Shown one piece after another: positions 1 through 64,000 of a stretch of DNA of 64,000 nucleotides (position 1 is the stretch's first letter; each line of letters opens with the position of its first letter). Origin of the DNA: Candidatus Nanopelagicales bacterium. Lineage in GTDB: Bacteria; Actinomycetota; Actinomycetes; S36-B12; GCA-2699445. Location: positions 1 through 64,000 of the forward strand of contig JAUYJT010000027.1 in the NCBI GenBank assembly GCA_030700225.1, in the 5' to 3' direction. The notes beneath the pieces are model-generated. The model was given only the letters and a program-made list of their open reading frames with translations, was not told where the DNA came from and did no database searches. Position numbers and translations under genes: made by a program.

Positions 1-850
1 TGCCGTCCAGAGTCGTCAGCGGGACCTGCGCCCCGAGCGCGGCGACAGTCATCGGAACAGACACCAGGCAGTGCAAGTCATCGGCCTGACGAGTGAAGAC
101 CGGGTGCGGCTTCTCGACGATTTCGACGTATAGGTCGCCGCGCGGCCCACCCCCGGGACCGGCTTCGCCCTGGTCAGCCAAGTGGATCCGCGTACCCGAC
201 TCGACCCCCGGCGGGATGCGAACGCCGATCGTGCGCCTCGCTCTGACGCGCCCCGCTCCGCCACACGCCGAGCAGGGATGCGGGATGACCGATCCGAAGC
301 CCCGGCACTGAGGACACGCGTGGGTCGTCATCACCTGACCCAGGAACGACCGCTGAACGGACTGGACCTCTCCGCGGCCATGGCAAGCCGTGCATGGGAC
401 AACCTGCGTGTCCGGTGCCGTCCCTTCGCCGCCGCACGATTCGCACACTGTCGCCGAGTCGATTGTCAGTTCCCGCTCTGTACCGAAGACCACTTCCTCA
501 AGTGAAACCTCAACCTGAATAAGAGCGTCCTTGCCCCGGCCACGCCTCGGGCGCGGACCCCGGGAAGCGGACTGGCCAAAGAACGCGTCCATCAGGTCAC
601 CAAAGCCAAATCCGGGTGCCTGACCGCCTCCGGGCGCTCGCGGATCGACGCCTCGGTCGTACATGGCACGCTTTTGTGGGTCGCTTAGAACCTCATAGGC
701 GGCCGCGATCCTCTTGAAGTGCTCCTGGGTCTCGGCGTCAGGGTTGACGTCCGGGTGCAGCTCGCGTGCGAGCTTGCGGTAGGCGCGCTTGATCTCCGCT
801 TGATCGGCGTTGCTGGATACTCCCAGGTCGCCGTAGTAGTCATTGGCCAC
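1..850 (-). CDS. dnaJ: Chaperone protein DnaJ (partial, C-terminus beyond window)
   Basis: Hsp40 co-chaperone that stimulates DnaK ATPase and hands it unfolded clients in the cytoplasm. The first 283 residues are visible, read from a GTG start at 850. The J domain carries the HPD triad at residues 32-34, followed by a Gly/Phe-rich linker ([10 protein letters not shown]). Then come all four zinc-binding repeats of the CxxCxGxG type: [24 protein letters not shown] and CSACGGAG, so this is a class I DnaJ. It lies 45 bases downstream of hrcA on the same strand and is probably co-transcribed from the CIRCE-controlled promoter. The family is normally about 370-390 residues, so roughly 100 residues are missing past base 1. 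Confidence 0.97.
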
Positions 851-895
851 GCAGGATCTCCCGGTCGGGACCGACCGCGCCGCCGCCCGGCACTG

Positions 896-1918
896 TCATC
901 GCTGGTCCGCCAGTATCCGGCCCAGGTACTTCGCCACCGCGCGAACTGTTCCCATTGTTCCCGGGTAGTCCATCCTCGTCGGCCCGACGACGCCCAGATG
1001 AGCCACCGCCTTCCGGTTCGGCCCATAGCCAACAGTGACGACCGAGGCAGCGTCCATGCCGGCGATGTCGTTCTCATGCCCGATCCGCACGTCCACTTCC
1101 TCAGCAGCCGTGGCATCGCCCAGCAACCGCAGCAGCACCACGTGTTCCTCTAGCGCGTCCAGCACCGGAGCGAGCGTCAGCGGGAATTCCCGGCCGTAGC
1201 GCGCCAAGTTCGCCGCGCCGCCTATCACGACCCGCTCTTCGGACTCCTCGACCGTTGCCTCTTGCAGGGTGTCCAGAACGCGCGATACGACGGCTTGTTC
1301 CTCTTCGTGGAACGACTCTGGCAGGTCGGAGACCAACTCCGAGACATCCGCGAACGGCCTGTCCGCGACCGCGACGTTGATGCGCGCGCGCAGCTCTCCC
1401 AGGACCGCTTCGGTCAGCGACGTCGGCGACTCCACGATTCGCTGCTCCACCCGCCCTGTGTCGGCGATGAGAACTACGAGCAGTCGCTGCGGGTCCAAAG
1501 CCACGAATTCCACGTGGCGCACTCTTGAGCGGCGCAGGGACGGGTACTGCACCATCGCCACCTGTTTGGTGAACTGCACGAGCAACCTCACGGTCCGCTC
1601 CACGACGTCATCCAGGTCAACGGCACCATCCATGAACGTCCGGATCCCCCGGCGCTCGGCTGCGGACATCGGCCGAATCGTTGCCAGCCGGTCCACGAAG
1701 GTCCTGTAGCCCATGTCCGTCGGCACGCGCCCCGCGCTGGTATGAGGCTGGACGATGTAACCCTCGTCCTCAAGTGCGGCCATGTCGTTGCGGACGGTCG
1801 CGGACGATACTCCCAGGTTGTGCCGCTCAACCAACGCCTTGGACCCGACCGGCTCACGCGTGGCCACGAAATCCTCGACGATCGCTCGCAGAACCTCGAA
1901 TCGCCGCTCGTCAGCCAT
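896..1918 (-). CDS. hrcA: Heat-inducible transcription repressor HrcA
   Basis: Repressor of class I heat-shock genes that binds CIRCE operators and is kept active by GroEL. The 340-residue protein has an N-terminal winged-helix region ([12 protein letters not shown]... [19 protein letters not shown]) and the HrcA dimerisation/insert domain after it. The frame is open 32 codons further upstream, but the ATG at 1918 is chosen because GAGGAGG lies a few bases before it and the protein then begins in the typical way ([16 protein letters not shown]). A CIRCE element about 90 bases upstream points to autoregulation. dnaJ follows on the same strand, the usual actinobacterial arrangement. Confidence 0.97.
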
Positions 1919-2007
1919 GGTCACCTCCTCGGCCGCGTCACGCTGGCGGCAGTCTGCCTGCGATCCGCCGCCGGTGGCCCACTCGTGGCATTCGGCGTCA
2001 ACCGCTG

Positions 2008-2034
2008 CTGGCACTCAGTCCCTGTGAGTGCCAA
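2008..2034 (-). promoter_or_regulatory. CIRCE operator (HrcA binding site)
   Basis: Inverted repeat of 9 bases on each side of a 9-base spacer: CTGGCACTC-N9-GAGTGCCAA. It matches the CIRCE consensus TTAGCACTC-N9-GAGTGCTAA except for small changes in the outer bases. It sits upstream of hrcA-dnaJ, so HrcA should repress its own operon. Confidence 0.9.
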
Positions 2035-2145
2035 CTCTACGCGCTTAGGGGCATCTTCCGGACATTCGGCCGAATCCATCCCATGGCCTACACCTGATTC
2101 CGCAGGGACCGACCCTTTACGCAAGTCCCTCACAATGGTGGCGTG

Positions 2146-2170
2146 GTGTATGCTGGATACAGCATTACAC
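2146..2170 (+). promoter_or_regulatory. Inverted repeat over the vapB promoter, probable antitoxin operator
   Basis: GTGTATGCTG-GATA-CAGCATTACAC forms an imperfect palindrome with one extra base in the right arm. It ends 16 bases before the vapB ATG, and the left arm contains TATGCT, a possible -10 hexamer. Toxin-antitoxin complexes usually repress by binding such palindromes over their own promoter. The site is seen in the sequence; the binding role is inferred. Confidence 0.5.
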
Positions 2171-2186
2171 CTCCAGGGAGCAGCGC

Positions 2187-2426
2187 ATGGGCGTCACTAT
2201 CAAGAACGCTGTGGCCGAACAACTCATCCGGGAGCTGGCGGCCCTGACCGGCGAAACGAAGACCGAGGCCCTGACGAAGGCAGCCAGAGAACGCCTTGAG
2301 CGGCTCCGGCGCATCAGCCAGCGTGATCGGATCGATCAAGCCGCCCATGACCTGCAGGAATCCCTGGTCGGCAAGGAGCCACTGAGCACCGATGCCCTTT
2401 ACAACGCCGCAGGACTACCCGGATGA
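2187..2426 (+). CDS. vapB: VapB-type antitoxin
   Basis: 79-residue protein of the type II antitoxin PSK/VapB family. The N-terminus (GVTIKNAVAEQLIRELAALTG) is predicted to form the DNA-binding part, followed by a charged helical region and a short C-terminal tail that should clamp the toxin. Its last four bases (ATGA) overlap the start of the PIN-domain gene, the translational coupling expected of a toxin-antitoxin pair. A GGGAG ribosome site lies before the ATG. A palindrome just upstream is a likely autoregulatory operator. It is not a MazE- or RelB-like antitoxin by sequence appearance; the partner decides the VapB name. Confidence 0.85.
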   Translation: MGVTIKNAVAEQLIRELAALTGETKTEALTKAARERLERLRRISQRDRIDQAAHDLQESLVGKEPLSTDALYNAAGLPG

Positions 2427-2818
2427 TCATCGACACATCCGTGGTCATCGCCATCGGTAATCGTGAGCCCGACGCCGATCGGCTGCTGGAAGCACTGCGC
2501 ACAGCTGACCGGATCCGCGTCTCCGCCGTCACATGGGTCGAGATCGGGATCGTCGTTGACTCACGCGACGACCCCCTTGTCGCCAGGCGTGCTGACGACC
2601 TCTTCTCCGAGCTGGATGTAGTAGTCGAACCGGTGACGCCCGAGCAAGGGCGAATCGCGCGCCAGGCATACCGGGACTTCGGCAAGGGCCGCCACGCCGC
2701 TGGCTTGAACTTCGGCGATTGCTTCTCCTACGCACTTGCCAAGGTCACCCGCGAACCCCTGCTCTTCAAGGGCTCCGACTTCAGCCTCACCGACATTCAC
2801 CCGGCCCAGCTCGCCTAA
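2423..2818 (+). CDS. vapC: VapC-type toxin, PIN-domain ribonuclease
   Basis: 131-residue PIN-domain endoribonuclease. The family cuts tRNA or rRNA in a Mg-dependent way when freed from VapB. The conserved acidic residues are present: D4 in IIDTSVV, E40 in TWVEIG, D99 in NFGDCFSY and probably D119 in KGSDFS, so the enzyme looks intact. It overlaps vapB by four bases. The gene is convergent with hemW, and a 74-base palindromic repeat lies between the two stop codons. The cellular target cannot be read from the sequence. Confidence 0.93.
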   Translation: MIIDTSVVIAIGNREPDADRLLEALRTADRIRVSAVTWVEIGIVVDSRDDPLVARRADDLFSELDVVVEPVTPEQGRIARQAYRDFGKGRHAAGLNFGDCFSYALAKVTREPLLFKGSDFSLTDIHPAQLA

Positions 2819-2850
2819 GACGCCGCTGATCCTGCGGCGGCGCCCCCGGA

Positions 2851-2924
2851 GTGATCTTGTTGCGAAAACGGCCAAATGTGGCCGCTTCGCGTATCTGAAG
2901 TGGCCGGAAGCGCTACAAGATCAC
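2851..2924 (+). repeat. Structured 74-base intergenic repeat, copy 1
   Basis: First of three near-identical copies (others at 32674-32746 and 34455-34528), all in the same orientation. Ends are the perfect inverted repeat GTGATCTTGT / ACAAGATCAC. Inside are the hairpins CGGCCA-AATG-TGGCCG and CTTC-N8-GAAG. It starts 32 bases after the vapC stop and lies between two converging genes. The hemW stop codon (2921-2923) falls inside its right arm. No similarity to a named repeat family is claimed. Confidence 0.9.
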
Positions 2925-4144
2925 CCCGACCCCGATTCGGCGGCGGCGGCGGCGGCCGACCCGGCCCCGGCGGCGGCGAGCAACTCCAGCGTGACGCGGT
3001 CGCCAAGACGGCGCCCCGCCAGCGTCAACACGCAGCGGCCCAAGCCCAGCTCGTCCGGGTCAAGCAGGCCCTGACTGGCCAAGTCACCGGCAACCGGCCG
3101 AACCGCCGCAGGCAGCCCCTCCATCGCTAGCCCCTCCCGCAGCCGGATCGACAGCATCACCTGCTCGGTCAAGCGCTGCTCGGCCGAAAGCAACTCACTG
3201 CCGACCCTCGGGAGCTGGCCATCGGCAACACAGCGCATCCACTTGCCAGGATTACTCTCGTTCCACCAACGCTCACCCCGAACGTGGCTGTGCGCACCGG
3301 GACCTATGCCCAGCCAGTCGCGCCCGCGCCAGTAGCCCAGGTTGTGCTCACACTCCTGCCTCGGGCGACACCAATTCGAGATCTCGTACCAGCCCAGGCC
3401 CGCCTCACTCAGGAGGGAATCGGCCTCCTCGTACGCGGCCGCGGCCTGATCTTCGTCTGGGCTGGGTACCTCATTGCCAGCTATACGCCTGAACAGCCGA
3501 GTGCCATCCTCGACCTTCAACGCGTAGGCAGACACGTGGCCAACGCCAGTTCCGATCACCGCGGAGACCGTCTCCCGCCATGACGGCAATGACTCCCCCG
3601 GCGTTCCGTAAATCAGATCCACGCTGACCCGATCGAATCCGGCCGCCTCCGCCAACCGGACCGCGGACAGCGCACGATCTGGCGAGTGGCGGCGCCCCAG
3701 CGTTTCCAGAACCCCACTGTCAGTGCTCTGCACACCCACGGACAGCCGGTTGACGCCGCTAGCGAGCAACTCGTCGAGCATGACCGGATCTACGGTCTCC
3801 GGGTTGGCCTCCACCGTGATCTCGGCGTTGACGTCGAGCCCCAACTCATCGACGACGCGACTGACGACAGCACCAATCTCTGTCCCACCGAGCAGTGTCG
3901 GAGTGCCGCCGCCGAAGAAGACCGTCCGCACTGTGCCCGAGCCCCCGATCAGCTGGGCGCTAGCGGAAATCTCCGCCATGGCGGCGTCCACCCAGCCATC
4001 CCTTGTCTCCCCCTGCTCTTCACCCAGAACGTAGGTGTTGAAGTCGCAGTAGTCACAGCGCCGGGCGCAGTAGGGAACATGTACATACACGCCGAGGGGC
4101 GCGCGAACTCTCACACCCGCATTGTCTCCAACCGGCAGTTCCAT
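2921..4144 (-). CDS. hemW: Radical SAM heme chaperone HemW (coproporphyrinogen oxidase-like)
   Basis: 407-residue radical SAM protein. The CxxxCxxC cluster motif is at C26, C30 and C33 (PYCARRCDYC), followed by the glycine-rich SAM site FFGGGTPT. HemW proteins bind heme and deliver it to heme enzymes; true HemN oxidases have extra N-terminal residues that are missing here, so HemW is preferred. The C-terminal HemN_C region ends in a low-complexity tail (LLAAAGAGSAAAAAAESGSG), and the last codon and stop lie inside a 74-base repeat, suggesting that insertion of the repeat reshaped the end of the protein. The gene converges on vapC. Confidence 0.92.
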   Translation of the reverse strand: MELPVGDNAGVRVRAPLGVYVHVPYCARRCDYCDFNTYVLGEEQGETRDGWVDAAMAEISASAQLIGGSGTVRTVFFGGGTPTLLGGTEIGAVVSRVVDELGLDVNAEITVEANPETVDPVMLDELLASGVNRLSVGVQSTDSGVLETLGRRHSPDRALSAVRLAEAAGFDRVSVDLIYGTPGESLPSWRETVSAVIGTGVGHVSAYALKVEDGTRLFRRIAGNEVPSPDEDQAAAAYEEADSLLSEAGLGWYEISNWCRPRQECEHNLGYWRGRDWLGIGPGAHSHVRGERWWNESNPGKWMRCVADGQLPRVGSELLSAEQRLTEQVMLSIRLREGLAMEGLPAAVRPVAGDLASQGLLDPDELGLGRCVLTLAGRRLGDRVTLELLAAAGAGSAAAAAAESGSG

Positions 4145-4177
4145 GTCCCGATCAGTGAGAGCGAATGCGCAGCTAGC

Positions 4178-6031
4178 TCAGCCCGCGTACATGCCCTCAA
4201 CGAGGTCGGAGAACGTCTGCTCAACGACCTTGCGCTTGACCTTCAGACTCGGCGTGAGTTCACCGCTTTCCACCGTAAGCTCACGCGGCAGCACGACGAA
4301 CTTCTTGATGGTTTCCCAGCGGTTCAGGTTCGCGTTCAACGCATCGAGAGCAGCTTGGATCTCGGCGCGCAAGTCAGCGTTGTCAGCGATGGCCGCTGGA
4401 TCCGAGCCGTCTAGGCCGTGACTCTGTCCCCATGCCTTGGCGGCGTCAGGGTCCAAGGCCACAAGAGCACTGGCGAACTTGCGCTCATTCGCGATGACAA
4501 CCATCGCCCCGGCCAGAGGGCAAAGCGCCTTGAACTGGGCTTCGATCGCCCCTGGCGCGATGTACTTGCCGCCTGAGGTCTTTACGAGGTCCTTCTTGCG
4601 GTCAGTCATCTTCACGCGGCCGAGGTCATCGATCACGCCGATGTCACCTGTAGAGAACCAGCCGCCCTCGTAGACGAAGGCTTCTTTGTTGTCCTGCGGA
4701 CGGTTACGGTACCCGCGCATCACGCCCGGCCCGCGGATCAGGATCTCCCCGTCCTCAGCGATCTTCATCTCCGTACCCGGCATCGGCTCACCGATCGTGC
4801 CAGGCATTAGGTGTTCGGGGCGCACGATCGACGTCCCCGCCGAAGTCTCGGTCAGCCCGTAGCCCTCCAGGATCGTCATCCCGGCCGCGCCGAACCATGC
4901 GTTAATGTCCTTACTCAACGCTGCGGAGCCAGAAACGAAGTACCGGATGTTCCCACCCATGCGCTCCTTGATCTTGGAGAAGACGAGCCTGTCCGCCAGC
5001 CCGTACTGCACGGCGAGCAGACCACTGACCGGCTTGCCCTCCAACTTCTGCTCAAACGCTCGCTTGCCGACCCGGCAGGCCCACTCGAAGATCGCGGCCT
5101 TCGCCTTGCTCTCGGATGTGGCCTGCTTGGCGACACCGGCGTAAACCTTCTCGAAGATCCTCGGGACAGCCGCCATGAACGTCGGCTTGATCACCGGCAG
5201 GTTCTCGACAATCTTCGGGATCCGACCGTCGACCACCGTCATGAATCCAGCCTGCAACTGCCCCGCTAGGAGCACCTTGCCGAACGAGTGGGCCAAAGGA
5301 AGCCAGAGGAACTGGACGTCGTCCTCACGCAGGATCCCGATCGAGGCGATCGCCGCTCCCTCGTAGGTCCAGTTCCCGTGAGTGAGCTCAACGCCCTTGG
5401 GTTTGCCTGTCGTGCCCGACGTGTAGATAAGTGTCGCCAGGTTGTCAGGCCCGGTCGCACTGACCCGTTCCTCGATCAAGCCCGGCTTCTCCGCCAGTAG
5501 CGCCCGGCCCTTCTGCCTGAGCTGATCCCACGAAAGGACGAAGTCTCCGTCGCCATCGCCATCGATCAGGACCACCTGCCGCACACCGGGCAGGTTGATC
5601 TTCTGCTCGATGACCTTGTCCACCTGGGACTGGTCCTCCGCGATCAAGACGACAGTGTCGGAGTCACCCAGGATGTACGCGACGTCCTCGGGCCCGGTGC
5701 TGGGGTACACGGTCGTTGTGGCCGCCCCAGCGAGCATGATCGCGAAGTCCGCCAGGATCCACTCAAGGCGCGTGCCGCTCGCGATGGCGACGCGGTCCTC
5801 CAGCTCTACGTCGAGCGCCACCAGTCCCGCCGCGGCCTCACTGGACTCCTCAGTGATCTGGTTCCACGTGTACGAACGCCAACCGCCGTCAGCAGTTGGT
5901 GCGCGGAACGCCTCCCTGGGTCCGCTGGCAGCCGTTCGGTCAAGGATCAGCCGCCCGAAGGACGACGCCGGAGTTTGGTACTGGGTGTTGAGGGATCCGC
6001 TAGTACGGCCGGCTGAAAGGACTTCGGTCAT
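4178..6031 (-). CDS. Long-chain fatty acid-CoA ligase (AMP-forming)
   Basis: 617-residue adenylate-forming enzyme that activates a fatty acid to its acyl-AMP and then acyl-CoA. Visible motifs are the P-loop YTSGTTGKPKG near residue 205, GYGLTETSAG near 390, TGDIGVIDD near 470, and the C-terminal lysine region ELTPSLKVKRK. These fit the FadD15-like long-chain group of actinobacteria. The open frame runs 22 codons further upstream, but the ATG at 6031 is preceded by AAGGAGG and gives a normal N-terminus. It is monocistronic or trails lepA by about 130 bases. Chain-length preference cannot be read. Confidence 0.93.
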   Translation of the reverse strand: MTEVLSAGRTSGSLNTQYQTPASSFGRLILDRTAASGPREAFRAPTADGGWRSYTWNQITEESSEAAAGLVALDVELEDRVAIASGTRLEWILADFAIMLAGAATTTVYPSTGPEDVAYILGDSDTVVLIAEDQSQVDKVIEQKINLPGVRQVVLIDGDGDGDFVLSWDQLRQKGRALLAEKPGLIEERVSATGPDNLATLIYTSGTTGKPKGVELTHGNWTYEGAAIASIGILREDDVQFLWLPLAHSFGKVLLAGQLQAGFMTVVDGRIPKIVENLPVIKPTFMAAVPRIFEKVYAGVAKQATSESKAKAAIFEWACRVGKRAFEQKLEGKPVSGLLAVQYGLADRLVFSKIKERMGGNIRYFVSGSAALSKDINAWFGAAGMTILEGYGLTETSAGTSIVRPEHLMPGTIGEPMPGTEMKIAEDGEILIRGPGVMRGYRNRPQDNKEAFVYEGGWFSTGDIGVIDDLGRVKMTDRKKDLVKTSGGKYIAPGAIEAQFKALCPLAGAMVVIANERKFASALVALDPDAAKAWGQSHGLDGSDPAAIADNADLRAEIQAALDALNANLNRWETIKKFVVLPRELTVESGELTPSLKVKRKVVEQTFSDLVEGMYAG

Positions 6032-6162
6032 CCCACTTGCCTCCTTGTGGCACTGCGACGGTGCATCGTGGCTGTTCTGCGCACAATAGCCGTTCACACG
6101 AGCCGATGCCCGCGCGGTCCCTGCCTCAGCGGACTATCGACAACCCGCGAAACGCGCAGCGA

Positions 6163-8022
6163 CTAGCTTTCAGTCCCTGTGGACAGCGCGGCTATGAACG
6201 CCTCCTGGGGCACTTCCACTCGGCCCACCATCTTCATCCGCTTCTTGCCTTCCTTCTGTCTCTCCAAGAGCTTGCGCTTGCGGGTGATGTCGCCGCCGTA
6301 GCACTTCGCCAGCACGTCCTTGCGGATCGCGCGGATGTTCTCACGGGCGATGACCTTCGAGCCGATCGCGGCCTGGATCGGAACCTCGAACTGCTGCCGG
6401 GGAATCAGCTTCCGCAGCTTGCCCACAATCGAAACGCCGTACGGGTACGCGTTCTCGCGGTGAACGATGGAACTGAAAGCGTCCACGGGCTCTCCGTTGA
6501 GCAGGATGTCAACCTTCACAAGGTCGGCCACCTGCTCACCTGAGGCTTCGTAGTCCAGCGACGCGTACCCGCGAGTTCGCGACTTCAGCGCGTCGAAGAA
6601 GTCGAACACGATCTCCGCCAAGGGCAGGGAATACCTCAGCCCAACCCGGTCCTGCGATAGGTAGTCCATTCCAAGCATCGCGCCCCGGCGGCTCTGGCAC
6701 AGTTCCATGACGGTCCCGACGAACTCAGACGGAGCGATAATCGTTGCCTTGACGATTGGTTCGCTCACGGACGCGACCTTCCCTCCCGGGAACTGGCTTG
6801 GGTTCGTCACGACGCTGCTAGTGCCATCGTCCATCGCCACCGTGTAGACCACACTCGGGGCAGTCGTAATCAGGTCAAGCCCCGACTCGCGCCTCAGCCG
6901 CTCGCCGACTATCTCCATGTGAAGCAAGCCAAGGAATCCGCACCGGAAGCCGAATCCGAGAGCGTCGGAGGTTTCCGGTTCGAACACAAGCGCGGCGTCA
7001 TTGAGCTTGAGCTTGTCCAGGGCGTCTCGCAGTTCGGGATAGTCGGACCCGTCCATCGGAAACAGTCCTGAGTAGACCATGGGCTTGGGGTCCCGGTATC
7101 CGCCAAGGGCCTCCTGAGCGGGCCTGGCGGCTGATGTCACGGTGTCCCCGACACGGCTCTGCCTCACGTCCTTGACGCCGGTGATCAGATATCCGACTTC
7201 GCCCGCGCCCAGCGACGTACACGGTGAGGGCTCGGGCGACATGACCCCAACTTCCAGCGCCTCGTGAGTGCCCCCCGTGGACATCATCGTGAGCCGCTCG
7301 CGGTTGCGCAGCTCGCCGTCAACCATCCGCACGTAGGTGACAACCCCACGGTAGGTGTCGTATACGGAGTCGAAGATCAGTGCCCTGGCTGGCGCGTCGC
7401 GTCGCCCACTGGGGGGCGGAATCTTGCGGATGACCTCGTTCAGCAGCTCGGCCACGCCCTCCCCCGTCTTGGCGGAGACCCGCAGGACCTCGGCTGGTTC
7501 GCACCCGATGATGTGGGCGAGCTCAGCGGCGTACTTGTCAGGTTGCGCGGCCGCCAAGTCAATCTTGTTCAGCACCGGGATGATCGCCATGTCGTCCGCG
7601 AGAGCCAAGTACAGGTTCGCCAAGGTCTGCGCCTCAATCCCCTGAGCCGCGTCCACCAACAACACAGCGCCCTCGCAGGCCGCGAGGCTGCGCGAGACCT
7701 CGTAGCTGAAGTCCACGTGGCCGGGCGTGTCAATCAGGTTCAGAACGTACGGCGTTCCGTCCTGGTCACCGTATGGCAAACGGACCGCCTGGCTCTTGAT
7801 CGTGATCCCGCGCTCGCGCTCGATGTCCATCCGGTCCAGGTACTGAGACCGCATGTCCCTGTCGGGGACCGAATCAGTGAGCTGAAGAATCCTGTCCGCC
7901 AGGGTCGACTTGCCGTGGTCGATGTGGGCGATGACACAGAAATTCCGGATAGCAGCTTGATCCGTAAGGCCTGGCGGCAGTTCGATCACTTGGCTTCCTG
8001 CTCCGGAGTTAGGCGCGCACAT
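6163..8022 (-). CDS. lepA: Elongation factor 4 (LepA)
   Basis: Ribosome-associated GTPase that acts on stalled or mistranslocated ribosomes. The protein is about 619 residues. The G motifs are [13 protein letters not shown] (G1), DTPGHVDF (G3) and NKIDL (G4), and the LepA-specific C-terminal domain is complete, ending [13 protein letters not shown]. The ATG at 8022 is used; a GTG 33 bases downstream (VIELPPG), with GGAGCAGGAAG before it, is an equally reasonable start. Open frame further upstream to 8127 is not supported. It is divergent from rpsT, as in other actinobacteria. Confidence 0.96.
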
Positions 8023-8160
8023 CGCTAGCGGCGGGTTGGGAGTTGGTGCTGCGAGGTCCCGCCCAGGTATCCTATGTGGCGTTGAACCGTGGATCGGGCG
8101 CGAAGGGCGCCTGTCGCCCCGGTGCAAGTATCGGACTCATCATCGAAAAGGGACTATTAA

Positions 8161-8424
8161 GTGGCGAACATCAAGTCGCAGATCAAGCGAAACCTGACTA
8201 ACGAGAAGGCGCGCCAGCGGAACAAGTCGATCAGGTCCGCGCTCAAGACATCGGTGCTCCGCTTCCGTGAAGCCTTGGCCAGCGGCGACTCGGCGAAGGC
8301 TCTGGACGCGGCGAAGTCCGCGGGACGTCAGATGGACAAGGCCGCGAGCAAAGGCGTGATCCACAAGAACCGCGCGGCCAGCCACAAATCCGCGATGTTC
8401 TCGCGGGCTTCGAACCTAGGCTGA
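8161..8424 (+). CDS. rpsT: 30S ribosomal protein S20
   Basis: 87-residue basic, helical ribosomal protein that binds 16S rRNA early in 30S assembly. The N-terminus (MANIKSQIKRNLTNEKA) and the motif KGVIHKNRAASHKS are diagnostic. The start is GTG at 8161, with AAAGGGA about nine bases upstream. It stands between the divergent lepA gene and the convergent holA gene, a standard actinobacterial order. Confidence 0.98.
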   Translation: MANIKSQIKRNLTNEKARQRNKSIRSALKTSVLRFREALASGDSAKALDAAKSAGRQMDKAASKGVIHKNRAASHKSAMFSRASNLG

Positions 8425-8468
8425 CAGTCAGGCCGCGATCTCCATCCGGCAGCTCCGCGGGCGAGGAT

Positions 8469-9470
8469 TCAGGCGGTCATTCGCACAATCAACTGTTCAA
8501 GGACAGCCAGCTTCTGCTCATCGTCCAGCGCCTGACCCCCTTCCAGGCCACCCTTCATGTCCGCATCAAGTCCCGGCAGTACAACAGCGAACCGCGCGAT
8601 GCGCCGCGGCGTCCACCCGAAACGCCGGATGTTCTCCCTGGCTCGATCCAGTTGCCAAGGCTGTACTCCTACTCGGGCTGCCACGGCGGAACCGGTCTGG
8701 CTGGCCAACGCCATCACTCGTAGGCCATGAGCCAAGGCCGCGACAACCGAAACGCCCACGCCCTTCTGGCCGCCTCGCCGCTCCATCCCCCGCAGCAGCC
8801 GGATGGCTTCAGCTGACCTGCCTGCCCACACGTGGTCGGCGACTTTGAACGAGCTGATCTTCGCCTGCGCTGGGAATCTCGCCTGGACAGTCTCTGGCGT
8901 GACGTGGCCGTCGGAGCTGTCGGCCACCGCCTGACGCACCGCCGCCAGCAGCAGTCCCAGGGAATTGATGCCGATGGCCTCAACTAGCCACTGCTCAGCC
9001 TCGGGGTCCAGGGTTCCTCCTGCCTGGGCAGCCGCCCGACGCATCACGCCTCTCGCATCTGACTCAGTCGGTTTGGCGCACTTGATGATCTGGGCGCCCG
9101 CCTTCGCGCCAGCGTTGATCACACCACGGCCTTTCGCCCCCCCGCCGTGCCCGACCACCAGCACCGGACCGGCACCGTCGGCGACAACGGACTTGAGCAC
9201 CTCGATGGCATCCGCGTCAGCTGACTCCGTAGCGAGGGCCACGATGATGGGCGAGTCCCCGAATAGGCTTGGCTCGAGCGCCTGGCGCAGCCTTTCCAGC
9301 GCGGACAAGCCAGCCGGGTCGTCGGTCGGCGAGCTGAAGTCAATCGTGACAAGCCCGAGATCGGGGAACGCTTTCCGGCGGGCCGCGACCGCTGCGGCCA
9401 ATTCGCCTTCCACGACAGCTGGCTCGGGTCCAGTCACGATCGCGACCCTAGGTACGGCTTGGACGTTCAC
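8469..9470 (-). CDS. holA: DNA polymerase III delta subunit
   Basis: 333-residue clamp-loader delta subunit, which opens the beta sliding clamp. Recognised from overall pattern: an N-terminal region with VAIVTGPEPAVVEGELAAAV, the mid-protein AAA-like fold without a working P-loop, and the C-terminal helical segment (RIARFAVVLPGLDADMKGG... LAVLEQLIVRM). Position downstream of comEA-comEC, next to rpsT, is the conserved setting for holA in actinobacteria and supports the call. About 49 bases separate it from comEC. Confidence 0.93.
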   Translation of the reverse strand: MNVQAVPRVAIVTGPEPAVVEGELAAAVAARRKAFPDLGLVTIDFSSPTDDPAGLSALERLRQALEPSLFGDSPIIVALATESADADAIEVLKSVVADGAGPVLVVGHGGGAKGRGVINAGAKAGAQIIKCAKPTESDARGVMRRAAAQAGGTLDPEAEQWLVEAIGINSLGLLLAAVRQAVADSSDGHVTPETVQARFPAQAKISSFKVADHVWAGRSAEAIRLLRGMERRGGQKGVGVSVVAALAHGLRVMALASQTGSAVAARVGVQPWQLDRARENIRRFGWTPRRIARFAVVLPGLDADMKGGLEGGQALDDEQKLAVLEQLIVRMTA

Positions 9471-9519
9471 GATCTGATCGTGCCATCCGCGTCCGACACG
9501 CGAGATCGTCGGGCCGTAG

Positions 9520-11973
9520 TCACCCCTGTGGGGCTGCTTCCACTTGACCCGACCGCCAGGTGTAGGCCCATGCTCCGGCGACGTCAGTGCGCGCTATCTG
9601 TGAGCCGGACCTTCGGTACAGCGCCAGGGCGCTGTCGGCTGGGTGCCCGTAGTCGTTGTCGGCCCCAGAGCTCACAGCGGCCATGCCCGCGTCTGTCCAG
9701 CTCGCGAACCGGGGGTGTTGGTTCGCCGAGCCGTGGTGCGGGATCACTACTAGGTCGATACCTCCGGGCACGGCGCCCGCTCGGATGATTGAGCCCTGAG
9801 CCCCACTCTCGATGTCACCGGTGAGCAGAGCCGAACCGGGTTCCACACCTGGCCATCGAACCAGCAGCACGACGCTGGAGTTGTTGGGGTCTGAACTGGC
9901 TCCGGGATCCCGACCGTCCGGCCACAGGACCCGCGCGTCAACCGCGCCGCTGTGGATCTCGTCCCCGGCTCGCGCGACTCGGACTGGGACGCCCTCCCGC
10001 TTCGCAACTGTCTCGACGAAGGACGCGTTCTCCTCAGGCTCCCGCAGCGGGCTGACCAGGATCTGCCCCGTGTCCCAACCCTCCAGCACCTCTTCCAGCC
10101 CGCCGACGTGATCGGCATGGAAGTGAGACAGCACGACGCCTGATAGCTGTTTCACGAGTGCATCCGACAAACACTGGGCCACGCCGCCGTCTTCGGGTCC
10201 GGCGTCCACAAGGACAGCGCCATCGTCGGATGTGCGCAGAAGCGCGGCCGATCCCTGCCCCACGTCGCAGACAATGACCCGCCAGTCGTCAGGAGGCCAG
10301 GCCCGTGAGGATCTGGAAAGCGGACCGCACGCCACGGCGGCTGGCACTAGTGCGGCCGCACACGCGAGCAGTCCTATGACAGCCCAACGCGGGTCGGACG
10401 ACTCTCCTGACCCACAGCGGCGCGGGCTGAACACCGAGGCTGTCCAGTGGCATGTGGCGCGCAGCCGGGGACCACGCGACCAGGCCGCCATAGCAGCCGC
10501 CGCTAGCAGCACAGTCACCACCAATGCCGGGCCAGGGCCGCTCTTGGACAGTTCTTGGGTCCGTTCGGCGATGTTCGCGATCCATCCTGAGAATGGAATC
10601 GCCAGCGCACCCAGTCCGGATGCCAGCTCCGGCGAGGCCAAGCTGATGACGGCCGCCCCGAGCCCGAGGAGGGTAATGGGCGCCACGACGGGCGCCGCTA
10701 GCACGTTCGCCGGAACCGCCAGGACACTCACGCCTCCATTCATCGCCAGCAGGATGGGTGCTGTCGCGATCTGTGCGCCGATGGTCAAACACAGCGCGTC
10801 AATCGCCAGACTTGGGACCCTGGCGGCGCCCGGGATTCGCTGGGCGTTTCGCCGCATGACTGGGGAGATCACGAGTAGGCCGATCGTCGCCGCCACCGAC
10901 AACGAGAACCCCAGTGACACGCTCAGTCCCGGGCTTATCAGCAGCAGTAGTGTCACGGCGGTCCCCATCGCGGGTAACCCAGCTAGCGCCCCGCCACGCC
11001 ACAGGCCGATCAGCGCCACGCAGCCCATGCCCGCCGCCCTGAGCACGCTTGGCTGCGGCCCGACCAATGCCACGTACCCCGCGAGAACGATGCCCCCGGC
11101 AGCGAACTGACCGCCCGGGGGAATGCGCGCCAGACGCGCCGCCCCTATCCCCACGAGCAGGACCAGCGCCGTGTTTCCGCCGGACACAGCTGTTAGGTGC
11201 GACAGTCCGGAGTCGCGCATCGCGTCGCCGAAATCAGGGCTCTGCTGTGACTCATCGCCCAGGGCCAGGCCGGCTACGAGGCTCGCCGGTGCGGCGGGTT
11301 GTTCCGCGAGGGCATCCCGCAGGCCTTGCCTCACCCGGTGCAGCCATTCGGCAGGCCCGGACACCGGGCTCAGTATCTGAGGCGAACGTGAGACGCGAAG
11401 GGTCGCCGCGGAGTCGTCGCCGACCCGCCGGGGCAGAAGTTTTCCGCGAACCTCGACGACAGTTCCAATGGGCAAGCCGACCCATTCGGAGTCCGCCGGT
11501 GCCAGTATCCGCACCGGGGCATCCAGCGACCACTCCTGTCCCCTGCTGGCACGCACGGCTGTCAACCTGCCTCGAAGCGACACGCCGGCCTCTTGCCAGG
11601 CCCCGGCCGGTGCCACATTCCGAGTCTCGCTGGCCGTCGTCAAGGTCGCGAGCACATCGGCGTGACTCGCAGCGGCTTCGGCGATCACAGGTTGTTCCAG
11701 GCTGGACACCGCGCCTCCACCAACCGCGACTCCCGCCACGACTGCCACCCCCGCCATGGCCACCGCGGGTCGTAGAGCGCGCCACCTTCCAAGGATGGCT
11801 CCGCTGAGTCCTCCAACGACGAGCCCCGCGGCTAGCGCGCCAACCCAGCCCCACAGGTAGGTGGAAGCGCTGCTGAGCCAAACCGCGACGGCCAGCGTCG
11901 GCAAAGTCGCGTTGAACCCTGGCCTACGCTCACCGACAACTTCGTTGCCGACTCCCGCCTGGTCTGTGGTCAC
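9520..11973 (-). CDS. comEC: ComEC/Rec2 family competence channel
   Basis: 817-residue polytopic membrane protein of the DNA-uptake channel family. The order is an N-terminal set of hydrophobic helices, the competence core region (about residues 230-500, beginning LVAGLALGDESQQSPDFGDAMRDSG), and a C-terminal metallo-beta-lactamase domain with the metal motif HFHADH (VVLSHFHADHVGG), as in ComEC proteins proposed to degrade the non-transported strand. It overlaps comEA by four bases. Whether this organism is naturally competent cannot be told from these two genes alone, since no pilus genes are in the window. Confidence 0.94.
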   Translation of the reverse strand: MTTDQAGVGNEVVGERRPGFNATLPTLAVAVWLSSASTYLWGWVGALAAGLVVGGLSGAILGRWRALRPAVAMAGVAVVAGVAVGGGAVSSLEQPVIAEAAASHADVLATLTTASETRNVAPAGAWQEAGVSLRGRLTAVRASRGQEWSLDAPVRILAPADSEWVGLPIGTVVEVRGKLLPRRVGDDSAATLRVSRSPQILSPVSGPAEWLHRVRQGLRDALAEQPAAPASLVAGLALGDESQQSPDFGDAMRDSGLSHLTAVSGGNTALVLLVGIGAARLARIPPGGQFAAGGIVLAGYVALVGPQPSVLRAAGMGCVALIGLWRGGALAGLPAMGTAVTLLLLISPGLSVSLGFSLSVAATIGLLVISPVMRRNAQRIPGAARVPSLAIDALCLTIGAQIATAPILLAMNGGVSVLAVPANVLAAPVVAPITLLGLGAAVISLASPELASGLGALAIPFSGWIANIAERTQELSKSGPGPALVVTVLLAAAAMAAWSRGPRLRATCHWTASVFSPRRCGSGESSDPRWAVIGLLACAAALVPAAVACGPLSRSSRAWPPDDWRVIVCDVGQGSAALLRTSDDGAVLVDAGPEDGGVAQCLSDALVKQLSGVVLSHFHADHVGGLEEVLEGWDTGQILVSPLREPEENASFVETVAKREGVPVRVARAGDEIHSGAVDARVLWPDGRDPGASSDPNNSSVVLLVRWPGVEPGSALLTGDIESGAQGSIIRAGAVPGGIDLVVIPHHGSANQHPRFASWTDAGMAAVSSGADNDYGHPADSALALYRRSGSQIARTDVAGAWAYTWRSGQVEAAPQG

Positions 11974-12734
11974 CCGACAGACAGTTTCGACCTCATCGAC
12001 GCCAGCGTGGCGTCCCCTATCCCTGACACCTCAAGCAAGTCATCCACGCTCCGGAACGGCCCGTTCGCGGTCCGCCACTCGACGATGCGGGCCGCCAGCA
12101 CAGGCCCGACGCCAGGAAGGTCTTCTAGTTCAGTCGCAGTGGCACGGTTGATGTCGATCACGGCGCTTGGACTCGCCGCCGTGGATGGGGCCGACGCCGG
12201 GCTCGTCGCGGGCGTCCAGCCGCGGCCGACGATGACCTGCTGCCCGTCTGTGAGGATCTGCGCAAGGTTGACCGGTCCGAAGTGCCTTCCGGGCCGCAGA
12301 CCACCCGCCGCCTCGATCGCGTCAGCGACCCTGGAGCCATCCGGAAGACGTTGAAGTCCTGGCCGCCGCACCGCCCCCCGCACGTCGACCACGACGACGC
12401 CACCCGTCTGACTGCCAGGAGTCGCCGAGGCTGCCCCGGTCGGCGTGGCACTCTCTTGCGCTGTGGAGGCGGGAGTAGCTGGCGACGTGACCAGCAGTTC
12501 CGGTCCCGGCGGCGGCTCCGTCGTCGACGGTTGCCCTGACGCCAGAGAAGCCGATTCGACTGACTGCGCCGTCATCGTGAGGTTGGGTTCTGCCCGGCCT
12601 TGGCTCCACCACCAAGCCGCCAGACCCATGGCAACTACGGACATCGCCACGACACCGCGCACCGACGACCAGTCGGGCAGTCGGCGTCGGCGTGGTAGTG
12701 GCTGAAGGCGAAGCTCTTCGCGGTCGTTTGTCAC
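11970..12734 (-). CDS. comEA: ComEA-type DNA-binding protein (SLBB plus helix-hairpin-helix)
   Basis: 254-residue membrane-anchored DNA receptor. One transmembrane helix near the N-terminus (VVAMSVVAMGLAAWWW) is followed by a Pro/Ser/Thr-rich linker, an SLBB/SOS domain (VVVVDVRGAVRRPGLQRLPDG) and a C-terminal double helix-hairpin-helix (DINRATATELEDLPGVGPV... VSGIGDATL) that binds dsDNA outside the membrane. Its stop overlaps the comEC start by four bases, so the two are translated together. Confidence 0.94.
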   Translation of the reverse strand: MTNDREELRLQPLPRRRRLPDWSSVRGVVAMSVVAMGLAAWWWSQGRAEPNLTMTAQSVESASLASGQPSTTEPPPGPELLVTSPATPASTAQESATPTGAASATPGSQTGGVVVVDVRGAVRRPGLQRLPDGSRVADAIEAAGGLRPGRHFGPVNLAQILTDGQQVIVGRGWTPATSPASAPSTAASPSAVIDINRATATELEDLPGVGPVLAARIVEWRTANGPFRSVDDLLEVSGIGDATLASMRSKLSVG

Positions 12735-13041
12735 CCTTCGAAGCTAGGTCCGATAGGTCATCCCGGCGAGCCATGTTCTCGCCCTGTGGACTAGCACCTG
12801 TTCGTCCACAAGCAAGCCGAATATGGGCGGGTCGGTGCGCGCTACGGTCACGACATCCGCACCGCGGTAACCTCCCACAGCGTCCGAACTGCCCGATCCA
12901 CCCCAGCCATCGACGGAAACGGCCGCTAACGCAAGACGCGACAGTTTCCGAAAGAAACGCCTGTTCTAACGGGCGCGTCTGTACCCAAACATTCGCGTTT
13001 GTCGGGAACGGCCGCTAACGCAAGGGGTGGGCAGGAGATGG
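12735..13041. other. 307-base intergenic region with two direct repeats and internal palindromes
   Basis: No convincing gene. It holds two 22-base direct repeats with one mismatch (12914-12935 and 13003-13024, core AACGGCCGCTAACGCAAG). Between them is a palindromic stretch: GACGCG (12935-12940) pairs with CGCGTC (12974-12979), and an inner ACAGTTTC...GAAACGCCTGT hairpin lies inside. CAAAC-N6-GTTTG follows. It separates comEA from the 3' end of the thioesterase gene. Confidence 0.6.
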
Positions 13042-13566
13042 CTAGCCCGGCGGAGTTCGATACAGGCAGGTCAGCCGGGCCGTGCAAACCGGCCGGTCGT
13101 TCTCGTCTGTCAGGGAGATCATCAGGGTCGCCAGAGTGCGGCCGATCACCAGCGGTTTGGCCACAGCGGTCACGGTGCCGGAAGTGGCCGATCGGTGATG
13201 CGCGCACGACAGTTCGATGCCGACGGGGAAGCGGCCCTCGGGGGCAAGAAGCGCCGCCAGCATCGATCCGATTGATTCAGCCAGCACAGCGCTCGCGCCG
13301 CCGTGAAGAAGCCCCATCGGCTGCCGGTTCCCCACAACGGGCATCGTCGCCCGGATCCCATCGGGCCGGGCCTCCGTTATGCGGATACCCATGCGTTCCG
13401 CCAGCTCGCCGTGGTGCTGATTCAGGCGCTCGACGACATCAACAGGCCAGCTATCGCCGGGCTGAATCTGGGGGATAGGGGGGAAGGAGTCTTCAGCGTC
13501 TGGGGGTCCCCCCGCCCGCCGCGCTGCGGCGGGGAGGGGGAGAGGCGCAGGGAGGGATTCCGTCAC
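13042..13566 (-). CDS. PaaI-family hotdog thioesterase
   Basis: 174-residue hotdog-fold acyl-CoA thioesterase. The core includes the catalytic-loop region PMGLLHGGASAVLAESIGS, with the HGG motif typical of PaaI/MenI-like enzymes, and a C-terminal strand ending VCTARLTCLYR. MenI-like and general aromatic acyl-CoA hydrolases share this pattern, so the substrate is open. The start is uncertain: GTG at 13566 leaves a Pro/Ala-rich N-terminal extension of about 40 residues over a GC-rich hairpin; an ATG at 13611 would begin only 13 bases from the divergent polA start. No good ribosome site decides it. Confidence 0.85.
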   Translation of the reverse strand: MTESLPAPLPLPAAARRAGGPPDAEDSFPPIPQIQPGDSWPVDVVERLNQHHGELAERMGIRITEARPDGIRATMPVVGNRQPMGLLHGGASAVLAESIGSMLAALLAPEGRFPVGIELSCAHHRSATSGTVTAVAKPLVIGRTLATLMISLTDENDRPVCTARLTCLYRTPPG

Positions 13567-13623
13567 GTCAGGGAGGTTACCGGCACCCGTGCGCTGTCGG
13601 AGCGTCCGCATAGGCTCAGGGGG

Positions 13624-16359
13624 ATGAAACCTAGGCCGCGACTGCTGCTCGTGGACGGCCACTCGTTGGCTTACCGCGCCTTCTACGCGTTGCCGACAGA
13701 CAAGTTCGGCACAAGCACCGGCCAGCCAACCAACGCGGTGTACGGATTCACATCCATGCTGATCAGCACGCTGAGGGATGAGCAACCCACTCATGTGGCG
13801 GTGGCTTTCGACGTTTCGCGGCGCACATTCCGCAGTAGCGAGTACGCGGAGTACAAGGCGAACAGGGCGGAATCGCCACAGGAGTTCGCCGGGCAAGTGG
13901 ACTTCATCAGGGAAGTCCTCGCTGCGATGGGGATCAAGTCGATCGAGCGCGAGGGCTTCGAGGCCGATGACGTGCTCGCGACGCTGGCCCGCACGGCCGC
14001 GAGTCAGGGCATGGATGTTCTGATCCTGTCCGGAGATCGCGACGTCTTGCAGCTGGTGTCAGACCACGTCACTGTCTTGTACCCTCGGCGCGGCGTCTCA
14101 GACCTGGCCAGGATGACACCGGCTGCGGTTCGCGAGAAGTACTCGGTGTCCCCACAGACGTACTGCGACCTGGCTGCGATCGTCGGGGAAACGTCAGACA
14201 ATCTCCCCGGCGTCCCGGGGGTCGGGCCTGGATACGCTGCCAAGTGGTTAGGCCAGTTCGGTTCCTTGGCCGGAATCCTGGAACACGCCGATGAACTGCC
14301 AGGCAAGAAGGGCGAGGCCCTGCGGGAGCACGCCCAGCAGGTACTGCTGAACCGGCGCTTGAATCAACTCGTGGACGACCTTCCGCTGGATGAGTCGCCG
14401 GACGATCTGATCCGAGCGCCTCTGGACCGGGGGCGCATCCACGAGGTCTTCGACGCTCTCCAGTTCCGCGTGCTGCGCGACCGCCTGTTCGCGACCCTTG
14501 AGGCAGATGTCGCCCGGCCGGAAGACTCCCAGACGGTTGACACCGAGGTGATCGCGCCAGGCCACGTCGCGGAGTGGCTCAGGGTCAACGCTGAAGCGGA
14601 TCTTTACGGTCTGGCTTGGTCTGGACAGTGGGGTCGCGGCACTGGCGACCTTGACGCCCTGGCCATCGCCGCTGCCGCGGGCCCTGCCGCCGCCGCTGCG
14701 GGCCCTGCCGCTGCCGCTGCCGCGGGCCCTGCCGCTGCCGCTGGCCCATCGGCCGGATGGTGCGATCTATCCTTCCTGACCGCCGATGATCAGGAGGCCC
14801 TCAAGACGTGGCTCGCTGATGGGAGCGTCCGCAAGGCCGTCCACGATGCGAAGGGTCCGCTGCTCGCTCTGCGCGCCCGGGGATGGGCCATGTCTGGCCT
14901 GGTCGTCGACACGGCACTCGCGGCCTATCTCGTGCTTCCCGGACAACGTTCCTTCGGCCTCGTCGACCTCGCGGCTCGCTTCCTTCAACGCGACCTGGCC
15001 ACCAGCGAAGAAGTCGGCGGCCAGATGCTCCTTGACGCCGGCGGGGAACGCGACGCCTCGAGGATGGGCTCGCTCGCCAAGGCCACCGGTGACTTGGCGA
15101 TTGAGCTGACGCGGATGCTTCAGGAGCGTGGGGGCAGCCGATTGCTGGCCGAGCTTGAGATGCCGCTGCAAGGAGTCCTGGTCGACATGGAGGCCACGGG
15201 TATCGCGGTGGACGTCAAGCGGCTCGTCCAACTGGAGCGGGAGTTCGCGGACCGGATGAGACAGACCGAGGAGCAGGCACACGATCTGGCCGGGCGGCCC
15301 TTCAACCTGGGAAGCCCAAAGCAGCTTCAGGAGATCCTGTTCGGTGAACGCGGCCTGCCGAAGACGAAGCGGATCAAGACCGGGTACACAACCGACGCGG
15401 ACGCGTTGCAGTCCCTGTTCGCCAAGACCGAGGACCCGCTGCTCCAGGAGTTGTTGATCTGGCGGGATGTTAGCCGGATGCGGCAGACAGTCGCCGGGCT
15501 GATCCCGCTGGCTGATGCCGCCCATCGCATTCACACCACGTTCAACCAAACCGTGGCCGCGACCGGGCGCCTGACGAGCGCCGACCCCAACCTGCAGAAC
15601 ATCCCCGTCCGCACCCCCGAGGGACGGCGGATCCGAGCCGCGTTCGTCGTCGGCGATGGGTACGAGACCTTGTTGACAGCGGACTACGCACAGATCGAGA
15701 TGCGGATAATGGCGCACGTTTCCGGGGACCAAGGCCTCATTGACGCGTTTCGCGCCGGAGAGGACTTGCACACGAGCGTCGCCTCGCAGGTTTTCGGCTG
15801 TCCCGCCGACCAGGTTGACCCCGAGATGCGCCGCCGGATCAAGGCGATGTCGTACGGGCTGGCCTATGGGCTGTCCGCGTACGGTCTCGCCACGCAGCTT
15901 GGCACTTCGCCAGAGGAAGCCAAGAGCCTCATGGACACGTACTTCGAGCGGTTCGGCGCGGTCAGGGATTACCTGCATGGCGTCGTGGAAGAAGCGCGCC
16001 AAACCGGCTTCACCGAAACGATCTTGGGGCGGCGGCGGTACTTGCCGGACCTGACCAGTGACAACCGAATGCGTCGTGAGATGGCCGAGCGCATGGCGTT
16101 GAACGCGCCCATGCAAGGCTCCGCCGCCGACATAATCAAAGTGGCCATGATCGACATCCACCGTGAGCTGCGAGACGCTGGACTTGGCAGCAGGCTGCTT
16201 CTGCAGGTCCACGACGAACTCGTTGTCGAAGTGGCGCCCGGTGAGTGCGACGTCGTGCTCGGCCTCGTCAAGAACCGTATGGAGCACGCGGTCGAGCTCT
16301 CAGTGCCAATCTCCGTCCACATCGGACTCGGCGTGGATTGGGACAAGGCAGCTCACTGA
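13624..16359 (+). CDS. polA: DNA polymerase I
   Basis: 911-residue repair/lagging-strand polymerase. The order is an N-terminal 5'-3' exonuclease (RLLLVDGHSLAYRAFYAL, FEADDVLATLA, SDNLPGVPGVGP), a degenerate 3'-5' exonuclease domain (about 300-500) and the C-terminal polymerase with motif A (LTADYAQIEMRIMAH), motif B (RRRIKAMSYGLAYG) and motif C (LLLQVHDELVVE). The DxE residues needed for proofreading are absent, as in mycobacterial PolA. That dead domain carries an Ala/Pro low-complexity stretch (14668-14748) built from tandem GGCCCTGCCGC-like units. The ATG at 13624 follows CAGGGGG; the open frame upstream to 13303 overlaps the thioesterase and is rejected. Confidence 0.96.
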   Translation: MKPRPRLLLVDGHSLAYRAFYALPTDKFGTSTGQPTNAVYGFTSMLISTLRDEQPTHVAVAFDVSRRTFRSSEYAEYKANRAESPQEFAGQVDFIREVLAAMGIKSIEREGFEADDVLATLARTAASQGMDVLILSGDRDVLQLVSDHVTVLYPRRGVSDLARMTPAAVREKYSVSPQTYCDLAAIVGETSDNLPGVPGVGPGYAAKWLGQFGSLAGILEHADELPGKKGEALREHAQQVLLNRRLNQLVDDLPLDESPDDLIRAPLDRGRIHEVFDALQFRVLRDRLFATLEADVARPEDSQTVDTEVIAPGHVAEWLRVNAEADLYGLAWSGQWGRGTGDLDALAIAAAAGPAAAAAGPAAAAAAGPAAAAGPSAGWCDLSFLTADDQEALKTWLADGSVRKAVHDAKGPLLALRARGWAMSGLVVDTALAAYLVLPGQRSFGLVDLAARFLQRDLATSEEVGGQMLLDAGGERDASRMGSLAKATGDLAIELTRMLQERGGSRLLAELEMPLQGVLVDMEATGIAVDVKRLVQLEREFADRMRQTEEQAHDLAGRPFNLGSPKQLQEILFGERGLPKTKRIKTGYTTDADALQSLFAKTEDPLLQELLIWRDVSRMRQTVAGLIPLADAAHRIHTTFNQTVAATGRLTSADPNLQNIPVRTPEGRRIRAAFVVGDGYETLLTADYAQIEMRIMAHVSGDQGLIDAFRAGEDLHTSVASQVFGCPADQVDPEMRRRIKAMSYGLAYGLSAYGLATQLGTSPEEAKSLMDTYFERFGAVRDYLHGVVEEARQTGFTETILGRRRYLPDLTSDNRMRREMAERMALNAPMQGSAADIIKVAMIDIHRELRDAGLGSRLLLQVHDELVVEVAPGECDVVLGLVKNRMEHAVELSVPISVHIGLGVDWDKAAH
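14668..14748 (+). repeat. Imperfect GC-rich tandem repeat inside polA
   Basis: Units of roughly GGCCCTGCCGCYGCYGCTGC are repeated about four times, encoding alternating poly-Ala and Gly-Pro (AAAAGPAAAAAGP...). The array stays in frame and lies in the inactive 3'-5' exonuclease domain of PolA, away from polymerase motifs. Confidence 0.8.
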
Positions 16360-16462
16360 CCGGCCGATGCGTGGCGGTACGGTGCGGGGCGGGACGGTCA
16401 CCATTTGGCAACGACTTCGCGCTGCGGCGCTCGATTCAGTTGCGGTGTGGCAATCTTCCTGC

Positions 16463-17920
16463 ATGGCACGCGTGGCGGTGAGTGCGACAGTGGTTGTCGC
16501 TTCGCTTCTGGCTGCCTCGGGATGCGCCGTCAACCGGGTCACAGACCCCAATCCGGACGTCGGTTTCACGCCTTGCACACAGGTGGAGTGCTCCGGGGAG
16601 CTGCCAAGCGGGTCGGCCTTCGAAATCATGATGCCCCAGACGTGGAACGGCTCACTGGCCATCTACTCGCATGGCGCGAGCGCCGACAGTGACTCCGCAG
16701 CCGCATCGGCTGGCTTCCTTCCAGCGGGCCGCGCTCTAGGCCCAGCCCCGGCGCCGCTGTGGAGTAGGGGCGACAAGTCCATCGCGGATGTGCTGCTCGG
16801 GGCTGGCTACGCGATCGCGGGCGCGGCTCCCGGCGAAGGGGCTTGGCGAGTTCCCGCTCAAATCAAGTCAGGTGAGGAGCTGTACGAGTATTTCTCTGAG
16901 AACATCGCTGTTCCGAACCGCGTCTACGTTTGGGGGATGTCGGAGGGGGGACTCGCGAGCGTTCGGCTCGCTGAGCTCCACCCAGACTGGGTCTCCGGGG
17001 GCGCCGCTTTGTGCGCTCCCACGGCCGGCGCGCGCCCGACGTTCAACCTGGCTTTGGACGTGGCCTTCGCGGTGAAGCAACTCATGTATCCGCGCATGAA
17101 GCTCACCGGGTACTCGTCGGTTGAGGAAGCCGCGGCTGTTCGCGATGCCGCGATAGTCAGAGTCCGCCGCGCTCCCCTCACTCCAAGCGGGGTAGCGAAA
17201 GTGCTGTTCATCGGGTCGCTGTCCGGGCTCCCCGCTGAATCGGTGACAGAATCTGGGGAGGACAGATCAAGCCAGGCGGCGGCCTACGGCGAAGGCATTG
17301 AGAACCTGATCGCGATGTCGACGGTGTTGCGTTACGACTTGGAGCGACAAGTCGGGGGAAACCCCTCCAGCAACTCCGGGACCGACTACCTGTCACGAAT
17401 ATCGGCGGCGGAGCAGTCCGTGATCGACGAGCTACGGTCCGGGTCGGTCGCCGCGCTGTACGACAAGCTCAACGCCGGGCAACGTATCGAGTCAGAGCCT
17501 GACGCTGAGGCGTCCGCGGCGGAGTTGGGCGGCCCCTCCGGCGACGTGGCCGTTCCATTGATCGCGCTGCACAACGCGGCCGATCCTGTCTACATAGCTC
17601 AGCACGCGACGTCATACGCGGATCGCGCAGCCTCCCACTCCGCTGAATCGCGCGCGAGGCTGGTCAACCTGTTCGTGGTCCCTCCGGACGGCCAGTCCAG
17701 CGTGAATCCGGCCGATGAGGGGGCGGGGCATTGCGTTTTCAAGCGGCGCACGGTCTTGGGAACGATGATTCTGCTCAACGACTGGGCGCGCAACGGCCGA
17801 TATCCGCAGCGGGATGCGATCGAAAAGGCCCTGCCTGGGGCGGAGCTGGCCGTCAACGCGGACGTCGGTGCGTGGCCCGCGACTGGGGTAGTGCCGACAG
17901 CTCAGCGCAGTGTCCCTTGA
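16463..17920 (+). CDS. Lipoprotein alpha/beta hydrolase
   Basis: 485-residue secreted lipoprotein. A signal peptide ends in a lipobox (LLAASGCA), so the mature protein should be lipid-anchored at an N-terminal Cys. The hydrolase fold is suggested by the nucleophile elbow GMSEGG (VYVWGMSEGGLAS), an acid in NAADPVYIAQHA and a histidine in EGAGHCVF. These make a plausible Ser-Asp-His triad. The substrate is unknown. The frame is open upstream into polA, but the ATG at 16463 gives a clean signal peptide. A strong hairpin follows the stop at 17930-17962. Confidence 0.8.
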   Translation: MARVAVSATVVVASLLAASGCAVNRVTDPNPDVGFTPCTQVECSGELPSGSAFEIMMPQTWNGSLAIYSHGASADSDSAAASAGFLPAGRALGPAPAPLWSRGDKSIADVLLGAGYAIAGAAPGEGAWRVPAQIKSGEELYEYFSENIAVPNRVYVWGMSEGGLASVRLAELHPDWVSGGAALCAPTAGARPTFNLALDVAFAVKQLMYPRMKLTGYSSVEEAAAVRDAAIVRVRRAPLTPSGVAKVLFIGSLSGLPAESVTESGEDRSSQAAAYGEGIENLIAMSTVLRYDLERQVGGNPSSNSGTDYLSRISAAEQSVIDELRSGSVAALYDKLNAGQRIESEPDAEASAAELGGPSGDVAVPLIALHNAADPVYIAQHATSYADRAASHSAESRARLVNLFVVPPDGQSSVNPADEGAGHCVFKRRTVLGTMILLNDWARNGRYPQRDAIEKALPGAELAVNADVGAWPATGVVPTAQRSVP

Positions 17921-17929
17921 CACATAGTT

Positions 17930-17962
17930 GGACCGCCGTTTGACCCCCGTCTCAGGCGGTCC
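17930..17962 (+). terminator. Hairpin after the lipoprotein gene
   Basis: GGACCGCC (17930-17937) pairs perfectly with GGCGGTCC (17955-17962) around a 17-base loop, ten bases after the stop codon. There is no T-tract, as is common in actinobacteria, so a terminator role is likely but not certain. Confidence 0.5.
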
Positions 17963-17991
17963 GTAGTCTGGCACTTGCGTTGTGGGCTGCG

Positions 17992-18017
17992 CGCGGTCTC
18001 GGACCGAGCAGACCGCG
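17992..18017 (+). promoter_or_regulatory. Stem-loop in the rpsA upstream region
   Basis: CGCGGTCT (17992-17999) and AGACCGCG (18010-18017) form an eight-base-pair stem with a ten-base loop. A competing CTCGG-A-CCGAG hairpin lies inside. It is about 107 bases before the rpsA start and may belong to its leader or promoter region. Confidence 0.4.
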
Positions 18018-18123
18018 TTGTTCTGGGCAAGAGTCGGCGACGGGGGGATTCCCCCGGATCCGGAGACCAAGAACAAGAGTTCACTGCGCGAAGCTACTAG
18101 CGACAATGGAACGAACCAACTTC

Positions 18124-19599
18124 ATGACGTCCACTACCGACACCGTCGGCAAACCCGCGGCTCCGCAAGTCGCAGTCAACGACATCGGAACCGCCGAGGA
18201 CTTCCTCGCGGCAGTCGAGCAGACAATCAAACCTTTCGACGATGGCGACATCGTCACCGGCATCGTGGTCCAGGTCGACCGGGACGAAGTCCTTGTCGAT
18301 ATCGGCTACAAGACCGAAGGCATCATTCCCAGCAAGGAACTGTCGATCAAACACGATGTCGATCCCGATCAGGTCGTAAGCGTCAATGACGCTATCGAAG
18401 CCCTGGTGCTGACCAAGGAGGATAAGGAAGGTCGCCTGATCCTTTCCAAGAAGCGCGCGCAGTACGAGCGGGCCTGGGGAACGATCGAGCAGATCAAGGC
18501 AGCGGACGGTGTCGTCGAAGGTGCGGTGATCGAAGTCGTCAAGGGCGGCTTGATCCTCGACATCGGACTGAGGGGGTTCCTGCCGGCGTCTCTGGTGGAG
18601 ATGCGTCGCGTGCGTGACCTGCAGCCGTATGTCGGCCAGACGATCGAAGCCAAGATAATCGAGTTGGACAAGAACCGGAACAACGTCGTGCTGTCCCGCA
18701 GGGCCTGGCTGGAAGAAACACAGTCCGCTGTGCGCACAGGCTTCCTGAACGAGCTTCAGAAGGGCCAGATCCGGACCGGCACGGTGTCCAGCATCGTAAG
18801 CTTCGGCGCGTTTGTGGACCTGGGTGGCGTAGACGGCCTTGTGCACGTGTCCGAGCTGTCCTGGAAGCACATCGAGCACCCGTCAGAGGTCGTAGAAGTG
18901 GGCCAGGAAGTGACAGTCGAGGTACTCGACGTTGACATGGACCGTGAACGAGTTTCGCTCTCGCTGAAGTCCACGCTCGAAGACCCCTGGCAACACTTCG
19001 CCCGCACTCACCAGATGGGCCAAGTCGTTCTCGGCAAGGTCACCAAACTCGTTCCGTTCGGCGCTTTCGTGCGCGTCGAAGAAGGCATCGAGGGCCTTGT
19101 GCACGTTTCTGAGCTCGCTGGCCATCACGTCGAGCTGCCGGACCAGGTTGTCGGAGTTGGTGACGAGATCTTCGTCAAGGTCATCGACATAGACCTCGAG
19201 CGGCGACGGATCTCCCTTTCGCTCAAGCAGGCGAACGAGAGCACCAACGGCGCTTCGGTCGTGGAGGAGTTCGATCCATACCTGTACGGGATGGCCCCCG
19301 CGTTCGACGAAGATGGCAAGTACATCGGACCGGACGGATTCGACCCGCAGACCGGGGAGTGGAAGGCCGGATTCGAGGGCCAGCGAGCCCTCTGGGAGCA
19401 GGAATACGCCGAGGCACACGCCCGATGGGAGGCTCACCGCAAGCAGATCGGCGATGCTGCCGCAGCTCAGCAGACCGTACTGCTGGAGTCGGGTGAGACA
19501 CCTTCGGAGTACTCGTCGGACGCTGGCCGCCAGTCAGAGGGGACTCTCGCGGAGGACGAGGCGCTTCAGGCCTTGCGGGACAAACTCGCTACCGACTGA
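18124..19599 (+). CDS. rpsA: 30S ribosomal protein S1
   Basis: 491-residue S1 protein with four S1 RNA-binding domains (about residues 38-105, 122-190, 205-278 and 293-365), then an acidic Glu/Ala-rich tail. Repeated signatures include GDIVTGIVVQVDRDEVLVDIG, and SFGAFVDLGGVDGLVHVSELSW. It recruits mRNA to the 30S subunit. The start at 18124 (MTSTTDTV) matches the usual actinobacterial N-terminus; an in-frame ATG at 18106 is possible. Neither has a strong ribosome site. coaE follows 12 bases later, the conserved order. Confidence 0.96.
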   Translation: MTSTTDTVGKPAAPQVAVNDIGTAEDFLAAVEQTIKPFDDGDIVTGIVVQVDRDEVLVDIGYKTEGIIPSKELSIKHDVDPDQVVSVNDAIEALVLTKEDKEGRLILSKKRAQYERAWGTIEQIKAADGVVEGAVIEVVKGGLILDIGLRGFLPASLVEMRRVRDLQPYVGQTIEAKIIELDKNRNNVVLSRRAWLEETQSAVRTGFLNELQKGQIRTGTVSSIVSFGAFVDLGGVDGLVHVSELSWKHIEHPSEVVEVGQEVTVEVLDVDMDRERVSLSLKSTLEDPWQHFARTHQMGQVVLGKVTKLVPFGAFVRVEEGIEGLVHVSELAGHHVELPDQVVGVGDEIFVKVIDIDLERRRISLSLKQANESTNGASVVEEFDPYLYGMAPAFDEDGKYIGPDGFDPQTGEWKAGFEGQRALWEQEYAEAHARWEAHRKQIGDAAAAQQTVLLESGETPSEYSSDAGRQSEGTLAEDEALQALRDKLATD

Positions 19600-19611
19600 G
19601 TTGCGGTCGGC

Positions 19612-20211
19612 ATGACCAGAGTCGCGCTCACGGGCGAGATCGGTTCAGGCAAGAGCACGGTTGCGCGTTGGCTGGCTGACCGTGGGGCGGTCGTCGTAGA
19701 CGCCGATCAGCTGGCTCGGGAACTTGTCGAGCCGGGCAGGCCCGCCCTGGCGGAGATCGTTGAGCAATTCGGCGGCGACGTGATCAGGCCTGACGGGACA
19801 CTGGACCGAGCAAGTTTGGCGGCCGTCGTGTTCAATGACCCGGTTCGATTGTTGGCCCTGAACCAGATCATGCATCCGCGCATCGCCGTTGAGGCCGAGA
19901 GGCGACTGGCTGAGGTACCTGTCAGCCAGGTCGCGTTGTACGACACACCGCTGCTGGCCGAGACCGACCCTGATGGTGAGTGGGACTTCGTGATCGTTGT
20001 CGAAGCGCCCAGGGATGCACGGCTTGAACGGCTAGTGGAATTCAGGGGCATGGCCAGGGACGACGCGTTGGCTCGCATCGCGGCGCGGGATTCCGAACGC
20101 GAGACTCGAGTCGTGGCGGACATCGTGATCCGCAACGACTCGGGTTTGGATCGCCTGCGGGAGTGCGTGGACGAGGTCTGGGCGCGGATCAGCGGAGCCG
20201 AGATCAACTGA
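19612..20211 (+). CDS. coaE: Dephospho-CoA kinase
   Basis: 199-residue kinase for the last step of coenzyme A synthesis, phosphorylating the 3'-OH of the ribose. The P-loop is GEIGSGKST at residues 8-16, and the CoaE motifs VVDADQLARELVEPG and IMHPRI follow. It is the single-domain form; the mycobacterial protein carries an extra C-terminal GrpB domain that is absent here. It lies 12 bases after rpsA and its 3' end overlaps the convergent ligase gene by eight bases. Confidence 0.95.
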   Translation: MTRVALTGEIGSGKSTVARWLADRGAVVVDADQLARELVEPGRPALAEIVEQFGGDVIRPDGTLDRASLAAVVFNDPVRLLALNQIMHPRIAVEAERRLAEVPVSQVALYDTPLLAETDPDGEWDFVIVVEAPRDARLERLVEFRGMARDDALARIAARDSERETRVVADIVIRNDSGLDRLRECVDEVWARISGAEIN

Positions 20212-21571
20212 ACCGGTTCGCGAGCTCCAGGCGCTTGATCTTGCCTGACGCTGTGTACGGCAGGCTGGACAACTTATGGGTTTCCTTCGGGATCTTGTAG
20301 CTGGCCAGGCGGTCACGGGCCCACTGCGCGACAACAGCCTGGTCAGCCGCGCCCGTGTACGTCACGCAGACGCGCATCCCCCAGTCCTCGTCGGCGACCC
20401 CGAACACCGCCACCTCGCGAACTCCAGGGCAGGCCCCCAGGACAGCCTCAACTTCCGCCGGGTAGACGTTCACGCCCCCGCTGATGATCAGATCCTCCCT
20501 CCTCCCGTCCAGGAACAGGTACCCGTCGCTGTCGAGACGCCCCAGATCCCCGACGGTGAAAGCTGGCCCGAAGCCAGTCTCACGCCAGGCCTTCGCGGTG
20601 GATTCGGGATCGCGCCAGTAGCTGAACCGGGCGAACGAGGGGGCAGCGCACCAAACAACGTCATCGCTGATGATCAAGTGGCGCCCGGTGCGCGCCCTGC
20701 CAACGGTCCCGGGGTGCGCCTCCCACTCAAGCCCCTGGCAGACCGAGAACTGCCCCTCGGTCGCCCCATAGAACTCCCAAACGCGCTCAGCGCCCGCCCA
20801 ATGGTGCATCCGTGTCTTCAGCTTTTGCGGGCACGGCGCTCCCGCGTGCACGAGCATCCGGTACGGCGACGCGGGGGGCCCGCCGGGCAGCGCGAGGACC
20901 CGCTGAATGTGACTCGGCACCACGAAGGCAGTCGTCGGCTTCAGCTCCACGAGTGCGCGTGCGGTCCTCCGAGCGTCGAAACGGCCAGGGAATGCGATGG
21001 AGCCGCCCGCGAGGACTACAGCGATCGCGAATCTCAGCGGTCCAGAGTGACACAGAGGCCCGTGCACCAAGGAGACGTCTTGGTCCGTGAACTGCCACAG
21101 GGACTGCTCGTCTAGCCACAGCTCGCGGGCCTGAGCCTCGGGCAGATCCCCTGTCCAAACCCCCTTGGGTGTGCCAGTTGTGCCCGACGTGTAGTGCATT
21201 GGCCGGCCCTGCGGGAAGTCGCTGAGGTCGGGGGCCGGGGCGGGGTCGTCGAGCAGTCGGTCGACGTCGGCCCGTTCGCGGACGTGCCGGATAGGCTGTG
21301 CGTCGCTGAGCATCAGGTCGCGCTCACCTGGCTTCAGCAGCGGGTTGATCATCACGGGAACGATTCCGGCGCGTAGCGATCCCAGAACTATCGACAGCAC
21401 CCTGGCCTGGGAGCGTGCGACATCCGACAAGGCCATGGGTGCGCCTCCGGCGGACGGATGCTCGGGTGTTGTGATGGCGACCCTGTCGCCGGGGCGGGCG
21501 CCCATGGCCCACAAACCCGCCGCCGCGCGGACCGCGTCGGCCTGCAGCTCTCGCGCTGTCGCTACGTGCAC
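20204..21571 (-). CDS. Short class I AMP-dependent acyl-CoA synthetase
   Basis: 455-residue adenylate-forming enzyme. Motifs are HYTSGTTGTPKGV for ATP binding, WEFYGATEGQ, VGDLGRLDSDGYLFLDGR and the C-terminal catalytic lysine region YTASGKIKRLE. Compared with the usual 500-550 residues, about 50 N-terminal residues are missing or shortened, starting directly at MHVATARELQADAVRAAAGL. The GTG start at 21571 is the first possible one. The acid substrate cannot be inferred. It converges on coaE and its tail overlaps coaE by eight bases. Confidence 0.85.
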   Translation of the reverse strand: MHVATARELQADAVRAAAGLWAMGARPGDRVAITTPEHPSAGGAPMALSDVARSQARVLSIVLGSLRAGIVPVMINPLLKPGERDLMLSDAQPIRHVRERADVDRLLDDPAPAPDLSDFPQGRPMHYTSGTTGTPKGVWTGDLPEAQARELWLDEQSLWQFTDQDVSLVHGPLCHSGPLRFAIAVVLAGGSIAFPGRFDARRTARALVELKPTTAFVVPSHIQRVLALPGGPPASPYRMLVHAGAPCPQKLKTRMHHWAGAERVWEFYGATEGQFSVCQGLEWEAHPGTVGRARTGRHLIISDDVVWCAAPSFARFSYWRDPESTAKAWRETGFGPAFTVGDLGRLDSDGYLFLDGRREDLIISGGVNVYPAEVEAVLGACPGVREVAVFGVADEDWGMRVCVTYTGAADQAVVAQWARDRLASYKIPKETHKLSSLPYTASGKIKRLELANRFS

Positions 21572-21650
21572 GTGGCTACGTTAGAGCCCCGGGGTGCGGC
21601 GCGACGCCGCGGATTGGCCGAGGTGGACAGTGAGCCTTAGCGTTGTACGC

Positions 21651-23741
21651 ATGACCCGCCCCGTCACGGAACTGAAGCGCCGTGTCGCTCCCTTCCGCGT
21701 CGTTTCCGACTTCGAACCGGCGGGCGACCAGCCAGCGGCGATCGAGGACCTCGTCCGGCGAATCGAGCGAGGTGACCGCGACATCGTGTTGCTCGGTGCG
21801 ACGGGCACTGGCAAGTCGGCGACCGCGGCTTGGCTAGTGGAGCGACTGCAGCGGCCGACACTGGTGATGGCGCCCAACAAGACTCTCGCGGCGCAATTGG
21901 CGAACGAGTTCCGCGAGCTGCTGCCGGACAACGCGGTTGAGTACTTCGTGTCCTACTACGACTACTACCAGCCCGAGGCTTACATCCCGCAATCGGACAC
22001 ATACATCGAGAAGGACTCCTCGATCAACGACGAAGTCGAGCGGTTGCGGCATTCGGCCACGAACTCGCTGCTGACGCGTCGTGACGTCGTAGTGGTTGCC
22101 ACCGTTTCGGCCATCTACGGCCTCGGAACGCCGCAGGAGTACGTGGACAGGATGGTGCCGCTGCGAGTAGGTGACAGCTGGAACCGCACCGAGCTGTTGC
22201 ACCGCCTGGTGGAGATCCAGTACGTGCGCAATGACGTCGCCTTTCAGCGAGGGACATTCCGTGTCCGTGGCGACACGGTGGAGATCTTCCCCGTCTATGA
22301 GGAACATCCGGTTCGCGTGGAGATGTTCGGCGACGATATAGAACGCCTGATGACACTCCACCCGCTCACGGGCGAGATCCTGACCGAGGATCAGGAACTG
22401 TATGTATTCCCGGCGAGCCACTACGTCGCCGGACCCGAGCGGATGGGGCGAGCCATCCGTGACATCGAGGCAGAGCTGGGCGAACGGCTAGCGGAGCTTG
22501 AGCGGCAGGACAAGCTGCTGGAGTCCCAACGCCTGAGGATGCGCACCGACTACGACATCGAGATGATGCGCCAGATCGGATCGTGCGCGGGAATCGAGAA
22601 CTACTCGCGCCACATAGACGGTCGCGCCCCGGGAACGCCACCGAATTGTCTTCTCGACTACTTCCCGGACGACTTCCTGCTCGTGATCGACGAGTCGCAT
22701 GTGACGGTCCCGCAGATCGGCGCGATGTATGAGGGGGACAGGAGTCGGAAACGAACGCTGGTGGATCACGGGTTCAGGCTGCCGAGCGCGATGGACAACC
22801 GCCCGCTGCGCTGGGAGGAATTCGCCGAGAGGATTGGTCAGACGGTCTACATGTCGGCGACGCCCGGTCCGTATGAGTTGGCCCGCGTCAAGGGCGACGT
22901 GGTCGAGCAGGTCATTAGGCCCACCGGCTTGCTGGACCCCGAGCTGATCCTCAAGCCGACGAAGGGTCAGATCGATGACCTCATCCATGAGATTCGGCTG
23001 CGCCAGGAGCGTCACGAACGAGTCCTTGTCACGACCCTTACCAAGAGAATGTCCGAGGATCTGACGAACTACCTGCTCGACCACAAGATCCGGGTGCGGT
23101 ACCTGCACTCTGAGGTTGACACGATCCGCCGGGTCGAGTTGCTGCGTGAACTGCGAATGGGTGAATACGACGTGCTCGTGGGGATCAACCTGCTGCGCGA
23201 AGGCCTCGACCTGCCCGAGGTTTCGCTCGTCTCGATCCTGGACGCCGACAAGGAGGGGTTCCTGCGAAGCGGCCGAAGCCTCATCCAGACGATCGGCAGA
23301 GCGGCCCGCAACGTGTCAGGCGAAGTCCACATGTACGCGGACAAGGTGACCGATTCGATGCGCATGGCAGTCGACGAAACCAACAGACGGCGAGCCAAGC
23401 AGGTCGCTCACAACGCCGCGCACGGCATAGACCCCACGCCACTGCGCAAGAAGATCGCCGACATCACCGATCTGCTCTCGCGCGAGGACGCTGACACGGC
23501 CGCGCTAGGTGTGTCACCGCGAGGCGAGCGTGCCAGCGTCTCGGCTGGAGGCCCCGGACGCTCCAGGGCCAGAGGACTGTCGCTCCAGGAAGATGAACTG
23601 GAGGACCTGATCGCACAGTTAAGCGATGAGATGCACGTCGCCGCGGCGGATCTGCACTTCGAAGTCGCTGCCCGCTACCGAGACGAAGTCCAAGAGCTGA
23701 AGCGAGAGCTGCGCGGCATGCGCGACGCCGTCTCCGGTTGA
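21651..23741 (+). CDS. uvrB: UvrABC system protein B
   Basis: 696-residue damage-verifying helicase of nucleotide excision repair. The P-loop is GATGTGKSA, the beta-hairpin that inserts into damaged DNA is the segment with [13 protein letters not shown], the helicase Walker B is VIDESHVT, and the C-terminal UVR domain ([23 protein letters not shown]) binds UvrC. A poorly conserved linker precedes the UVR domain. The ATG at 21651 gives the standard N-terminus; 19 upstream codons are also open. The rpsA-coaE-uvrB neighbourhood is conserved in actinobacteria. Confidence 0.97.
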
Positions 23742-23771
23742 GTGGCCACGAGAGCCGGTTAGTGTGTGCTG

Positions 23772-24842
23772 ATGGACGTGCCGACCTGGTTGTGGCTGGC
23801 AACCATCGGGGGCATCCTGGGCGTAATCATTGTCGACCTGCTCGTGGTCGACAGTCGTCCTCACGTGTTCACGACCGCCGACGCCACACGGTGGGTCTTG
23901 TTCTACGTCGCAGCCGCCGTGCTCTTCGGGGTTGGGCTGCTCTTGTTCGTCAGCCCGAGCATCGCGGGGGAGTTCTACGCCGGCTACATCACGGAGTACT
24001 CGCTGAGCGTGGACAACCTGTTCGTGTTCATCGTGATCATGTCCGCTTTCGCCGTGCCACAAGTGCTTCAGCACCGCGTTCTGCTGATCGGTGTCTTGAT
24101 CGCCCTATTCTTGCGCGGGATCATGATAGCTGTCGGTGCGGCAGCCATCGAGAGATTCACGGTCACGTTCTACTTCTTCGGGGCACTGCTGCTGTTCACG
24201 GCGGTTCAGCTCGTCCGCGGCCATGGGGTCGATCCTGACCCCGCGTCCAACCCGGTGGTCAAGATTGTGGAGCGGTACTTGCCGACCACCAGTGACTACC
24301 ACGGTTCGCGCCTCGTAGTAAGGGTCGGTGGGCGGCGGTTGCTGACGCCGATGCTGCTGGTCATGGTCGCCATCGGCACTACCGACGTGCTGTTCGCGCT
24401 GGATTCAATCCCGGCGATCTTCGGACTCACCCACAATGCCTACCTGGTGTTCACTGCGAACGCCTTCGCCCTCATGGGACTGCGGCAGCTCTACTTCCTC
24501 GTGCACGGATTGCTCGACAGGTTGGTGTACCTGCCGCTGGGGCTTGCTGTGATCCTGGGCTTCATCGGAGGGAAGCTGATCCTTGAGGCCATCCACGCCA
24601 CGAGCAATCTTCCGGTTCCGACGATTCCGATCTGGAGCTCCCTGGCGTTCATCATCCTGGTCCTGGCACTCACGACCGTGGCCTCGCTCTGGCGGGCACG
24701 GCGTGATCCCTCGATGGTCTCCGGTAGCGCCAGGCGCGGTCACGAGCAAGCCTTGCGCCGCGGTGGCAAGGGGCTGGAGGAACTCCCCCCCACGCGAGGT
24801 GTGTGGAGCGAATCGGGCGAGGAGCCGCTCGGAGACGACTGA
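23772..24842 (+). CDS. TerC family integral membrane protein
   Basis: 356-residue membrane protein with about eight or nine hydrophobic helices. The two TerC signature segments with acidic residues in membranes are present: SLSVDNLFVF and TTDVLFALDSIPAIFG. TerC/Alx proteins export Mn2+ or help metal loading at the membrane; older names refer to tellurite resistance. A GTG at 23766 is two codons upstream and could also serve as start. It follows uvrB by 30 bases and ends in a cytoplasmic charged tail. Confidence 0.92.
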   Translation: MDVPTWLWLATIGGILGVIIVDLLVVDSRPHVFTTADATRWVLFYVAAAVLFGVGLLLFVSPSIAGEFYAGYITEYSLSVDNLFVFIVIMSAFAVPQVLQHRVLLIGVLIALFLRGIMIAVGAAAIERFTVTFYFFGALLLFTAVQLVRGHGVDPDPASNPVVKIVERYLPTTSDYHGSRLVVRVGGRRLLTPMLLVMVAIGTTDVLFALDSIPAIFGLTHNAYLVFTANAFALMGLRQLYFLVHGLLDRLVYLPLGLAVILGFIGGKLILEAIHATSNLPVPTIPIWSSLAFIILVLALTTVASLWRARRDPSMVSGSARRGHEQALRRGGKGLEELPPTRGVWSESGEEPLGDD

Positions 24843-24935
24843 TTCGCCGACAGTCGTTGTGGCGTCATTGTCGACGCGAGCAGGACACGACCGTTCGGCG
24901 CGCCAAGCATGATCTTTTCGGCTAGTGTTCGCCTC

Positions 24936-25214
24936 ATGTCAGCTAATGATGAAGCAATCGCCAGGATCACTGAAGCCATTGAGTCGGCCCGAGCTGCTGT
25001 GAAGCAGTTCGCCGACACGGTGGCCGACACCGCCACCGCCAAGGCAACCGCCGGACAAAGCCAGCTCAGTGAGAGCGCCGCGGGCGCCTCAGAAGCAGTC
25101 AATGCCGCACTCGCCAGTGCTCAGGAGCAGGTAGAGGGCCTCCTTGAGACGCTGAAGGGCGCAGCTCAGACAGCTTCGGAGAAGGTTACCTCCGCACTGC
25201 CTAAGTCGGAGTAG
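24936..25214 (+). CDS. Small Ala-rich helical protein, function unknown
   Basis: 92-residue protein, rich in Ala, Glu, Ser and Gln, without Cys or aromatic residues apart from one Phe. It should form long amphipathic helices (AIARITEAIESARAAVKQFADTVADTA). The pattern resembles phasin-like or apolipoprotein-like helical proteins, but similarity is compositional only. The ATG at 24936 is preferred over an upstream ATG at 24909. It stands alone between terC and the convergent lytic transglycosylase. Confidence 0.65.
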   Translation: MSANDEAIARITEAIESARAAVKQFADTVADTATAKATAGQSQLSESAAGASEAVNAALASAQEQVEGLLETLKGAAQTASEKVTSALPKSE

Positions 25215-25279
25215 CGTCGGCGCCCCGCTTCCGCGTGGGGCTGGACGACACCGCGCAACGTTTGTCGCCCGGTGTTGGG

Positions 25280-25906
25280 TCAGTACGCCTGGTTGTGGCC
25301 GCGATTCCAGGCGACGAACTTGTGCATTCCGTAGCGACGCTTGACGTACCGCAGCGCTGCCCAGACGTTCGTGTACGGCACGATTTGGAACTTCAGGCGC
25401 TTGTAGCCAGGTTTGGCATTTGAGCGGTAGGTGGGGGCGATTACCTGCATCAGGCCCTTAGAGGGGTAACCACGCTGGGCGTTGATGTCCCAGTTGTTGA
25501 CGTTGTTCGGATTGCCGCCGGACTCCTGCTGGATCTGCGCCAGGATGCCAGGCAGGAACTTCTGCTTGATCTTGTGCTCGCGCATGACGCCCAGCACGAG
25601 GTTGCCCCAGCGCTCAACTCGAGGGTAGAAGCGGTGGCGGTTGGGGTGGCGCAGACGAACCCCGCGCAAGCGCGCTGGGCGCCAGTTGGCTTGGATCCAT
25701 CGCGAAGGCCCCGTCGAGACCGATACTACAGCTTGCCGACTGCCGACAGGTATCCGGGATTTCGAGAACTTCGCGGGCGTAGCGCCGGTGGCAACGACGG
25801 CGGCGGGCTGAGCCGGGGCCGCGGCGACCTGGCCAGCCACGATGCCCGTGAGCGGGATCACGAGCGCGACTGAGGCAGCGGTGATCCGGGCGCGAGGTGT
25901 GAGCAT
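25280..25906 (-). CDS. Secreted lytic transglycosylase (SLT/resuscitation-factor-like)
   Basis: 208-residue exported protein. After a signal peptide (VALVIPLTGIVAGQVAAAPA) and a linker comes an SLT-like muramidase domain: ILAQIQQESGGNPNNVN with the expected catalytic Glu, KGLMQVIAPTY, and the end VAWNRGHNQAY. Such enzymes cut peptidoglycan between MurNAc and GlcNAc. Two ATGs are available six bases apart; AAGG sits seven bases before the second, at 25906. No c-di-AMP riboswitch was recognised upstream. Confidence 0.88.
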   Translation of the reverse strand: MLTPRARITAASVALVIPLTGIVAGQVAAAPAQPAAVVATGATPAKFSKSRIPVGSRQAVVSVSTGPSRWIQANWRPARLRGVRLRHPNRHRFYPRVERWGNLVLGVMREHKIKQKFLPGILAQIQQESGGNPNNVNNWDINAQRGYPSKGLMQVIAPTYRSNAKPGYKRLKFQIVPYTNVWAALRYVKRRYGMHKFVAWNRGHNQAY

Positions 25907-26251
25907 GAACATCCTTGTGCTGGCAGCACCGTGCGGCGCTGCGATCCAAGAGGCGTTCAACGCGCTCCCGCTGGCGATTCCGGGAGTTGCGGCAAGGAGC
26001 AGACCCTCGTGAGGCCCTCCTCAAGTGGTCCGACAGTCAAGACACTTAGTGCCGACCATCCAGACCGCACCTCTTGGGGGTAGTCGCCGACCAAGATGCC
26101 TCGCATTAGCGCTGAGCGCAACCCCCAGATCGAGCGGCAGCGGACAGCGCGCGTGAGCCTGGAGGGACGAATCACCTAGTCAGCGCCTGGATTCAGCGAC
26201 GTCGGAGTCGACCGTATGGCGTGTGTCACATCAGGGCAGATCAGCCCTTCG
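25907..26251. other. 345-base intergenic region without a recognised gene
   Basis: Lies between the transglycosylase start and tRNA-Leu. It contains possible stems (for example CCCCC near 26122 against GGGGG near 26077), but no match to a known riboswitch was found. The short open frame on the minus strand at 25957-26175 has no supporting features. Confidence 0.5.
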
Positions 26252-26334
26252 TGCGGGTGGAGGGACTCGAACCCTCATGTCCTACGGACACAGGAACCTA
26301 AGTCCTGCGCGTCTGCCAGTTCCGCCACACCCGC
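26252..26334 (-). tRNA. tRNA-Leu (anticodon UAG)
   Basis: Complete cloverleaf read on the minus strand. The acceptor stem is GCGGGTG / CACCCGC, the anticodon arm is CAGGA-CTTAGGT-TCCTG with anticodon TAG, there is a long variable arm, and the T arm holds GGTTCGAGTCC. The discriminator is A; CCA is not encoded. Confidence 0.96.
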
Positions 26335-26362
26335 CGCAGACATTGTGGCACCGGCGGGCACC

Positions 26363-26394
26363 AGTTCCCGCCTCAGTTCCCGCCTCAGTTCCCG
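26363..26394. repeat. Short tandem repeat AGTTCCCGCCTC
   Basis: A 12-base unit is present 2.7 times (26363, 26375, 26387), lying between tRNA-Leu and the stop of the F420-reductase-like gene. It is downstream of the reductase gene and upstream of the tRNA. Confidence 0.8.
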
Positions 26395-26403
26395 TCCGTT
26401 CGG

Positions 26404-27030
26404 CTAGGCGATACCGAGAAGCTGTCTGGCCTCGGCCGGTCCGACCGGCACGTTATACACAGCGGTCCCAGGCTCTTGGCGGCCCCCGTTCGCCAACGAG
26501 CCGTTGTCCACCGGTGCGAAGCCCAGATCCTCAATCAGCCGAGACACGGTGGCTTTGGCTTCTTCATCGTCGGACGCGACCGGGATGGCGAGCCTGTCGT
26601 GGATGGGAAGGTCGGGGCGGCCGCCGTCGCGCAGCCGCTCAAAGTAGATCGTGTTGAACGCCTTGACGAGCCTCGCGCCGGGCAAATGGCGCCCCACGAG
26701 CTCGCTGGACGTCGTAGAGGCGGAGTCAAGCTCCGGGAATCGGCCGTCCCTGTCCGGGTAGTAGTTGCACGTGTCTACGACCGTGCGTCCCGCGAAGACA
26801 GCCGCCGGTAACTGGGTTACTGCCCCCAACGGGATGGTCACGATCACGAGATCCGCCGCCGCAGCCTCCGCGACGGTGGACGCTGAGACGTTTGGACCCA
26901 GACTCGCGACCTTCTGCCGCAGTGATTCCGGTCCTCGGGAGTTGGCGAGCAGTATTGTATGGCCGATGCCGGGCAAGCTCCCGGCTAGAGTGCCGCCGAT
27001 GAGTCCGGCTCCCACTATTCCGATTCGCAT
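26404..27030 (-). CDS. NADP-binding oxidoreductase, F420 reductase-like (NADPH:F420 family)
   Basis: 208-residue Rossmann protein. The dinucleotide motif is GIVGAGLIGG at the N-terminus, followed by AADLVIVTIPLGAV, VVDTCNYYP and LVKAFNTI, a pattern of the family that includes NADPH:F420 oxidoreductase Fno and the NAD-binding-10 proteins. Fno itself would transfer hydride between NADPH and F420; without testing the F420-binding residues this is only a family-level name. Start at ATG 27030 places the Rossmann motif at the N-terminus; upstream open frame is rejected. It is divergent from cbiM. Confidence 0.78.
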   Translation of the reverse strand: MRIGIVGAGLIGGTLAGSLPGIGHTILLANSRGPESLRQKVASLGPNVSASTVAEAAAADLVIVTIPLGAVTQLPAAVFAGRTVVDTCNYYPDRDGRFPELDSASTTSSELVGRHLPGARLVKAFNTIYFERLRDGGRPDLPIHDRLAIPVASDDEEAKATVSRLIEDLGFAPVDNGSLANGGRQEPGTAVYNVPVGPAEARQLLGIA

Positions 27031-27127
27031 GTGACAAGTGAAGCGTGTGGGGCCATCAGTTGCTAGCCACAGGCCAGATGGTTGCCGCAACTCCATCTTT
27101 CGTCGCCGACGCCCCATGTAGGGTTAC

Positions 27128-27142
27128 TGCGAAGAGTTCGCA
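27128..27142 (+). promoter_or_regulatory. Palindrome upstream of cbiM, possible metal-regulator operator
   Basis: TGCGAA-GAG-TTCGCA is a perfect 6+3+6 inverted repeat ending 29 bases before the cbiM start. A dimeric metal-responsive repressor could bind here. No B12 riboswitch was seen in this leader. It does not match the Nur-type TTGCAA-N5-TTGCAA site. Confidence 0.4.
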
Positions 27143-27171
27143 ATAAGACGTTCACCAGACGGAGGGCGTGC

Positions 27172-27864
27172 ATGCATATCCCCGACGGGTTCATCGACGC
27201 GCCCGTGTCCGTCGCAGCGGGTGTAGTGGCAGCCGGAGGCGTGGCGATCTGCTTGCGCAGGACCCGCCGGACACTGGAGGAAGCGACGGCTCCGCTGGCA
27301 GGGCTCGTGGCCGTTTTCGTGTTCGCGGGGCAGATGCTGAACTTCCCAGTTGGGCTGGGCACGAGCGGACACTTGCTGGGCGGGGCGCTGGCCGCGATCC
27401 TGATCGGGCCTTGGGCTGGCGCCCTGGCGGTGTCGGTGGTCCTGGTTGTGCAGGCGCTGCTATTCGCGGACGGTGGGCTGACCGCTCTAGGGTTGAACGT
27501 GATCAACATGGCCCTTGTCGGCGCCTTCGCCGGGTGGATCGTGTTCCGGCTCGCGATCAGGTGCTTGCCCAAGGGCCGCCCTGGAATCGTTGTCGCTTCT
27601 TGCGCGGCGGGGACGTTGTCCGTGGTCGCGTCGGCCGGAGCTTTCGTCCTTGAGTTCGCCAACGGCGGGACGACCGCCATCGATTTGGGGTCCGTGACCG
27701 TCGGCATGCTTGGCGTTCACGTCGTAATCGGCCTGATCGAGGGGGGAGTGACCGCCGCGGTGGTCGCCGCCGTGGCCGCGACTAGGCCAGATCTGGTCGC
27801 GGGGCTCAGGGGTATGGCGTCACTTGAAGCCCTGGCACCGGCGAGCAGCGGAGTAGCGGCGTGA
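27172..27864 (+). CDS. cbiM: Cobalt/nickel ECF transporter S component CbiM
   Basis: 230-residue membrane protein, the substrate-binding unit of a group I ECF importer. The N-terminal MHIPDGFID is the CbiM/NikM signature; the N-terminal amine and His2 coordinate the metal. About six or seven hydrophobic helices follow. Start at ATG 27172 is required to place His second. The stop overlaps the next gene's GTG by four bases. Together with the three genes downstream it forms a full CbiMNQO set. Co2+ and Ni2+ versions cannot be told apart by eye. Confidence 0.93.
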   Translation: MHIPDGFIDAPVSVAAGVVAAGGVAICLRRTRRTLEEATAPLAGLVAVFVFAGQMLNFPVGLGTSGHLLGGALAAILIGPWAGALAVSVVLVVQALLFADGGLTALGLNVINMALVGAFAGWIVFRLAIRCLPKGRPGIVVASCAAGTLSVVASAGAFVLEFANGGTTAIDLGSVTVGMLGVHVVIGLIEGGVTAAVVAAVAATRPDLVAGLRGMASLEALAPASSGVAA

Positions 27865-28190
27865 TCGCCCGAGCGCACATGGCGCGCCAGCCGACCGTCC
27901 TGGCGCTGATACTGGTCGGCCTCGTGATCGCGTTTGGGATCGCGGGGATCGTCTCTTTCTACGCCGACCCGAACCCGGACGGATTGGAGTCCGTCGCTCA
28001 GGCTTCGGGATTCGCCTACCAGGCCCAAGAGTCAGCCACCGCGGGCTCTCCGCTGGCTGACTACGGCGTTTCCGGCGTCAGCGATGAGCGCGTGTCGATC
28101 GGCTTGTCCGGTGTCATCGGCGTGGCAGTGACCATCGTGTTCGGGTTCGGGCTCTTCCGCGTGCTGACCTGGCGCCGATCAAGTGGGTAG
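27861..28190 (+). CDS. PDGLE-domain CbiN-like component
   Basis: 109-residue protein with two transmembrane helices and the loop motif PNPDGLESVA (PDGLE domain). It plays the role of CbiN, which helps load metal into CbiM. The order is TM helix 1 (VLALILVGLVIAFGIAGIVSF), an extracellular loop, and TM helix 2 (IGVAVTIVFGFGLFRVL). It overlaps cbiM by four bases and the CbiQ gene by eight. Confidence 0.9.
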   Translation: MIARAHMARQPTVLALILVGLVIAFGIAGIVSFYADPNPDGLESVAQASGFAYQAQESATAGSPLADYGVSGVSDERVSIGLSGVIGVAVTIVFGFGLFRVLTWRRSSG

Positions 28191-28968
28191 CCACTCACAC
28201 GCACACGTGCCTGGAGAGTTCCTGTACTCCCCAGGTGAAACGCGCGTACATCGCTGTCCGGCCCATGTGAAGCTGCTGGCCGCCTTGGCGACTCTCACAG
28301 TGATCGTTGCCACGCCGGGCCGGGCCGTTTGGGCGTTCGCGGCGTACTTCGCTTTGGTACTGGTGATTCTTAGCCTGGCACGGCTTTCGGTCCGGCTCGT
28401 CTTGCCCAGACTGGCGGTGGAGCTGCCGTTCCTTGCGTTCGCTGTACTGCTGCCGTTCCTCGGGACCGATCCAAGAATCCAGGTGGGCACGGTGTCGTTG
28501 TCTGAGCCGGGGCTTTGGGCGGCATGGACGTTGGCGGCTAAGGCGACACTGGGCGTGCTGATCGCGATCGCGCTCTCGGCTACGACTTCGACGACCGAAC
28601 TGCTTGACGCCATGCGGCGATTACGGGTACCCGACCTGTTCGTGCAGATCCTGACGGCCATGGTCCGCTACATACACGTTGTGGGGCAGGAGTCATCGAG
28701 GATGTCGAGGGCCAGGGCCGCTCGGGGATTCTCCGCGAAGGGAGTGCGATCGTGGCCCGTACTGGGGCTGGCATTGGGCACGCTGTTCATCCGTTCGTAT
28801 GAGCGTGGGGAGCGCGTCCACTGCGCGATGCTCAGTCGCGGCTACAGCGGGCAGCCACCGCGGCTTCGGGAGGTCATGCCCGTATCGATCGGTGCGTGGG
28901 TTGCCGCCGCTGCTCTGCCTGCCTCGGCACTGTCCGTCTTGGCCGTAGCGGTGGCGCTGCCGACATGA
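28183..28968 (+). CDS. cbiQ: Cobalt/nickel ECF transporter T component CbiQ
   Basis: 261-residue transmembrane scaffold of the ECF importer. The EcfT signature arginine-containing segments that contact the ATPases are visible: SRMSRARAARGF and HCAMLSRGYSG. The His-rich start (GSHSHAHVPGE) may bind metal or reflect the metal substrate. It starts at GTG 28183 inside the previous gene and its final ATGA overlaps the CbiO start. Confidence 0.93.
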   Translation: MGSHSHAHVPGEFLYSPGETRVHRCPAHVKLLAALATLTVIVATPGRAVWAFAAYFALVLVILSLARLSVRLVLPRLAVELPFLAFAVLLPFLGTDPRIQVGTVSLSEPGLWAAWTLAAKATLGVLIAIALSATTSTTELLDAMRRLRVPDLFVQILTAMVRYIHVVGQESSRMSRARAARGFSAKGVRSWPVLGLALGTLFIRSYERGERVHCAMLSRGYSGQPPRLREVMPVSIGAWVAAAALPASALSVLAVAVALPT

Positions 28969-29714
28969 ACACGGCACCGAGCCTGAGGGTGCGGGGGCTG
29001 ACTTACAGCCATCCCGACGGAACCGTGGCGCTGGCTGGTGTAGACCTGACGATTCAGAGGGGAGAGCGGGTCGCCGTACTCGGACCTAACGGTGCCGGCA
29101 AGACGACCCTGGCGCTGCATCTGAACGGGCTCCTGCGACCTGGCAGCGGGTCGGTCGAGGTCGGGGGGGAGACAGTCACTTCGGCGAACGTCGCTTCCGT
29201 CCGGCGCGACGTCGGCTTGGTGTTCCAGGATCCGGACGATCAGTTGTTCATGCCAACCGTGCGTGACGATGTGGCGTTCGGGCCGGCCAACGCGGGGATT
29301 CGCGGTGACGAGCTCACGCGGCGCGTGGAGCTGGCCCTAGCTGACGTCGACATGCTGGATCTGATCGACCGTCCGCCTCACCATCTGTCCCTCGGGCAGC
29401 GGCGCCGTGTCGCAATCGCCACGGTTCTTTCCATGGACCCGAAGATCCTGGTGCTTGATGAACCCAGCTCGAACCTCGACCCGGCGAGCCGCCGCGAAGT
29501 CGCCGAGATCCTGGTCAGCTTGGGCCGGACCACTGTCGTTGTCACCCATGACTTGCCGTATGCCTTGCAGATCTGCCCTCGTGCTGTGATCTTGAGCCAG
29601 GGCCGCATTGTCCGGGACGGTGCGACGCCGGAGCTGCTGCGCGACACCGAATTGTTGTCCGCGAACCGTCTCGAACTGCCCTACGGCTTCAATCTGGCGG
29701 ATGTGACCGCGTAG
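28965..29714 (+). CDS. cbiO: Cobalt/nickel ECF transporter ATPase CbiO
   Basis: 249-residue ABC ATPase. Walker A is GPNGAGKTT, the Q-loop lies in LVFQDPDDQLF, the signature is LSLGQRRRVAIA, and Walker B is ILVLDEPSSNLDP, then the H-loop VVVTHD. It should homodimerise to power CbiMNQ. The ATG at 28965 overlaps the cbiQ stop; earlier starts are rejected. Confidence 0.95.
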   Translation: MNTAPSLRVRGLTYSHPDGTVALAGVDLTIQRGERVAVLGPNGAGKTTLALHLNGLLRPGSGSVEVGGETVTSANVASVRRDVGLVFQDPDDQLFMPTVRDDVAFGPANAGIRGDELTRRVELALADVDMLDLIDRPPHHLSLGQRRRVAIATVLSMDPKILVLDEPSSNLDPASRREVAEILVSLGRTTVVVTHDLPYALQICPRAVILSQGRIVRDGATPELLRDTELLSANRLELPYGFNLADVTA

Positions 29715-29748
29715 GCTGCTCACGACGACGACAGCCCGCGGAGGAACT

Positions 29749-30225
29749 GTGACTGACACGCCGACCCGGTCCGACAAGAAGTCGGGCCCCCGCTCCCCGG
29801 AGGAGATTCAGACGGAGATCGAGCAGACGCGAGACCGGCTCGCTGCGAATCTTCGGCGCCTGAAGGCGGAGGTGAGCCCACAGGCGCTCGCCGAACGCGT
29901 CAGGGCCGCTGCCGTTGGGTGCTTCATCGACGCGCGGACCGGCCAGGTGCGTGTCGAGCGGGTCGTAGGCGTTTCGCTCACCGTGGTCGGAATCGTGGTG
30001 ATACGGCATAGTCTGCGCTCGCTCGCGAGGCGTCGCGAGCTTGAGCGTCTTCGGGAAGTCGTCTGGGTGCCTGTGCCCAGGTTCGCGCTGTCGCCCGAGC
30101 TGCTCGCCGTGGCTCGGGACGCGGCAGAGTTGGCTCCGGGGCCGTCGGTTCTGGTCGCTGAGCTGGGGCCGCCGGCGCTCCCGCCCGCGCACGAGATCCT
30201 CGAACCGGCCGAACTGTCGGAATGA
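29749..30225 (+). CDS. DUF3618 protein
   Basis: 158-residue protein. The N-terminal SPEEIQTEIEQTRDRLAANLRRLKAEVSP is the DUF3618 pattern, followed by one hydrophobic segment (VVGVSLTVVGIVVI) and a charged C-terminal part. Function is unknown; family members are small membrane-associated actinobacterial proteins. It overlaps the GroES-like gene by four bases, so the two are translationally coupled. The start is GTG at 29749 after a GGAGG. Confidence 0.8.
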   Translation: MTDTPTRSDKKSGPRSPEEIQTEIEQTRDRLAANLRRLKAEVSPQALAERVRAAAVGCFIDARTGQVRVERVVGVSLTVVGIVVIRHSLRSLARRRELERLREVVWVPVPRFALSPELLAVARDAAELAPGPSVLVAELGPPALPPAHEILEPAELSE

Positions 30226-30584
30226 GCGGGACGGACACACGGACAGCTGCTGCTGGGCGGAAGCGGGAGGCACCGGTTCCAATCAAATTGCTGCATGACC
30301 GCGTGCTTGTCAGCGACGAGGGACCAGATGGCGAACGCACGTCGAGCGGCGGGATCCTAATCCCGGCCACGGCCCAGGTCGGTCGGAAGCTCGCCTGGGC
30401 CCGAGTCGTCGCGGCGGGGCCTAACGTGCGCACACTCGAGGTTGGCGACAGGGTCCTGTTTGAGCCAGAGGATCGCGGCACGGTTGAGCTCCAAGGCGCC
30501 TTGTACATACTCATGCGGGAACGGGACGTCCATGCTGTGGCCTCAGCATGCAATACCGCGGAGAACACGGGCCTGTACCTGTAG
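30222..30584 (+). CDS. GroES-like co-chaperonin (Cpn10 family), divergent
   Basis: 120-residue protein of the Cpn10 fold. IKLLHDRVLVSDEGPDGERTSSGGILIP, with the mobile-loop region, and GDRVLFEPEDRG are recognisable. It has an extra N-terminal basic segment of about 18 residues compared with GroES, is not next to a groEL, and diverges in the loop that binds GroEL. It is therefore likely a paralog and not the main GroES. Whether it works with GroEL is open. It is coupled to DUF3618. Confidence 0.82.
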   Translation: MSGTDTRTAAAGRKREAPVPIKLLHDRVLVSDEGPDGERTSSGGILIPATAQVGRKLAWARVVAAGPNVRTLEVGDRVLFEPEDRGTVELQGALYILMRERDVHAVASACNTAENTGLYL

Positions 30585-30655
30585 GCGCGGACTGCGATCG
30601 CGTTGGCCCAGGGTCCGCGTGCCGGGATGGCAGGCCGCTTCGCCACAATGGCCCG

Positions 30656-32650
<1,995 letters not shown>

Positions 32651-32673
32651 CCTTGGCGCGGATTCGGCCAAGT

Positions 32674-32746
32674 GGATCTTGTTGCGAAAACGGCCAAATG
32701 TGGCCGCTTCGCGTATCTGAAGTGGCCGGAATCGCGACAAGATCAC
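32674..32746 (+). repeat. Structured 74-base intergenic repeat, copy 2
   Basis: Same orientation and sequence as copies 1 and 3. Its arms GATCTTGTTGCG / CGCGACAAGATC pair over 12 positions with one G-T pair. The interior hairpins CGGCCA-AATG-TGGCCG and CTTC-N8-GAAG are retained. It lies between the acetoacetyl-CoA synthetase stop and the Lnt-like start. Confidence 0.9.
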
Positions 32747-32845
32747 GTAGTGGTTGGATACCGCGGATATCCGGGCGCGAGCTCACCGAGCGACCAAGCG
32801 CTCTGGCGGCTAGATTCGTCCCATTCCGCGAGGCAGGGAGGCGCG

Positions 32846-34450
32846 ATGGCCGCGACGGCACCTGCGAGACAACCATCCGATCGCACATCTCTGCCGACTG
32901 AGCCCCCGACTAGCACGCGCAAGACTCTGCTGGGCTTGGGCTTGTCGGCGGTTAGCGCGGTCATGTTGTACGTGACGTGCGACGGACACGGGTCCTTGTG
33001 GCCGTTGATCATCGTGGGCTTCGTTCCCATGTACGTGGCCCAGTACCGGCTTCTGCCCCGCAGGTTGTCGGGACTGGCTGTTGGTATCGCGTTCTTCGGT
33101 TACTGGCTGTCGCTGTTGATGTACAGCAGCAGCGTTGCTGAGTTCTTGGGTGGGCCGCTGGTGGCCTTGCTCATCATCATCGTGGCCGCAGCGGTGATGT
33201 CGGTCCCGTTGTTCGTCTTCGGGATCTTCGAGCGCCCGTTCTCTGAGCGCACGAAGTACAAGTGGTTCGTCATCCAGCTGCCGCTGGTTTGGGTGGGGCT
33301 TGAGGTTGTCTTTGGAGCGAATCCGTTCTTCGCCACCAACTACTGGATGGCGTATCGAATGGCGTCGGTCCCGGCGCTGGATCAGCCCGTCAGCGTCTTG
33401 AGCACGCCAGCACTCAGCCTTCTGCTCATGATGATCAACGCTGGGATCGCGATACTGGTTCTGAAGTGGATCGATCGCCGGTGGCCGTCCTTGGCTTCTG
33501 TGGCGATCCCAGGCCGTACGGTGAAATGGTCTGCCGGAATCGCGTTGTGCTTGACCGTTATATGGATCGCGTCGAGTCTGCTGATCAACGCCCGAGTCAA
33601 CAGCCAGCTCGGCCCCGTGGTTCGTGTGGCCGCCGTCCAACCCGGGAACGAGAACAGGAGCGAGCCGGGACAACGTCAGGCGCAAGACGCTCCCAGCGAA
33701 ATCGAGCGCAATGTGAGGCTGAGCGCCCAGATGGAAGGGCTGACGCGTGATGCGGCCGCCCAAGGCGCGAAGTTGATCGTGTGGCCCGAGAAGCTCCTTG
33801 AGTATGACGCCGCAACCGAGCAGGGGGCGTGGGTAGGAGACCTGGCCAGTGAGACGCAGACGACGATCGTCGCCGGTTGGATGCCGCAGTCTCCGGATCC
33901 GTCCTCGGCCAACATAGCTGGCGCCTGGCTGCCGTCCGGGCAGCTAGCGGGTATCTACTACAAGATCCACCCAGTCACGCTCGAAGGCGAGTCGTTCAAC
34001 ACTCCTCAGGAGTACCCGACGTTCACCACGCCCGTTGGACAGCTGGGTGTCCTGATCTGTTTCGACCACGACTTCCCTGATAGCTCCGCCCGGCTGGAGA
34101 CGCTTGGCGGCGCCGACATCTTGGCAGTGCCGGCGCTGGACCCGGCATCAATCGCTAACTTGCGCTGGCAGTCGCTCACGTTCCGCGCGATCGAGAACCG
34201 GGTTCCGCTCGTGAAGACAGACGTCGGCTGGGATAGCGCCATCATCAACGCCAACGGCGTAGTCGCGGATCGCACAGCGGTGCCGAACCCTGACGGCGCG
34301 GAGGAGGTCCTGGTCGCGGACGTTAACCTCGGACCCCGGAACTCCGTATTCACCAAAGTTGGTGGCTACACATTCGCTCTGCTAGTTGTCATAGGCCTGG
34401 TCAGCCGCTACACGTACCAATTCAGGCTGGCGCGGTCCGATTCTGGCTAG
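32846..34450 (+). CDS. lnt: Apolipoprotein N-acyltransferase-like membrane nitrilase
   Basis: 534-residue protein with an N-terminal bundle of about six transmembrane helices and a C-terminal extracytoplasmic nitrilase domain. The nitrilase triad is present: Glu in WPEKLLEY, Lys in YYKIHPVTLEGE and Cys in LICFDHDFPD. Lnt transfers an acyl chain to the N-terminal Cys of lipoproteins; actinobacteria do carry Lnt homologs. The start is ATG at 32846 after AGGGAGG. The gene is bracketed by two direct copies of the 74-base repeat. Carbon-nitrogen hydrolases of other function are a weaker alternative. Confidence 0.85.
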   Translation: MAATAPARQPSDRTSLPTEPPTSTRKTLLGLGLSAVSAVMLYVTCDGHGSLWPLIIVGFVPMYVAQYRLLPRRLSGLAVGIAFFGYWLSLLMYSSSVAEFLGGPLVALLIIIVAAAVMSVPLFVFGIFERPFSERTKYKWFVIQLPLVWVGLEVVFGANPFFATNYWMAYRMASVPALDQPVSVLSTPALSLLLMMINAGIAILVLKWIDRRWPSLASVAIPGRTVKWSAGIALCLTVIWIASSLLINARVNSQLGPVVRVAAVQPGNENRSEPGQRQAQDAPSEIERNVRLSAQMEGLTRDAAAQGAKLIVWPEKLLEYDAATEQGAWVGDLASETQTTIVAGWMPQSPDPSSANIAGAWLPSGQLAGIYYKIHPVTLEGESFNTPQEYPTFTTPVGQLGVLICFDHDFPDSSARLETLGGADILAVPALDPASIANLRWQSLTFRAIENRVPLVKTDVGWDSAIINANGVVADRTAVPNPDGAEEVLVADVNLGPRNSVFTKVGGYTFALLVVIGLVSRYTYQFRLARSDSG

Positions 34451-34454
34451 CGCG

Positions 34455-34528
34455 GTGATCTTGTTGCGAAAACGGCCAAATGTGGCCGCTTCGCGTATCT
34501 GAAATGGCCGGAATCGCGTCAAGATCAC
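34455..34528 (+). repeat. Structured 74-base intergenic repeat, copy 3
   Basis: Identical in orientation to copies 1 and 2 and starting five bases after the stop of the Lnt-like gene. Outer arms GTGATCTTG / CAAGATCAC pair; two arm positions differ from the other copies. It lies between a plus-strand gene and the minus-strand tRNA-Lys. Confidence 0.9.
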
Positions 34529-34548
34529 GCATGGGCACGAACCACGAG

Positions 34549-34621
34549 TACGCCGCCAGGGACTTGAACCCTGAACCCACAGATTAAGAGTCTGTTGCTC
34601 TGCCAATTGAGCTAGCGGCGC
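34549..34621 (-). tRNA. tRNA-Lys (anticodon CUU)
   Basis: Full cloverleaf on the minus strand: acceptor GCGCCGC / GCGGCGT, anticodon arm ACAGA-CTCTTAA-TCTGT with anticodon CTT, T arm CAGGGTTCAAGTCCCTG. Discriminator is A; CCA is not encoded. Confidence 0.96.
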
Positions 34622-34699
34622 GAAGTGAGGTTACCACTTCGGGTGGGCTCGTTCAGAGTCCAGCGGCGGCATGGACTCCCCGTCTGTGTGCCACTGAAC

Positions 34700-37600
34700 T
34701 CAGATGTCAGCGGCCCCGAAGCCTCCGCCGCCGGGAGTCTCGATGACCAGCACGTCGCCTGGGTGAACCTGGCGGGTGTCGGTCCCTGACATTGGCTCGT
34801 GGGTGCCGTCGGCTCGCTCGATCCAGTTGCGCCCGACTTGACCAGGGCTTCCACCGCGCAGACCGAAGGGCGGTAGGCGGCGCCTGTTGGACAGGATGCC
34901 GACTTGCATGTCAGCCAGGAATCGCAGCCGGCGGACGACGCCGTCGCCGCCCCGGTGGCGTCCAGGTCCACCGCTACCGGCCCGGATTGAGAACTGACCG
35001 ACCAGGACGGGGAACCTCAGCTCGAGAACCTCAGGATCGGTTAGCCGCGAGTTTGTCATGTGACTCTGGACGGCCGAAGCGCCATCGAAGTCAGGGCCCG
35101 CGCCCGTCCCGCCGCAGATCGTCTCGTAGTACTGTCGCTCGGCGTCACCGAAAGTCAGGTTGTTCATCGTGCCTTGGGCGGCGGCTTGAACCCCGAGCGC
35201 CGCGAAGAGCGCGTCGGTGATCGCCTGGCTGGTCTCGACGTTGCCTGCGACGACGGCGGCTGGGTACTCGGGGGAGAGCATGCTGTGCGGAGAAATGACG
35301 ATCTTGATAGGGATGAGGCAGCCGTCGTTAAGCGGGATGTCATCGTCGACGAGGCAGCGAAAGACATACAGGACCGCTGCTCGGCAGATCGCGCTGGGTG
35401 CGTTGAAGTTGTCCGCGAGCTGCGCGCTGGTACCCGTGAAGTCGACTGTCGCCGAGCGGCGATCGCGGTCAACCGACACCCGGACCTGTACGCGGGCGCC
35501 GTTGTCCATCTCGCACACGAAAGAACCGGGGGTCAACGCCTCGATCGCCCGCCGCACGCTCTCTTCAGCATTGCGTTGGACATGGCCCATGTAGGCGTGA
35601 ACGGTCGGCAGTCCGAACTGCTCAATCATCGCCCGCAGCTCGACAACGCCCTTCTGGTTGGCGGCGATCTGCGCCACCAAGTCCGCGATGTTTCGATCGG
35701 GGTTGCGGCTCGGAAAGGGGCCACAGGTCAGCAGTGCGTGCACTCCCGCCACGTCGAAGACGCCACCGCTCACGAGCTTCACGTTGTCCAGGACCACGCC
35801 TTCCTCATCCAGAGTCCGGCTGTCGGGAGGCATCGAACCGGGGGACTTGCCTCCGATGTCCGCGTGGTGTGCGCGGCTGCCGACGAAGAACAGCGGCGCG
35901 GGGGAGTGCGACGAGGAGGTCTTGGTCAACTCCAGCGCGTCCTCGGCGAACACTGGTGTGACAACGGTGATGTCTGGCAGGTGGGTGCCGCCTCGGTAGG
36001 GGGCGTTGAGAGCGAACACGTCCCCTGGACTCATGGGCGTACTGGAGACGAGCGACCTGACGCTCTCGCTCATCGACCCCAGGTGAACGGGGATGTGCGG
36101 GGCGTTCGCCACCAAGGCCCCGGATGGGTCGAAGATCGCGCAGGAGAAGTCCAGCCTCTCCTTGATGTTGACCGACGAAGCTGTGTTCCGAAGCGTCACG
36201 CCCATCTGTTCGGCGATGGACATGTACAAGTTGTTGAACACCTCGAGCATCACCGGGTCGACCTGTGTTCCGACCGCTGGCCCACGGCTTCGCGGCTCTA
36301 CCCGGGCCAGCAGCAGGCTCCCGGAAGGAGTCACGACCGCGCTCCACCCGCTGTCCACGACGGTCGTCGCCGTTGGGTCGGAGATGATGGCTGGCCCCTT
36401 GATGACATGTCCAGCGGCCAACTCGGATCTGATGTAGACGCCCGCGGTGTGCTCCACTCCATCGGCGAAGAGCCTGATGAGTGCCCGCGGCTGGTCTCGT
36501 GGAGCTGTGGCGGTGACTGCGGCAAGACCACGCATGAGTTCCTGATCCCATACACCTTCCGCGGCCAGGGCATCGATCATGATGGCCTTCTCGGGCCATG
36601 AGAAGCCGAACCGCGACTGGTGCTGGGCTCGAAAGTCGCGGCCCATCGTCCCAGGCGGCCCCCACGGCACTGGGATAGTCGAATCAGTCCCCTCGTACTT
36701 CAAGAAAGCCGTCCGGAGGACTCGAATGGCGTCGACGGGAGCCCCTTGCGCCGCAAGCTCGGAGGTCACCCCCGCCGCCAGCGCGGCCACTTCTTCGGCG
36801 AGGTCTGGCGCATCGCTCAAGGGTTCCTCGATGGACTTCTCGCGAAGAGCCCTGAGGTCCGCCATCCCCATCCCGTACGCGGAGAGAACGCCAGCCAGGG
36901 GATGGATCAGGATGCGGGTCATCCCGAGCGCGTCAGCTATCCCGCAAGCGTGCTGCCCTCCAGCCCCGCCGAAGCAGCACAGCGCGTACTGGGTCACGTC
37001 GTGACCCTGCTGAACGGAGATCTTCTTGATCGCATTGGCCATGTTGAGCACGGCGATCCGGAAGAACCCCTCCGCCACTGCTCGGGGGTCACGGGTGTCG
37101 CCAGTGGCCAGATGGATCCGCTGGGCGAGGGACGCGAGACGAGATTCAACTGCCTCGACGTCGATTGACTGGTCTTGGGCCGGACCGAATGTTGAAGGGA
37201 AGAACGCTGGCTGGATCCTGCCCAGCATCACGTTGCAATCTGTGAGAGTCAGGGGGCCATTCCGCCTGTAGCAGGCTGGCCCAGGGTCGGCGCCCGCCGA
37301 TTCGGGGCCCACTCTGTAGCGGCTCCCATCGAATCTGCAGATCGACCCACCGCCCGCCGCCACCGTGTTGATGGTCAGCATCGGCGCGCGCATCCGCACT
37401 CCAGCCACCTCGGTCTCATGGGAGCGTTCGAATTCCCCGGAGAAGTGGGCGACGTCCGTTGATGTGCCTCCCATGTCGAAAGTGATCACGCGATCGAAGC
37501 CTTCGAGGCGGCTGGCCTCAACTGCCCCAACCACACCTCCAGCCGGTCCGGAAAGCACCGCGTCCTTTCCCCGGAAAGCGTCGACGCGGGCGAGGCCGCC

Positions 37601-38359
37601 GTTCGATTGCATGAACATCAGGTTCACGCCCGGAAGCTCAGCAGCCAGATGGCTTATGTATCGGTGGAGGATCGGGGATAGGTAGGCGTCGACGACAGTC
37701 GTGTCGCCCCTGCCAACGAGTTTGATTAGCCTGCTGGCTTCGTGGCTGGCCGTGACGTGCTCGAAGCCCATCGCCCTGGCCAACTCGGCGACCTGGAGTT
37801 CGTGGGCCGGGAAGCGGTAGGAGTGCATGAACACGATGGCGACGCTCGTGATTCCGGTAGCCGCCGCTGAGAGGAGCTTGGCTCGAACCGCGTCCAGGTC
37901 AGGGCACTTGAGGACGTCCCCGGAGGCTGTGATCCTCTCGTCGACCTCGATGACGACGGAGTACAAGGGCTCGGGCAGCACGATCTGCCGGTCGAACAGT
38001 CGCGGCCTGTTCTGATAGCCGATACGCAGTGCATCGCGGAAGCCTCGAGTCGTCACCAGGATGGTCGGCTCTCCCGTGCGTTCAAGCAGCGCGTTCGTGG
38101 CCACCGTCGTTCCCATCCTCATCGACGAGATGAGGTGCGCCGGGATAGGCCCGTCAGTCGTGCCGAGCAGATCCCTGATGCCTTGAAGCGCCGCGTCCCG
38201 GTAGTGGTCGGGTGCTTCAGAGAGCAACTTGCGCACGGCGATTTCACCGTCGGGTCGCCGCCCTATGACGTCTGTGAACGTGCCACCGCGATCGATCCAG
38301 AAGTCCCAGCCGCGCTCGGGCGTGGCCTGCTCCGGAGTTGCTGATGGCATCTCGGTCAT
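34700..38359 (-). CDS. Fused 5-oxoprolinase / hydantoinase (HyuA-HyuB)
   Basis: 1219-residue ATP-dependent hydrolase fusing both subunits of the hydantoinase/oxoprolinase family. HyuA (about 1-690) has the nucleotide-binding [25 protein letters not shown] and the Cys-containing [13 protein letters not shown]. HyuB (about 700-1219) has [33 protein letters not shown] and the ending [13 protein letters not shown]. The single-chain architecture is that of eukaryotic and some bacterial 5-oxoprolinases, which open 5-oxo-L-proline to glutamate; N-methylhydantoinase or acetone-carboxylase relatives are alternatives. It is divergent from a TetR gene across a palindromic operator. Confidence 0.88.
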
Positions 38360-38396
38360 TGTGGCCTATGCATGGGGTCCATCGCGCTTGCTACGA

Positions 38397-38414
38397 TGTG
38401 AGCGAGTGCTCACA
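38397..38414 (+). promoter_or_regulatory. TetR-type operator between oxoprolinase and regulator
   Basis: TGTGAGC-GAGT-GCTCACA is a perfect 7+4+7 inverted repeat. It sits 38 bases upstream of the oxoprolinase start and 81 bases upstream of the tetR start, the expected place for a shared operator of divergent genes. Confidence 0.65.
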
Positions 38415-38494
38415 ACATCGAGCGTGCACGACGGATGATGGCTTGGGTTCCGATGAAGAGGATCGCTCGGTGGGACGCTGGAGGCTGAGAGAAG

Positions 38495-39079
38495 ATGCCC
38501 AACAAGAACGGACGGCTGAGGGTCGAGAAGGTCGCCCTTGAGCTCTTCGCGGACAAGGGCGTCGCGTCTACGTCGACGAGGGAGATCGCCAGGGCGGCGG
38601 GTCTGGCTGAGGGGACGCTCTACCGTCATTACGCCACCAAAGACGATCTCGCGGTAGCCTTGTTCCTCGATGCGGCCGGGCAGCTGCTCACCTGCATGGA
38701 AGCGGCCGTCGCGAAGAGTCCAGCCTCGAAGACCCAGGTCAAGTTGCTCGTGGCCACCTTCTTCGAATTCGCTGATCGAAATCCCAGCGCTTGGCAGTAC
38801 CTCATGCATAGACATCCCCCGCTCCGGGCGCTCCCGCAAGACACTCGCCTGCCGAGCGCGCTCGTCGTCGAAGTAGTCCGCCGGGGTATCGAAGATGGCG
38901 CGTTCGCCGTGCGCGACCCCGTCCTGGGGGCGGCGTTCGTCATCGGCATGACGATCCGATCCGTCTTCTTCCTGAAGGAGGGACTTCTCAAGGGGCCTGC
39001 CAGGACAGTGAGCAGGGAGGTCGCGGGCGCGGCGCTCCGCGCGTTGGAAATCAAGAACGAAGATAGGGAGGAGACCTAG
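38495..39079 (+). CDS. TetR family transcriptional regulator
   Basis: 194-residue repressor. The N-terminal helix-turn-helix is clear (VALELFADKGVASTSTREIARAAGLAEGTLYRHYATKDDL, split here in the usual helices 1-4), and the C-terminal half is the ligand and dimer domain. It is divergent from the oxoprolinase and its stop is directly followed by the ATG of a hemerythrin gene. It probably controls both units through the palindrome at 38397-38414. The ligand is unknown. Confidence 0.92.
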   Translation: MPNKNGRLRVEKVALELFADKGVASTSTREIARAAGLAEGTLYRHYATKDDLAVALFLDAAGQLLTCMEAAVAKSPASKTQVKLLVATFFEFADRNPSAWQYLMHRHPPLRALPQDTRLPSALVVEVVRRGIEDGAFAVRDPVLGAAFVIGMTIRSVFFLKEGLLKGPARTVSREVAGAALRALEIKNEDREET

Positions 39080-39574
39080 ATGAAGGTGACCGAATGTCTG
39101 AACACGGAACACGGTGTGTTTCTTGCGCAGCTGGGCGTACTCGAAAGGATGCTGATCGAGGAGGCTCCCAGCGGGGAACTGCGGGCCGTGACCTTGACCA
39201 TCGCCCAGGCGGTGGAGAAGCACCGTGACGCCGAGGAGAAGATCCTGTACCCCGCCATCCTGCGGGAGTTTGGAGAGGGCTTCCCGCCCATCCAGGTGAT
39301 GGAGGCGGAGCACGAGGAGATCGGGCGGCTTATCCGAGGAGTGGCTTCGGGAGATGGGAACGTGCCCCAGATGGTTCGCGGATTCATCGACGTCCTCCGG
39401 CAGCACATTGGCAAGGAGATCAAAGTGCTCTTCCCCATGGCGGAACAGAGGATCGCGGGAGCCGATCTCGAACGGATGGCCTGTCTGTGTGTCGAGCAGT
39501 ACCACGAATCTGCGGGCGTGAACCCCTGCGAGCACGGCCACCAAGTAAGAAGTGGGGTGGCTGACGGGACTTGA
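39080..39574 (+). CDS. Hemerythrin HHE-domain protein
   Basis: 164-residue protein with an HHE cation-binding four-helix domain. Probable di-iron ligands are His in NTEHGVF, EKHRDAEE, EAEHEEIG and LRQHIGKEIKVLF, with Glu in between. Such proteins bind O2, NO or sense redox state. Its start directly abuts the tetR stop with no gap, so the two are co-transcribed. The last 20 or so bases overlap the 3' part of tRNA-His on the opposite strand, and the final residues (RSGVADGT) are encoded by antisense tRNA sequence. Confidence 0.88.
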   Translation: MKVTECLNTEHGVFLAQLGVLERMLIEEAPSGELRAVTLTIAQAVEKHRDAEEKILYPAILREFGEGFPPIQVMEAEHEEIGRLIRGVASGDGNVPQMVRGFIDVLRQHIGKEIKVLFPMAEQRIAGADLERMACLCVEQYHESAGVNPCEHGHQVRSGVADGT

Positions 39575-39629
39575 ACCCGCGACTTCCTGGACCACAACCA
39601 GGTGCTCTACCGGCTGAGCTACAACCACC
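39553..39629 (-). tRNA. tRNA-His (anticodon GUG)
   Basis: Minus-strand cloverleaf with acceptor GTGGTTG / CAGCCAC, anticodon arm CCTGG-TTGTGGT-CCAGG (anticodon GTG), and the T arm GCGGGTTCAAGTCCCGT. A G at position -1 faces C73, the His-specific identity pair. CCA is encoded (39555-39553), unlike the other three tRNAs here. Confidence 0.96.
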
Positions 39630-39704
39630 ATCGCCGCGTATGGCCGCGGCTCGTCAAGTGTAGCTGTGGCTGGGCTGGCGGATGTTCACGAACGGCGCGG
39701 GGCC

Positions 39705-40325
39705 TCAGCCGACGGTCGGCGCTGGCGGAGTCATGACCTTCTCGCGGTAGTACGCCAGCTCGGCTATGGAGTCCAGGGTGTCGCCGAGGGCTCGGTGGTT
39801 CCCCGTCTTCTCGGGCGCCTTGTGGTAGATGTCCGGGTGCCAGCGTTTGACAAGTTCCTTGATGCTGGACACGTCAATGAGGCGGTAGTGCAGGTACTGG
39901 TCCAACTCCGGCATGTACTTGGCCAGGAATCCTCGGTCAACGTAGACGCTCGATCCGGCCAGCGGTGCTCGTCGCGGGCCGGGAACGCGATCGGTCACGT
40001 ATGACATGACTAGCCGCGTCGCCTCCGCCAGCGTGGTGCCGTTGGGGATCTCCTCCAGTAGGCCCGACTCGGTGTGCATGCCGACTACTACATCGTCCAT
40101 GTTCCTCAGGGGGGCGTCGGGCGGCTTGATGACGACGGTGATGCCTTCATCCAGCGGCGTCAGATCGGGCTCGGTGATGACGCACGCGATCTCTACCAAG
40201 GCGTCGGTGGTGGGGTCCAGGCCCGTCATCTCGCAGTCAAGCCACACGATTCGCCCGTTGGCCGCACCAGCATCAGCCTCGGCATTCGCAGGCGCACTGG
40301 CATCGGAAGACGGTTGCTCAGGCAT
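39705..40325 (-). CDS. orn: Oligoribonuclease
   Basis: 206-residue 3'-5' exoribonuclease that degrades 2-5 nt RNAs and pGpG. The DEDDh motifs are IVWLDCEMTGLD (D and E), the middle Asp in SSVYVDRGFLAKYMPELD, and HRALGDTLDSI with the His and last Asp. An Ala/Glu-rich N-terminal extension of about 20 residues precedes the domain. The ATG at 40325 is preferred over 40352. It stands after tRNA-His on the minus strand. Confidence 0.95.
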   Translation of the reverse strand: MPEQPSSDASAPANAEADAGAANGRIVWLDCEMTGLDPTTDALVEIACVITEPDLTPLDEGITVVIKPPDAPLRNMDDVVVGMHTESGLLEEIPNGTTLAEATRLVMSYVTDRVPGPRRAPLAGSSVYVDRGFLAKYMPELDQYLHYRLIDVSSIKELVKRWHPDIYHKAPEKTGNHRALGDTLDSIAELAYYREKVMTPPAPTVG

Positions 40326-40373
40326 TCCTGAACGATAGCCGGGCCCTCGCACGTCGGCGGAGGTCGGTCGGGG

Positions 40374-41249
40374 TCAGGGGACTACCACGACCGTGCAGTG
40401 GGCCTGATGGGCGACGCCGTGACTCACCGAGCCCAGTAGCAAGCCAGTGAATCCACCCCGGCCCCTGGACCCAACGACGACAGCGATGGCGTCCCGCGAA
40501 GCCTTGACGAGTGCCTTGACCGGTGTGCCCCGTTGCACGTCCTGGTGCACGGAAACGTCTGGGTAACGATCCCTGAACCCGGCCAGGGCCTCAGATGTGG
40601 TCCGCATCTCGATGCCGGACAGGTCTGCGAGCATCTCCGGTGGAGCGAACGTCGGAACGCCCGTGATGGCGCCAATAGGCGGAACCTCCCACGTGTGCAG
40701 AACACGAAGGGAGTAGGCACGGCGGCTAGCTTCGTCGAACGCGAGATCAAGGGCCTTGATCGACTGCGGCGACCCGTCGACTCCGACCACGATGACGCGC
40801 GAATCAGGGTTCTCGGCTTTGCGCACGATGATGGCGGGACATTTGGCGTGCGCCGCGACCTGACGGGACACGCTGCCCAGGAGCAGTCCTCTGATTCCGC
40901 CTTGCCCCTGCGAGCCGACCACGACGACGGAGGCCTTCTTGGAAGCTTCAACTATTCCGGCGGCCGGAGGCCCAAGCCAGACTTCCGCGGTGGCGTCCAC
41001 ATCGGGAGCGACCTCCAGGGCGCGCGCGACGCCTCCTTCGGCGGTCTTGGTGGCGTCCTCACGCAATACATCGAACAGATTCCGGTCCATAGCGGACCCG
41101 CCACCCAGCGTGATTTCAGCGCTCGGAGTGTTCCAGGCAGTGAGCACCACAAGAGGTAAGCCTCGTCCTGATGCTTCGACAGCGGCCCACTCAAGACCCC
41201 GGTTCGCTGACTCAGATGCGTCGTATCCAACAACAATCGGTTTGGACAT
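40374..41249 (-). CDS. Universal stress protein with two UspA domains
   Basis: 291-residue cytoplasmic protein formed of two Usp domains in tandem. Each keeps the ATP-binding motif G-2x-G-9x-G-S: VVGSQGQGGIRGLLLGSVS in the first and VVGSRGRGGFTGLLLGSVS in the second. The first domain begins with PIVVGYDASESANRGLEWA, the second with RVIVVGVDGSPQSIKALDLA. ATP-binding Usps in actinobacteria respond to hypoxia or stationary phase. GGAGGGAG lies before the ATG. Confidence 0.94.
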   Translation of the reverse strand: MSKPIVVGYDASESANRGLEWAAVEASGRGLPLVVLTAWNTPSAEITLGGGSAMDRNLFDVLREDATKTAEGGVARALEVAPDVDATAEVWLGPPAAGIVEASKKASVVVVGSQGQGGIRGLLLGSVSRQVAAHAKCPAIIVRKAENPDSRVIVVGVDGSPQSIKALDLAFDEASRRAYSLRVLHTWEVPPIGAITGVPTFAPPEMLADLSGIEMRTTSEALAGFRDRYPDVSVHQDVQRGTPVKALVKASRDAIAVVVGSRGRGGFTGLLLGSVSHGVAHQAHCTVVVVP

Positions 41250-41428
41250 GATCTCTCCCTCCGAGACTCACGACCTAGACGAGGGCGAGACACTTCACGC
41301 GGTTCATCGCCGCTTGCCTGATCTACTTCCAGCGTACTCGTGGTGAGGCTTGCTATTCGCTGTGAGGAACATCGCAAGTCGAGGCGGTTCGTCGCGCATC
41401 GCGCCGGTTTCTCGGCTGTGCGGAACAC

Positions 41429-42733
41429 TTAACGCAGCCGCAGCAGGTACGGATCGGAGCGCTCGCTGCCGTCGCAATCTCCCGATCCCGTCCCCCAGTC
41501 AGAGGCGAAGATCGCCAGGCGTCCGTTGCGCGACCATGTAGCTCTGGGCTGTGCGAAGTAGCCGCAGCTGCTTGACCTGTGATGCGCGACGCGGCGGACG
41601 GCGCCGTTGAGCCGCTGGATGAACAGCTCCTGCTCGAAGGGTCCCCAGCCATCAGATTCGTCCCCACCGGCCGACACTAGGCAGCGGCCGTTCGGGCCTT
41701 GGCACGAGATGTGCCCTCCGTTACCCCACGGGATCAGGGTCAGGTAGCGGGGCGGGCTCACGGTGGAGCGGCCTGGCAGTTTCCTCACGCCGAGGGACAT
41801 CTGTCCGCTCGGGTGATAGAGCTCGAAAGTCATGAAGAACTCGCGCTTGCCGGAGCGCGTCACACCGAGGTCGCCGTGCTGGTGGCCGTCATACACCCTG
41901 CCAACGAAGGACCCGCCTTTGAGCTTGAACGTCTCCAACCCGGAGCAGCGCTCAGTGCCGTCCCGCTGCCATTGGATCACCAGATAGCGGCCCAGAGGTG
42001 AGACTCCGACCCAATCGGGTTCCACTTCGCCCCAATCCGGATCCGGAGCGCAGGGGCCTTGATAGAGGCTATGGACGGTCGTGCGAACGGTCAGCCGTCG
42101 TTTGACTAGGTTGAGGACGAAGATTGTGCTCTGCCCGTCGGCCCTAGTCACCATCCCCGACATCCAGCGGCCGCTTCGGGAGACCTCGTCGAAGGACTGG
42201 TTGTTCAGGACGGTCCGGTACTTGGCTGGGAAGGTGAAGAGGGTCCGTGTCCGGGCAGTACGCACGTTGGTTCTTTGAGCCCTGACAGTTGAATCCTCGT
42301 TGGAGTCGAAGTGCAAGACCGCGTGGCGCTTGGAAGGATCCCATCTGGGAGCGTTCCAGGAGGCGGTGGTCAAGGGGAGTTTGCGGCCCCCACGACGCGT
42401 TCGGACCAGGTAGCCGTCCGAGCCGGCCAGTAGGACGAAGGCCCTATCCGTGGAGAACGCCTGTAGCTGGGAGTAGATCGGTGTCTCGAATCTGCCGCGC
42501 GAGCCGCTGCCTGATAGGCGTTTGATCCGTGTGCCGAAGTCGGGATCGCGCGCGAATCGTCCAACTGCCGGGCGCGCGAGTGGGCTCTGTGAGATCACTT
42601 CATCCGGGTCGGTGCTCACTCCGCTGGCAGGGGCTATGACCAGCATCGACGGGAGCAGCCCGAACGCCGCGACGACGACCGCAGAAGCCATCAGTCGCTC
42701 GCGAATCGGGCGAGGTCTTGGCGCGAGCCCCAT
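41429..42733 (-). CDS. Secreted beta-propeller-like protein, function unknown
   Basis: 434-residue exported protein. A signal peptide (RLMASAVVVAAFGLLPSMLVIAPASG) precedes a body rich in Trp, Gly and Asp with repeated blade-like segments (PRWDPSKRHAVLHF, VGVSPLGRYLVIQW, ATWSRNGRLAIFASDW), resembling TolB/WD40-type propellers. The pattern is general and no catalytic residues stand out. The ATG at 42733 starts the signal peptide; the frame is open upstream to 42853. Several Cys may form disulfides outside the cell. Confidence 0.7.
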   Translation of the reverse strand: MGLAPRPRPIRERLMASAVVVAAFGLLPSMLVIAPASGVSTDPDEVISQSPLARPAVGRFARDPDFGTRIKRLSGSGSRGRFETPIYSQLQAFSTDRAFVLLAGSDGYLVRTRRGGRKLPLTTASWNAPRWDPSKRHAVLHFDSNEDSTVRAQRTNVRTARTRTLFTFPAKYRTVLNNQSFDEVSRSGRWMSGMVTRADGQSTIFVLNLVKRRLTVRTTVHSLYQGPCAPDPDWGEVEPDWVGVSPLGRYLVIQWQRDGTERCSGLETFKLKGGSFVGRVYDGHQHGDLGVTRSGKREFFMTFELYHPSGQMSLGVRKLPGRSTVSPPRYLTLIPWGNGGHISCQGPNGRCLVSAGGDESDGWGPFEQELFIQRLNGAVRRVAHHRSSSCGYFAQPRATWSRNGRLAIFASDWGTGSGDCDGSERSDPYLLRLR

Positions 42734-42827
42734 ACAAGGTGCGTCGGAACACGCTGGGGCCTTCTTTAGCCTGAATCCACCGCAGATTGTGGTGGGTGGG
42801 TCGGCGAGCTCCGGCTCAAGGCAGCCA

Positions 42828-42921
42828 GATGATGCAAATCCTCTGCTGATCATGGAGGTCGACGATCACTCAGGAAGGAATGATCGCTGACGAGCTTGAT
42901 CATCAGAGCCTTTGCACCACC
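42828..42921. repeat. Long imperfect inverted repeat between two genes
   Basis: A 25-base arm (42828-42852) and its imperfect complement (42897-42921) match at 20 of 25 positions, separated by 44 bases. The arms include GATGATGCAAA and TTTGCACCACC. The structure is upstream of the propeller-like gene and downstream of the SpoIIAA-like gene, both on the minus strand. It could be a terminator, a decayed mobile-element end or a long RNA hairpin. Confidence 0.55.
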
Positions 42922-42990
42922 TTGGCCTCCGCAGAGACGAGACGCGGCGCTGGATTCAGGCTTAGGCGGGCCGGAGGGGCGTCTGCGCGA

Positions 42991-43344
42991 CTACTCGGAC
43001 AGCCACGCCCAAGCGGCGTCCTCGTCCTCGAAGTACCGGGCGGAGTCCGGGCAGTAGAACTTGTCCGCGAACACGGCGATGATCTTCTGCCCGACGCCGT
43101 CGCCGATGATCGCCATCCTTGTGATCTTGTTCTTGAACTCGTGGCCGAAGCGCGCGTCGGAGGGCCAGGCGCTGAACTTCTCCCACTTGAAGTCGGTGAG
43201 ATCGCACAGCATCCGTACGGTGCCGTGTTCCTTCACCAGCGACTCCATCTCCGGTACGAGCACTTCGTAGTCGGACTTGTCGATGACGGAGGAGAAGTGA
43301 TACCCGATGACGTTGCCGCTGCTGCGGTCCAGCTTCTCGATCAT
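42991..43344 (-). CDS. SpoIIAA-like (STAS-like) protein
   Basis: 117-residue single-domain protein of the SpoIIAA-like family: MIEKLDRSSGNVIGYHFSS at the start, then TVRMLCDLTDF and a C-terminal YFEDEDAAWAWLSE, typical of the DUF/STAS-like group. Related proteins bind small ligands or lipids; function here is unknown. The ATG at 43344 is chosen because AAAGGGG precedes it; the longer frame would cross tRNA-Arg and is rejected. Confidence 0.82.
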   Translation of the reverse strand: MIEKLDRSSGNVIGYHFSSVIDKSDYEVLVPEMESLVKEHGTVRMLCDLTDFKWEKFSAWPSDARFGHEFKNKITRMAIIGDGVGQKIIAVFADKFYCPDSARYFEDEDAAWAWLSE

Positions 43345-43447
43345 GCTTGGCCCCTTTCCGATGCCGCCTCCGACATCTCGCCCATTGCGCCAGCTCTGCG
43401 GCGCAGTGTCGTGGCGACGGGTCCAGCGACAGGTGGCGAGGAGCCAG

Positions 43448-43520
43448 CGCGCCCGGAGGGACTCGAACCCCCAACCAACCGGGTAGAAGCCGGTCGCTCT
43501 ATCCGTTGAGCTACGGGCGC
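43448..43520 (-). tRNA. tRNA-Arg (anticodon UCU)
   Basis: Minus-strand cloverleaf: acceptor GCGCCCG / CGGGCGC, anticodon arm ACCGG-CTTCTAC-CCGGT with anticodon TCT, T arm with GGTTCGAGTCC. Discriminator is G; CCA is not encoded. Confidence 0.96.
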
Positions 43521-43648
43521 CGTTGCTGCCGAGCGGTTGCCTTGCCGAAGGCATCGCTGATGACAGCGCGATAGACATGTTCAGTGTGCCAGAGATGCGA
43601 GCGCGAGCCGCCAGACTTGGTTGTCCCCAAGCCCCGGCGACCGACGGC

Positions 43649-43657
43649 TTGTCCACA
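43649..43657 (+). promoter_or_regulatory. DnaA-box-like site upstream of ssb
   Basis: TTGTCCACA matches the actinobacterial DnaA box exactly, 73 bases before the ssb start. Only one exact copy is seen nearby, so it is a possible regulatory site and not an origin. Confidence 0.3.
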
Positions 43658-43729
43658 GAGTCCGGTCCGGGCGCGCGACGACCTTCACAGGTGGTGGGCT
43701 GGACCCAGTTGACTAAGGATGGGGGAAAG

Positions 43730-44188
43730 ATGAACGAAACCACATTGACCGTTCAGGGGAATGTCGCCACCGATGTCGCTCTGCGGACCACTCGTTCCGG
43801 ACACGAAGTGGCGTCGTTTCGGGTGGCATGCACACCTCGGAGATACGACAAGCAGGTCGAGCAGTGGGTTGACGGGCAGTCGGCCTTCTATCAGGTCTCG
43901 TGCTGGCGTTCTCTGGCGCGAAACGCCGCTGAGAGCTTGAAGAAAGGGCTGCCGGTCATCGTGCACGGCCGGTTGACGCAGCGGATGTATGAGCGGGATG
44001 TCAACGGTGAAACAGTGAGGTCATACGCGTCGGAGATTGACGCGTTGTGCCTGGGGCCAGACCTGCGTTACGGGGTGGCGGAATTCCGACGCGCGAAGTC
44101 ACAGGCGATTCGGTTGGCTGAAGATCGCGCAAGGAACGAAGCGATGGAGCGAGCCGAACCCGCCGAGGTGGATGAAGGCGCTGCTTGA
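43730..44188 (+). CDS. ssb: Single-stranded DNA-binding protein (short paralog)
   Basis: 152-residue protein with an OB-fold at residues 1-110: TLTVQGNVATDVALRTTRSGHEVASFRVA, FYQVSCWRSLARNAAESLKKGLPVIVHGRL. The C-terminus is acidic-poor (AEPAEVDEGAA) and lacks the DDDIPF-type tip that recruits partners, so this is likely the accessory SSB of the cell, similar to SsbB-type paralogs. GGGGGAAAG lies before the ATG at 43730. It is convergent with the ECF transporter operon. Confidence 0.9.
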   Translation: MNETTLTVQGNVATDVALRTTRSGHEVASFRVACTPRRYDKQVEQWVDGQSAFYQVSCWRSLARNAAESLKKGLPVIVHGRLTQRMYERDVNGETVRSYASEIDALCLGPDLRYGVAEFRRAKSQAIRLAEDRARNEAMERAEPAEVDEGAA

Positions 44189-44206
44189 TCGGTGGTCGCG
44201 TTCGCT

Positions 44207-45022
44207 TCACTCGTCGACGAACACCGGGCGTGCGGCGAAGTTGGCCTTGCGCGTAGACCTCCGGATGGACCGCAGAATAGGGCTGGCAGCCACGAGAATG
44301 AGGATTACGTTGCCGACCGCTCGAGGAATGTCGAACCCAAGAGAAGTCACCGCGCAGTAGACCAAATACCGGCTCAGATTCGTCGTCAGCGGGTCGCCGG
44401 GAACGAACGAAATGGACGAGTCGAGATTGGTCAGGAACGGCCAGAACCAGAGGTTGAGCAGGAGCCCGAACATGAGTCCTGCCACCGCGCCATACGCGGC
44501 CAACATGACAACCTCTGCCCGACCTTTGGCTCGGGGAAGCAGTCCCGCACCTAGCCCTACCCAGGCGGCACCGAGCATCTGGAACGGTAACCAGGGCCCG
44601 ATTCCACCCATCAGCAGGGCCGAGCCGAACATCGACACCATGCCCAAGGAGAACCCGAAGCCGGGGCCCAGAGCGCGACCGCCCAGGATCAAGATCACGA
44701 ACATGGGTTGGAATCCGGTCACTCCCGCTCCAAGGGGCCGCAAGATGGCCGCGATGGCCGCCAGTACCCCGAGCATCGCTAGGGCCTTGGAGTCGATGTC
44801 TCCGGAGGAGACCTCGCTGAGCATGACCAGAAGCAGCATCGCCAGGAGCGCTGCGAACAGCATCGGCGCATTCGAGTTGTGAGCCAGCTGGGAGTCGGGG
44901 CTGGCCAGCAACGGCCACAGAAACATGAGCAGACCGGCGGCGGACACGAGCAAGAGAGTGACGAAGGACCTCCGGGACAAGCGCATCGCCTGGACCCGTT
45001 GCGGCATGGTCGCGGCGGTCAC
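44207..45022 (-). CDS. ECF transporter substrate-binding (S) component, B12-type
   Basis: 271-residue membrane protein with about six hydrophobic helices, including SFVTLLLVSAAGLLMFLWPL and a long alanine-rich middle. It resembles cobalamin-related S components (the CbrT group) of group II ECF transporters. The GTG at 45022 overlaps the ATPase stop by four bases. It is the last gene of a three-gene set behind a cobalamin riboswitch, which suggests it binds vitamin B12 or a precursor; the ligand itself is inferred from that context. Confidence 0.85.
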   Translation of the reverse strand: MTAATMPQRVQAMRLSRRSFVTLLLVSAAGLLMFLWPLLASPDSQLAHNSNAPMLFAALLAMLLLVMLSEVSSGDIDSKALAMLGVLAAIAAILRPLGAGVTGFQPMFVILILGGRALGPGFGFSLGMVSMFGSALLMGGIGPWLPFQMLGAAWVGLGAGLLPRAKGRAEVVMLAAYGAVAGLMFGLLLNLWFWPFLTNLDSSISFVPGDPLTTNLSRYLVYCAVTSLGFDIPRAVGNVILILVAASPILRSIRRSTRKANFAARPVFVDE

Positions 45023-46671
45023 GGCCCAGCCTCACCGGCGGCTGCGCGGACCTCGGCCACCGTCAGGAACGGTAGGGGGGACAGGATCTTGGCGACTTGA
45101 GGAGCGAACGCCGGCGACGCCGTGACAGCTCGTCTGGCGAGTTCATCCGCTACGACTTCGCCGTCGGCCAAGAGTGCGACGCGGCTGCAGAGCCCCGCCA
45201 CGAGTTCAACGTCGTGAGTGGCCAAGATGATCGCAACGCCGGACTTCGCCATCTCCCGGAGGCGATCGCTCAGCCTGGCCTTGGCCTCATAGTCCAGGCC
45301 GCGCGTGGGCTCATCGAGTAGCAGGACCTTGGGCTTGGCGCTGAGCATGATCGCTAGCACGAGCATCAGCCTGCTTCCCTCGGACATGTCGCTTGGATGG
45401 GTTTGAACGGACAGTCCGGGAAGCAGCCAATCCAGGAGTTCGCGCGTGGTGCCCGGCTGAGCTCGCGCATCCTTGTCGGCCGCGTGACACTCGGCGCCTA
45501 TCGACTCAGCCCAGAGCAAGAGCTGGGGCTCCTGGGGGACCATTGCCACCTTGCGCAGCAGATCAGTGCCGGCCAGGGAGGCTGGGTCGCGACCCAAGAC
45601 CGCGGCTGACCCGCTGCTGGGCACGAGGCTGCCGGCGATCGTGGCCAGGGCGGTGGACTTGCCCGCTCCGTTGCGCCCCATCACCGCGACGATTTCCCCA
45701 GGGCGGAACGCGAGGTTGACATCGCGGAGCGCTAGCAGGTCGCCGCGCCGGACAGTGACATGGCGAAGCTGCGCCACCGGCGGCTGATCGGTGGCAGAGG
45801 AGTCTTGGGGATGGGCAGCTGTTGCGCCATCGACACAGTCTTCTGGGGCGGGCGAGTCCTTCAGACGCGTCCGAAGCGGTTCAGCCGAGCGTCGGGCGTC
45901 CCGGACTGACAGTGGCAGGGGCCGCCAGCCAGCCCATCGGCCGAGCTGCACCACGGGGGGCGCGACAGGGGCGGTGAGCATCGCCTCAGATGGATCGGCG
46001 AAGTCCGATACCCGGCCGTCGTCCCCGATCAGGACAATCCGATCGGCGAATTGGACCACGCGCTCCAAGCGATGCTCCGAGACCAGCACTGTCAGGCCCA
46101 GGTCGAAAACGAGGCGCTGGATGGCGGCCAGGACTTCCTCGGCGGCCTGAGGATCAAGCGCGGACGTCGGTTCGTCGAGAACCAGCACCTTCGGATGAGT
46201 CGTGAGCACCGAACCGATCGCGACCCTCTGCCTTTGCCCGCCAGATAACGTCCGAAGCGCTCGCTGCCGCAGGTCCGCCAGGCCCAGTAGGTCAAGGGTC
46301 TCCTCTACCCGCCTGCGCATGACCATCGGCTCGATAGCCAAAGACTCCATCGTGTACGCGAGCTCGTCTTCGACAACATCCGTGACGAATCCGGCCTGGG
46401 GATCCTGCCTGACCATGCCCACGACGTCCGCCAGGTCACGGGGGGGATGATCCCTGGTGTCGCGGCCGTCGACTGTGACGCGGCCCGAGAACGTCCCGCC
46501 CGTGAAGTGCGGGACGAGTCCGTTGACACAGTTCAGGAGCGTGGACTTCCCCGAACCCGTGCCCCCGATGACCAGGGTCATCTCGCCCTCCGGAATGGAC
46601 AGGCTGACATCGCTCAGCGCTGGGCGCGCGGCGTCCGGGTAGGTGATGGTCACTCGATCGAAGTCGATCAC
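45019..46671 (-). CDS. ECF transporter ATPase with two ABC domains
   Basis: 550-residue protein that fuses both energising ATPases. Domain 1 has Walker A GGTGSGKST, signature LSGGQRQRVAIG and Walker B VLVLDEPTSALDP. Domain 2 has Walker A GRNGAGKST, Walker B VLLLDEPTRGLD and a less canonical signature (MSEGSRLML). Such single-chain double ATPases serve cobalamin-, thiamin- or HMP-type ECF systems. It overlaps both flanking genes by four bases. Confidence 0.92.
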   Translation of the reverse strand: MIDFDRVTITYPDAARPALSDVSLSIPEGEMTLVIGGTGSGKSTLLNCVNGLVPHFTGGTFSGRVTVDGRDTRDHPPRDLADVVGMVRQDPQAGFVTDVVEDELAYTMESLAIEPMVMRRRVEETLDLLGLADLRQRALRTLSGGQRQRVAIGSVLTTHPKVLVLDEPTSALDPQAAEEVLAAIQRLVFDLGLTVLVSEHRLERVVQFADRIVLIGDDGRVSDFADPSEAMLTAPVAPPVVQLGRWAGWRPLPLSVRDARRSAEPLRTRLKDSPAPEDCVDGATAAHPQDSSATDQPPVAQLRHVTVRRGDLLALRDVNLAFRPGEIVAVMGRNGAGKSTALATIAGSLVPSSGSAAVLGRDPASLAGTDLLRKVAMVPQEPQLLLWAESIGAECHAADKDARAQPGTTRELLDWLLPGLSVQTHPSDMSEGSRLMLVLAIMLSAKPKVLLLDEPTRGLDYEAKARLSDRLREMAKSGVAIILATHDVELVAGLCSRVALLADGEVVADELARRAVTASPAFAPQVAKILSPLPFLTVAEVRAAAGEAGP

Positions 46672-47876
46672 GCTGGCACCTCACGCGGCTGGGCTGGCAG
46701 TTGGGTTTGTGGATGGGGTACACGCGGGGAAGCGATGGCGGGGAAAGCCGCGACAATGACAGCGAGTGTCGTGCCGATGGAGACATCTGGCCACGCGGGG
46801 GGCGACGCTGGCCCCACCAGGATCTGCGCTGAGCCTAGGGCTACGAAGACGACGGCCGGGACGAATCCCAGAGTCGACACAATCCACTCCGGCAACCCCC
46901 AAGGGTCTGGACGGTATCGCGTGCGCAGCACCCGCCTACCAGCGAAGATCCCGCCGAGGATGGCCATGAGGGTTCCTGCCAGGAGCATCGGCCAGCCGAG
47001 CACAGGAACTCCTTCGACGCCGGGGGATGCTCCCTGGAGCAAGGCGTACAACCCGATCACCGCACCGAACAGCCCGGTTATCACAAGGACCGCGGTCACG
47101 GCCCGGGCACGGGGTGTCTCGCCTGTGCCTCGGCCGTACCCACGCGAGTCCATCGACGCGGCCAGCGCGATCGATCGCTCGAGTGCTCCGTTGAAGAGTG
47201 GCATCGCCATCTCGGTCCACGCGCGCAGACCTTTGGTGGCCCTTCCTCTCAGGCGGCGGGCTCCACGAATCCTTACGGCGTCCGACACCATCATCGGGGC
47301 GAACGTCAGGCACACCACGACCGCGACCCCGACTTCGTAGAGAGCCGCTGGGACGATCCGCAGCAGGCGGCTGGGGTGGACAAGCGCATTCGCGGCCCCC
47401 ACGCACGCGAGCATGACGGCCAGACGCAGACCGTCGTACACCGCCAGCAGAAGTGCATCCGCTGTGACAACACCACCGAGGTGGATGCCAGCGATCCAAC
47501 TGGGCAGCTGAATCTGCGGCAGCGTGAACAGGGGAGTGCCCACCTGCGATGAACCGACGAAGACCTCGAGGATGACTCTCAGCCCGACGACGATCAGACC
47601 GAGGCGAAGGAACGCCCCGAATGACTTCGCCCAAGGCCCGGGAGCACGACGCTCGGCGACCACTAGCCCAGCGACGGCCGCGATCAGGATCAGCAGGATC
47701 GGGTTCGTCGTGCGGCTGGCCGCGGTAGCCAGCCCGAGCGCCCACAGCCACCACGCGCCCGGATGCAGCAATCGTGGGGCGAAGGACGACGGCGCCACGA
47801 TGCCTCCCATCGGGCGGTCCGGGCGGGCGTCGCGCGACTTGCGCCACCTCCGTTCCGCAGACCACGGCGGACTCAT
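46668..47876 (-). CDS. ECF transporter transmembrane (T) component
   Basis: 402-residue protein with about seven to eight hydrophobic helices and the EcfT coupling segment SMDSRGYGRGTGE that contacts the ATPases. It is long for an EcfT, with an N-terminal charged stretch and a C-terminal extra helix pair. The start at 47876 has GGAAG eight bases upstream, within reach of the riboswitch platform; an internal ATG at 47810 would give a shorter N-terminus. Confidence 0.88.
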   Translation of the reverse strand: MSPPWSAERRWRKSRDARPDRPMGGIVAPSSFAPRLLHPGAWWLWALGLATAASRTTNPILLILIAAVAGLVVAERRAPGPWAKSFGAFLRLGLIVVGLRVILEVFVGSSQVGTPLFTLPQIQLPSWIAGIHLGGVVTADALLLAVYDGLRLAVMLACVGAANALVHPSRLLRIVPAALYEVGVAVVVCLTFAPMMVSDAVRIRGARRLRGRATKGLRAWTEMAMPLFNGALERSIALAASMDSRGYGRGTGETPRARAVTAVLVITGLFGAVIGLYALLQGASPGVEGVPVLGWPMLLAGTLMAILGGIFAGRRVLRTRYRPDPWGLPEWIVSTLGFVPAVVFVALGSAQILVGPASPPAWPDVSIGTTLAVIVAAFPAIASPRVPHPQTQLPAQPREVPA

Positions 47877-47878
47877 GC

Positions 47879-47985
47879 AGGTAGCTTCCGCAGCGGGCGT
47901 TCCGGCTCACCTTGCTGGTTCACGGCTGCGGGTCAGCGTCGGAATCTCACCGACTTCCCCCACCGCGGAGCTAGCGGCAGTCTAG
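47879..47985 (-). promoter_or_regulatory. Cobalamin (B12) riboswitch upstream of the ECF operon
   Basis: On the minus strand the leader contains the conserved core GGGGAAG-TCGGTGAGATTCC, then ACCCGCAGCCGTGA, and the B12-box-like GTGAGCCGGAACGCCCGC close to the gene start. These segments, in this order and spacing, are characteristic of actinobacterial cobalamin riboswitches. The GGAAG ribosome site lies directly after the B12 box, so binding of adenosylcobalamin could block translation. Outer limits are approximate. Confidence 0.85.
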
Positions 47986-48130
47986 GGGTCGGCTGGTGTG
48001 AATGCCTGGCATTGCCGACCTGGCCTTCGCGGCGCGGCGGGGTACCATCGCCTCGCGCGGCATTGTCGAGGGCGCGACGCTGCCTGGTTGGGCGAGCGGA
48101 CGAGACGAACAATCGAGGTGGGAGTTCAGC

Positions 48131-49825
48131 GTGGCCGAATTCATCTTCACGTTGAATCGCGCCCGCAAGGCGCATGGCGACAAGGTCGTTCTGGACGATG
48201 TGACTCTGGCCTTCCTGCCCGGTGCCAAGATCGGCGTGCTCGGACCGAACGGGGCGGGGAAGTCCAGCTTGCTCAGGCTCATGGCGGGTTTGGATGAGCC
48301 TTCCAACGGAGAGGCCAGGCTCAGCCCCGGTTACACCGTGGGGATGTTGGCGCAAGAGCCCGAGCTGGACGAGGACAAGACAGTGCTCGGCAACGTCCAG
48401 GAAGGCGTGGCCGCGACTCAAGCACTGCTGGATCGCTACAACGAGATCTCAGCTCAGATGGCCGATCCTGACGCGGATTTCGACGCTTTGATGGCCGAGA
48501 TGGGGCAGCTTCAGGAGAAGATCGATCACCGCAACGCCTGGGATCTGGATTCGCAACTGGAGCAGGCGATGGACGCCCTCCGGTGCCCGGCTCCCGACGC
48601 GGACGTGAAGGTGCTGTCCGGAGGCGAGCGGCGTCGCGTGGCGCTGTGCCGCCTGCTCCTCGAGCAACCGGATCTGTTGCTGCTGGACGAGCCCACGAAC
48701 CATCTCGACGCCGAGAGCGTGCAGTGGTTGGAGCAGCACCTCGAGAAGTACGCCGGAACCGTCATCGCGATCACGCATGACAGGTACTTCCTGGACAACG
48801 TCGCTGAGTGGATCTTGGAACTCGACCGCGGCCGCGCATATCCGTATGAGGGGAACTACTCGGTCTACTTGGACAAGAAACGGGCCCGGCTGAAGGTCGA
48901 AGGCCACAAGGACGCGAAGCTGGCCAAGCGCCTGTCGGACGAACTCCAGTGGGTGCGCTCCAGCGCCAAGGCCCGCCAGACCAAGTCGCGCGCGAGGCTC
49001 GAACGCTACGAGGAGATGGCCACGGAGGCCGACAAGACCCAGAAGCTGGACATGGATGAGATCCAGATCCCGCCTGGGCCGCGTCTTGGCACTCTGGTTG
49101 TGGACGCCGAACATCTGACCAAGGCGTTCGACGATCGCGTGCTCATCGACGACCTCTCGTTCACTCTGCCGCGCAACGGCATCGTGGGTGTGATCGGCCC
49201 GAACGGAGTCGGCAAGACGACGTTGTTCCGCATGATCCTGGGCTCCGCAGCCGGAACCGATGACAAGGCCGACCTTCCGACATCGGGGGAGATCCGCGTG
49301 GGGGACACGGTTCTGATGTCGTACGTGGACCAGTCGCGCTCGGGCTTGGCCGGGGAGAGGACCTTGTGGGAGGTCGTCTCCGACGGCCTTGATTGGATCA
49401 AGGTCGGTCACGTGGAGATGCCGTCGCGGGCGTACGTGTCGGCGTTCGGCTTCAAGGGCCCCGATCAGCAGAAGCCGGTGAAGGTTCTTTCCGGCGGGGA
49501 GCGGAACCGGCTCAACCTGGCGCTTACGTTGAAGATAGGCGGCAACCTGCTGCTGCTGGACGAGCCGACGAATGACCTGGATGTTGAGACCCTCGGGAGC
49601 CTGGAGAACGCTCTGCTGGAGTTCCCGGGATGCGCGGTGATCACGTCCCATGACCGCTGGTTCCTGGACAGGGTCGCGACCCACATTCTGGCGTACGAGG
49701 GCGACTCCCAGTGGTTCTGGTTCGAGGGCAACTTCGACTCATACGAACGCAACAAGGTTGACAGGCTCGGGCCGGAGGCGGCTCGTCCGCACCGGGCGAC
49801 CTACCGGAAGCTGACGCGCGGCTAG
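48131..49825 (+). CDS. ettA: Energy-dependent translational throttle EttA (ABC-F)
   Basis: 564-residue ABC-F ATPase acting at the ribosomal E site. There are two ABC domains joined by the linker: Walker A GPNGAGKSS and GPNGVGKTT, signatures LSGGERRRVALC and LSGGERNRLNLA, Walker B LLLLDEPTNHLD and LLLLDEPTNDLD. The N-terminus AEFIFTLNRARKAHG is the EttA hallmark. The GTG at 48131 follows TGGGAG; the open frame back to 48002 is rejected. It starts upstream of, and divergent from, the riboswitch-controlled ECF operon. Confidence 0.96.
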   Translation: MAEFIFTLNRARKAHGDKVVLDDVTLAFLPGAKIGVLGPNGAGKSSLLRLMAGLDEPSNGEARLSPGYTVGMLAQEPELDEDKTVLGNVQEGVAATQALLDRYNEISAQMADPDADFDALMAEMGQLQEKIDHRNAWDLDSQLEQAMDALRCPAPDADVKVLSGGERRRVALCRLLLEQPDLLLLDEPTNHLDAESVQWLEQHLEKYAGTVIAITHDRYFLDNVAEWILELDRGRAYPYEGNYSVYLDKKRARLKVEGHKDAKLAKRLSDELQWVRSSAKARQTKSRARLERYEEMATEADKTQKLDMDEIQIPPGPRLGTLVVDAEHLTKAFDDRVLIDDLSFTLPRNGIVGVIGPNGVGKTTLFRMILGSAAGTDDKADLPTSGEIRVGDTVLMSYVDQSRSGLAGERTLWEVVSDGLDWIKVGHVEMPSRAYVSAFGFKGPDQQKPVKVLSGGERNRLNLALTLKIGGNLLLLDEPTNDLDVETLGSLENALLEFPGCAVITSHDRWFLDRVATHILAYEGDSQWFWFEGNFDSYERNKVDRLGPEAARPHRATYRKLTRG

Positions 49826-49880
49826 TTGTTCTACGTGTGAGCAGACTCGCCAGTTGTTGGACGGCCATGCTTGCGTGGGG

Positions 49881-49909
49881 TTGACAGCATTGGGGTGCTG
49901 ACGTAGCGT
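49881..49909 (+). promoter_or_regulatory. Sigma-70-type promoter for the S1 protease, leaderless
   Basis: TTGACA (49881-49886), a 17-base spacer, then TAGCGT (49904-49909, fits TANNNT). The transcript would begin about six to seven bases later, at or next to the GTG at 49916, so the mRNA would be leaderless. Leaderless starts are common in actinobacteria. Confidence 0.6.
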
Positions 49910-49915
49910 GACGGC

Positions 49916-50110
49916 GTGATCGCACACGGGGGAACCCGGAAGGGCAAGTCGGCTCTTGTGGTTGGCGCGCGGATGTCAGTTGGGGCGATGGGTGCGGCGG
50001 CCGTCGCTGCCCGGAGCGGGCAGTCCAGCGAAGGTCGCGACAAACTACCGCCGGATGCAAGACAAGCTGTTCATCCCGCATCCGGAGGAATGGGGCGGTG
50101 CCTACGTTGA
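49916..50110 (+). other. Signal-peptide reading frame of the S1 protease
   Basis: This frame begins at the GTG placed by the promoter and encodes a charged start (GGTRKGK), then a hydrophobic stretch (SALVVGARMSVGAMGAAAVAA) that looks like an exported-protein signal. It then leaves the protease frame and stops at 50110. Dropping one C from the CCC at 50010-50012 would join AVAA to GAGSPAKVATNYRRMQ in the protease frame and give one complete exported protein. Mutation, assembly error or programmed shift are all possible. Confidence 0.55.
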
Positions 50111-51152
50111 CGGTGACACACTGGTGGTCAATACCGTGCGGCGATCGCCTGTCAGGGCGGCGAAGGTGCTTCGGAAGATCGGTGTGACGCGTGGGGTCAC
50201 GATTCGCAAAGTGGATGTGTCGATGGCCCAACACGACACCGTGACCGCGGATGTAATGAGCGACCCTCTCCTGAGAGGCAGCGTTGTGGCGGCCGGTCCT
50301 GAATACAGAAACAGTCAGGTTGTTGTCGGGGTCCGAGACGGAGTCTCGTTGACGCGAGCGGCGAAAGCCAGGCTGAAGACGATCGCAGCGCGATCTGGCG
50401 TGCCGACCACTACCTATAACCATCGGGGAGATCCGGTCCTCACGAACCGCTACTGGGATACCTCGCCCTACAACGGTGGGGACAACGTGAACTTCGGGCC
50501 AGGAGGTGGCTGCTCCAACGCCTTCGCGTGGAAAGGCGGCCAGTACATGGTCAGTGCCGCACATTGCTACACAAGGTCGGGCTTGCGGGTGTTCAGGTAC
50601 AAGACCGGAACGAAGTCCGTTGGCAAGCAGATCGGGAAAGTGCTGTGGTCGTCTGCCAATGCGTCTGGAACCACCGCCGACAGGCATGGCGACGTTGTCG
50701 TCTGGAAGGCCACCGGGGGTCTGAAAACCGTCGGCCGCATCTACACCGGGACGGGCAACGCGACCGCGAAGAGCGCCGTCAAGGACCGGACCAGCCTCCC
50801 AGAAGGCTGGAAAGGCCCGAACCTGTACACATCAGGTGCGGGACCTTTCTACGGCAACGGGTCGGGGCAGATCAATCCCGACTGGATTTCACTCGTGAAC
50901 CAAACGATCTACTTCCGCGACACCAAGGCAACAGTTGCCAACCTGACCGTCGCGGAGCACTCGTCCGCGTGCATCGGTAAGGGGGATTCAGGTGGGGCGT
51001 TCTATCTGACGCGTCCGTCCGGCGGCGTTAGAGCTGTTGGCGTGATCAGCGGTACCAACAACGGGGGCGGCTCGTGGACCAACTGCCGCAACTACTACAC
51101 ACCATTGGAGTACGTGGCCAGCGACTTCGGCGGAGCGGTCAAGAAAGAGTAG
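49956..51152 (+). CDS. Trypsin-like serine protease (S1 family), N-terminal frameshift suspected
   Basis: Protease body with an S1 fold of about 230 residues. The catalytic His is in VSAAHCY, the Asp in RHGDVVVW and the Ser in GKGDSGGAF, so the active site is complete. The only starts in this frame are a TTG at 49956 and an ATG at 50055, and neither gives a signal peptide, which is odd for an exported protease. The upstream frame at 49916 does, so the natural gene probably starts there. A pro-region of about 130 residues precedes the protease. Target proteins are unknown. Confidence 0.75.
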   Translation: MWLARGCQLGRWVRRPSLPGAGSPAKVATNYRRMQDKLFIPHPEEWGGAYVDGDTLVVNTVRRSPVRAAKVLRKIGVTRGVTIRKVDVSMAQHDTVTADVMSDPLLRGSVVAAGPEYRNSQVVVGVRDGVSLTRAAKARLKTIAARSGVPTTTYNHRGDPVLTNRYWDTSPYNGGDNVNFGPGGGCSNAFAWKGGQYMVSAAHCYTRSGLRVFRYKTGTKSVGKQIGKVLWSSANASGTTADRHGDVVVWKATGGLKTVGRIYTGTGNATAKSAVKDRTSLPEGWKGPNLYTSGAGPFYGNGSGQINPDWISLVNQTIYFRDTKATVANLTVAEHSSACIGKGDSGGAFYLTRPSGGVRAVGVISGTNNGGGSWTNCRNYYTPLEYVASDFGGAVKKE

Positions 51153-51177
51153 GTCCGCAAGGAAGATGAGGTCTGAC

Positions 51178-51729
51178 ATGAGTGCGCACCGAGAAGTTGA
51201 TCCGCCCACGGGCCGGCCAGTCCGTCCGCGCTCCCTGTGGCAAGTGGCGCTTGCTTCCGGATTCGCACTCGGGACCGTTCTGTTCGGGTGGTACTCCGTG
51301 TATGCCGCGCAGCAGGGGCGTGCCGAGATGGCGTACTACCATTCGGATTCCTACATGTCTGATGGCTTCTTTGCCACGGTTGATCTTATCGCGTCTGGTG
51401 TGGCGGGCACGCTGAGCGTTGTGTGTCTGTGGAACGCGATTCGATTCGCGAACCGGTTCATACGCGAACCGGTTCGTTGGCGGTCACTGCCGTCGGGGGC
51501 GCTTGCTTCCGGATTCATATTGGGGACCATTCTGCTTGGGTTGTACTCCGCGTATCTGGCGTACCATGGACGTGCTCGATTCCTGGACTTTGATCCCATG
51601 CGCGACTTGTCTGATGATTCGATTGCCATGGTTGAACTCGTTGGGTCTGGTGTAGCGGGCACCCTGAGCGTCATGTGCTTGTGGAACGCGATCCGGTTCA
51701 CGGTCCGTTTCATGCGCGAACCTTCCTGA
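51178..51729 (+). CDS. Four-TM protein made of two tandem copies
   Basis: 183-residue membrane protein built from two repeats offset by 84 residues: LASGFALGTVLFGWYS at 25-40 with LASGFILGTILLGLYS at 109-124, and GVAGTLSVVCLWNAIRF at 74-90 with GVAGTLSVMCLWNAIRF at 158-174. Each half has two predicted helices. Function is unknown. GAGG lies six bases before the ATG at 51178. It sits 25 bases after the S1 protease stop and before an exported S41 protease. Confidence 0.72.
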   Translation: MSAHREVDPPTGRPVRPRSLWQVALASGFALGTVLFGWYSVYAAQQGRAEMAYYHSDSYMSDGFFATVDLIASGVAGTLSVVCLWNAIRFANRFIREPVRWRSLPSGALASGFILGTILLGLYSAYLAYHGRARFLDFDPMRDLSDDSIAMVELVGSGVAGTLSVMCLWNAIRFTVRFMREPS

Positions 51730-51872
51730 CCGTTGCCCGAACCCCTAGCCGAAAACCGGGGAAACCTGAACCGGCTCGCGGAGTCCCACGTCCTCAGATC
51801 CTTTTCCCCGCTCTCGGCACGCCTCACGCCACTCGGCGGCGTACGGTTGAGAGGGCTCGCGAGGAGACCAAC

Positions 51873-53423
51873 ATGCGCGCACGACGCACGGAACTCAACA
51901 CGACAGCCGCACGTGAAGCCGGGCAGCGACGCGCGGCACCACGTGGGATACGAAGCGGCGCGTTAGCTTTGGCGGTGGTGACCGCGTTGGGGCTGAGTGT
52001 CTTGCTCACGCCGTCCAACGCATCCCCGCCGATGCCCAGTGCCGCCGCCTACACGCCGCCTGCGCCAGAGGACTTCAGTGCCCTGACCTGGACCCAGGCC
52101 TTTCGCGCCCTGAACAAGAAGATGTCGCGCGAGTATGCGTTCACCAAGTGGAAGCGGATCAAGTGGCATTCCCTGTACGAGAAGTACGCTCCTCGGATTG
52201 CCCGGGCGGAAGCGACGGACAACCGGCAGGCCTACTACCTGACTTTGCGCCGCTACCTACACAAGCTGCGGGATGGGCACGTCTCGATCAAGCCCAACGT
52301 CGAGGCTTTCGAGGAGGCGCTTGTTGGCGGCGGATTCGGGCTGACCGTGACGACGCTGGACACGGGAGCAGTCGTCGCGACATGGGTCAAGCGGGGTGGA
52401 CCCGCCGATATGGCAGGTATCGAGCGTGGCGCGCGGATCCGCAAGTGGGGCGGCAAGCCGGTGCTGAAGGCGTTGCGGAAGACGCCGACGGTCTTCGGGC
52501 CGAGTCAGCCCACTACCGCGCGGAAGAGGTCCGAGCAGCTGCGCTTCCTCGTGCGGGCTCCCATCGGCGTCAGGCGAACGGTTGTCTACGAGAATCGCCG
52601 GGCGACCGCGCGCGAGCGCGTGAAGCTTCGGGCGGTCGATGACGGGATGGAGACCCTCGAGCGGACCGATGGTTCGTCCGTCCTGGCGAAGGGCCAGTGG
52701 CCCAAGCGCATGGTTGAGCACAAGATCCTGCCGGGCGACGTGGGCTATGTTCGCATCTACGCCGAGATCGACCTGCCCGCTCAGTTGCCTGGTGACCACA
52801 CGCCTACGGTCAAGCTCTTCCGCCGAGCGATCCGCGACTTCGTCAACGCGAAGGTTGCGGGCGTGATCGTCGATGTCCGGTCCAACTCCGGCGGCTCGGA
52901 TCAGATGGTCGCCGACTTCATGGCCTCGTTCTACAGCAGGAGAGCCTTCTACGAGTACCAGAACTACATCGTGCCAGCGACCCGGAAGTTCCAGATCTGG
53001 ATCGCGGACGACGTCACTGGAGAGTTCCGCTCCAGGGGCAAGGGCGTCTGGATCAAACCGGCGAAGAAGCGCTACCAGGGACCCGTGGTGGCACTAGTGG
53101 ACAACGCCTGCGTGAGTTCGTGTGAGGGCGTGGCGATGGGCATCCAGAACCTGCCCCGCGGTCGCGTGGTTGGCTTCTACGGCACGAATGGTTCCTTCGG
53201 GATGACTGGAGACGCGGCGGTCATGCCGGGCGGCCTCGAGATCGACTGGCCATACGGCCAATCTCTGGACAAGCGCAAGGTCGTCCAGATCGACACCAGG
53301 AATGGCAAGGGTGGAATCCTGCCGGACCGACCCATCCCCATGACCCTGAAGAACGCCCTGCGGTCAGCGGCTGGGCGCGATGTCGTGCTCCGCCGGGGGC
53401 TTGGGACCCTGAGACGCATGTGA
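51873..53423 (+). CDS. Exported S41 family peptidase (tail-specific protease-like)
   Basis: 516-residue exported protein with a signal peptide or single N-terminal membrane helix (LALAVVTALGLSVLLTPSNA). A PDZ-like region with the motif GGPADMAGIERGARI precedes the S41 core, where VIVDVRSNSGGSDQ and the nucleophile region CVSSCEGVAMGI with a Ser-Cys rich loop resemble CtpA/S41 proteases. The exact catalytic Ser and Lys are not certain by eye. GAGGAGA lies before the ATG at 51873. The setting next to another exported protease suggests an envelope role. Confidence 0.82.
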   Translation: MRARRTELNTTAAREAGQRRAAPRGIRSGALALAVVTALGLSVLLTPSNASPPMPSAAAYTPPAPEDFSALTWTQAFRALNKKMSREYAFTKWKRIKWHSLYEKYAPRIARAEATDNRQAYYLTLRRYLHKLRDGHVSIKPNVEAFEEALVGGGFGLTVTTLDTGAVVATWVKRGGPADMAGIERGARIRKWGGKPVLKALRKTPTVFGPSQPTTARKRSEQLRFLVRAPIGVRRTVVYENRRATARERVKLRAVDDGMETLERTDGSSVLAKGQWPKRMVEHKILPGDVGYVRIYAEIDLPAQLPGDHTPTVKLFRRAIRDFVNAKVAGVIVDVRSNSGGSDQMVADFMASFYSRRAFYEYQNYIVPATRKFQIWIADDVTGEFRSRGKGVWIKPAKKRYQGPVVALVDNACVSSCEGVAMGIQNLPRGRVVGFYGTNGSFGMTGDAAVMPGGLEIDWPYGQSLDKRKVVQIDTRNGKGGILPDRPIPMTLKNALRSAAGRDVVLRRGLGTLRRM

Positions 53424-53538
53424 CTGTCGACCATCCAGGGTGTGCGTCGCGCGGCCGTAGCTCGGCTCAACGCCTGACCAGAGAGGCTGACGGTCGGCGT
53501 GGTTGGGCGGGCACGCCGGGCTGGACTACTCTGCGTGG

Positions 53539-53964
53539 GTGGACGCATGGTGGGTGTGGCTGGCAGCGGCCTTGGTGATGGGAATCGTGGAGGTTACCAC
53601 CGGGGGCACTCTGGTATTCGGAATGCTCTCTGTGGGGGCGCTCGCCGCTGCTGTGGCAGCAGCTGTCACGGTAACCGAATTCGTCCCTTGGCTGGTGTTC
53701 GCGCTGGTTAGTGTCGCCATGCTGGCGCTCGTTCGTCCAGTCGCGCGCAAGCATGCTTGGACGCCGGGCCACCTGCGCACGGGCACCGCTGCCCTGATCG
53801 GGCTGGAGGCAGTCGTCACGCAGCGGGTCACCGGCTATGGGGGACAGATCAAGTTGCGTGGTGAGGTGTGGTCGGCGCGGTCGTTCGACGTCGACGAAGT
53901 GTTCGAACCGGGGATCATGATCCGGGTGATAGAGATCGAGGGTGCTACGGCACTCATCGCGTGA
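53539..53964 (+). CDS. NfeD-like membrane protein
   Basis: About 141 residues with two or three hydrophobic helices (VWLAAALVMGIVEVTTGG, AVTVTEFVPWLVFALVSVAML) and a C-terminal OB-fold domain (ALIGLEAVVTQRV...IRVIEIEGATALIA). NfeD proteins are coded next to SPFH proteins and support their membrane scaffolds. The GTG at 53539 is chosen; a weaker TTG at 53503 is in frame. The SPFH gene follows 15 bases later. Confidence 0.88.
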   Translation: MDAWWVWLAAALVMGIVEVTTGGTLVFGMLSVGALAAAVAAAVTVTEFVPWLVFALVSVAMLALVRPVARKHAWTPGHLRTGTAALIGLEAVVTQRVTGYGGQIKLRGEVWSARSFDVDEVFEPGIMIRVIEIEGATALIA

Positions 53965-53979
53965 GTCGGAGGTGTAGTT

Positions 53980-54888
53980 GTGGCGAGTGCGACAGGCTGG
54001 GTAGTAGGCGGGCTCGTGGCCCTCTTCGTTCTAATACTCCTGGCCAAAACGGTACGCATCGTGCCGCAGGCCAGTGCTGGGATCGTGGAACGCGTCGGCC
54101 GATACCAGCGCACGCTAGGCGCGGGGCTGAGCATCGTCATCCCGTTCATCGATCGTGTCCTGCCTCTGATTGACCTCAGAGAGCAAGTGGTCAGCTTCCC
54201 GCCGCAGCCGGTCATAACGGAGGACAATCTGGTGGTCCAGATCGACTCGGTGATCTACTTCCAGGTGACCGACCCGAAGGCAGCCACCTACGAGATCTAT
54301 GACTACATTCACGGAGTCGAGCAGCTGACAGTGACCACATTGCGCAACGTGGTCGGCGGCATGGATCTAGAGCGAACCCTGACGTCGCGCGAAGAAATCA
54401 ACCTGGCGTTGCGTGGCGTGCTGGACGAGGCGACAGGGAAGTGGGGCATTCGGGTCAACCGCGTGGAGCTAAAGTCGATCGACCCGCCGCCCAGTGTCCA
54501 GGAGTCGATGGAGAAGCAGATGAAGGCGGAACGCGAGAAGCGCGCCTCGATCCTGACCGCGGAGGGAGCCAAGCAGTCGGCGATCCTGACTGCCCAGGGT
54601 CGGCGCGAGTCAGATGTGTTGACCGCGCGGGGTGAGGCGGAGGCGAGGATCCTGCGGGCTCAAGCCGAGGCCGAATCGATCAAGGGAGTGTTCGCCGCCC
54701 TGCATGACGCCGACACGGACGAGCGTGTACTGGCATACCAGTATCTGAAGTGCCTGCCGGAGATCGCGGAAGGTACGGCAAACAAGATCTGGGTGATCCC
54801 GGCGGAGCTCAGCTCGGCGATGACAGCGCTGCGCTCCGCGTTCATCGATCCGGAGGCCGTCCGTCGAGCGGCAGAGCCGACTCGCTAG
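53980..54888 (+). CDS. SPFH/Band 7 (stomatin-like) membrane protein
   Basis: 302-residue protein anchored by an N-terminal helix (WVVGGLVALFVLILLA), then the Band 7 domain (RIVPQASAGIVERVGRYQRTLGAGL... IPFIDRV) and a coiled, Ala/Glu-rich C-terminal region (AEGAKQSAILTAQGRRESDV). Such proteins organise membrane microdomains and can regulate membrane proteases. The GTG at 53980 follows CGGAGG. NfeD-SPFH is a conserved operon. Confidence 0.93.
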   Translation: MASATGWVVGGLVALFVLILLAKTVRIVPQASAGIVERVGRYQRTLGAGLSIVIPFIDRVLPLIDLREQVVSFPPQPVITEDNLVVQIDSVIYFQVTDPKAATYEIYDYIHGVEQLTVTTLRNVVGGMDLERTLTSREEINLALRGVLDEATGKWGIRVNRVELKSIDPPPSVQESMEKQMKAEREKRASILTAEGAKQSAILTAQGRRESDVLTARGEAEARILRAQAEAESIKGVFAALHDADTDERVLAYQYLKCLPEIAEGTANKIWVIPAELSSAMTALRSAFIDPEAVRRAAEPTR

Positions 54889-54902
54889 GCGGCGGGCTAG
54901 GC

Positions 54903-55844
54903 CTAGGCAGGCGCCTGCGGTGCGCGGATTACAGGCGGGATCCTGATGTGGTCCTGGTCGAACGCGCGCTTGATACGCTCCCTGATGGCACGCGTCAGCG
55001 CCACCTGGTCATCGGGCGCGGCTCTGGCTATCGCACGCACGATTACGGCGTCACCGGTGACTGACTCCACGCCCACATACTTCAATCCGTCCAGCAAGGA
55101 GTCCGCCCAGTCGGGGTCCTTGGACATCTCGTCCGCGACCCGTTCTATGGCCGACTTGACCGCGCCCAGGTCTTGGTCGTAGGACACGGGAGTATCGACG
55201 ACGGCCTGGGTCCAGCCCTGGGATCGGTTCGCGACCCGCAGAATCTCGCCGTTGCGGACGTACCAGACCACGCCAGACCCGTCGCGAAGCCGGGTGACGC
55301 GCAGCGTCACCTCATCGATAGTGCCGACCACCTGGCCGAGGTCCACTACGTCGCCGACTCCGTACTGGTCCTCAAGAATCAGGAAGATGCCGGAGAGGTA
55401 GTCCTTGACGAGGGTCTGGGCGCCGAATCCGAGCGCGATGCCTATGACGCCAGCACTGGCGAGCAACGGCGTGATGTCCAAACCCAGTAGGGGTAAGACC
55501 ATGAGCACCACGACAACCCAAAGGAACACGCTAAAGACGCTGCGGATGAGCTGCCCCATCGCCTTGGCCCGCTGCTCACGGCGTTGCTTGAGCAGCAGGA
55601 ACGCGGACGAGGGACGACGGCCGCTGCGTGTCCGGGGCTTGGAGTCGATCAACTTGTGGACCGTGTGGTGGATCATGAGGGCAATGCCGGCCTGGATGAG
55701 CACAGCCAGGGCCAGGATCAGGGCGATCTTGATCAGCGCGTTGGATTCGAGGAGAGTTTCCAACCACCCGATCGGGTTCGGGGTGGGAGCTGGCTTCGCT
55801 GACGGCGTCGCCGGAGGCGAAGGCGAAGCTGCGAGGAATATCAC
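54903..55844 (-). CDS. MscS-family mechanosensitive channel
   Basis: 313-residue small-conductance channel. An N-terminal hydrophobic helix set is followed by the pore-lining region LASAGVIGIALGFGAQTLVKDYLSGIF, with Gly and Ala packing, and a beta-rich C-terminal vestibule. It should open under hypo-osmotic stress to release solutes. Its GTG start overlaps the stop of the upstream prolyl oligopeptidase gene by four bases on the same strand. Confidence 0.93.
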   Translation of the reverse strand: MIFLAASPSPPATPSAKPAPTPNPIGWLETLLESNALIKIALILALAVLIQAGIALMIHHTVHKLIDSKPRTRSGRRPSSAFLLLKQRREQRAKAMGQLIRSVFSVFLWVVVVLMVLPLLGLDITPLLASAGVIGIALGFGAQTLVKDYLSGIFLILEDQYGVGDVVDLGQVVGTIDEVTLRVTRLRDGSGVVWYVRNGEILRVANRSQGWTQAVVDTPVSYDQDLGAVKSAIERVADEMSKDPDWADSLLDGLKYVGVESVTGDAVIVRAIARAAPDDQVALTRAIRERIKRAFDQDHIRIPPVIRAPQAPA

Positions 55845-57970
55845 GGTGCGTCCTCTTCTCTGGGCTCCTGACCGGCTTCGAGGCCTGTCATGTGAGCGGC
55901 GAACGCCAGAGATTCCGCGACTTCGGCCACCGACCGGTCCAGCGATCGCACTCCATGGCCGACGTCGGTCTCGGTGCGGATCAGGATCGGATCTTCGCTC
56001 ACGGTGGCATGTTGGAGCGCCGCGACCATCTTGCGGCCATGCATGGGATCGGTTCGAGTGTCGTTGTCGAACACCATGACGAGGGTCGCCGGGTAGTCAA
56101 CTCTTTGCTCCACGTGGTGATAGGGGGAGTAGGAGCGAAGCCAACCGAACTGCTCTGGGTCCGTTGGGTCGCCGTATTCGGTTGTCCATGTGGCGCCCAA
56201 ACTCGACGTCGTGTACCGGATCATGTCGAGCAGCGGCGCGGTGCAGATCACGGCTCCGAGAAGCTCAGGGAACTGCGTTAGTGCGGCTCCCACGAGCAAG
56301 CCGCCGTTGGAGCCGCCGCTGACGCACAGCCGCTGCGGCGCTGTCCAGCCGGTGTCGATCAGCCACCGCGCGGCCGCCCGGAAGTCGTCGAAGACGTTCT
56401 GCTTGTTCGCCAGCATCCCTGCCCGGTGCCAGTCCTCGCCTTCCTCGCCGCCGCCGCGCAGATTGGCCACCGCGTAGACGCCGCCTGCCTGAACCCAGGC
56501 AAGGGCAGTCGGGTTGAATGCCGGGCACAAAGAGATCCCAAATCCTCCGTATCCATACAGAAGCGTCGGAAGTGGAGCGAGCGGCTTGGCGCTGGGAGAG
56601 ATCAGATACATGCGCACATCAGTGCCGTCTCCCGACTGGAAGGTCACTTGCTCTGTGTGAACGCTCGGAACACGTACATCTCCGGGGGGCTCGGCCCAGA
56701 GCGTTGTCTCACCAGTGATCACGTCGTACCGAAATATGCGAGGTGGAGTCACGTAGTCGGTGTAGGCATACCAGCAGCTTGTGCCCCCTTCGGGGCGCGT
56801 GACCGGGCCGGTGAGAGTCCCCAATCCCGGGACGTCCAGGGCGCGGACACGCTCGCCGGTGGCGGAGTCGTGCAGTGCCAGTTCGCCTATCGAGTGCCGT
56901 GTGCGCTGCAGTACGAGGTACTGGTCGTGGCGGTCGGGTCCGTCGACCACTCGGAGTGATTCCAGGACAGAGTCGGGTTCCTCGGGGATTAGAGGCGTCC
57001 AGGTTCCTGGCTCTGGGGACAGCGCGGCGCCGAGCATCAGTTGGCCGCGCGGAGCTTCGAAGTCAGTCCAGATGAACATGCGATTGTCGGGCCGGATCGT
57101 GATTGAAGTCATCGCGTCCCGGCCGATGACCAGTGGCAGCAGGTCGGGCTCCTCGGGGCTTGACCGGCTCAGATCCGCCAAGTAGACGTCGTTGCGGGGA
57201 GCGGTGCCTTCGGAACAGTCGACGACCAGCCAACGCCCGTCCCTGGTGACAGACGCCGAGTAGTAGTTCGTCGCCAGCATCCCAGTGCCGAAGATCTCGG
57301 GGTCCTGGTCAGGGTCACGTCCGATCCTGTGAAGCCGCACTCGCCGGTGGAACTGTCGCTCGCCCGGCGGCAGGCCAGCAGGGTCCAGGCGGCGGACGTA
57401 GTAGAACTGCTCCTCGCCGGGAAGCCAGCCGATGGGAGAGAACCGAGCACGGTCGATCGGGCCGTCGATGACCTCACCTGACGCGACATCCAATACGCGA
57501 AGCTCGGATTCCTCGGTACCGGCCTCGCTCATCAGGTAGGCGATCCGGTTCCCCTCCCAAGAAGGCTGGAAGTCGTCGAGGGTCGTCGTGCCGGCCGGGT
57601 CTATGGCGATCGGATCGATCAGCACCCGCTCGCTACCGTCAGCCTCGACCACGTACAGGACTCCGAACTGCTGGCCCGGCTCGCGGCGCATGACGAAGTA
57701 CCTGTCGCCTCGCCAGGTCGGGAGCCCCTCATAGCCGCCCATCAGTAGCGCCGAGACCGCGCTGGCGAACCCGGCTTCGCCCGCCCAGCGCGAGCGGTGG
57801 CTGTCATAGAGATCCCGCTGCCCCGCGAGCCAGGCGGTTCTCCAGCTGGCCCAGTCGGCAGGTTCATCGGGTTCGGCGGACTCAAGCCAGCGGTAGGGGT
57901 CCGGAACCTGGTCGGTGTGTACGAGGTCTCGGAGGTCGAGTCGCTGGGCGGCCGGGTAGTCAGCTGGCAC
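55841..57970 (-). CDS. Prolyl oligopeptidase family serine peptidase (S9)
   Basis: 709-residue S9 peptidase. An N-terminal seven-bladed propeller precedes the alpha/beta hydrolase domain. The catalytic Ser is in [13 protein letters not shown], the Asp in [12 protein letters not shown] and the His in TDVGHGVRS, in proper order, so the enzyme looks active. It cleaves oligopeptides after proline or basic residues in the cytoplasm; no signal peptide is present. The ATG at 57970 begins [16 protein letters not shown]. It is coupled to mscS. Confidence 0.94.
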
Positions 57971-58076
57971 GCGTTGACCTTATCGCCCTGTCTGCCGTCC
58001 GGACCGCGTGCGGAGGGATGCGTCGCGCTCGCACGGGCGCTAGCGTGAGAGCACACTCAGCCCCCAGGAGGCCCGC

Positions 58077-58430
58077 GTGAACACATCACGGGAAGCCCGC
58101 GAAGGGAAGCCGTCTGTTCCTGGCCGACCCGAGCCTGTCGATGTGGCCAAGTACGCGCGAGTGTTCGGCTGGCTGATCCTGGCGATCCTGGCGATCCTAT
58201 TCGTGATTCTGAACAGCGGAACCGTGAGCGTCAGCCTGGTGTTCGCGCAGCGGGATGTACCGCTGTTCGTCGCGCTGCTCATCGCCATGGCGCTGGGAGC
58301 GGGGCTTGGCAGCGGGACCGGATGGTGGCTGCGCCGCCGTCGCACCCGGCGGAACGCGGGCAAGGCGGCTCCACCGGGAAGCGCGGGAGAGGCAGACAAG
58401 ACGGAGAAGGGTGAGAAGCACCCAAAGTGA
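58077..58430 (+). CDS. LapA-domain membrane protein
   Basis: 117-residue protein with two transmembrane helices (VFGWLILAILAILFVILNSG and PLFVALLIAMALGAGLGSG), a basic RRRRTRR turn and a charged, Lys/Glu-rich tail. The pattern is the LapA (DUF1049) family, with LPS-assembly or shape roles in some bacteria. Here the function is unknown. CAGGAGG precedes the GTG at 58077. It overlaps the amidase gene by four bases. Confidence 0.85.
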   Translation: MNTSREAREGKPSVPGRPEPVDVAKYARVFGWLILAILAILFVILNSGTVSVSLVFAQRDVPLFVALLIAMALGAGLGSGTGWWLRRRRTRRNAGKAAPPGSAGEADKTEKGEKHPK

Positions 58431-59854
58431 GCCAGTTGCACGACCTCACAGCTCTGGAGCAGTCCCGTGCTGTCCGGACGCGAGAAGTGTCGGCGGTTGA
58501 ATTGACACGGCACTACCTGGGTCGCACAGAGGAACTCAGCGATGTCGTCGGGGCTTTCGTGACAGTGACACCGGACCTGGCGCTGGAGCAGGCTGAAGCG
58601 GTTGACCGCCGGGTCGCGGCCGCGGAGTCACCCGATGATCTGGGTCCGTTGACGGGCTGCGTAGTGCCAGTGAAGGACCTTGATCTTGTGGCTGGCGTCA
58701 GGTGCACGTTCGGGTCCGCCGTGTTCGCTGATTTCGTGTCCCCCCAGGACGCGGCGTTCGTGCGGGCCATGCGCGATGCGGGCTTGGTCATCACCGGGAA
58801 GACGAACGCTCCGGAGTTCGGGTTGCCGTGCTACACCGAGCCCGACATCGCCCCGTCGGCACGGACGCCCTGGGACACGACCAGATCGGCGGGCGGCTCC
58901 AGTGGCGGTGCCGCCGCAGCCGTGTCAGCTGGTTTAGCTTCAGCGGCTCAGGGGTCGGACGGTGGTGGATCCATCCGGATTCCGGCCAGCGTCACTGGGC
59001 TGGTTGGGCTCAAGCCCTCCCGTGGACGGGTGTCGGTGGCTCCGCTCGTGGACTCTGTTGGCGAGCTGGTGGCGATCGGTCCGCTAGCCAGGACCGTGGC
59101 AGACGCGGCCGCACTGCTGGATGTCATGTCCGGCGTTCAGCTCGGCGATGTGTTCGCAGCCCCCGGGCCGCCGGGGGCCGGTACGTTTCTGGCCGCGGCT
59201 TCGATGGAGCCACGGCGGCAGCGGATCGGACGGTTCTGCGTACCTCTCATCGCCGAGACGACCGTGCATTCGGACTGCTTGGCCGCCTATGAGGCCGCCT
59301 CAACGCTTCTGGCGGAGCTCGGGCATGAGGTAGTGGACATCGAGCCGCCATACAGCCCAGTACTCACCCCGCACTTCGAGGCGGTGTGGGCCACGCTGGC
59401 TGGGTCGATTCCGGTCCCGCCCGGCAAGGAGGGATTGCTGCGGCCTCTGACGAAGTACCTGCGCGACGCGGGAGAAGCGGTGACCGGACGCCAACTCGCC
59501 GCCGCCGTGGCCATGCTGCGGACGGCCGCGAGAACCGCGATCCTGGCGACCGCTGGATTCGACGCGCTCTTGACCCCCACGCTGGCCCAGCCGCCGGCGC
59601 TAGTCGGCGGCATTCGCGACGACGATGATCCCGCCAGGGACTTCGCGAGGCAGAAGGAGTTCACTCCGTTCACGGCGCCGTTCAACGTAAGTGGCCAGCC
59701 CGCGGTGAGTTTGCCGCTCGCGCACAGCCCAGGCGGGTTGCCGATCGGAGTGCAGATCGTCGGGCGCCCCTGGGGGGAAGCGGATCTGCTGAGTTTGGTC
59801 GGCCAGATCGAGCGGGCGAAGCCTTGGGTAGACAGGCGGCCACCGGTGTGGTGA
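58427..59854 (+). CDS. Amidase (amidase signature family)
   Basis: 475-residue hydrolase of amides, usually cytoplasmic. The Ser-Ser-Lys triad is visible: Lys in VVPVKDLDL, Ser in SAGGSSGGAAAA and Ser in SDGGGSIRIPAS. The amidase fold is complete to the C-terminal PIGVQIVGRPWGE. The GTG at 58427 overlaps lapA. No GatCB partners are near, so tRNA-dependent amidotransferase function is unlikely. Confidence 0.93.
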   Translation: MSQLHDLTALEQSRAVRTREVSAVELTRHYLGRTEELSDVVGAFVTVTPDLALEQAEAVDRRVAAAESPDDLGPLTGCVVPVKDLDLVAGVRCTFGSAVFADFVSPQDAAFVRAMRDAGLVITGKTNAPEFGLPCYTEPDIAPSARTPWDTTRSAGGSSGGAAAAVSAGLASAAQGSDGGGSIRIPASVTGLVGLKPSRGRVSVAPLVDSVGELVAIGPLARTVADAAALLDVMSGVQLGDVFAAPGPPGAGTFLAAASMEPRRQRIGRFCVPLIAETTVHSDCLAAYEAASTLLAELGHEVVDIEPPYSPVLTPHFEAVWATLAGSIPVPPGKEGLLRPLTKYLRDAGEAVTGRQLAAAVAMLRTAARTAILATAGFDALLTPTLAQPPALVGGIRDDDDPARDFARQKEFTPFTAPFNVSGQPAVSLPLAHSPGGLPIGVQIVGRPWGEADLLSLVGQIERAKPWVDRRPPVW

Positions 59855-61980
59855 GCGCTGCTGGGGCGCGGCCAGTTCAGGGACCCCTCGCGCGACTGGC
59901 GGAGGCGCACGGGGTGGCGCTTGAGTACTACGACCAGTCGGGGCAACGCCACGTCATCAGCAGAAGCTCTGTGATCGCCGTGCTGCGGTCCCTTGGCGTG
60001 CGGGCGGCCACCTCCGATGAGGTCCGCACGGCGTTGCGCGAGGCCGACTCGCATGACTGGGGCCTGATGCTTCCGCCGGTGGTTGTGTGCGGACAGGACC
60101 GGGGCGCTGAATTCTGGGTCAACACGCCGACGGGTGAGGCGGCTGAGGTGAGCGTAGCTTTCGAATCCGGCAGTGCTAGCGCCCCACTCGAACCGCTGGA
60201 CAGGCCCCGGCGCTCCCGCCGGATCGAGGGCGCCAGCGTACGCAGATCGTGGTTCGAAATCCCAGCGGGTTTGCCGCTTGGATGGCACGAGGTACGGGCG
60301 GTGTCGCCATCGCGCACCGGGTCCTGTGCGTTGGTAGTGACGCCGACGAGACCTGACAGCGAGCTTCCCGGGCGGCTCTGGGGTGTGATGGCCCAGATCT
60401 ACGCGCTGCGATCCTCGCGGTCCTGGGGGATAGGGGACTTGGCCGATCTGAGGGAACTCACAGCTTGGACAGGCCGCTCGCTGGGCGCGGGCTTCTGCCT
60501 GGTCAACCCGCTGCACGCCGGCCGCGTGGTACCGCCCATAGTCAACTCGCCCTACCTGCCGAGCAGTCGCCGCTTCGTCGATCCGCTGTACCTGAGAGTG
60601 GAAGACATTGTTGAGTACGGCCTGTTGCCGGATGAGGACAGGGTCGCGGCCCAAGCTGAGGCCGCCAAGTGGGCGGTAGTGGATCGAAGCTCAGAGTTGC
60701 TCGACCGTCAGAAGTGCTGGGAGTCCAAGTCACGTGCGCTTGAGTCTGTCTACAGGGTCCCCATGGGCCCAGGGCGCCAGGCCCAGTTCGAGGCATACGT
60801 CGCCAGTCAGGGTGATGGATTGCGACTGTTCGCGACGTGGTGCGCGCTGACAGAGGAGTACGGGCCCGTATGGCGTCAGTGGCCCCTGGCCCTGCGCGAC
60901 CCGTACAGCCGCGACGTGGCACTGGAGGCGGACCGCTTGTCCGGACGGGTCGGGTTCTACTGCTGGCTCCAATGGCAGGCTGACCAGCAACTGGCCGCCG
61001 TCGAACAAGCGGCCGAAGGTGTGGGCATGCCGATTGGCGTGATCCATGATCTGGCTGTCGGTGTGCATGTGGACTCGGCGGACTCCTGGTACCTAGGTGA
61101 CGTCTTCGCCGAAGGAGTTCACGTGGGGGCGCCTCCGGATGCTTACAACCAGCTCGGTCAGGACTGGACCCAGCCTCCCTGGCATCCGCGGCGTTTGGCG
61201 GAACAGGCGTTCGTCCCATACCGCGACCTGTTGAGAACCATGCTGCGCAACGCCGGGGGAATACGCGTGGACCACATCCTGGGCTTGTTCCGGCAGTGGT
61301 GGGTTCCCCAGGGTTGTCCACCGACGGAAGGCACATACGTGTCCATGGATCATGAGGCTCTCATCGGGATCCTCGTTCTGGAGGCCCATCGCGCCGGGGC
61401 GGTCGTGATCGGGGAGGATCTGGGGACGGTCGCGGATTGGATCAGGGACTACCTGGACGAGCGGGGAATCCTAGGGACCGGCATCTTGTGGTTCGAACGG
61501 GATCGAACCGGCATGATCGTGCCCCCCGAGTCCTGGAGGGCGCGGACCCTCACAAGCGTCACTGTGCACGACTTGCCCCCGACGGCGGGCTATGTCCGCG
61601 GAGACCACGTCCGGCTCAGGGATGAGCTGGGGCTCCTGACTCGACCTCTGGCCGAAGAGGAGCGGGCGCACGAGGCTGAGATCGCCCTGTGGCGCGAGAT
61701 GCTGACCGATCGGGGGTTACTGGATTCGATCGACGCGAGCCCGGCGGAGACCGTAGTCGCTCTGCACCGGCTCGCTGCGGCGTCACCGGCGATGTTGCTG
61801 GGGGTCAGCCTGCCTGATTTGACGGGGGACCGCAGAGCGCAGAACCAGCCAGGAACCGACACGGAGTACCCGAACTGGAGGGTGCCGTTGTGCGACGAAC
61901 GCGGCCATGCTGTCCTGCTGGAGGACCTGTCCAAGCTTCCCCTGCTCGATCCTGTGGTTTCGGCGGTGAGAGGTTACTGA
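59851..61980 (+). CDS. malQ: 4-alpha-glucanotransferase (GH77)
   Basis: 709-residue transferase that moves glucan chains between maltooligosaccharides, used in glycogen/maltodextrin metabolism. The MalQ domain has VNPLHAG, NSPYLPSSRRFVDPLYL and the catalytic-site motifs NAGGIRVDHILGLFR, GEDLGTVADWIRD and HDLPPTAGYVRGD. An N-terminal extension of about 150 residues precedes it, as in actinobacterial MalQ. The GTG at 59851 overlaps the amidase stop; its end overlaps the stop of a truncated pepN copy on the other strand. Confidence 0.93.
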   Translation: MSAAGARPVQGPLARLAEAHGVALEYYDQSGQRHVISRSSVIAVLRSLGVRAATSDEVRTALREADSHDWGLMLPPVVVCGQDRGAEFWVNTPTGEAAEVSVAFESGSASAPLEPLDRPRRSRRIEGASVRRSWFEIPAGLPLGWHEVRAVSPSRTGSCALVVTPTRPDSELPGRLWGVMAQIYALRSSRSWGIGDLADLRELTAWTGRSLGAGFCLVNPLHAGRVVPPIVNSPYLPSSRRFVDPLYLRVEDIVEYGLLPDEDRVAAQAEAAKWAVVDRSSELLDRQKCWESKSRALESVYRVPMGPGRQAQFEAYVASQGDGLRLFATWCALTEEYGPVWRQWPLALRDPYSRDVALEADRLSGRVGFYCWLQWQADQQLAAVEQAAEGVGMPIGVIHDLAVGVHVDSADSWYLGDVFAEGVHVGAPPDAYNQLGQDWTQPPWHPRRLAEQAFVPYRDLLRTMLRNAGGIRVDHILGLFRQWWVPQGCPPTEGTYVSMDHEALIGILVLEAHRAGAVVIGEDLGTVADWIRDYLDERGILGTGILWFERDRTGMIVPPESWRARTLTSVTVHDLPPTAGYVRGDHVRLRDELGLLTRPLAEEERAHEAEIALWREMLTDRGLLDSIDASPAETVVALHRLAAASPAMLLGVSLPDLTGDRRAQNQPGTDTEYPNWRVPLCDERGHAVLLEDLSKLPLLDPVVSAVRGY

Positions 61981-62358
61981 GCGGCTGCGGTGGTGTCGGC
62001 GTCCTTGGCTTGGGCTCGCAGGGCCCGGACGGTCGAGTCGCGCCCTTCGGCGACGAGTCGCCGGGCCGCCGTAGTCAGAGTGCCGTCCGCCAGGAGTCGG
62101 TCGGCGGCTGCGACTGTAGCGTCTTCGACGAGCAGGTGCGGGTACAAGAGGTTCGTCATCGACTTGGCGGTGTCCGGGGTGCGCGTTTTCCAAAGGTTCG
62201 GCAGCGACTCGAAGTAGCGATTCGCGAACGGCCGCAGCAGATCCCGCTGCCCGGGTTGGATGAATCCAGACATCGTCGCGTTGAGAACGGCGTTGGGAAG
62301 TTCATCGGAGTCGACAGCCTGGGACCACGCCTGGTTCTTGGCGTCAGTGGTGGGGCGA
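61974..62358 (-). pseudogene. Truncated duplicate of the pepN 3' end
   Basis: About 128 codons matching the C-terminus of aminopeptidase N (MSGFIQPGQRDLLRPFANRYF... VRALRAQAKDADTTAAAQ). The region from 61999 to 62358 is about 97% identical to 63519-63878, with 11 differences counted by eye. In frame, a TGA directly upstream (around 62365) closes the reading frame, so it cannot make PepN. Its stop overlaps the malQ stop (TTACTGA at 61974-61980), a tidy convergent junction suggesting this is the original pepN end. Confidence 0.85.
61999..62358. repeat. 360-base direct repeat, copy A (pepN 3' segment)
   Basis: Direct repeat of 63519-63878 at a distance of 1520 bases. Identity begins at GCGTCCTTGGCT and ends at GTGGGGCGA. 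The pair brackets a plus-strand gene for a secreted NHL/FN3 protein. Confidence 0.9.
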
Positions 62359-62395
62359 TCTCAAAGAAGCTGAGGCACGCCGCCGGGTTGACACC

Positions 62396-62408
62396 GGGGG
62401 GGGGGGGG
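62396..62408 (+). repeat. Run of 13 G upstream of the secreted FN3 gene
   Basis: An uninterrupted G13 tract lies 17 bases before the ATG at 62426. TTGACA (62388-62393), a possible -35 box, ends two bases before it. Slippage would change the distance from the TTGACA to the gene. No clear -10 was seen. Confidence 0.85.
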
Positions 62409-62425
62409 CATGGGAGCGTGCGGCC

Positions 62426-63418
62426 ATGAATCTGTCGCATCGCGGTTCGGTTGTTGGTCTGGTCGTGTGGGCTGTGCTTGTGGCCCTGTTGGGGGCGCTG
62501 GTGGGAGCACCCGGGGCGTGGGCGTGGCCCGGGGGGGACACGCCCCCGGACAAGACGCTCGTCGGGGCCGCGACGGGACTGAATTCTCCTGGGGATGTGG
62601 CGTTCGATGGCTCCGGGCGGATGTACGTCACCAACTACGGCGGCGACTCGGTGACGGTGTATTCGGCGGATTGGGCCGATGGGGACACCGGCCCGGTCAA
62701 GACGCTCGCTGGCGGCGCGACGGGACTGGATGGTCCAGTGGGTGTGGCGTTCGACGGGTCTGGGCGGATGTACGTCACCAACGCCAACGGCGGCTCGGTG
62801 ACGGTGTATTCGGCGTCGGCCACGGTTCCTGGTGCGGCGAGGTCGGTGGGGGGTGTGGCCGGTGATGGTCGGGCCACCGTGTCGTGGACGGCTCCGGCGT
62901 CAACTGGTGGTAGTGCTGTGACGGGGTATCGGATTCAGCGCAGGGCTGGTTCGGGTTCTTGGTCGACTGTGGTGGGCAACACAGGCTCGGTGGCCAGGTC
63001 GCGGGTGGTCACTGGTTTGTCGAACGGGACTTCTTACACCTTCCGTGTCGCGGCTATCAACTCCGTGGGGGTGGGTGCGTTCTCGCCCGCTTCGGCGGCG
63101 GTGAAGCCGGTTGGTAAGCCGGGTAAGCCTGGCAAGCCCAAGGTGAAGGCGAAGCGTCACGGCAAGGCGCGTATCCACTGGGCCGCGTCGGCGTCCCATG
63201 GTGGGAAGGTGACGTACAAGATCCAGAAAGCGGTGAAGAAGAAGCACGGTAAGTGGAGGAAGGTCGCCTCCACCACTCGCCATAAGTGGAATGGGAAGGT
63301 TCCCGGTGCGAAGAAGGCCGCCAGGAAGGGCCGCGCGTTGTGGTTCCGGATTGTGCCCCACAACTCCGCTGGAACCGGGCCGAAGAGCAAGCACACGAAG
63401 GCCTGGATGAAGAAGTAG
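62426..63418 (+). CDS. Secreted protein with two NHL-like blades and fibronectin III domain(s)
   Basis: 330-residue exported protein. A signal peptide (VVGLVVWAVLVALLGALVGA...AWA) is followed by two NHL/SMP30-like repeats (GRMYVTNYGGDSVTVYSA and GRMYVTNANGGSVTVYSA, 49 residues apart), a fibronectin type III domain (TVSWTAPASTGGSAVTGYRIQR...SYTFRVAAINSVG) and a very basic Lys-rich second FN3-like part (GKPGKPGKPKVKAKRHGK). Two blades cannot close a propeller, so the repeat array may have lost or not gained units. Surface binding is likely; its partner is unknown. The gene lies between two pepN copies. Confidence 0.82.
   Translation: MNLSHRGSVVGLVVWAVLVALLGALVGAPGAWAWPGGDTPPDKTLVGAATGLNSPGDVAFDGSGRMYVTNYGGDSVTVYSADWADGDTGPVKTLAGGATGLDGPVGVAFDGSGRMYVTNANGGSVTVYSASATVPGAARSVGGVAGDGRATVSWTAPASTGGSAVTGYRIQRRAGSGSWSTVVGNTGSVARSRVVTGLSNGTSYTFRVAAINSVGVGAFSPASAAVKPVGKPGKPGKPKVKAKRHGKARIHWAASASHGGKVTYKIQKAVKKKHGKWRKVASTTRHKWNGKVPGAKKAARKGRALWFRIVPHNSAGTGPKSKHTKAWMKK
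62552..62815 (+). repeat. Tandem 147-base coding repeat (NHL blades)
   Basis: Two 117-base units (62552-62668 and 62699-62815) with strong identity, spaced 147 bases. Each encodes a KTL-x-G...MYVTN...VTVYSA blade. High DNA identity suggests recent duplication and a possibly variable copy number. Confidence 0.85.
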
Positions 63419-63475
63419 TCTCGGCCGGTGCGCTGCCGCCGTGGTGCCCTTGGGTCGGATGCTTGGTGGGATCGG

Positions 63476-64000
63476 CTAGGGCTGGCGCGACGGTGACCTG
63501 GAGCCCGACACGGCACCAGCGTCCTTGGCTTGGGCTCGCATGGCCCGGACGGTCGAGTCGCGCCCTTCGGCGACGAGTCGCCGGGCCGCCGTAGTCAGAG
63601 TGCCGTCCGCCAGGAGTCGGTCGGCGGCTGCGACTGTAGCGTCTTCGACGAGCAGGTGCGGGTACAAAAGGTTCGTCATCGACTTGGCGGTGTCCGGGGT
63701 GCGCGTCTTCCAAAGGTTCGGCAGCGACTCGAAGTAGCGATTCGCGAACGGCCGCAACAGATTCCGCTGCCCGGGTTGGATGAATCCAGACATCGTCGCG
63801 TTGAGAACGGCGTTGGGAAGTTCATCGGAGTCGACAGCCTGGGACCACGCCTCGTCCTTGGCCTCGGCAGTGGGGCGAGCCGCGAGAGCCAGTGCCTTGT
63901 GACGCTGTCCTGTGGATGTCGCGTCCCTGGCCGCTTCGGCTTCGATCCGTTCGCTATCGGCCCTGCCTCTGGCGGCGAGTCGCTGGAGCAGATGCCACCG
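63476..64000 (-). CDS. pepN: Aminopeptidase N (partial; N-terminal part beyond window)
   Basis: C-terminal 174 residues of a M1 aminopeptidase of the ERAP1-like C-terminal type: RWHLLQRLAARGRAD, QAVDSDELPNAVLN, SGFIQPGQRNLLRPF, YFESLPNLWKTRTP. The zinc site HExxH would lie beyond base 64000. Its end differs from the duplicated copy A: after VRAMRAQAKDA comes GAVSGSRSPSRQP, encoded by unrelated sequence, so the protein has a replaced tail. It should still be functional if the rest is intact. Confidence 0.85.
   Translation of the reverse strand, partial: RWHLLQRLAARGRADSERIEAEAARDATSTGQRHKALALAARPTAEAKDEAWSQAVDSDELPNAVLNATMSGFIQPGQRNLLRPFANRYFESLPNLWKTRTPDTAKSMTNLLYPHLLVEDATVAAADRLLADGTLTTAARRLVAEGRDSTVRAMRAQAKDAGAVSGSRSPSRQP
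63519..63878. repeat. 360-base direct repeat, copy B (pepN 3' segment)
   Basis: Second copy of the segment at 61999-62358, inside the intact-looking pepN reading frame. 11 differences from copy A were counted by eye, scattered along the segment, most of them near the far end. Confidence 0.9.

What the first reader, a model, noticed from the sequence alone, without database searches (positions are those of the whole stretch)
32674..34528. Lnt-like gene bracketed by two direct copies of the 74-base repeat
Copies 2 and 3 lie 1.78 kb apart in the same orientation and enclose exactly one gene, the Lnt-like acyltransferase. With copy 1 at 2851 the family has three near-identical members in 64 kb, so it is probably a genome-wide element. 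Each folds into an outer stem plus inner hairpins (CGGCCA-AATG-TGGCCG and CTTC-N8-GAAG). Direct copies allow deletion or exchange of the gene between them. I know of no named actinobacterial repeat that matches, though I could not search.
Basis: partly seen in the sequence, partly recalled or inferred. Interest (0 to 1): 0.62.

Follow-up and report, generated by a model that had tools for sequence, protein, structure and literature searches.

The report
Genome-specific 74-bp palindromic repeat around Lnt
A 74-base palindromic repeat, present in about 16 copies in this bacterium and almost nowhere else, flanks a fatty-acid-transfer gene that two related bacteria lack at this spot; it looks like one more miniature mobile repeat of a familiar kind, with its mobilising enzyme unidentified.

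Summary
Three copies (2851-2924, 32673-32746, 34455-34528; 97% identical) lie in the window, and copies 2 and 3 enclose one Lnt-like gene in direct orientation. The genome (2.62 Mb MAG) holds 16 blastn-level copies, plus one decayed copy and two doubtful ones. There is no Rfam, plasmid, phage or viral-contig match and no convincing full copy in 148 related genomes. The repeat is an inverted doublet of a 24-nt unit (RTGATCTTGTNGCGNNNNCGGCCA) around a conserved 26-nt centre. The arms keep their sequence but do not covary, and I saw no target-site duplications. The only HUH transposase is a decayed IS605 TnpA, so no RAYT was found. New result: in two same-family genomes of other genera the locus reads ACS > tRNA-Lys > < hydantoinase, without Lnt or repeats. 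Here Lnt with both repeats is extra DNA, and tRNA-Lys is flipped. Copy 1 likewise sits with a VapC gene that is absent between hrcA and hemW in relatives. Copies cluster in pairs around single genes (3 pairs) and just behind tRNA genes (3 of 14). Best reading: a REPIN/MITE-like non-autonomous repeat, a new member of a known kind. A gene-cassette role is possible but unproven.

The parts
2851..2924 (+). repeat copy 1 (C27a): two 24-nt arms + 26-nt centre; between vapC(+) and hemW(-), supplies the hemW stop codon TGA
32648..32746 (+). repeat copy 2 (C27b), compound form: degenerate extra left unit 32648-32672 beginning on the ACS stop codon, then a full copy 32673-32746
   Evidence: same compound layout on contig C46
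34455..34528 (+). repeat copy 3 (C27c), 4 nt after the lnt stop and 19 nt from the tRNA-Lys 3' end
32846..34450 (+). Lnt-like gene (LNT_N + CN_hydrolase, 534 aa), the bracketed gene
   Evidence: start inferred from GGGAGG before ATG
30656..32650 (+). acyl-CoA synthetase-like gene (AMP-binding), left syntenic anchor
34548..34621 (-). tRNA-Lys(CTT); opposite orientation to the syntenic tRNA in two relatives
34700..38359 (-). hydantoinase/oxoprolinase A-B fusion, right syntenic anchor
2423..2818 (+). VapC-like PIN protein next to copy 1; no match between hrcA and hemW in G001, G008

Best explanation
The repeat is a miniature non-autonomous mobile repeat that works like a REPIN or MITE. Two inverted copies of a 24-nt bipartite recognition unit (TGATCTTGT-N-GCG-N4-CGGCCA) flank a short centre. 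The unit is probably bound as DNA by a transposase or recombinase acting in trans. That enzyme is now lost, unsampled or unrecognised. Copies settle between genes, mostly behind gene or tRNA 3' ends and at sites where this lineage has gained genes. Shown: copy number, unit layout, intergenic placement, lineage restriction, and that Lnt plus both copies are extra DNA relative to two relatives. Inferred: mobility, the trans-acting enzyme, and that the Lnt bracket came from two insertions (or a local duplication) at a gene-gain site rather than from a dedicated cassette system.
For: 16 copies in the own genome; 14 align over full length with strongly conserved GATCTTG, GCG and GGCCA blocks in both arms. 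A partial 31-bp hit is all that blastn finds in 148 relatives. Arms are conserved in sequence, not by compensation. Copies are outside the called genes, apart from shared stop codons. Copies 1 and 2 contribute the stop codon of a neighbouring gene. In G001 and G004 the ACS - tRNA-Lys - hydantoinase locus lacks Lnt and repeats; in G001 and G008 hrcA and hemW are adjacent without vapC or repeat. A genome of another family in the order has its own ~70-bp repeat with a similar nested layout but another unit sequence, as expected if such elements diversify by lineage. Size and doublet layout match published REPINs (PMC3116915).
Against: No target-site duplication seen by eye at 14 copies. No longer element with the same ends was seen among the sites found with the 13-nt end pattern. 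No RAYT. No empty-site allele from a close relative, so precise insertion is not shown. Some copies share 20-30 bp of flank on each side (C14/C77, C81/C49b), which suggests segmental duplication for part of the family.
Confidence: 0.6

Rival explanations
1. The repeat is a recombination site that lets single genes move as cassettes: a gene between two copies is excised or inserted by recombination at the repeats.
For: Three pairs of copies lie less than 1.8 kb apart, each around one called gene: Lnt; an AbiEi/DUF559 protein (C49); an orphan 148-aa ORF (C23). Uniform placement gives three such gaps with P about 2e-4, post hoc. The Lnt segment is absent from two relatives and is bounded by the two copies.
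Against: The C49 pair is inverted, the other two direct. Eight of 14 copies belong to no pair. No recombinase is tied to the family. No cassette was found at two different repeat sites. The Lnt paralog on C81 (55% aa) is 1.9 kb from a copy but not bracketed. tRNA-Lys is flipped although it lies outside the pair.
Confidence: 0.15
2. The repeat acts mainly as RNA: a bidirectional terminator or mRNA 3'-end stabiliser between convergent genes, spread because it is useful there.
For: Stable hairpin on both strands. Six copies lie between convergent genes, several 0-70 nt behind stop codons, three 12-24 nt behind tRNA 3' ends.
Against: No compensatory change above shuffles; columns 11/64 and 15/60 are unpaired in over half of the copies. 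No T-run follows any copy on the + side in the flanks read. Three copies lie between divergent genes.
Confidence: 0.15
3. The unit is a binding site of a chromosomal protein (nucleoid-associated protein or regulator), and the copies are an ordered set of sites, not mobile DNA.
For: Bipartite, strongly conserved unit in inverted and (C27b, C46) direct arrangement; variable spacer base 11.
Against: The 26-nt centre is conserved as well, which a binding site would not need. Copies cluster in pairs and are nearly absent from sister genera.
Confidence: 0.08

Closest known systems
REPIN / REP elements with RAYT (IS200/IS605-like) transposases
   Same: Inverted doublet of a conserved short unit, about 70-100 bp, palindromic, extragenic, lineage-specific; no target-site duplication seen here
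   Different: No GTAG or CGTC tag at the foot of the unit, no RAYT in a 95.7% complete genome, only about 16 copies, conserved rather than variable centre
MITEs with terminal inverted repeats (Correia/NEMIS-like)
   Same: Short, near-perfect 15-bp terminal inverted repeats, intergenic, fold into a long hairpin, can supply stop codons
   Different: No target-site duplication and no parent insertion sequence with the same ends found
Integron gene cassettes with attC sites
   Same: Imperfect palindrome in the size range of attC (recalled, 57-141 bp) beside a single gene
   Different: No RYYYAAC/GTTRRRY core by reading, integron integrase not searched, no cassette array

Membership tests
REPIN/REP (RAYT-mobilised) | Inverted doublet of a conserved palindromic unit, extragenic | tested here: met
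REPIN/REP (RAYT-mobilised) | GTAG (or CGTC) tetranucleotide tag at one end of the unit (PMC3733652) | tested here: not met
   unit begins RTGATCTTGT and ends CGGCCA in the alignment
REPIN/REP (RAYT-mobilised) | RAYT gene in the genome, flanked by the repeat | tested here: not met
   single Y1_Tnp hit is a decayed IS605 TnpA beside TnpB with no repeat near it; genome 95.7% complete, so absence is not absolute
MITE | Terminal inverted repeats | tested here: met
   15 bp near-perfect ends within 24-nt arms
MITE | Target-site duplication | tested here: not met
   flanks of 14 copies inspected by eye, none seen; no empty site available
MITE | Parent insertion sequence sharing the ends | tested here: inconclusive
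   genome-wide end pattern with up to 1 mismatch and inspection of about 20 loci; transposases were not searched family by family
Integron cassette (attC) | attC core sites and integron integrase | tested here: inconclusive
   no attC core seen by reading; integrase not searched
Rfam RNA family | Score above gathering threshold | tested here: not met
   only tRNAs and one cobalamin riboswitch
Intrinsic terminator | G+C-rich hairpin followed by a T-run | tested here: not met
   no T-run directly after the stem in the flanks of 14 copies

The most novel reading that the evidence does not exclude
The repeats are sites of an unknown single-gene cassette system: palindromic sites, often placed behind tRNA genes, between which single accessory genes (Lnt, AbiEi/DUF559, orphan ORFs) are inserted, lost or inverted by a recombinase not yet recognised.
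Probability: 0.08. Interest if true: 0.8.

Novelty: new member of a known kind. Interest (0 to 1): 0.36.

Why it matters
Short palindromic repeats with known transposases are mostly described from Proteobacteria and Cyanobacteria; the survey read here lists no actinobacterial family (PMC3733652). A lineage-restricted family without a recognisable transposase adds a case for how such repeats spread. The bracketed Lnt gives a concrete locus where gain of a single gene, two repeats and a flipped tRNA can be dated by strain comparison.

Tried and rejected
RAYT association: rejected. Rfam, plasmid, phage and viral-contig matches: none. RNA selection by covariation: no signal. Autonomous copy with the same ends: of the 13-nt end hits with up to 1 mismatch, most that were inspected outside known copies lie in unrelated, mostly coding-looking sequence. 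Analogous repeats in samples of two same-family genomes (G002 89 kb, G003 169 kb): no comparable family seen. Palindromes around Lnt in relatives: none seen at their Lnt genes. Lnt as recent foreign DNA by composition: GC3 0.78 equals the window mean. The Verrucomicrobia hit of the genome scan is a chance match of half a unit.

Full report
Observation. Copies 2 and 3 are 1.78 kb apart and enclose one gene. The protein matches LNT_N (5e-9) and CN_hydrolase (3e-20) over the cut-offs, so 'Lnt-like' is right. The longest frame starts at a GTG at 32672, one base before copy 2, but ATG 32846 behind GGGAGG is the likelier start, which puts copy 2 about 100 nt upstream of the coding sequence.

Genome-wide family. 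The window is part of a 2.62 Mb, 85-contig, 95.7% complete genome. It has 16 blastn-level copies: 14 full-length or nearly so, and two half copies (C50, C43) that lie in one duplicated stretch (88% over about 790 bp). A covariance model finds the same set plus a decayed copy on C20 (E = 0.001) and doubtful ones on C38 and C79. The end pattern TGATCTTGTNGCG with at most 1 mismatch has 78 hits against 11 for the reversed control, but most sites inspected outside known copies are unrelated.

Anatomy. The 14 copies align in 76 columns at 88% mean identity. The left arm and the reverse complement of the right arm have nearly one consensus, RTGATCTTGTNGCGNNNNCGGCCA. Between them lies AATG-TGGCCGCTTCGCG-TATCTGAAG, whose first part is a shortened third unit in reverse orientation. 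Copy 2 and the C46 copy carry a further left unit joined at ..GGCCAARTG|GATCTTG.., a four-unit form. In copy 2 this extra unit begins on the TGA stop of the ACS gene; the right end of copy 1 holds the TGA stop of hemW.

Structure versus sequence. Both strands fold well (z = -6.4 and -6.3). On the full palindrome 89.1% of cells pair, but the covariation measures do not exceed shuffles, and columns 11/64 and 15/60 fail to pair in 9 and 8 of 14 copies. Conserved sequence with free-drifting spacer bases fits recognition of DNA ends better than selection on an RNA stem. No T-run directly follows any copy.

Distribution outside. No Rfam family matches. No plasmid or phage record matches, and no viral contig. 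Of 148 related genomes only one has a 31-bp partial hit. A scan of 99 with the model adds a weak hit in G049, which on inspection is a different repeat, with its own small family (at least three places) and the unit TCGGGCRTTNGCGGCCA in the layout unit>..unit>..<unit..<unit. That layout resembles the four-unit copies here; whether the two are related by descent is not shown. The scan of GTDB genome contigs found one true outside copy, in a MAG named Solirubrobacteraceae (JAUYGN01 contig 8), 94% identical over 168 bp to the C81 site, flanks included. That MAG has only this one strong copy, so transfer or mis-binning cannot be told apart.

Context. With a home-made gene caller, copies are outside called genes except at stop codons. 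About six lie between convergent genes, four in tandem gaps, three between divergent genes. Three of 14 lie 12-24 nt behind tRNA 3' ends (tRNA-Lys CTT, tRNA-Lys TTT, tRNA-Met); taking 45-50 tRNA genes (assumed) and intergenic space as 12% of the genome (assumed), P is about 3e-5, post hoc. Three pairs lie under 1.8 kb apart, P about 2e-4 for uniform placement, also post hoc. Each pair encloses one called gene: Lnt, an AbiEi/DUF559 protein, and an orphan ORF. Two copies stand beside PIN-domain (VapC-like) genes.

The Lnt locus in relatives. In G001 and G004 (same family, two other genera) the neighbours are conserved: ACS, hydantoinase/oxoprolinase, tRNA-Leu(TAG), tRNA-His(GTG), the gene matching window 28965-29714, and in G004 the GroES-like gene. 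There ACS is followed directly by tRNA-Lys(CTT) on the same strand, and in G001 the hydantoinase follows after a short spacer, with no Lnt and no repeat. In G004 2.3 kb of other DNA lies between the tRNA and the hydantoinase. In the window, ACS is followed by copy 2, Lnt, copy 3 and then tRNA-Lys on the opposite strand. So the segment from the ACS stop to copy 3 is extra DNA here, and tRNA-Lys is inverted, while tRNA-Leu and tRNA-His keep their orientation. Lnt is patchy in the order and sits elsewhere in G004; the own genome has two further Lnt-like genes (C81, C79). Whether Lnt was gained here or lost in both relatives is not proven, but gain is simpler, since both relatives share the order ACS - tRNA-Lys. 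The same pattern holds for copy 1: HrcA and HemW genes are adjacent in G001 and G008, while here vapC and copy 1 lie between them.

Mechanism. The best reading is a REPIN/MITE-like repeat moved in trans by an enzyme that I did not find. The only Y1 transposase is a decayed IS605 TnpA beside TnpB with no copy nearby. REPINs are inverted doublets of about this size (PMC3116915), and REPs carry GTAG or CGTC tags (PMC3733652), which are missing here. I therefore say it works like a REPIN/MITE but do not file it as a member of the RAYT-mobilised REPs. The cassette idea fits the three bracketed genes and the Lnt locus, but lacks a recombinase, a shared cassette or a deleted allele.

Limits. The genome is a fragmented MAG; organism names are withheld; the closest held relatives are of other genera, so empty sites at base level were not available. 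The transposase inventory of the genome was not completed. Statistics on pairs and tRNAs were thought of after seeing the data.

Noticed in passing
window 12906-13045; also L050:1504-1632, L068:6609-6747, L069:6764-6893, L079:1912-2048: A second, apparently more abundant intergenic repeat family of about 110-125 bp with conserved core GTTGCAACGGGCGCGTCTGTACCC...CGCGTTTGTCGGGAACGGCCGC; about 10 copies in 250 kb sampled, no Rfam match in the window.
   Followed up: partly
window 34548-34621: tRNA-Lys(CTT) is inverted relative to the syntenic locus of two relatives, though the repeats lie on one side of it only.
   Followed up: partly
L155:6738-6811 and 8762-8803 (G002): tRNA-Lys(TTT) with a 42-bp, 98% direct copy of its 3' half 2 kb downstream, as left by an integrated element.
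   Followed up: no
L070:2362-3897 (C81) and C79:11440-13005: Two further Lnt-like paralogs in the same genome (55% and 36% aa); Lnt is patchy among relatives.
   Followed up: partly
L093 (JAUYGN010000008.1) 1-2300: Contig of a MAG called Solirubrobacteraceae shares several scrambled stretches with C81, including a repeat copy, next to a partial ISL3-family transposase; transfer or mis-binning.
   Followed up: partly
window 61999-62358 and 63519-63878: Direct 360-bp repeat, 97% identical, 1.5 kb apart.
   Followed up: no
window 47875-47981 (-): Cobalamin riboswitch, 46 bits.
   Followed up: no
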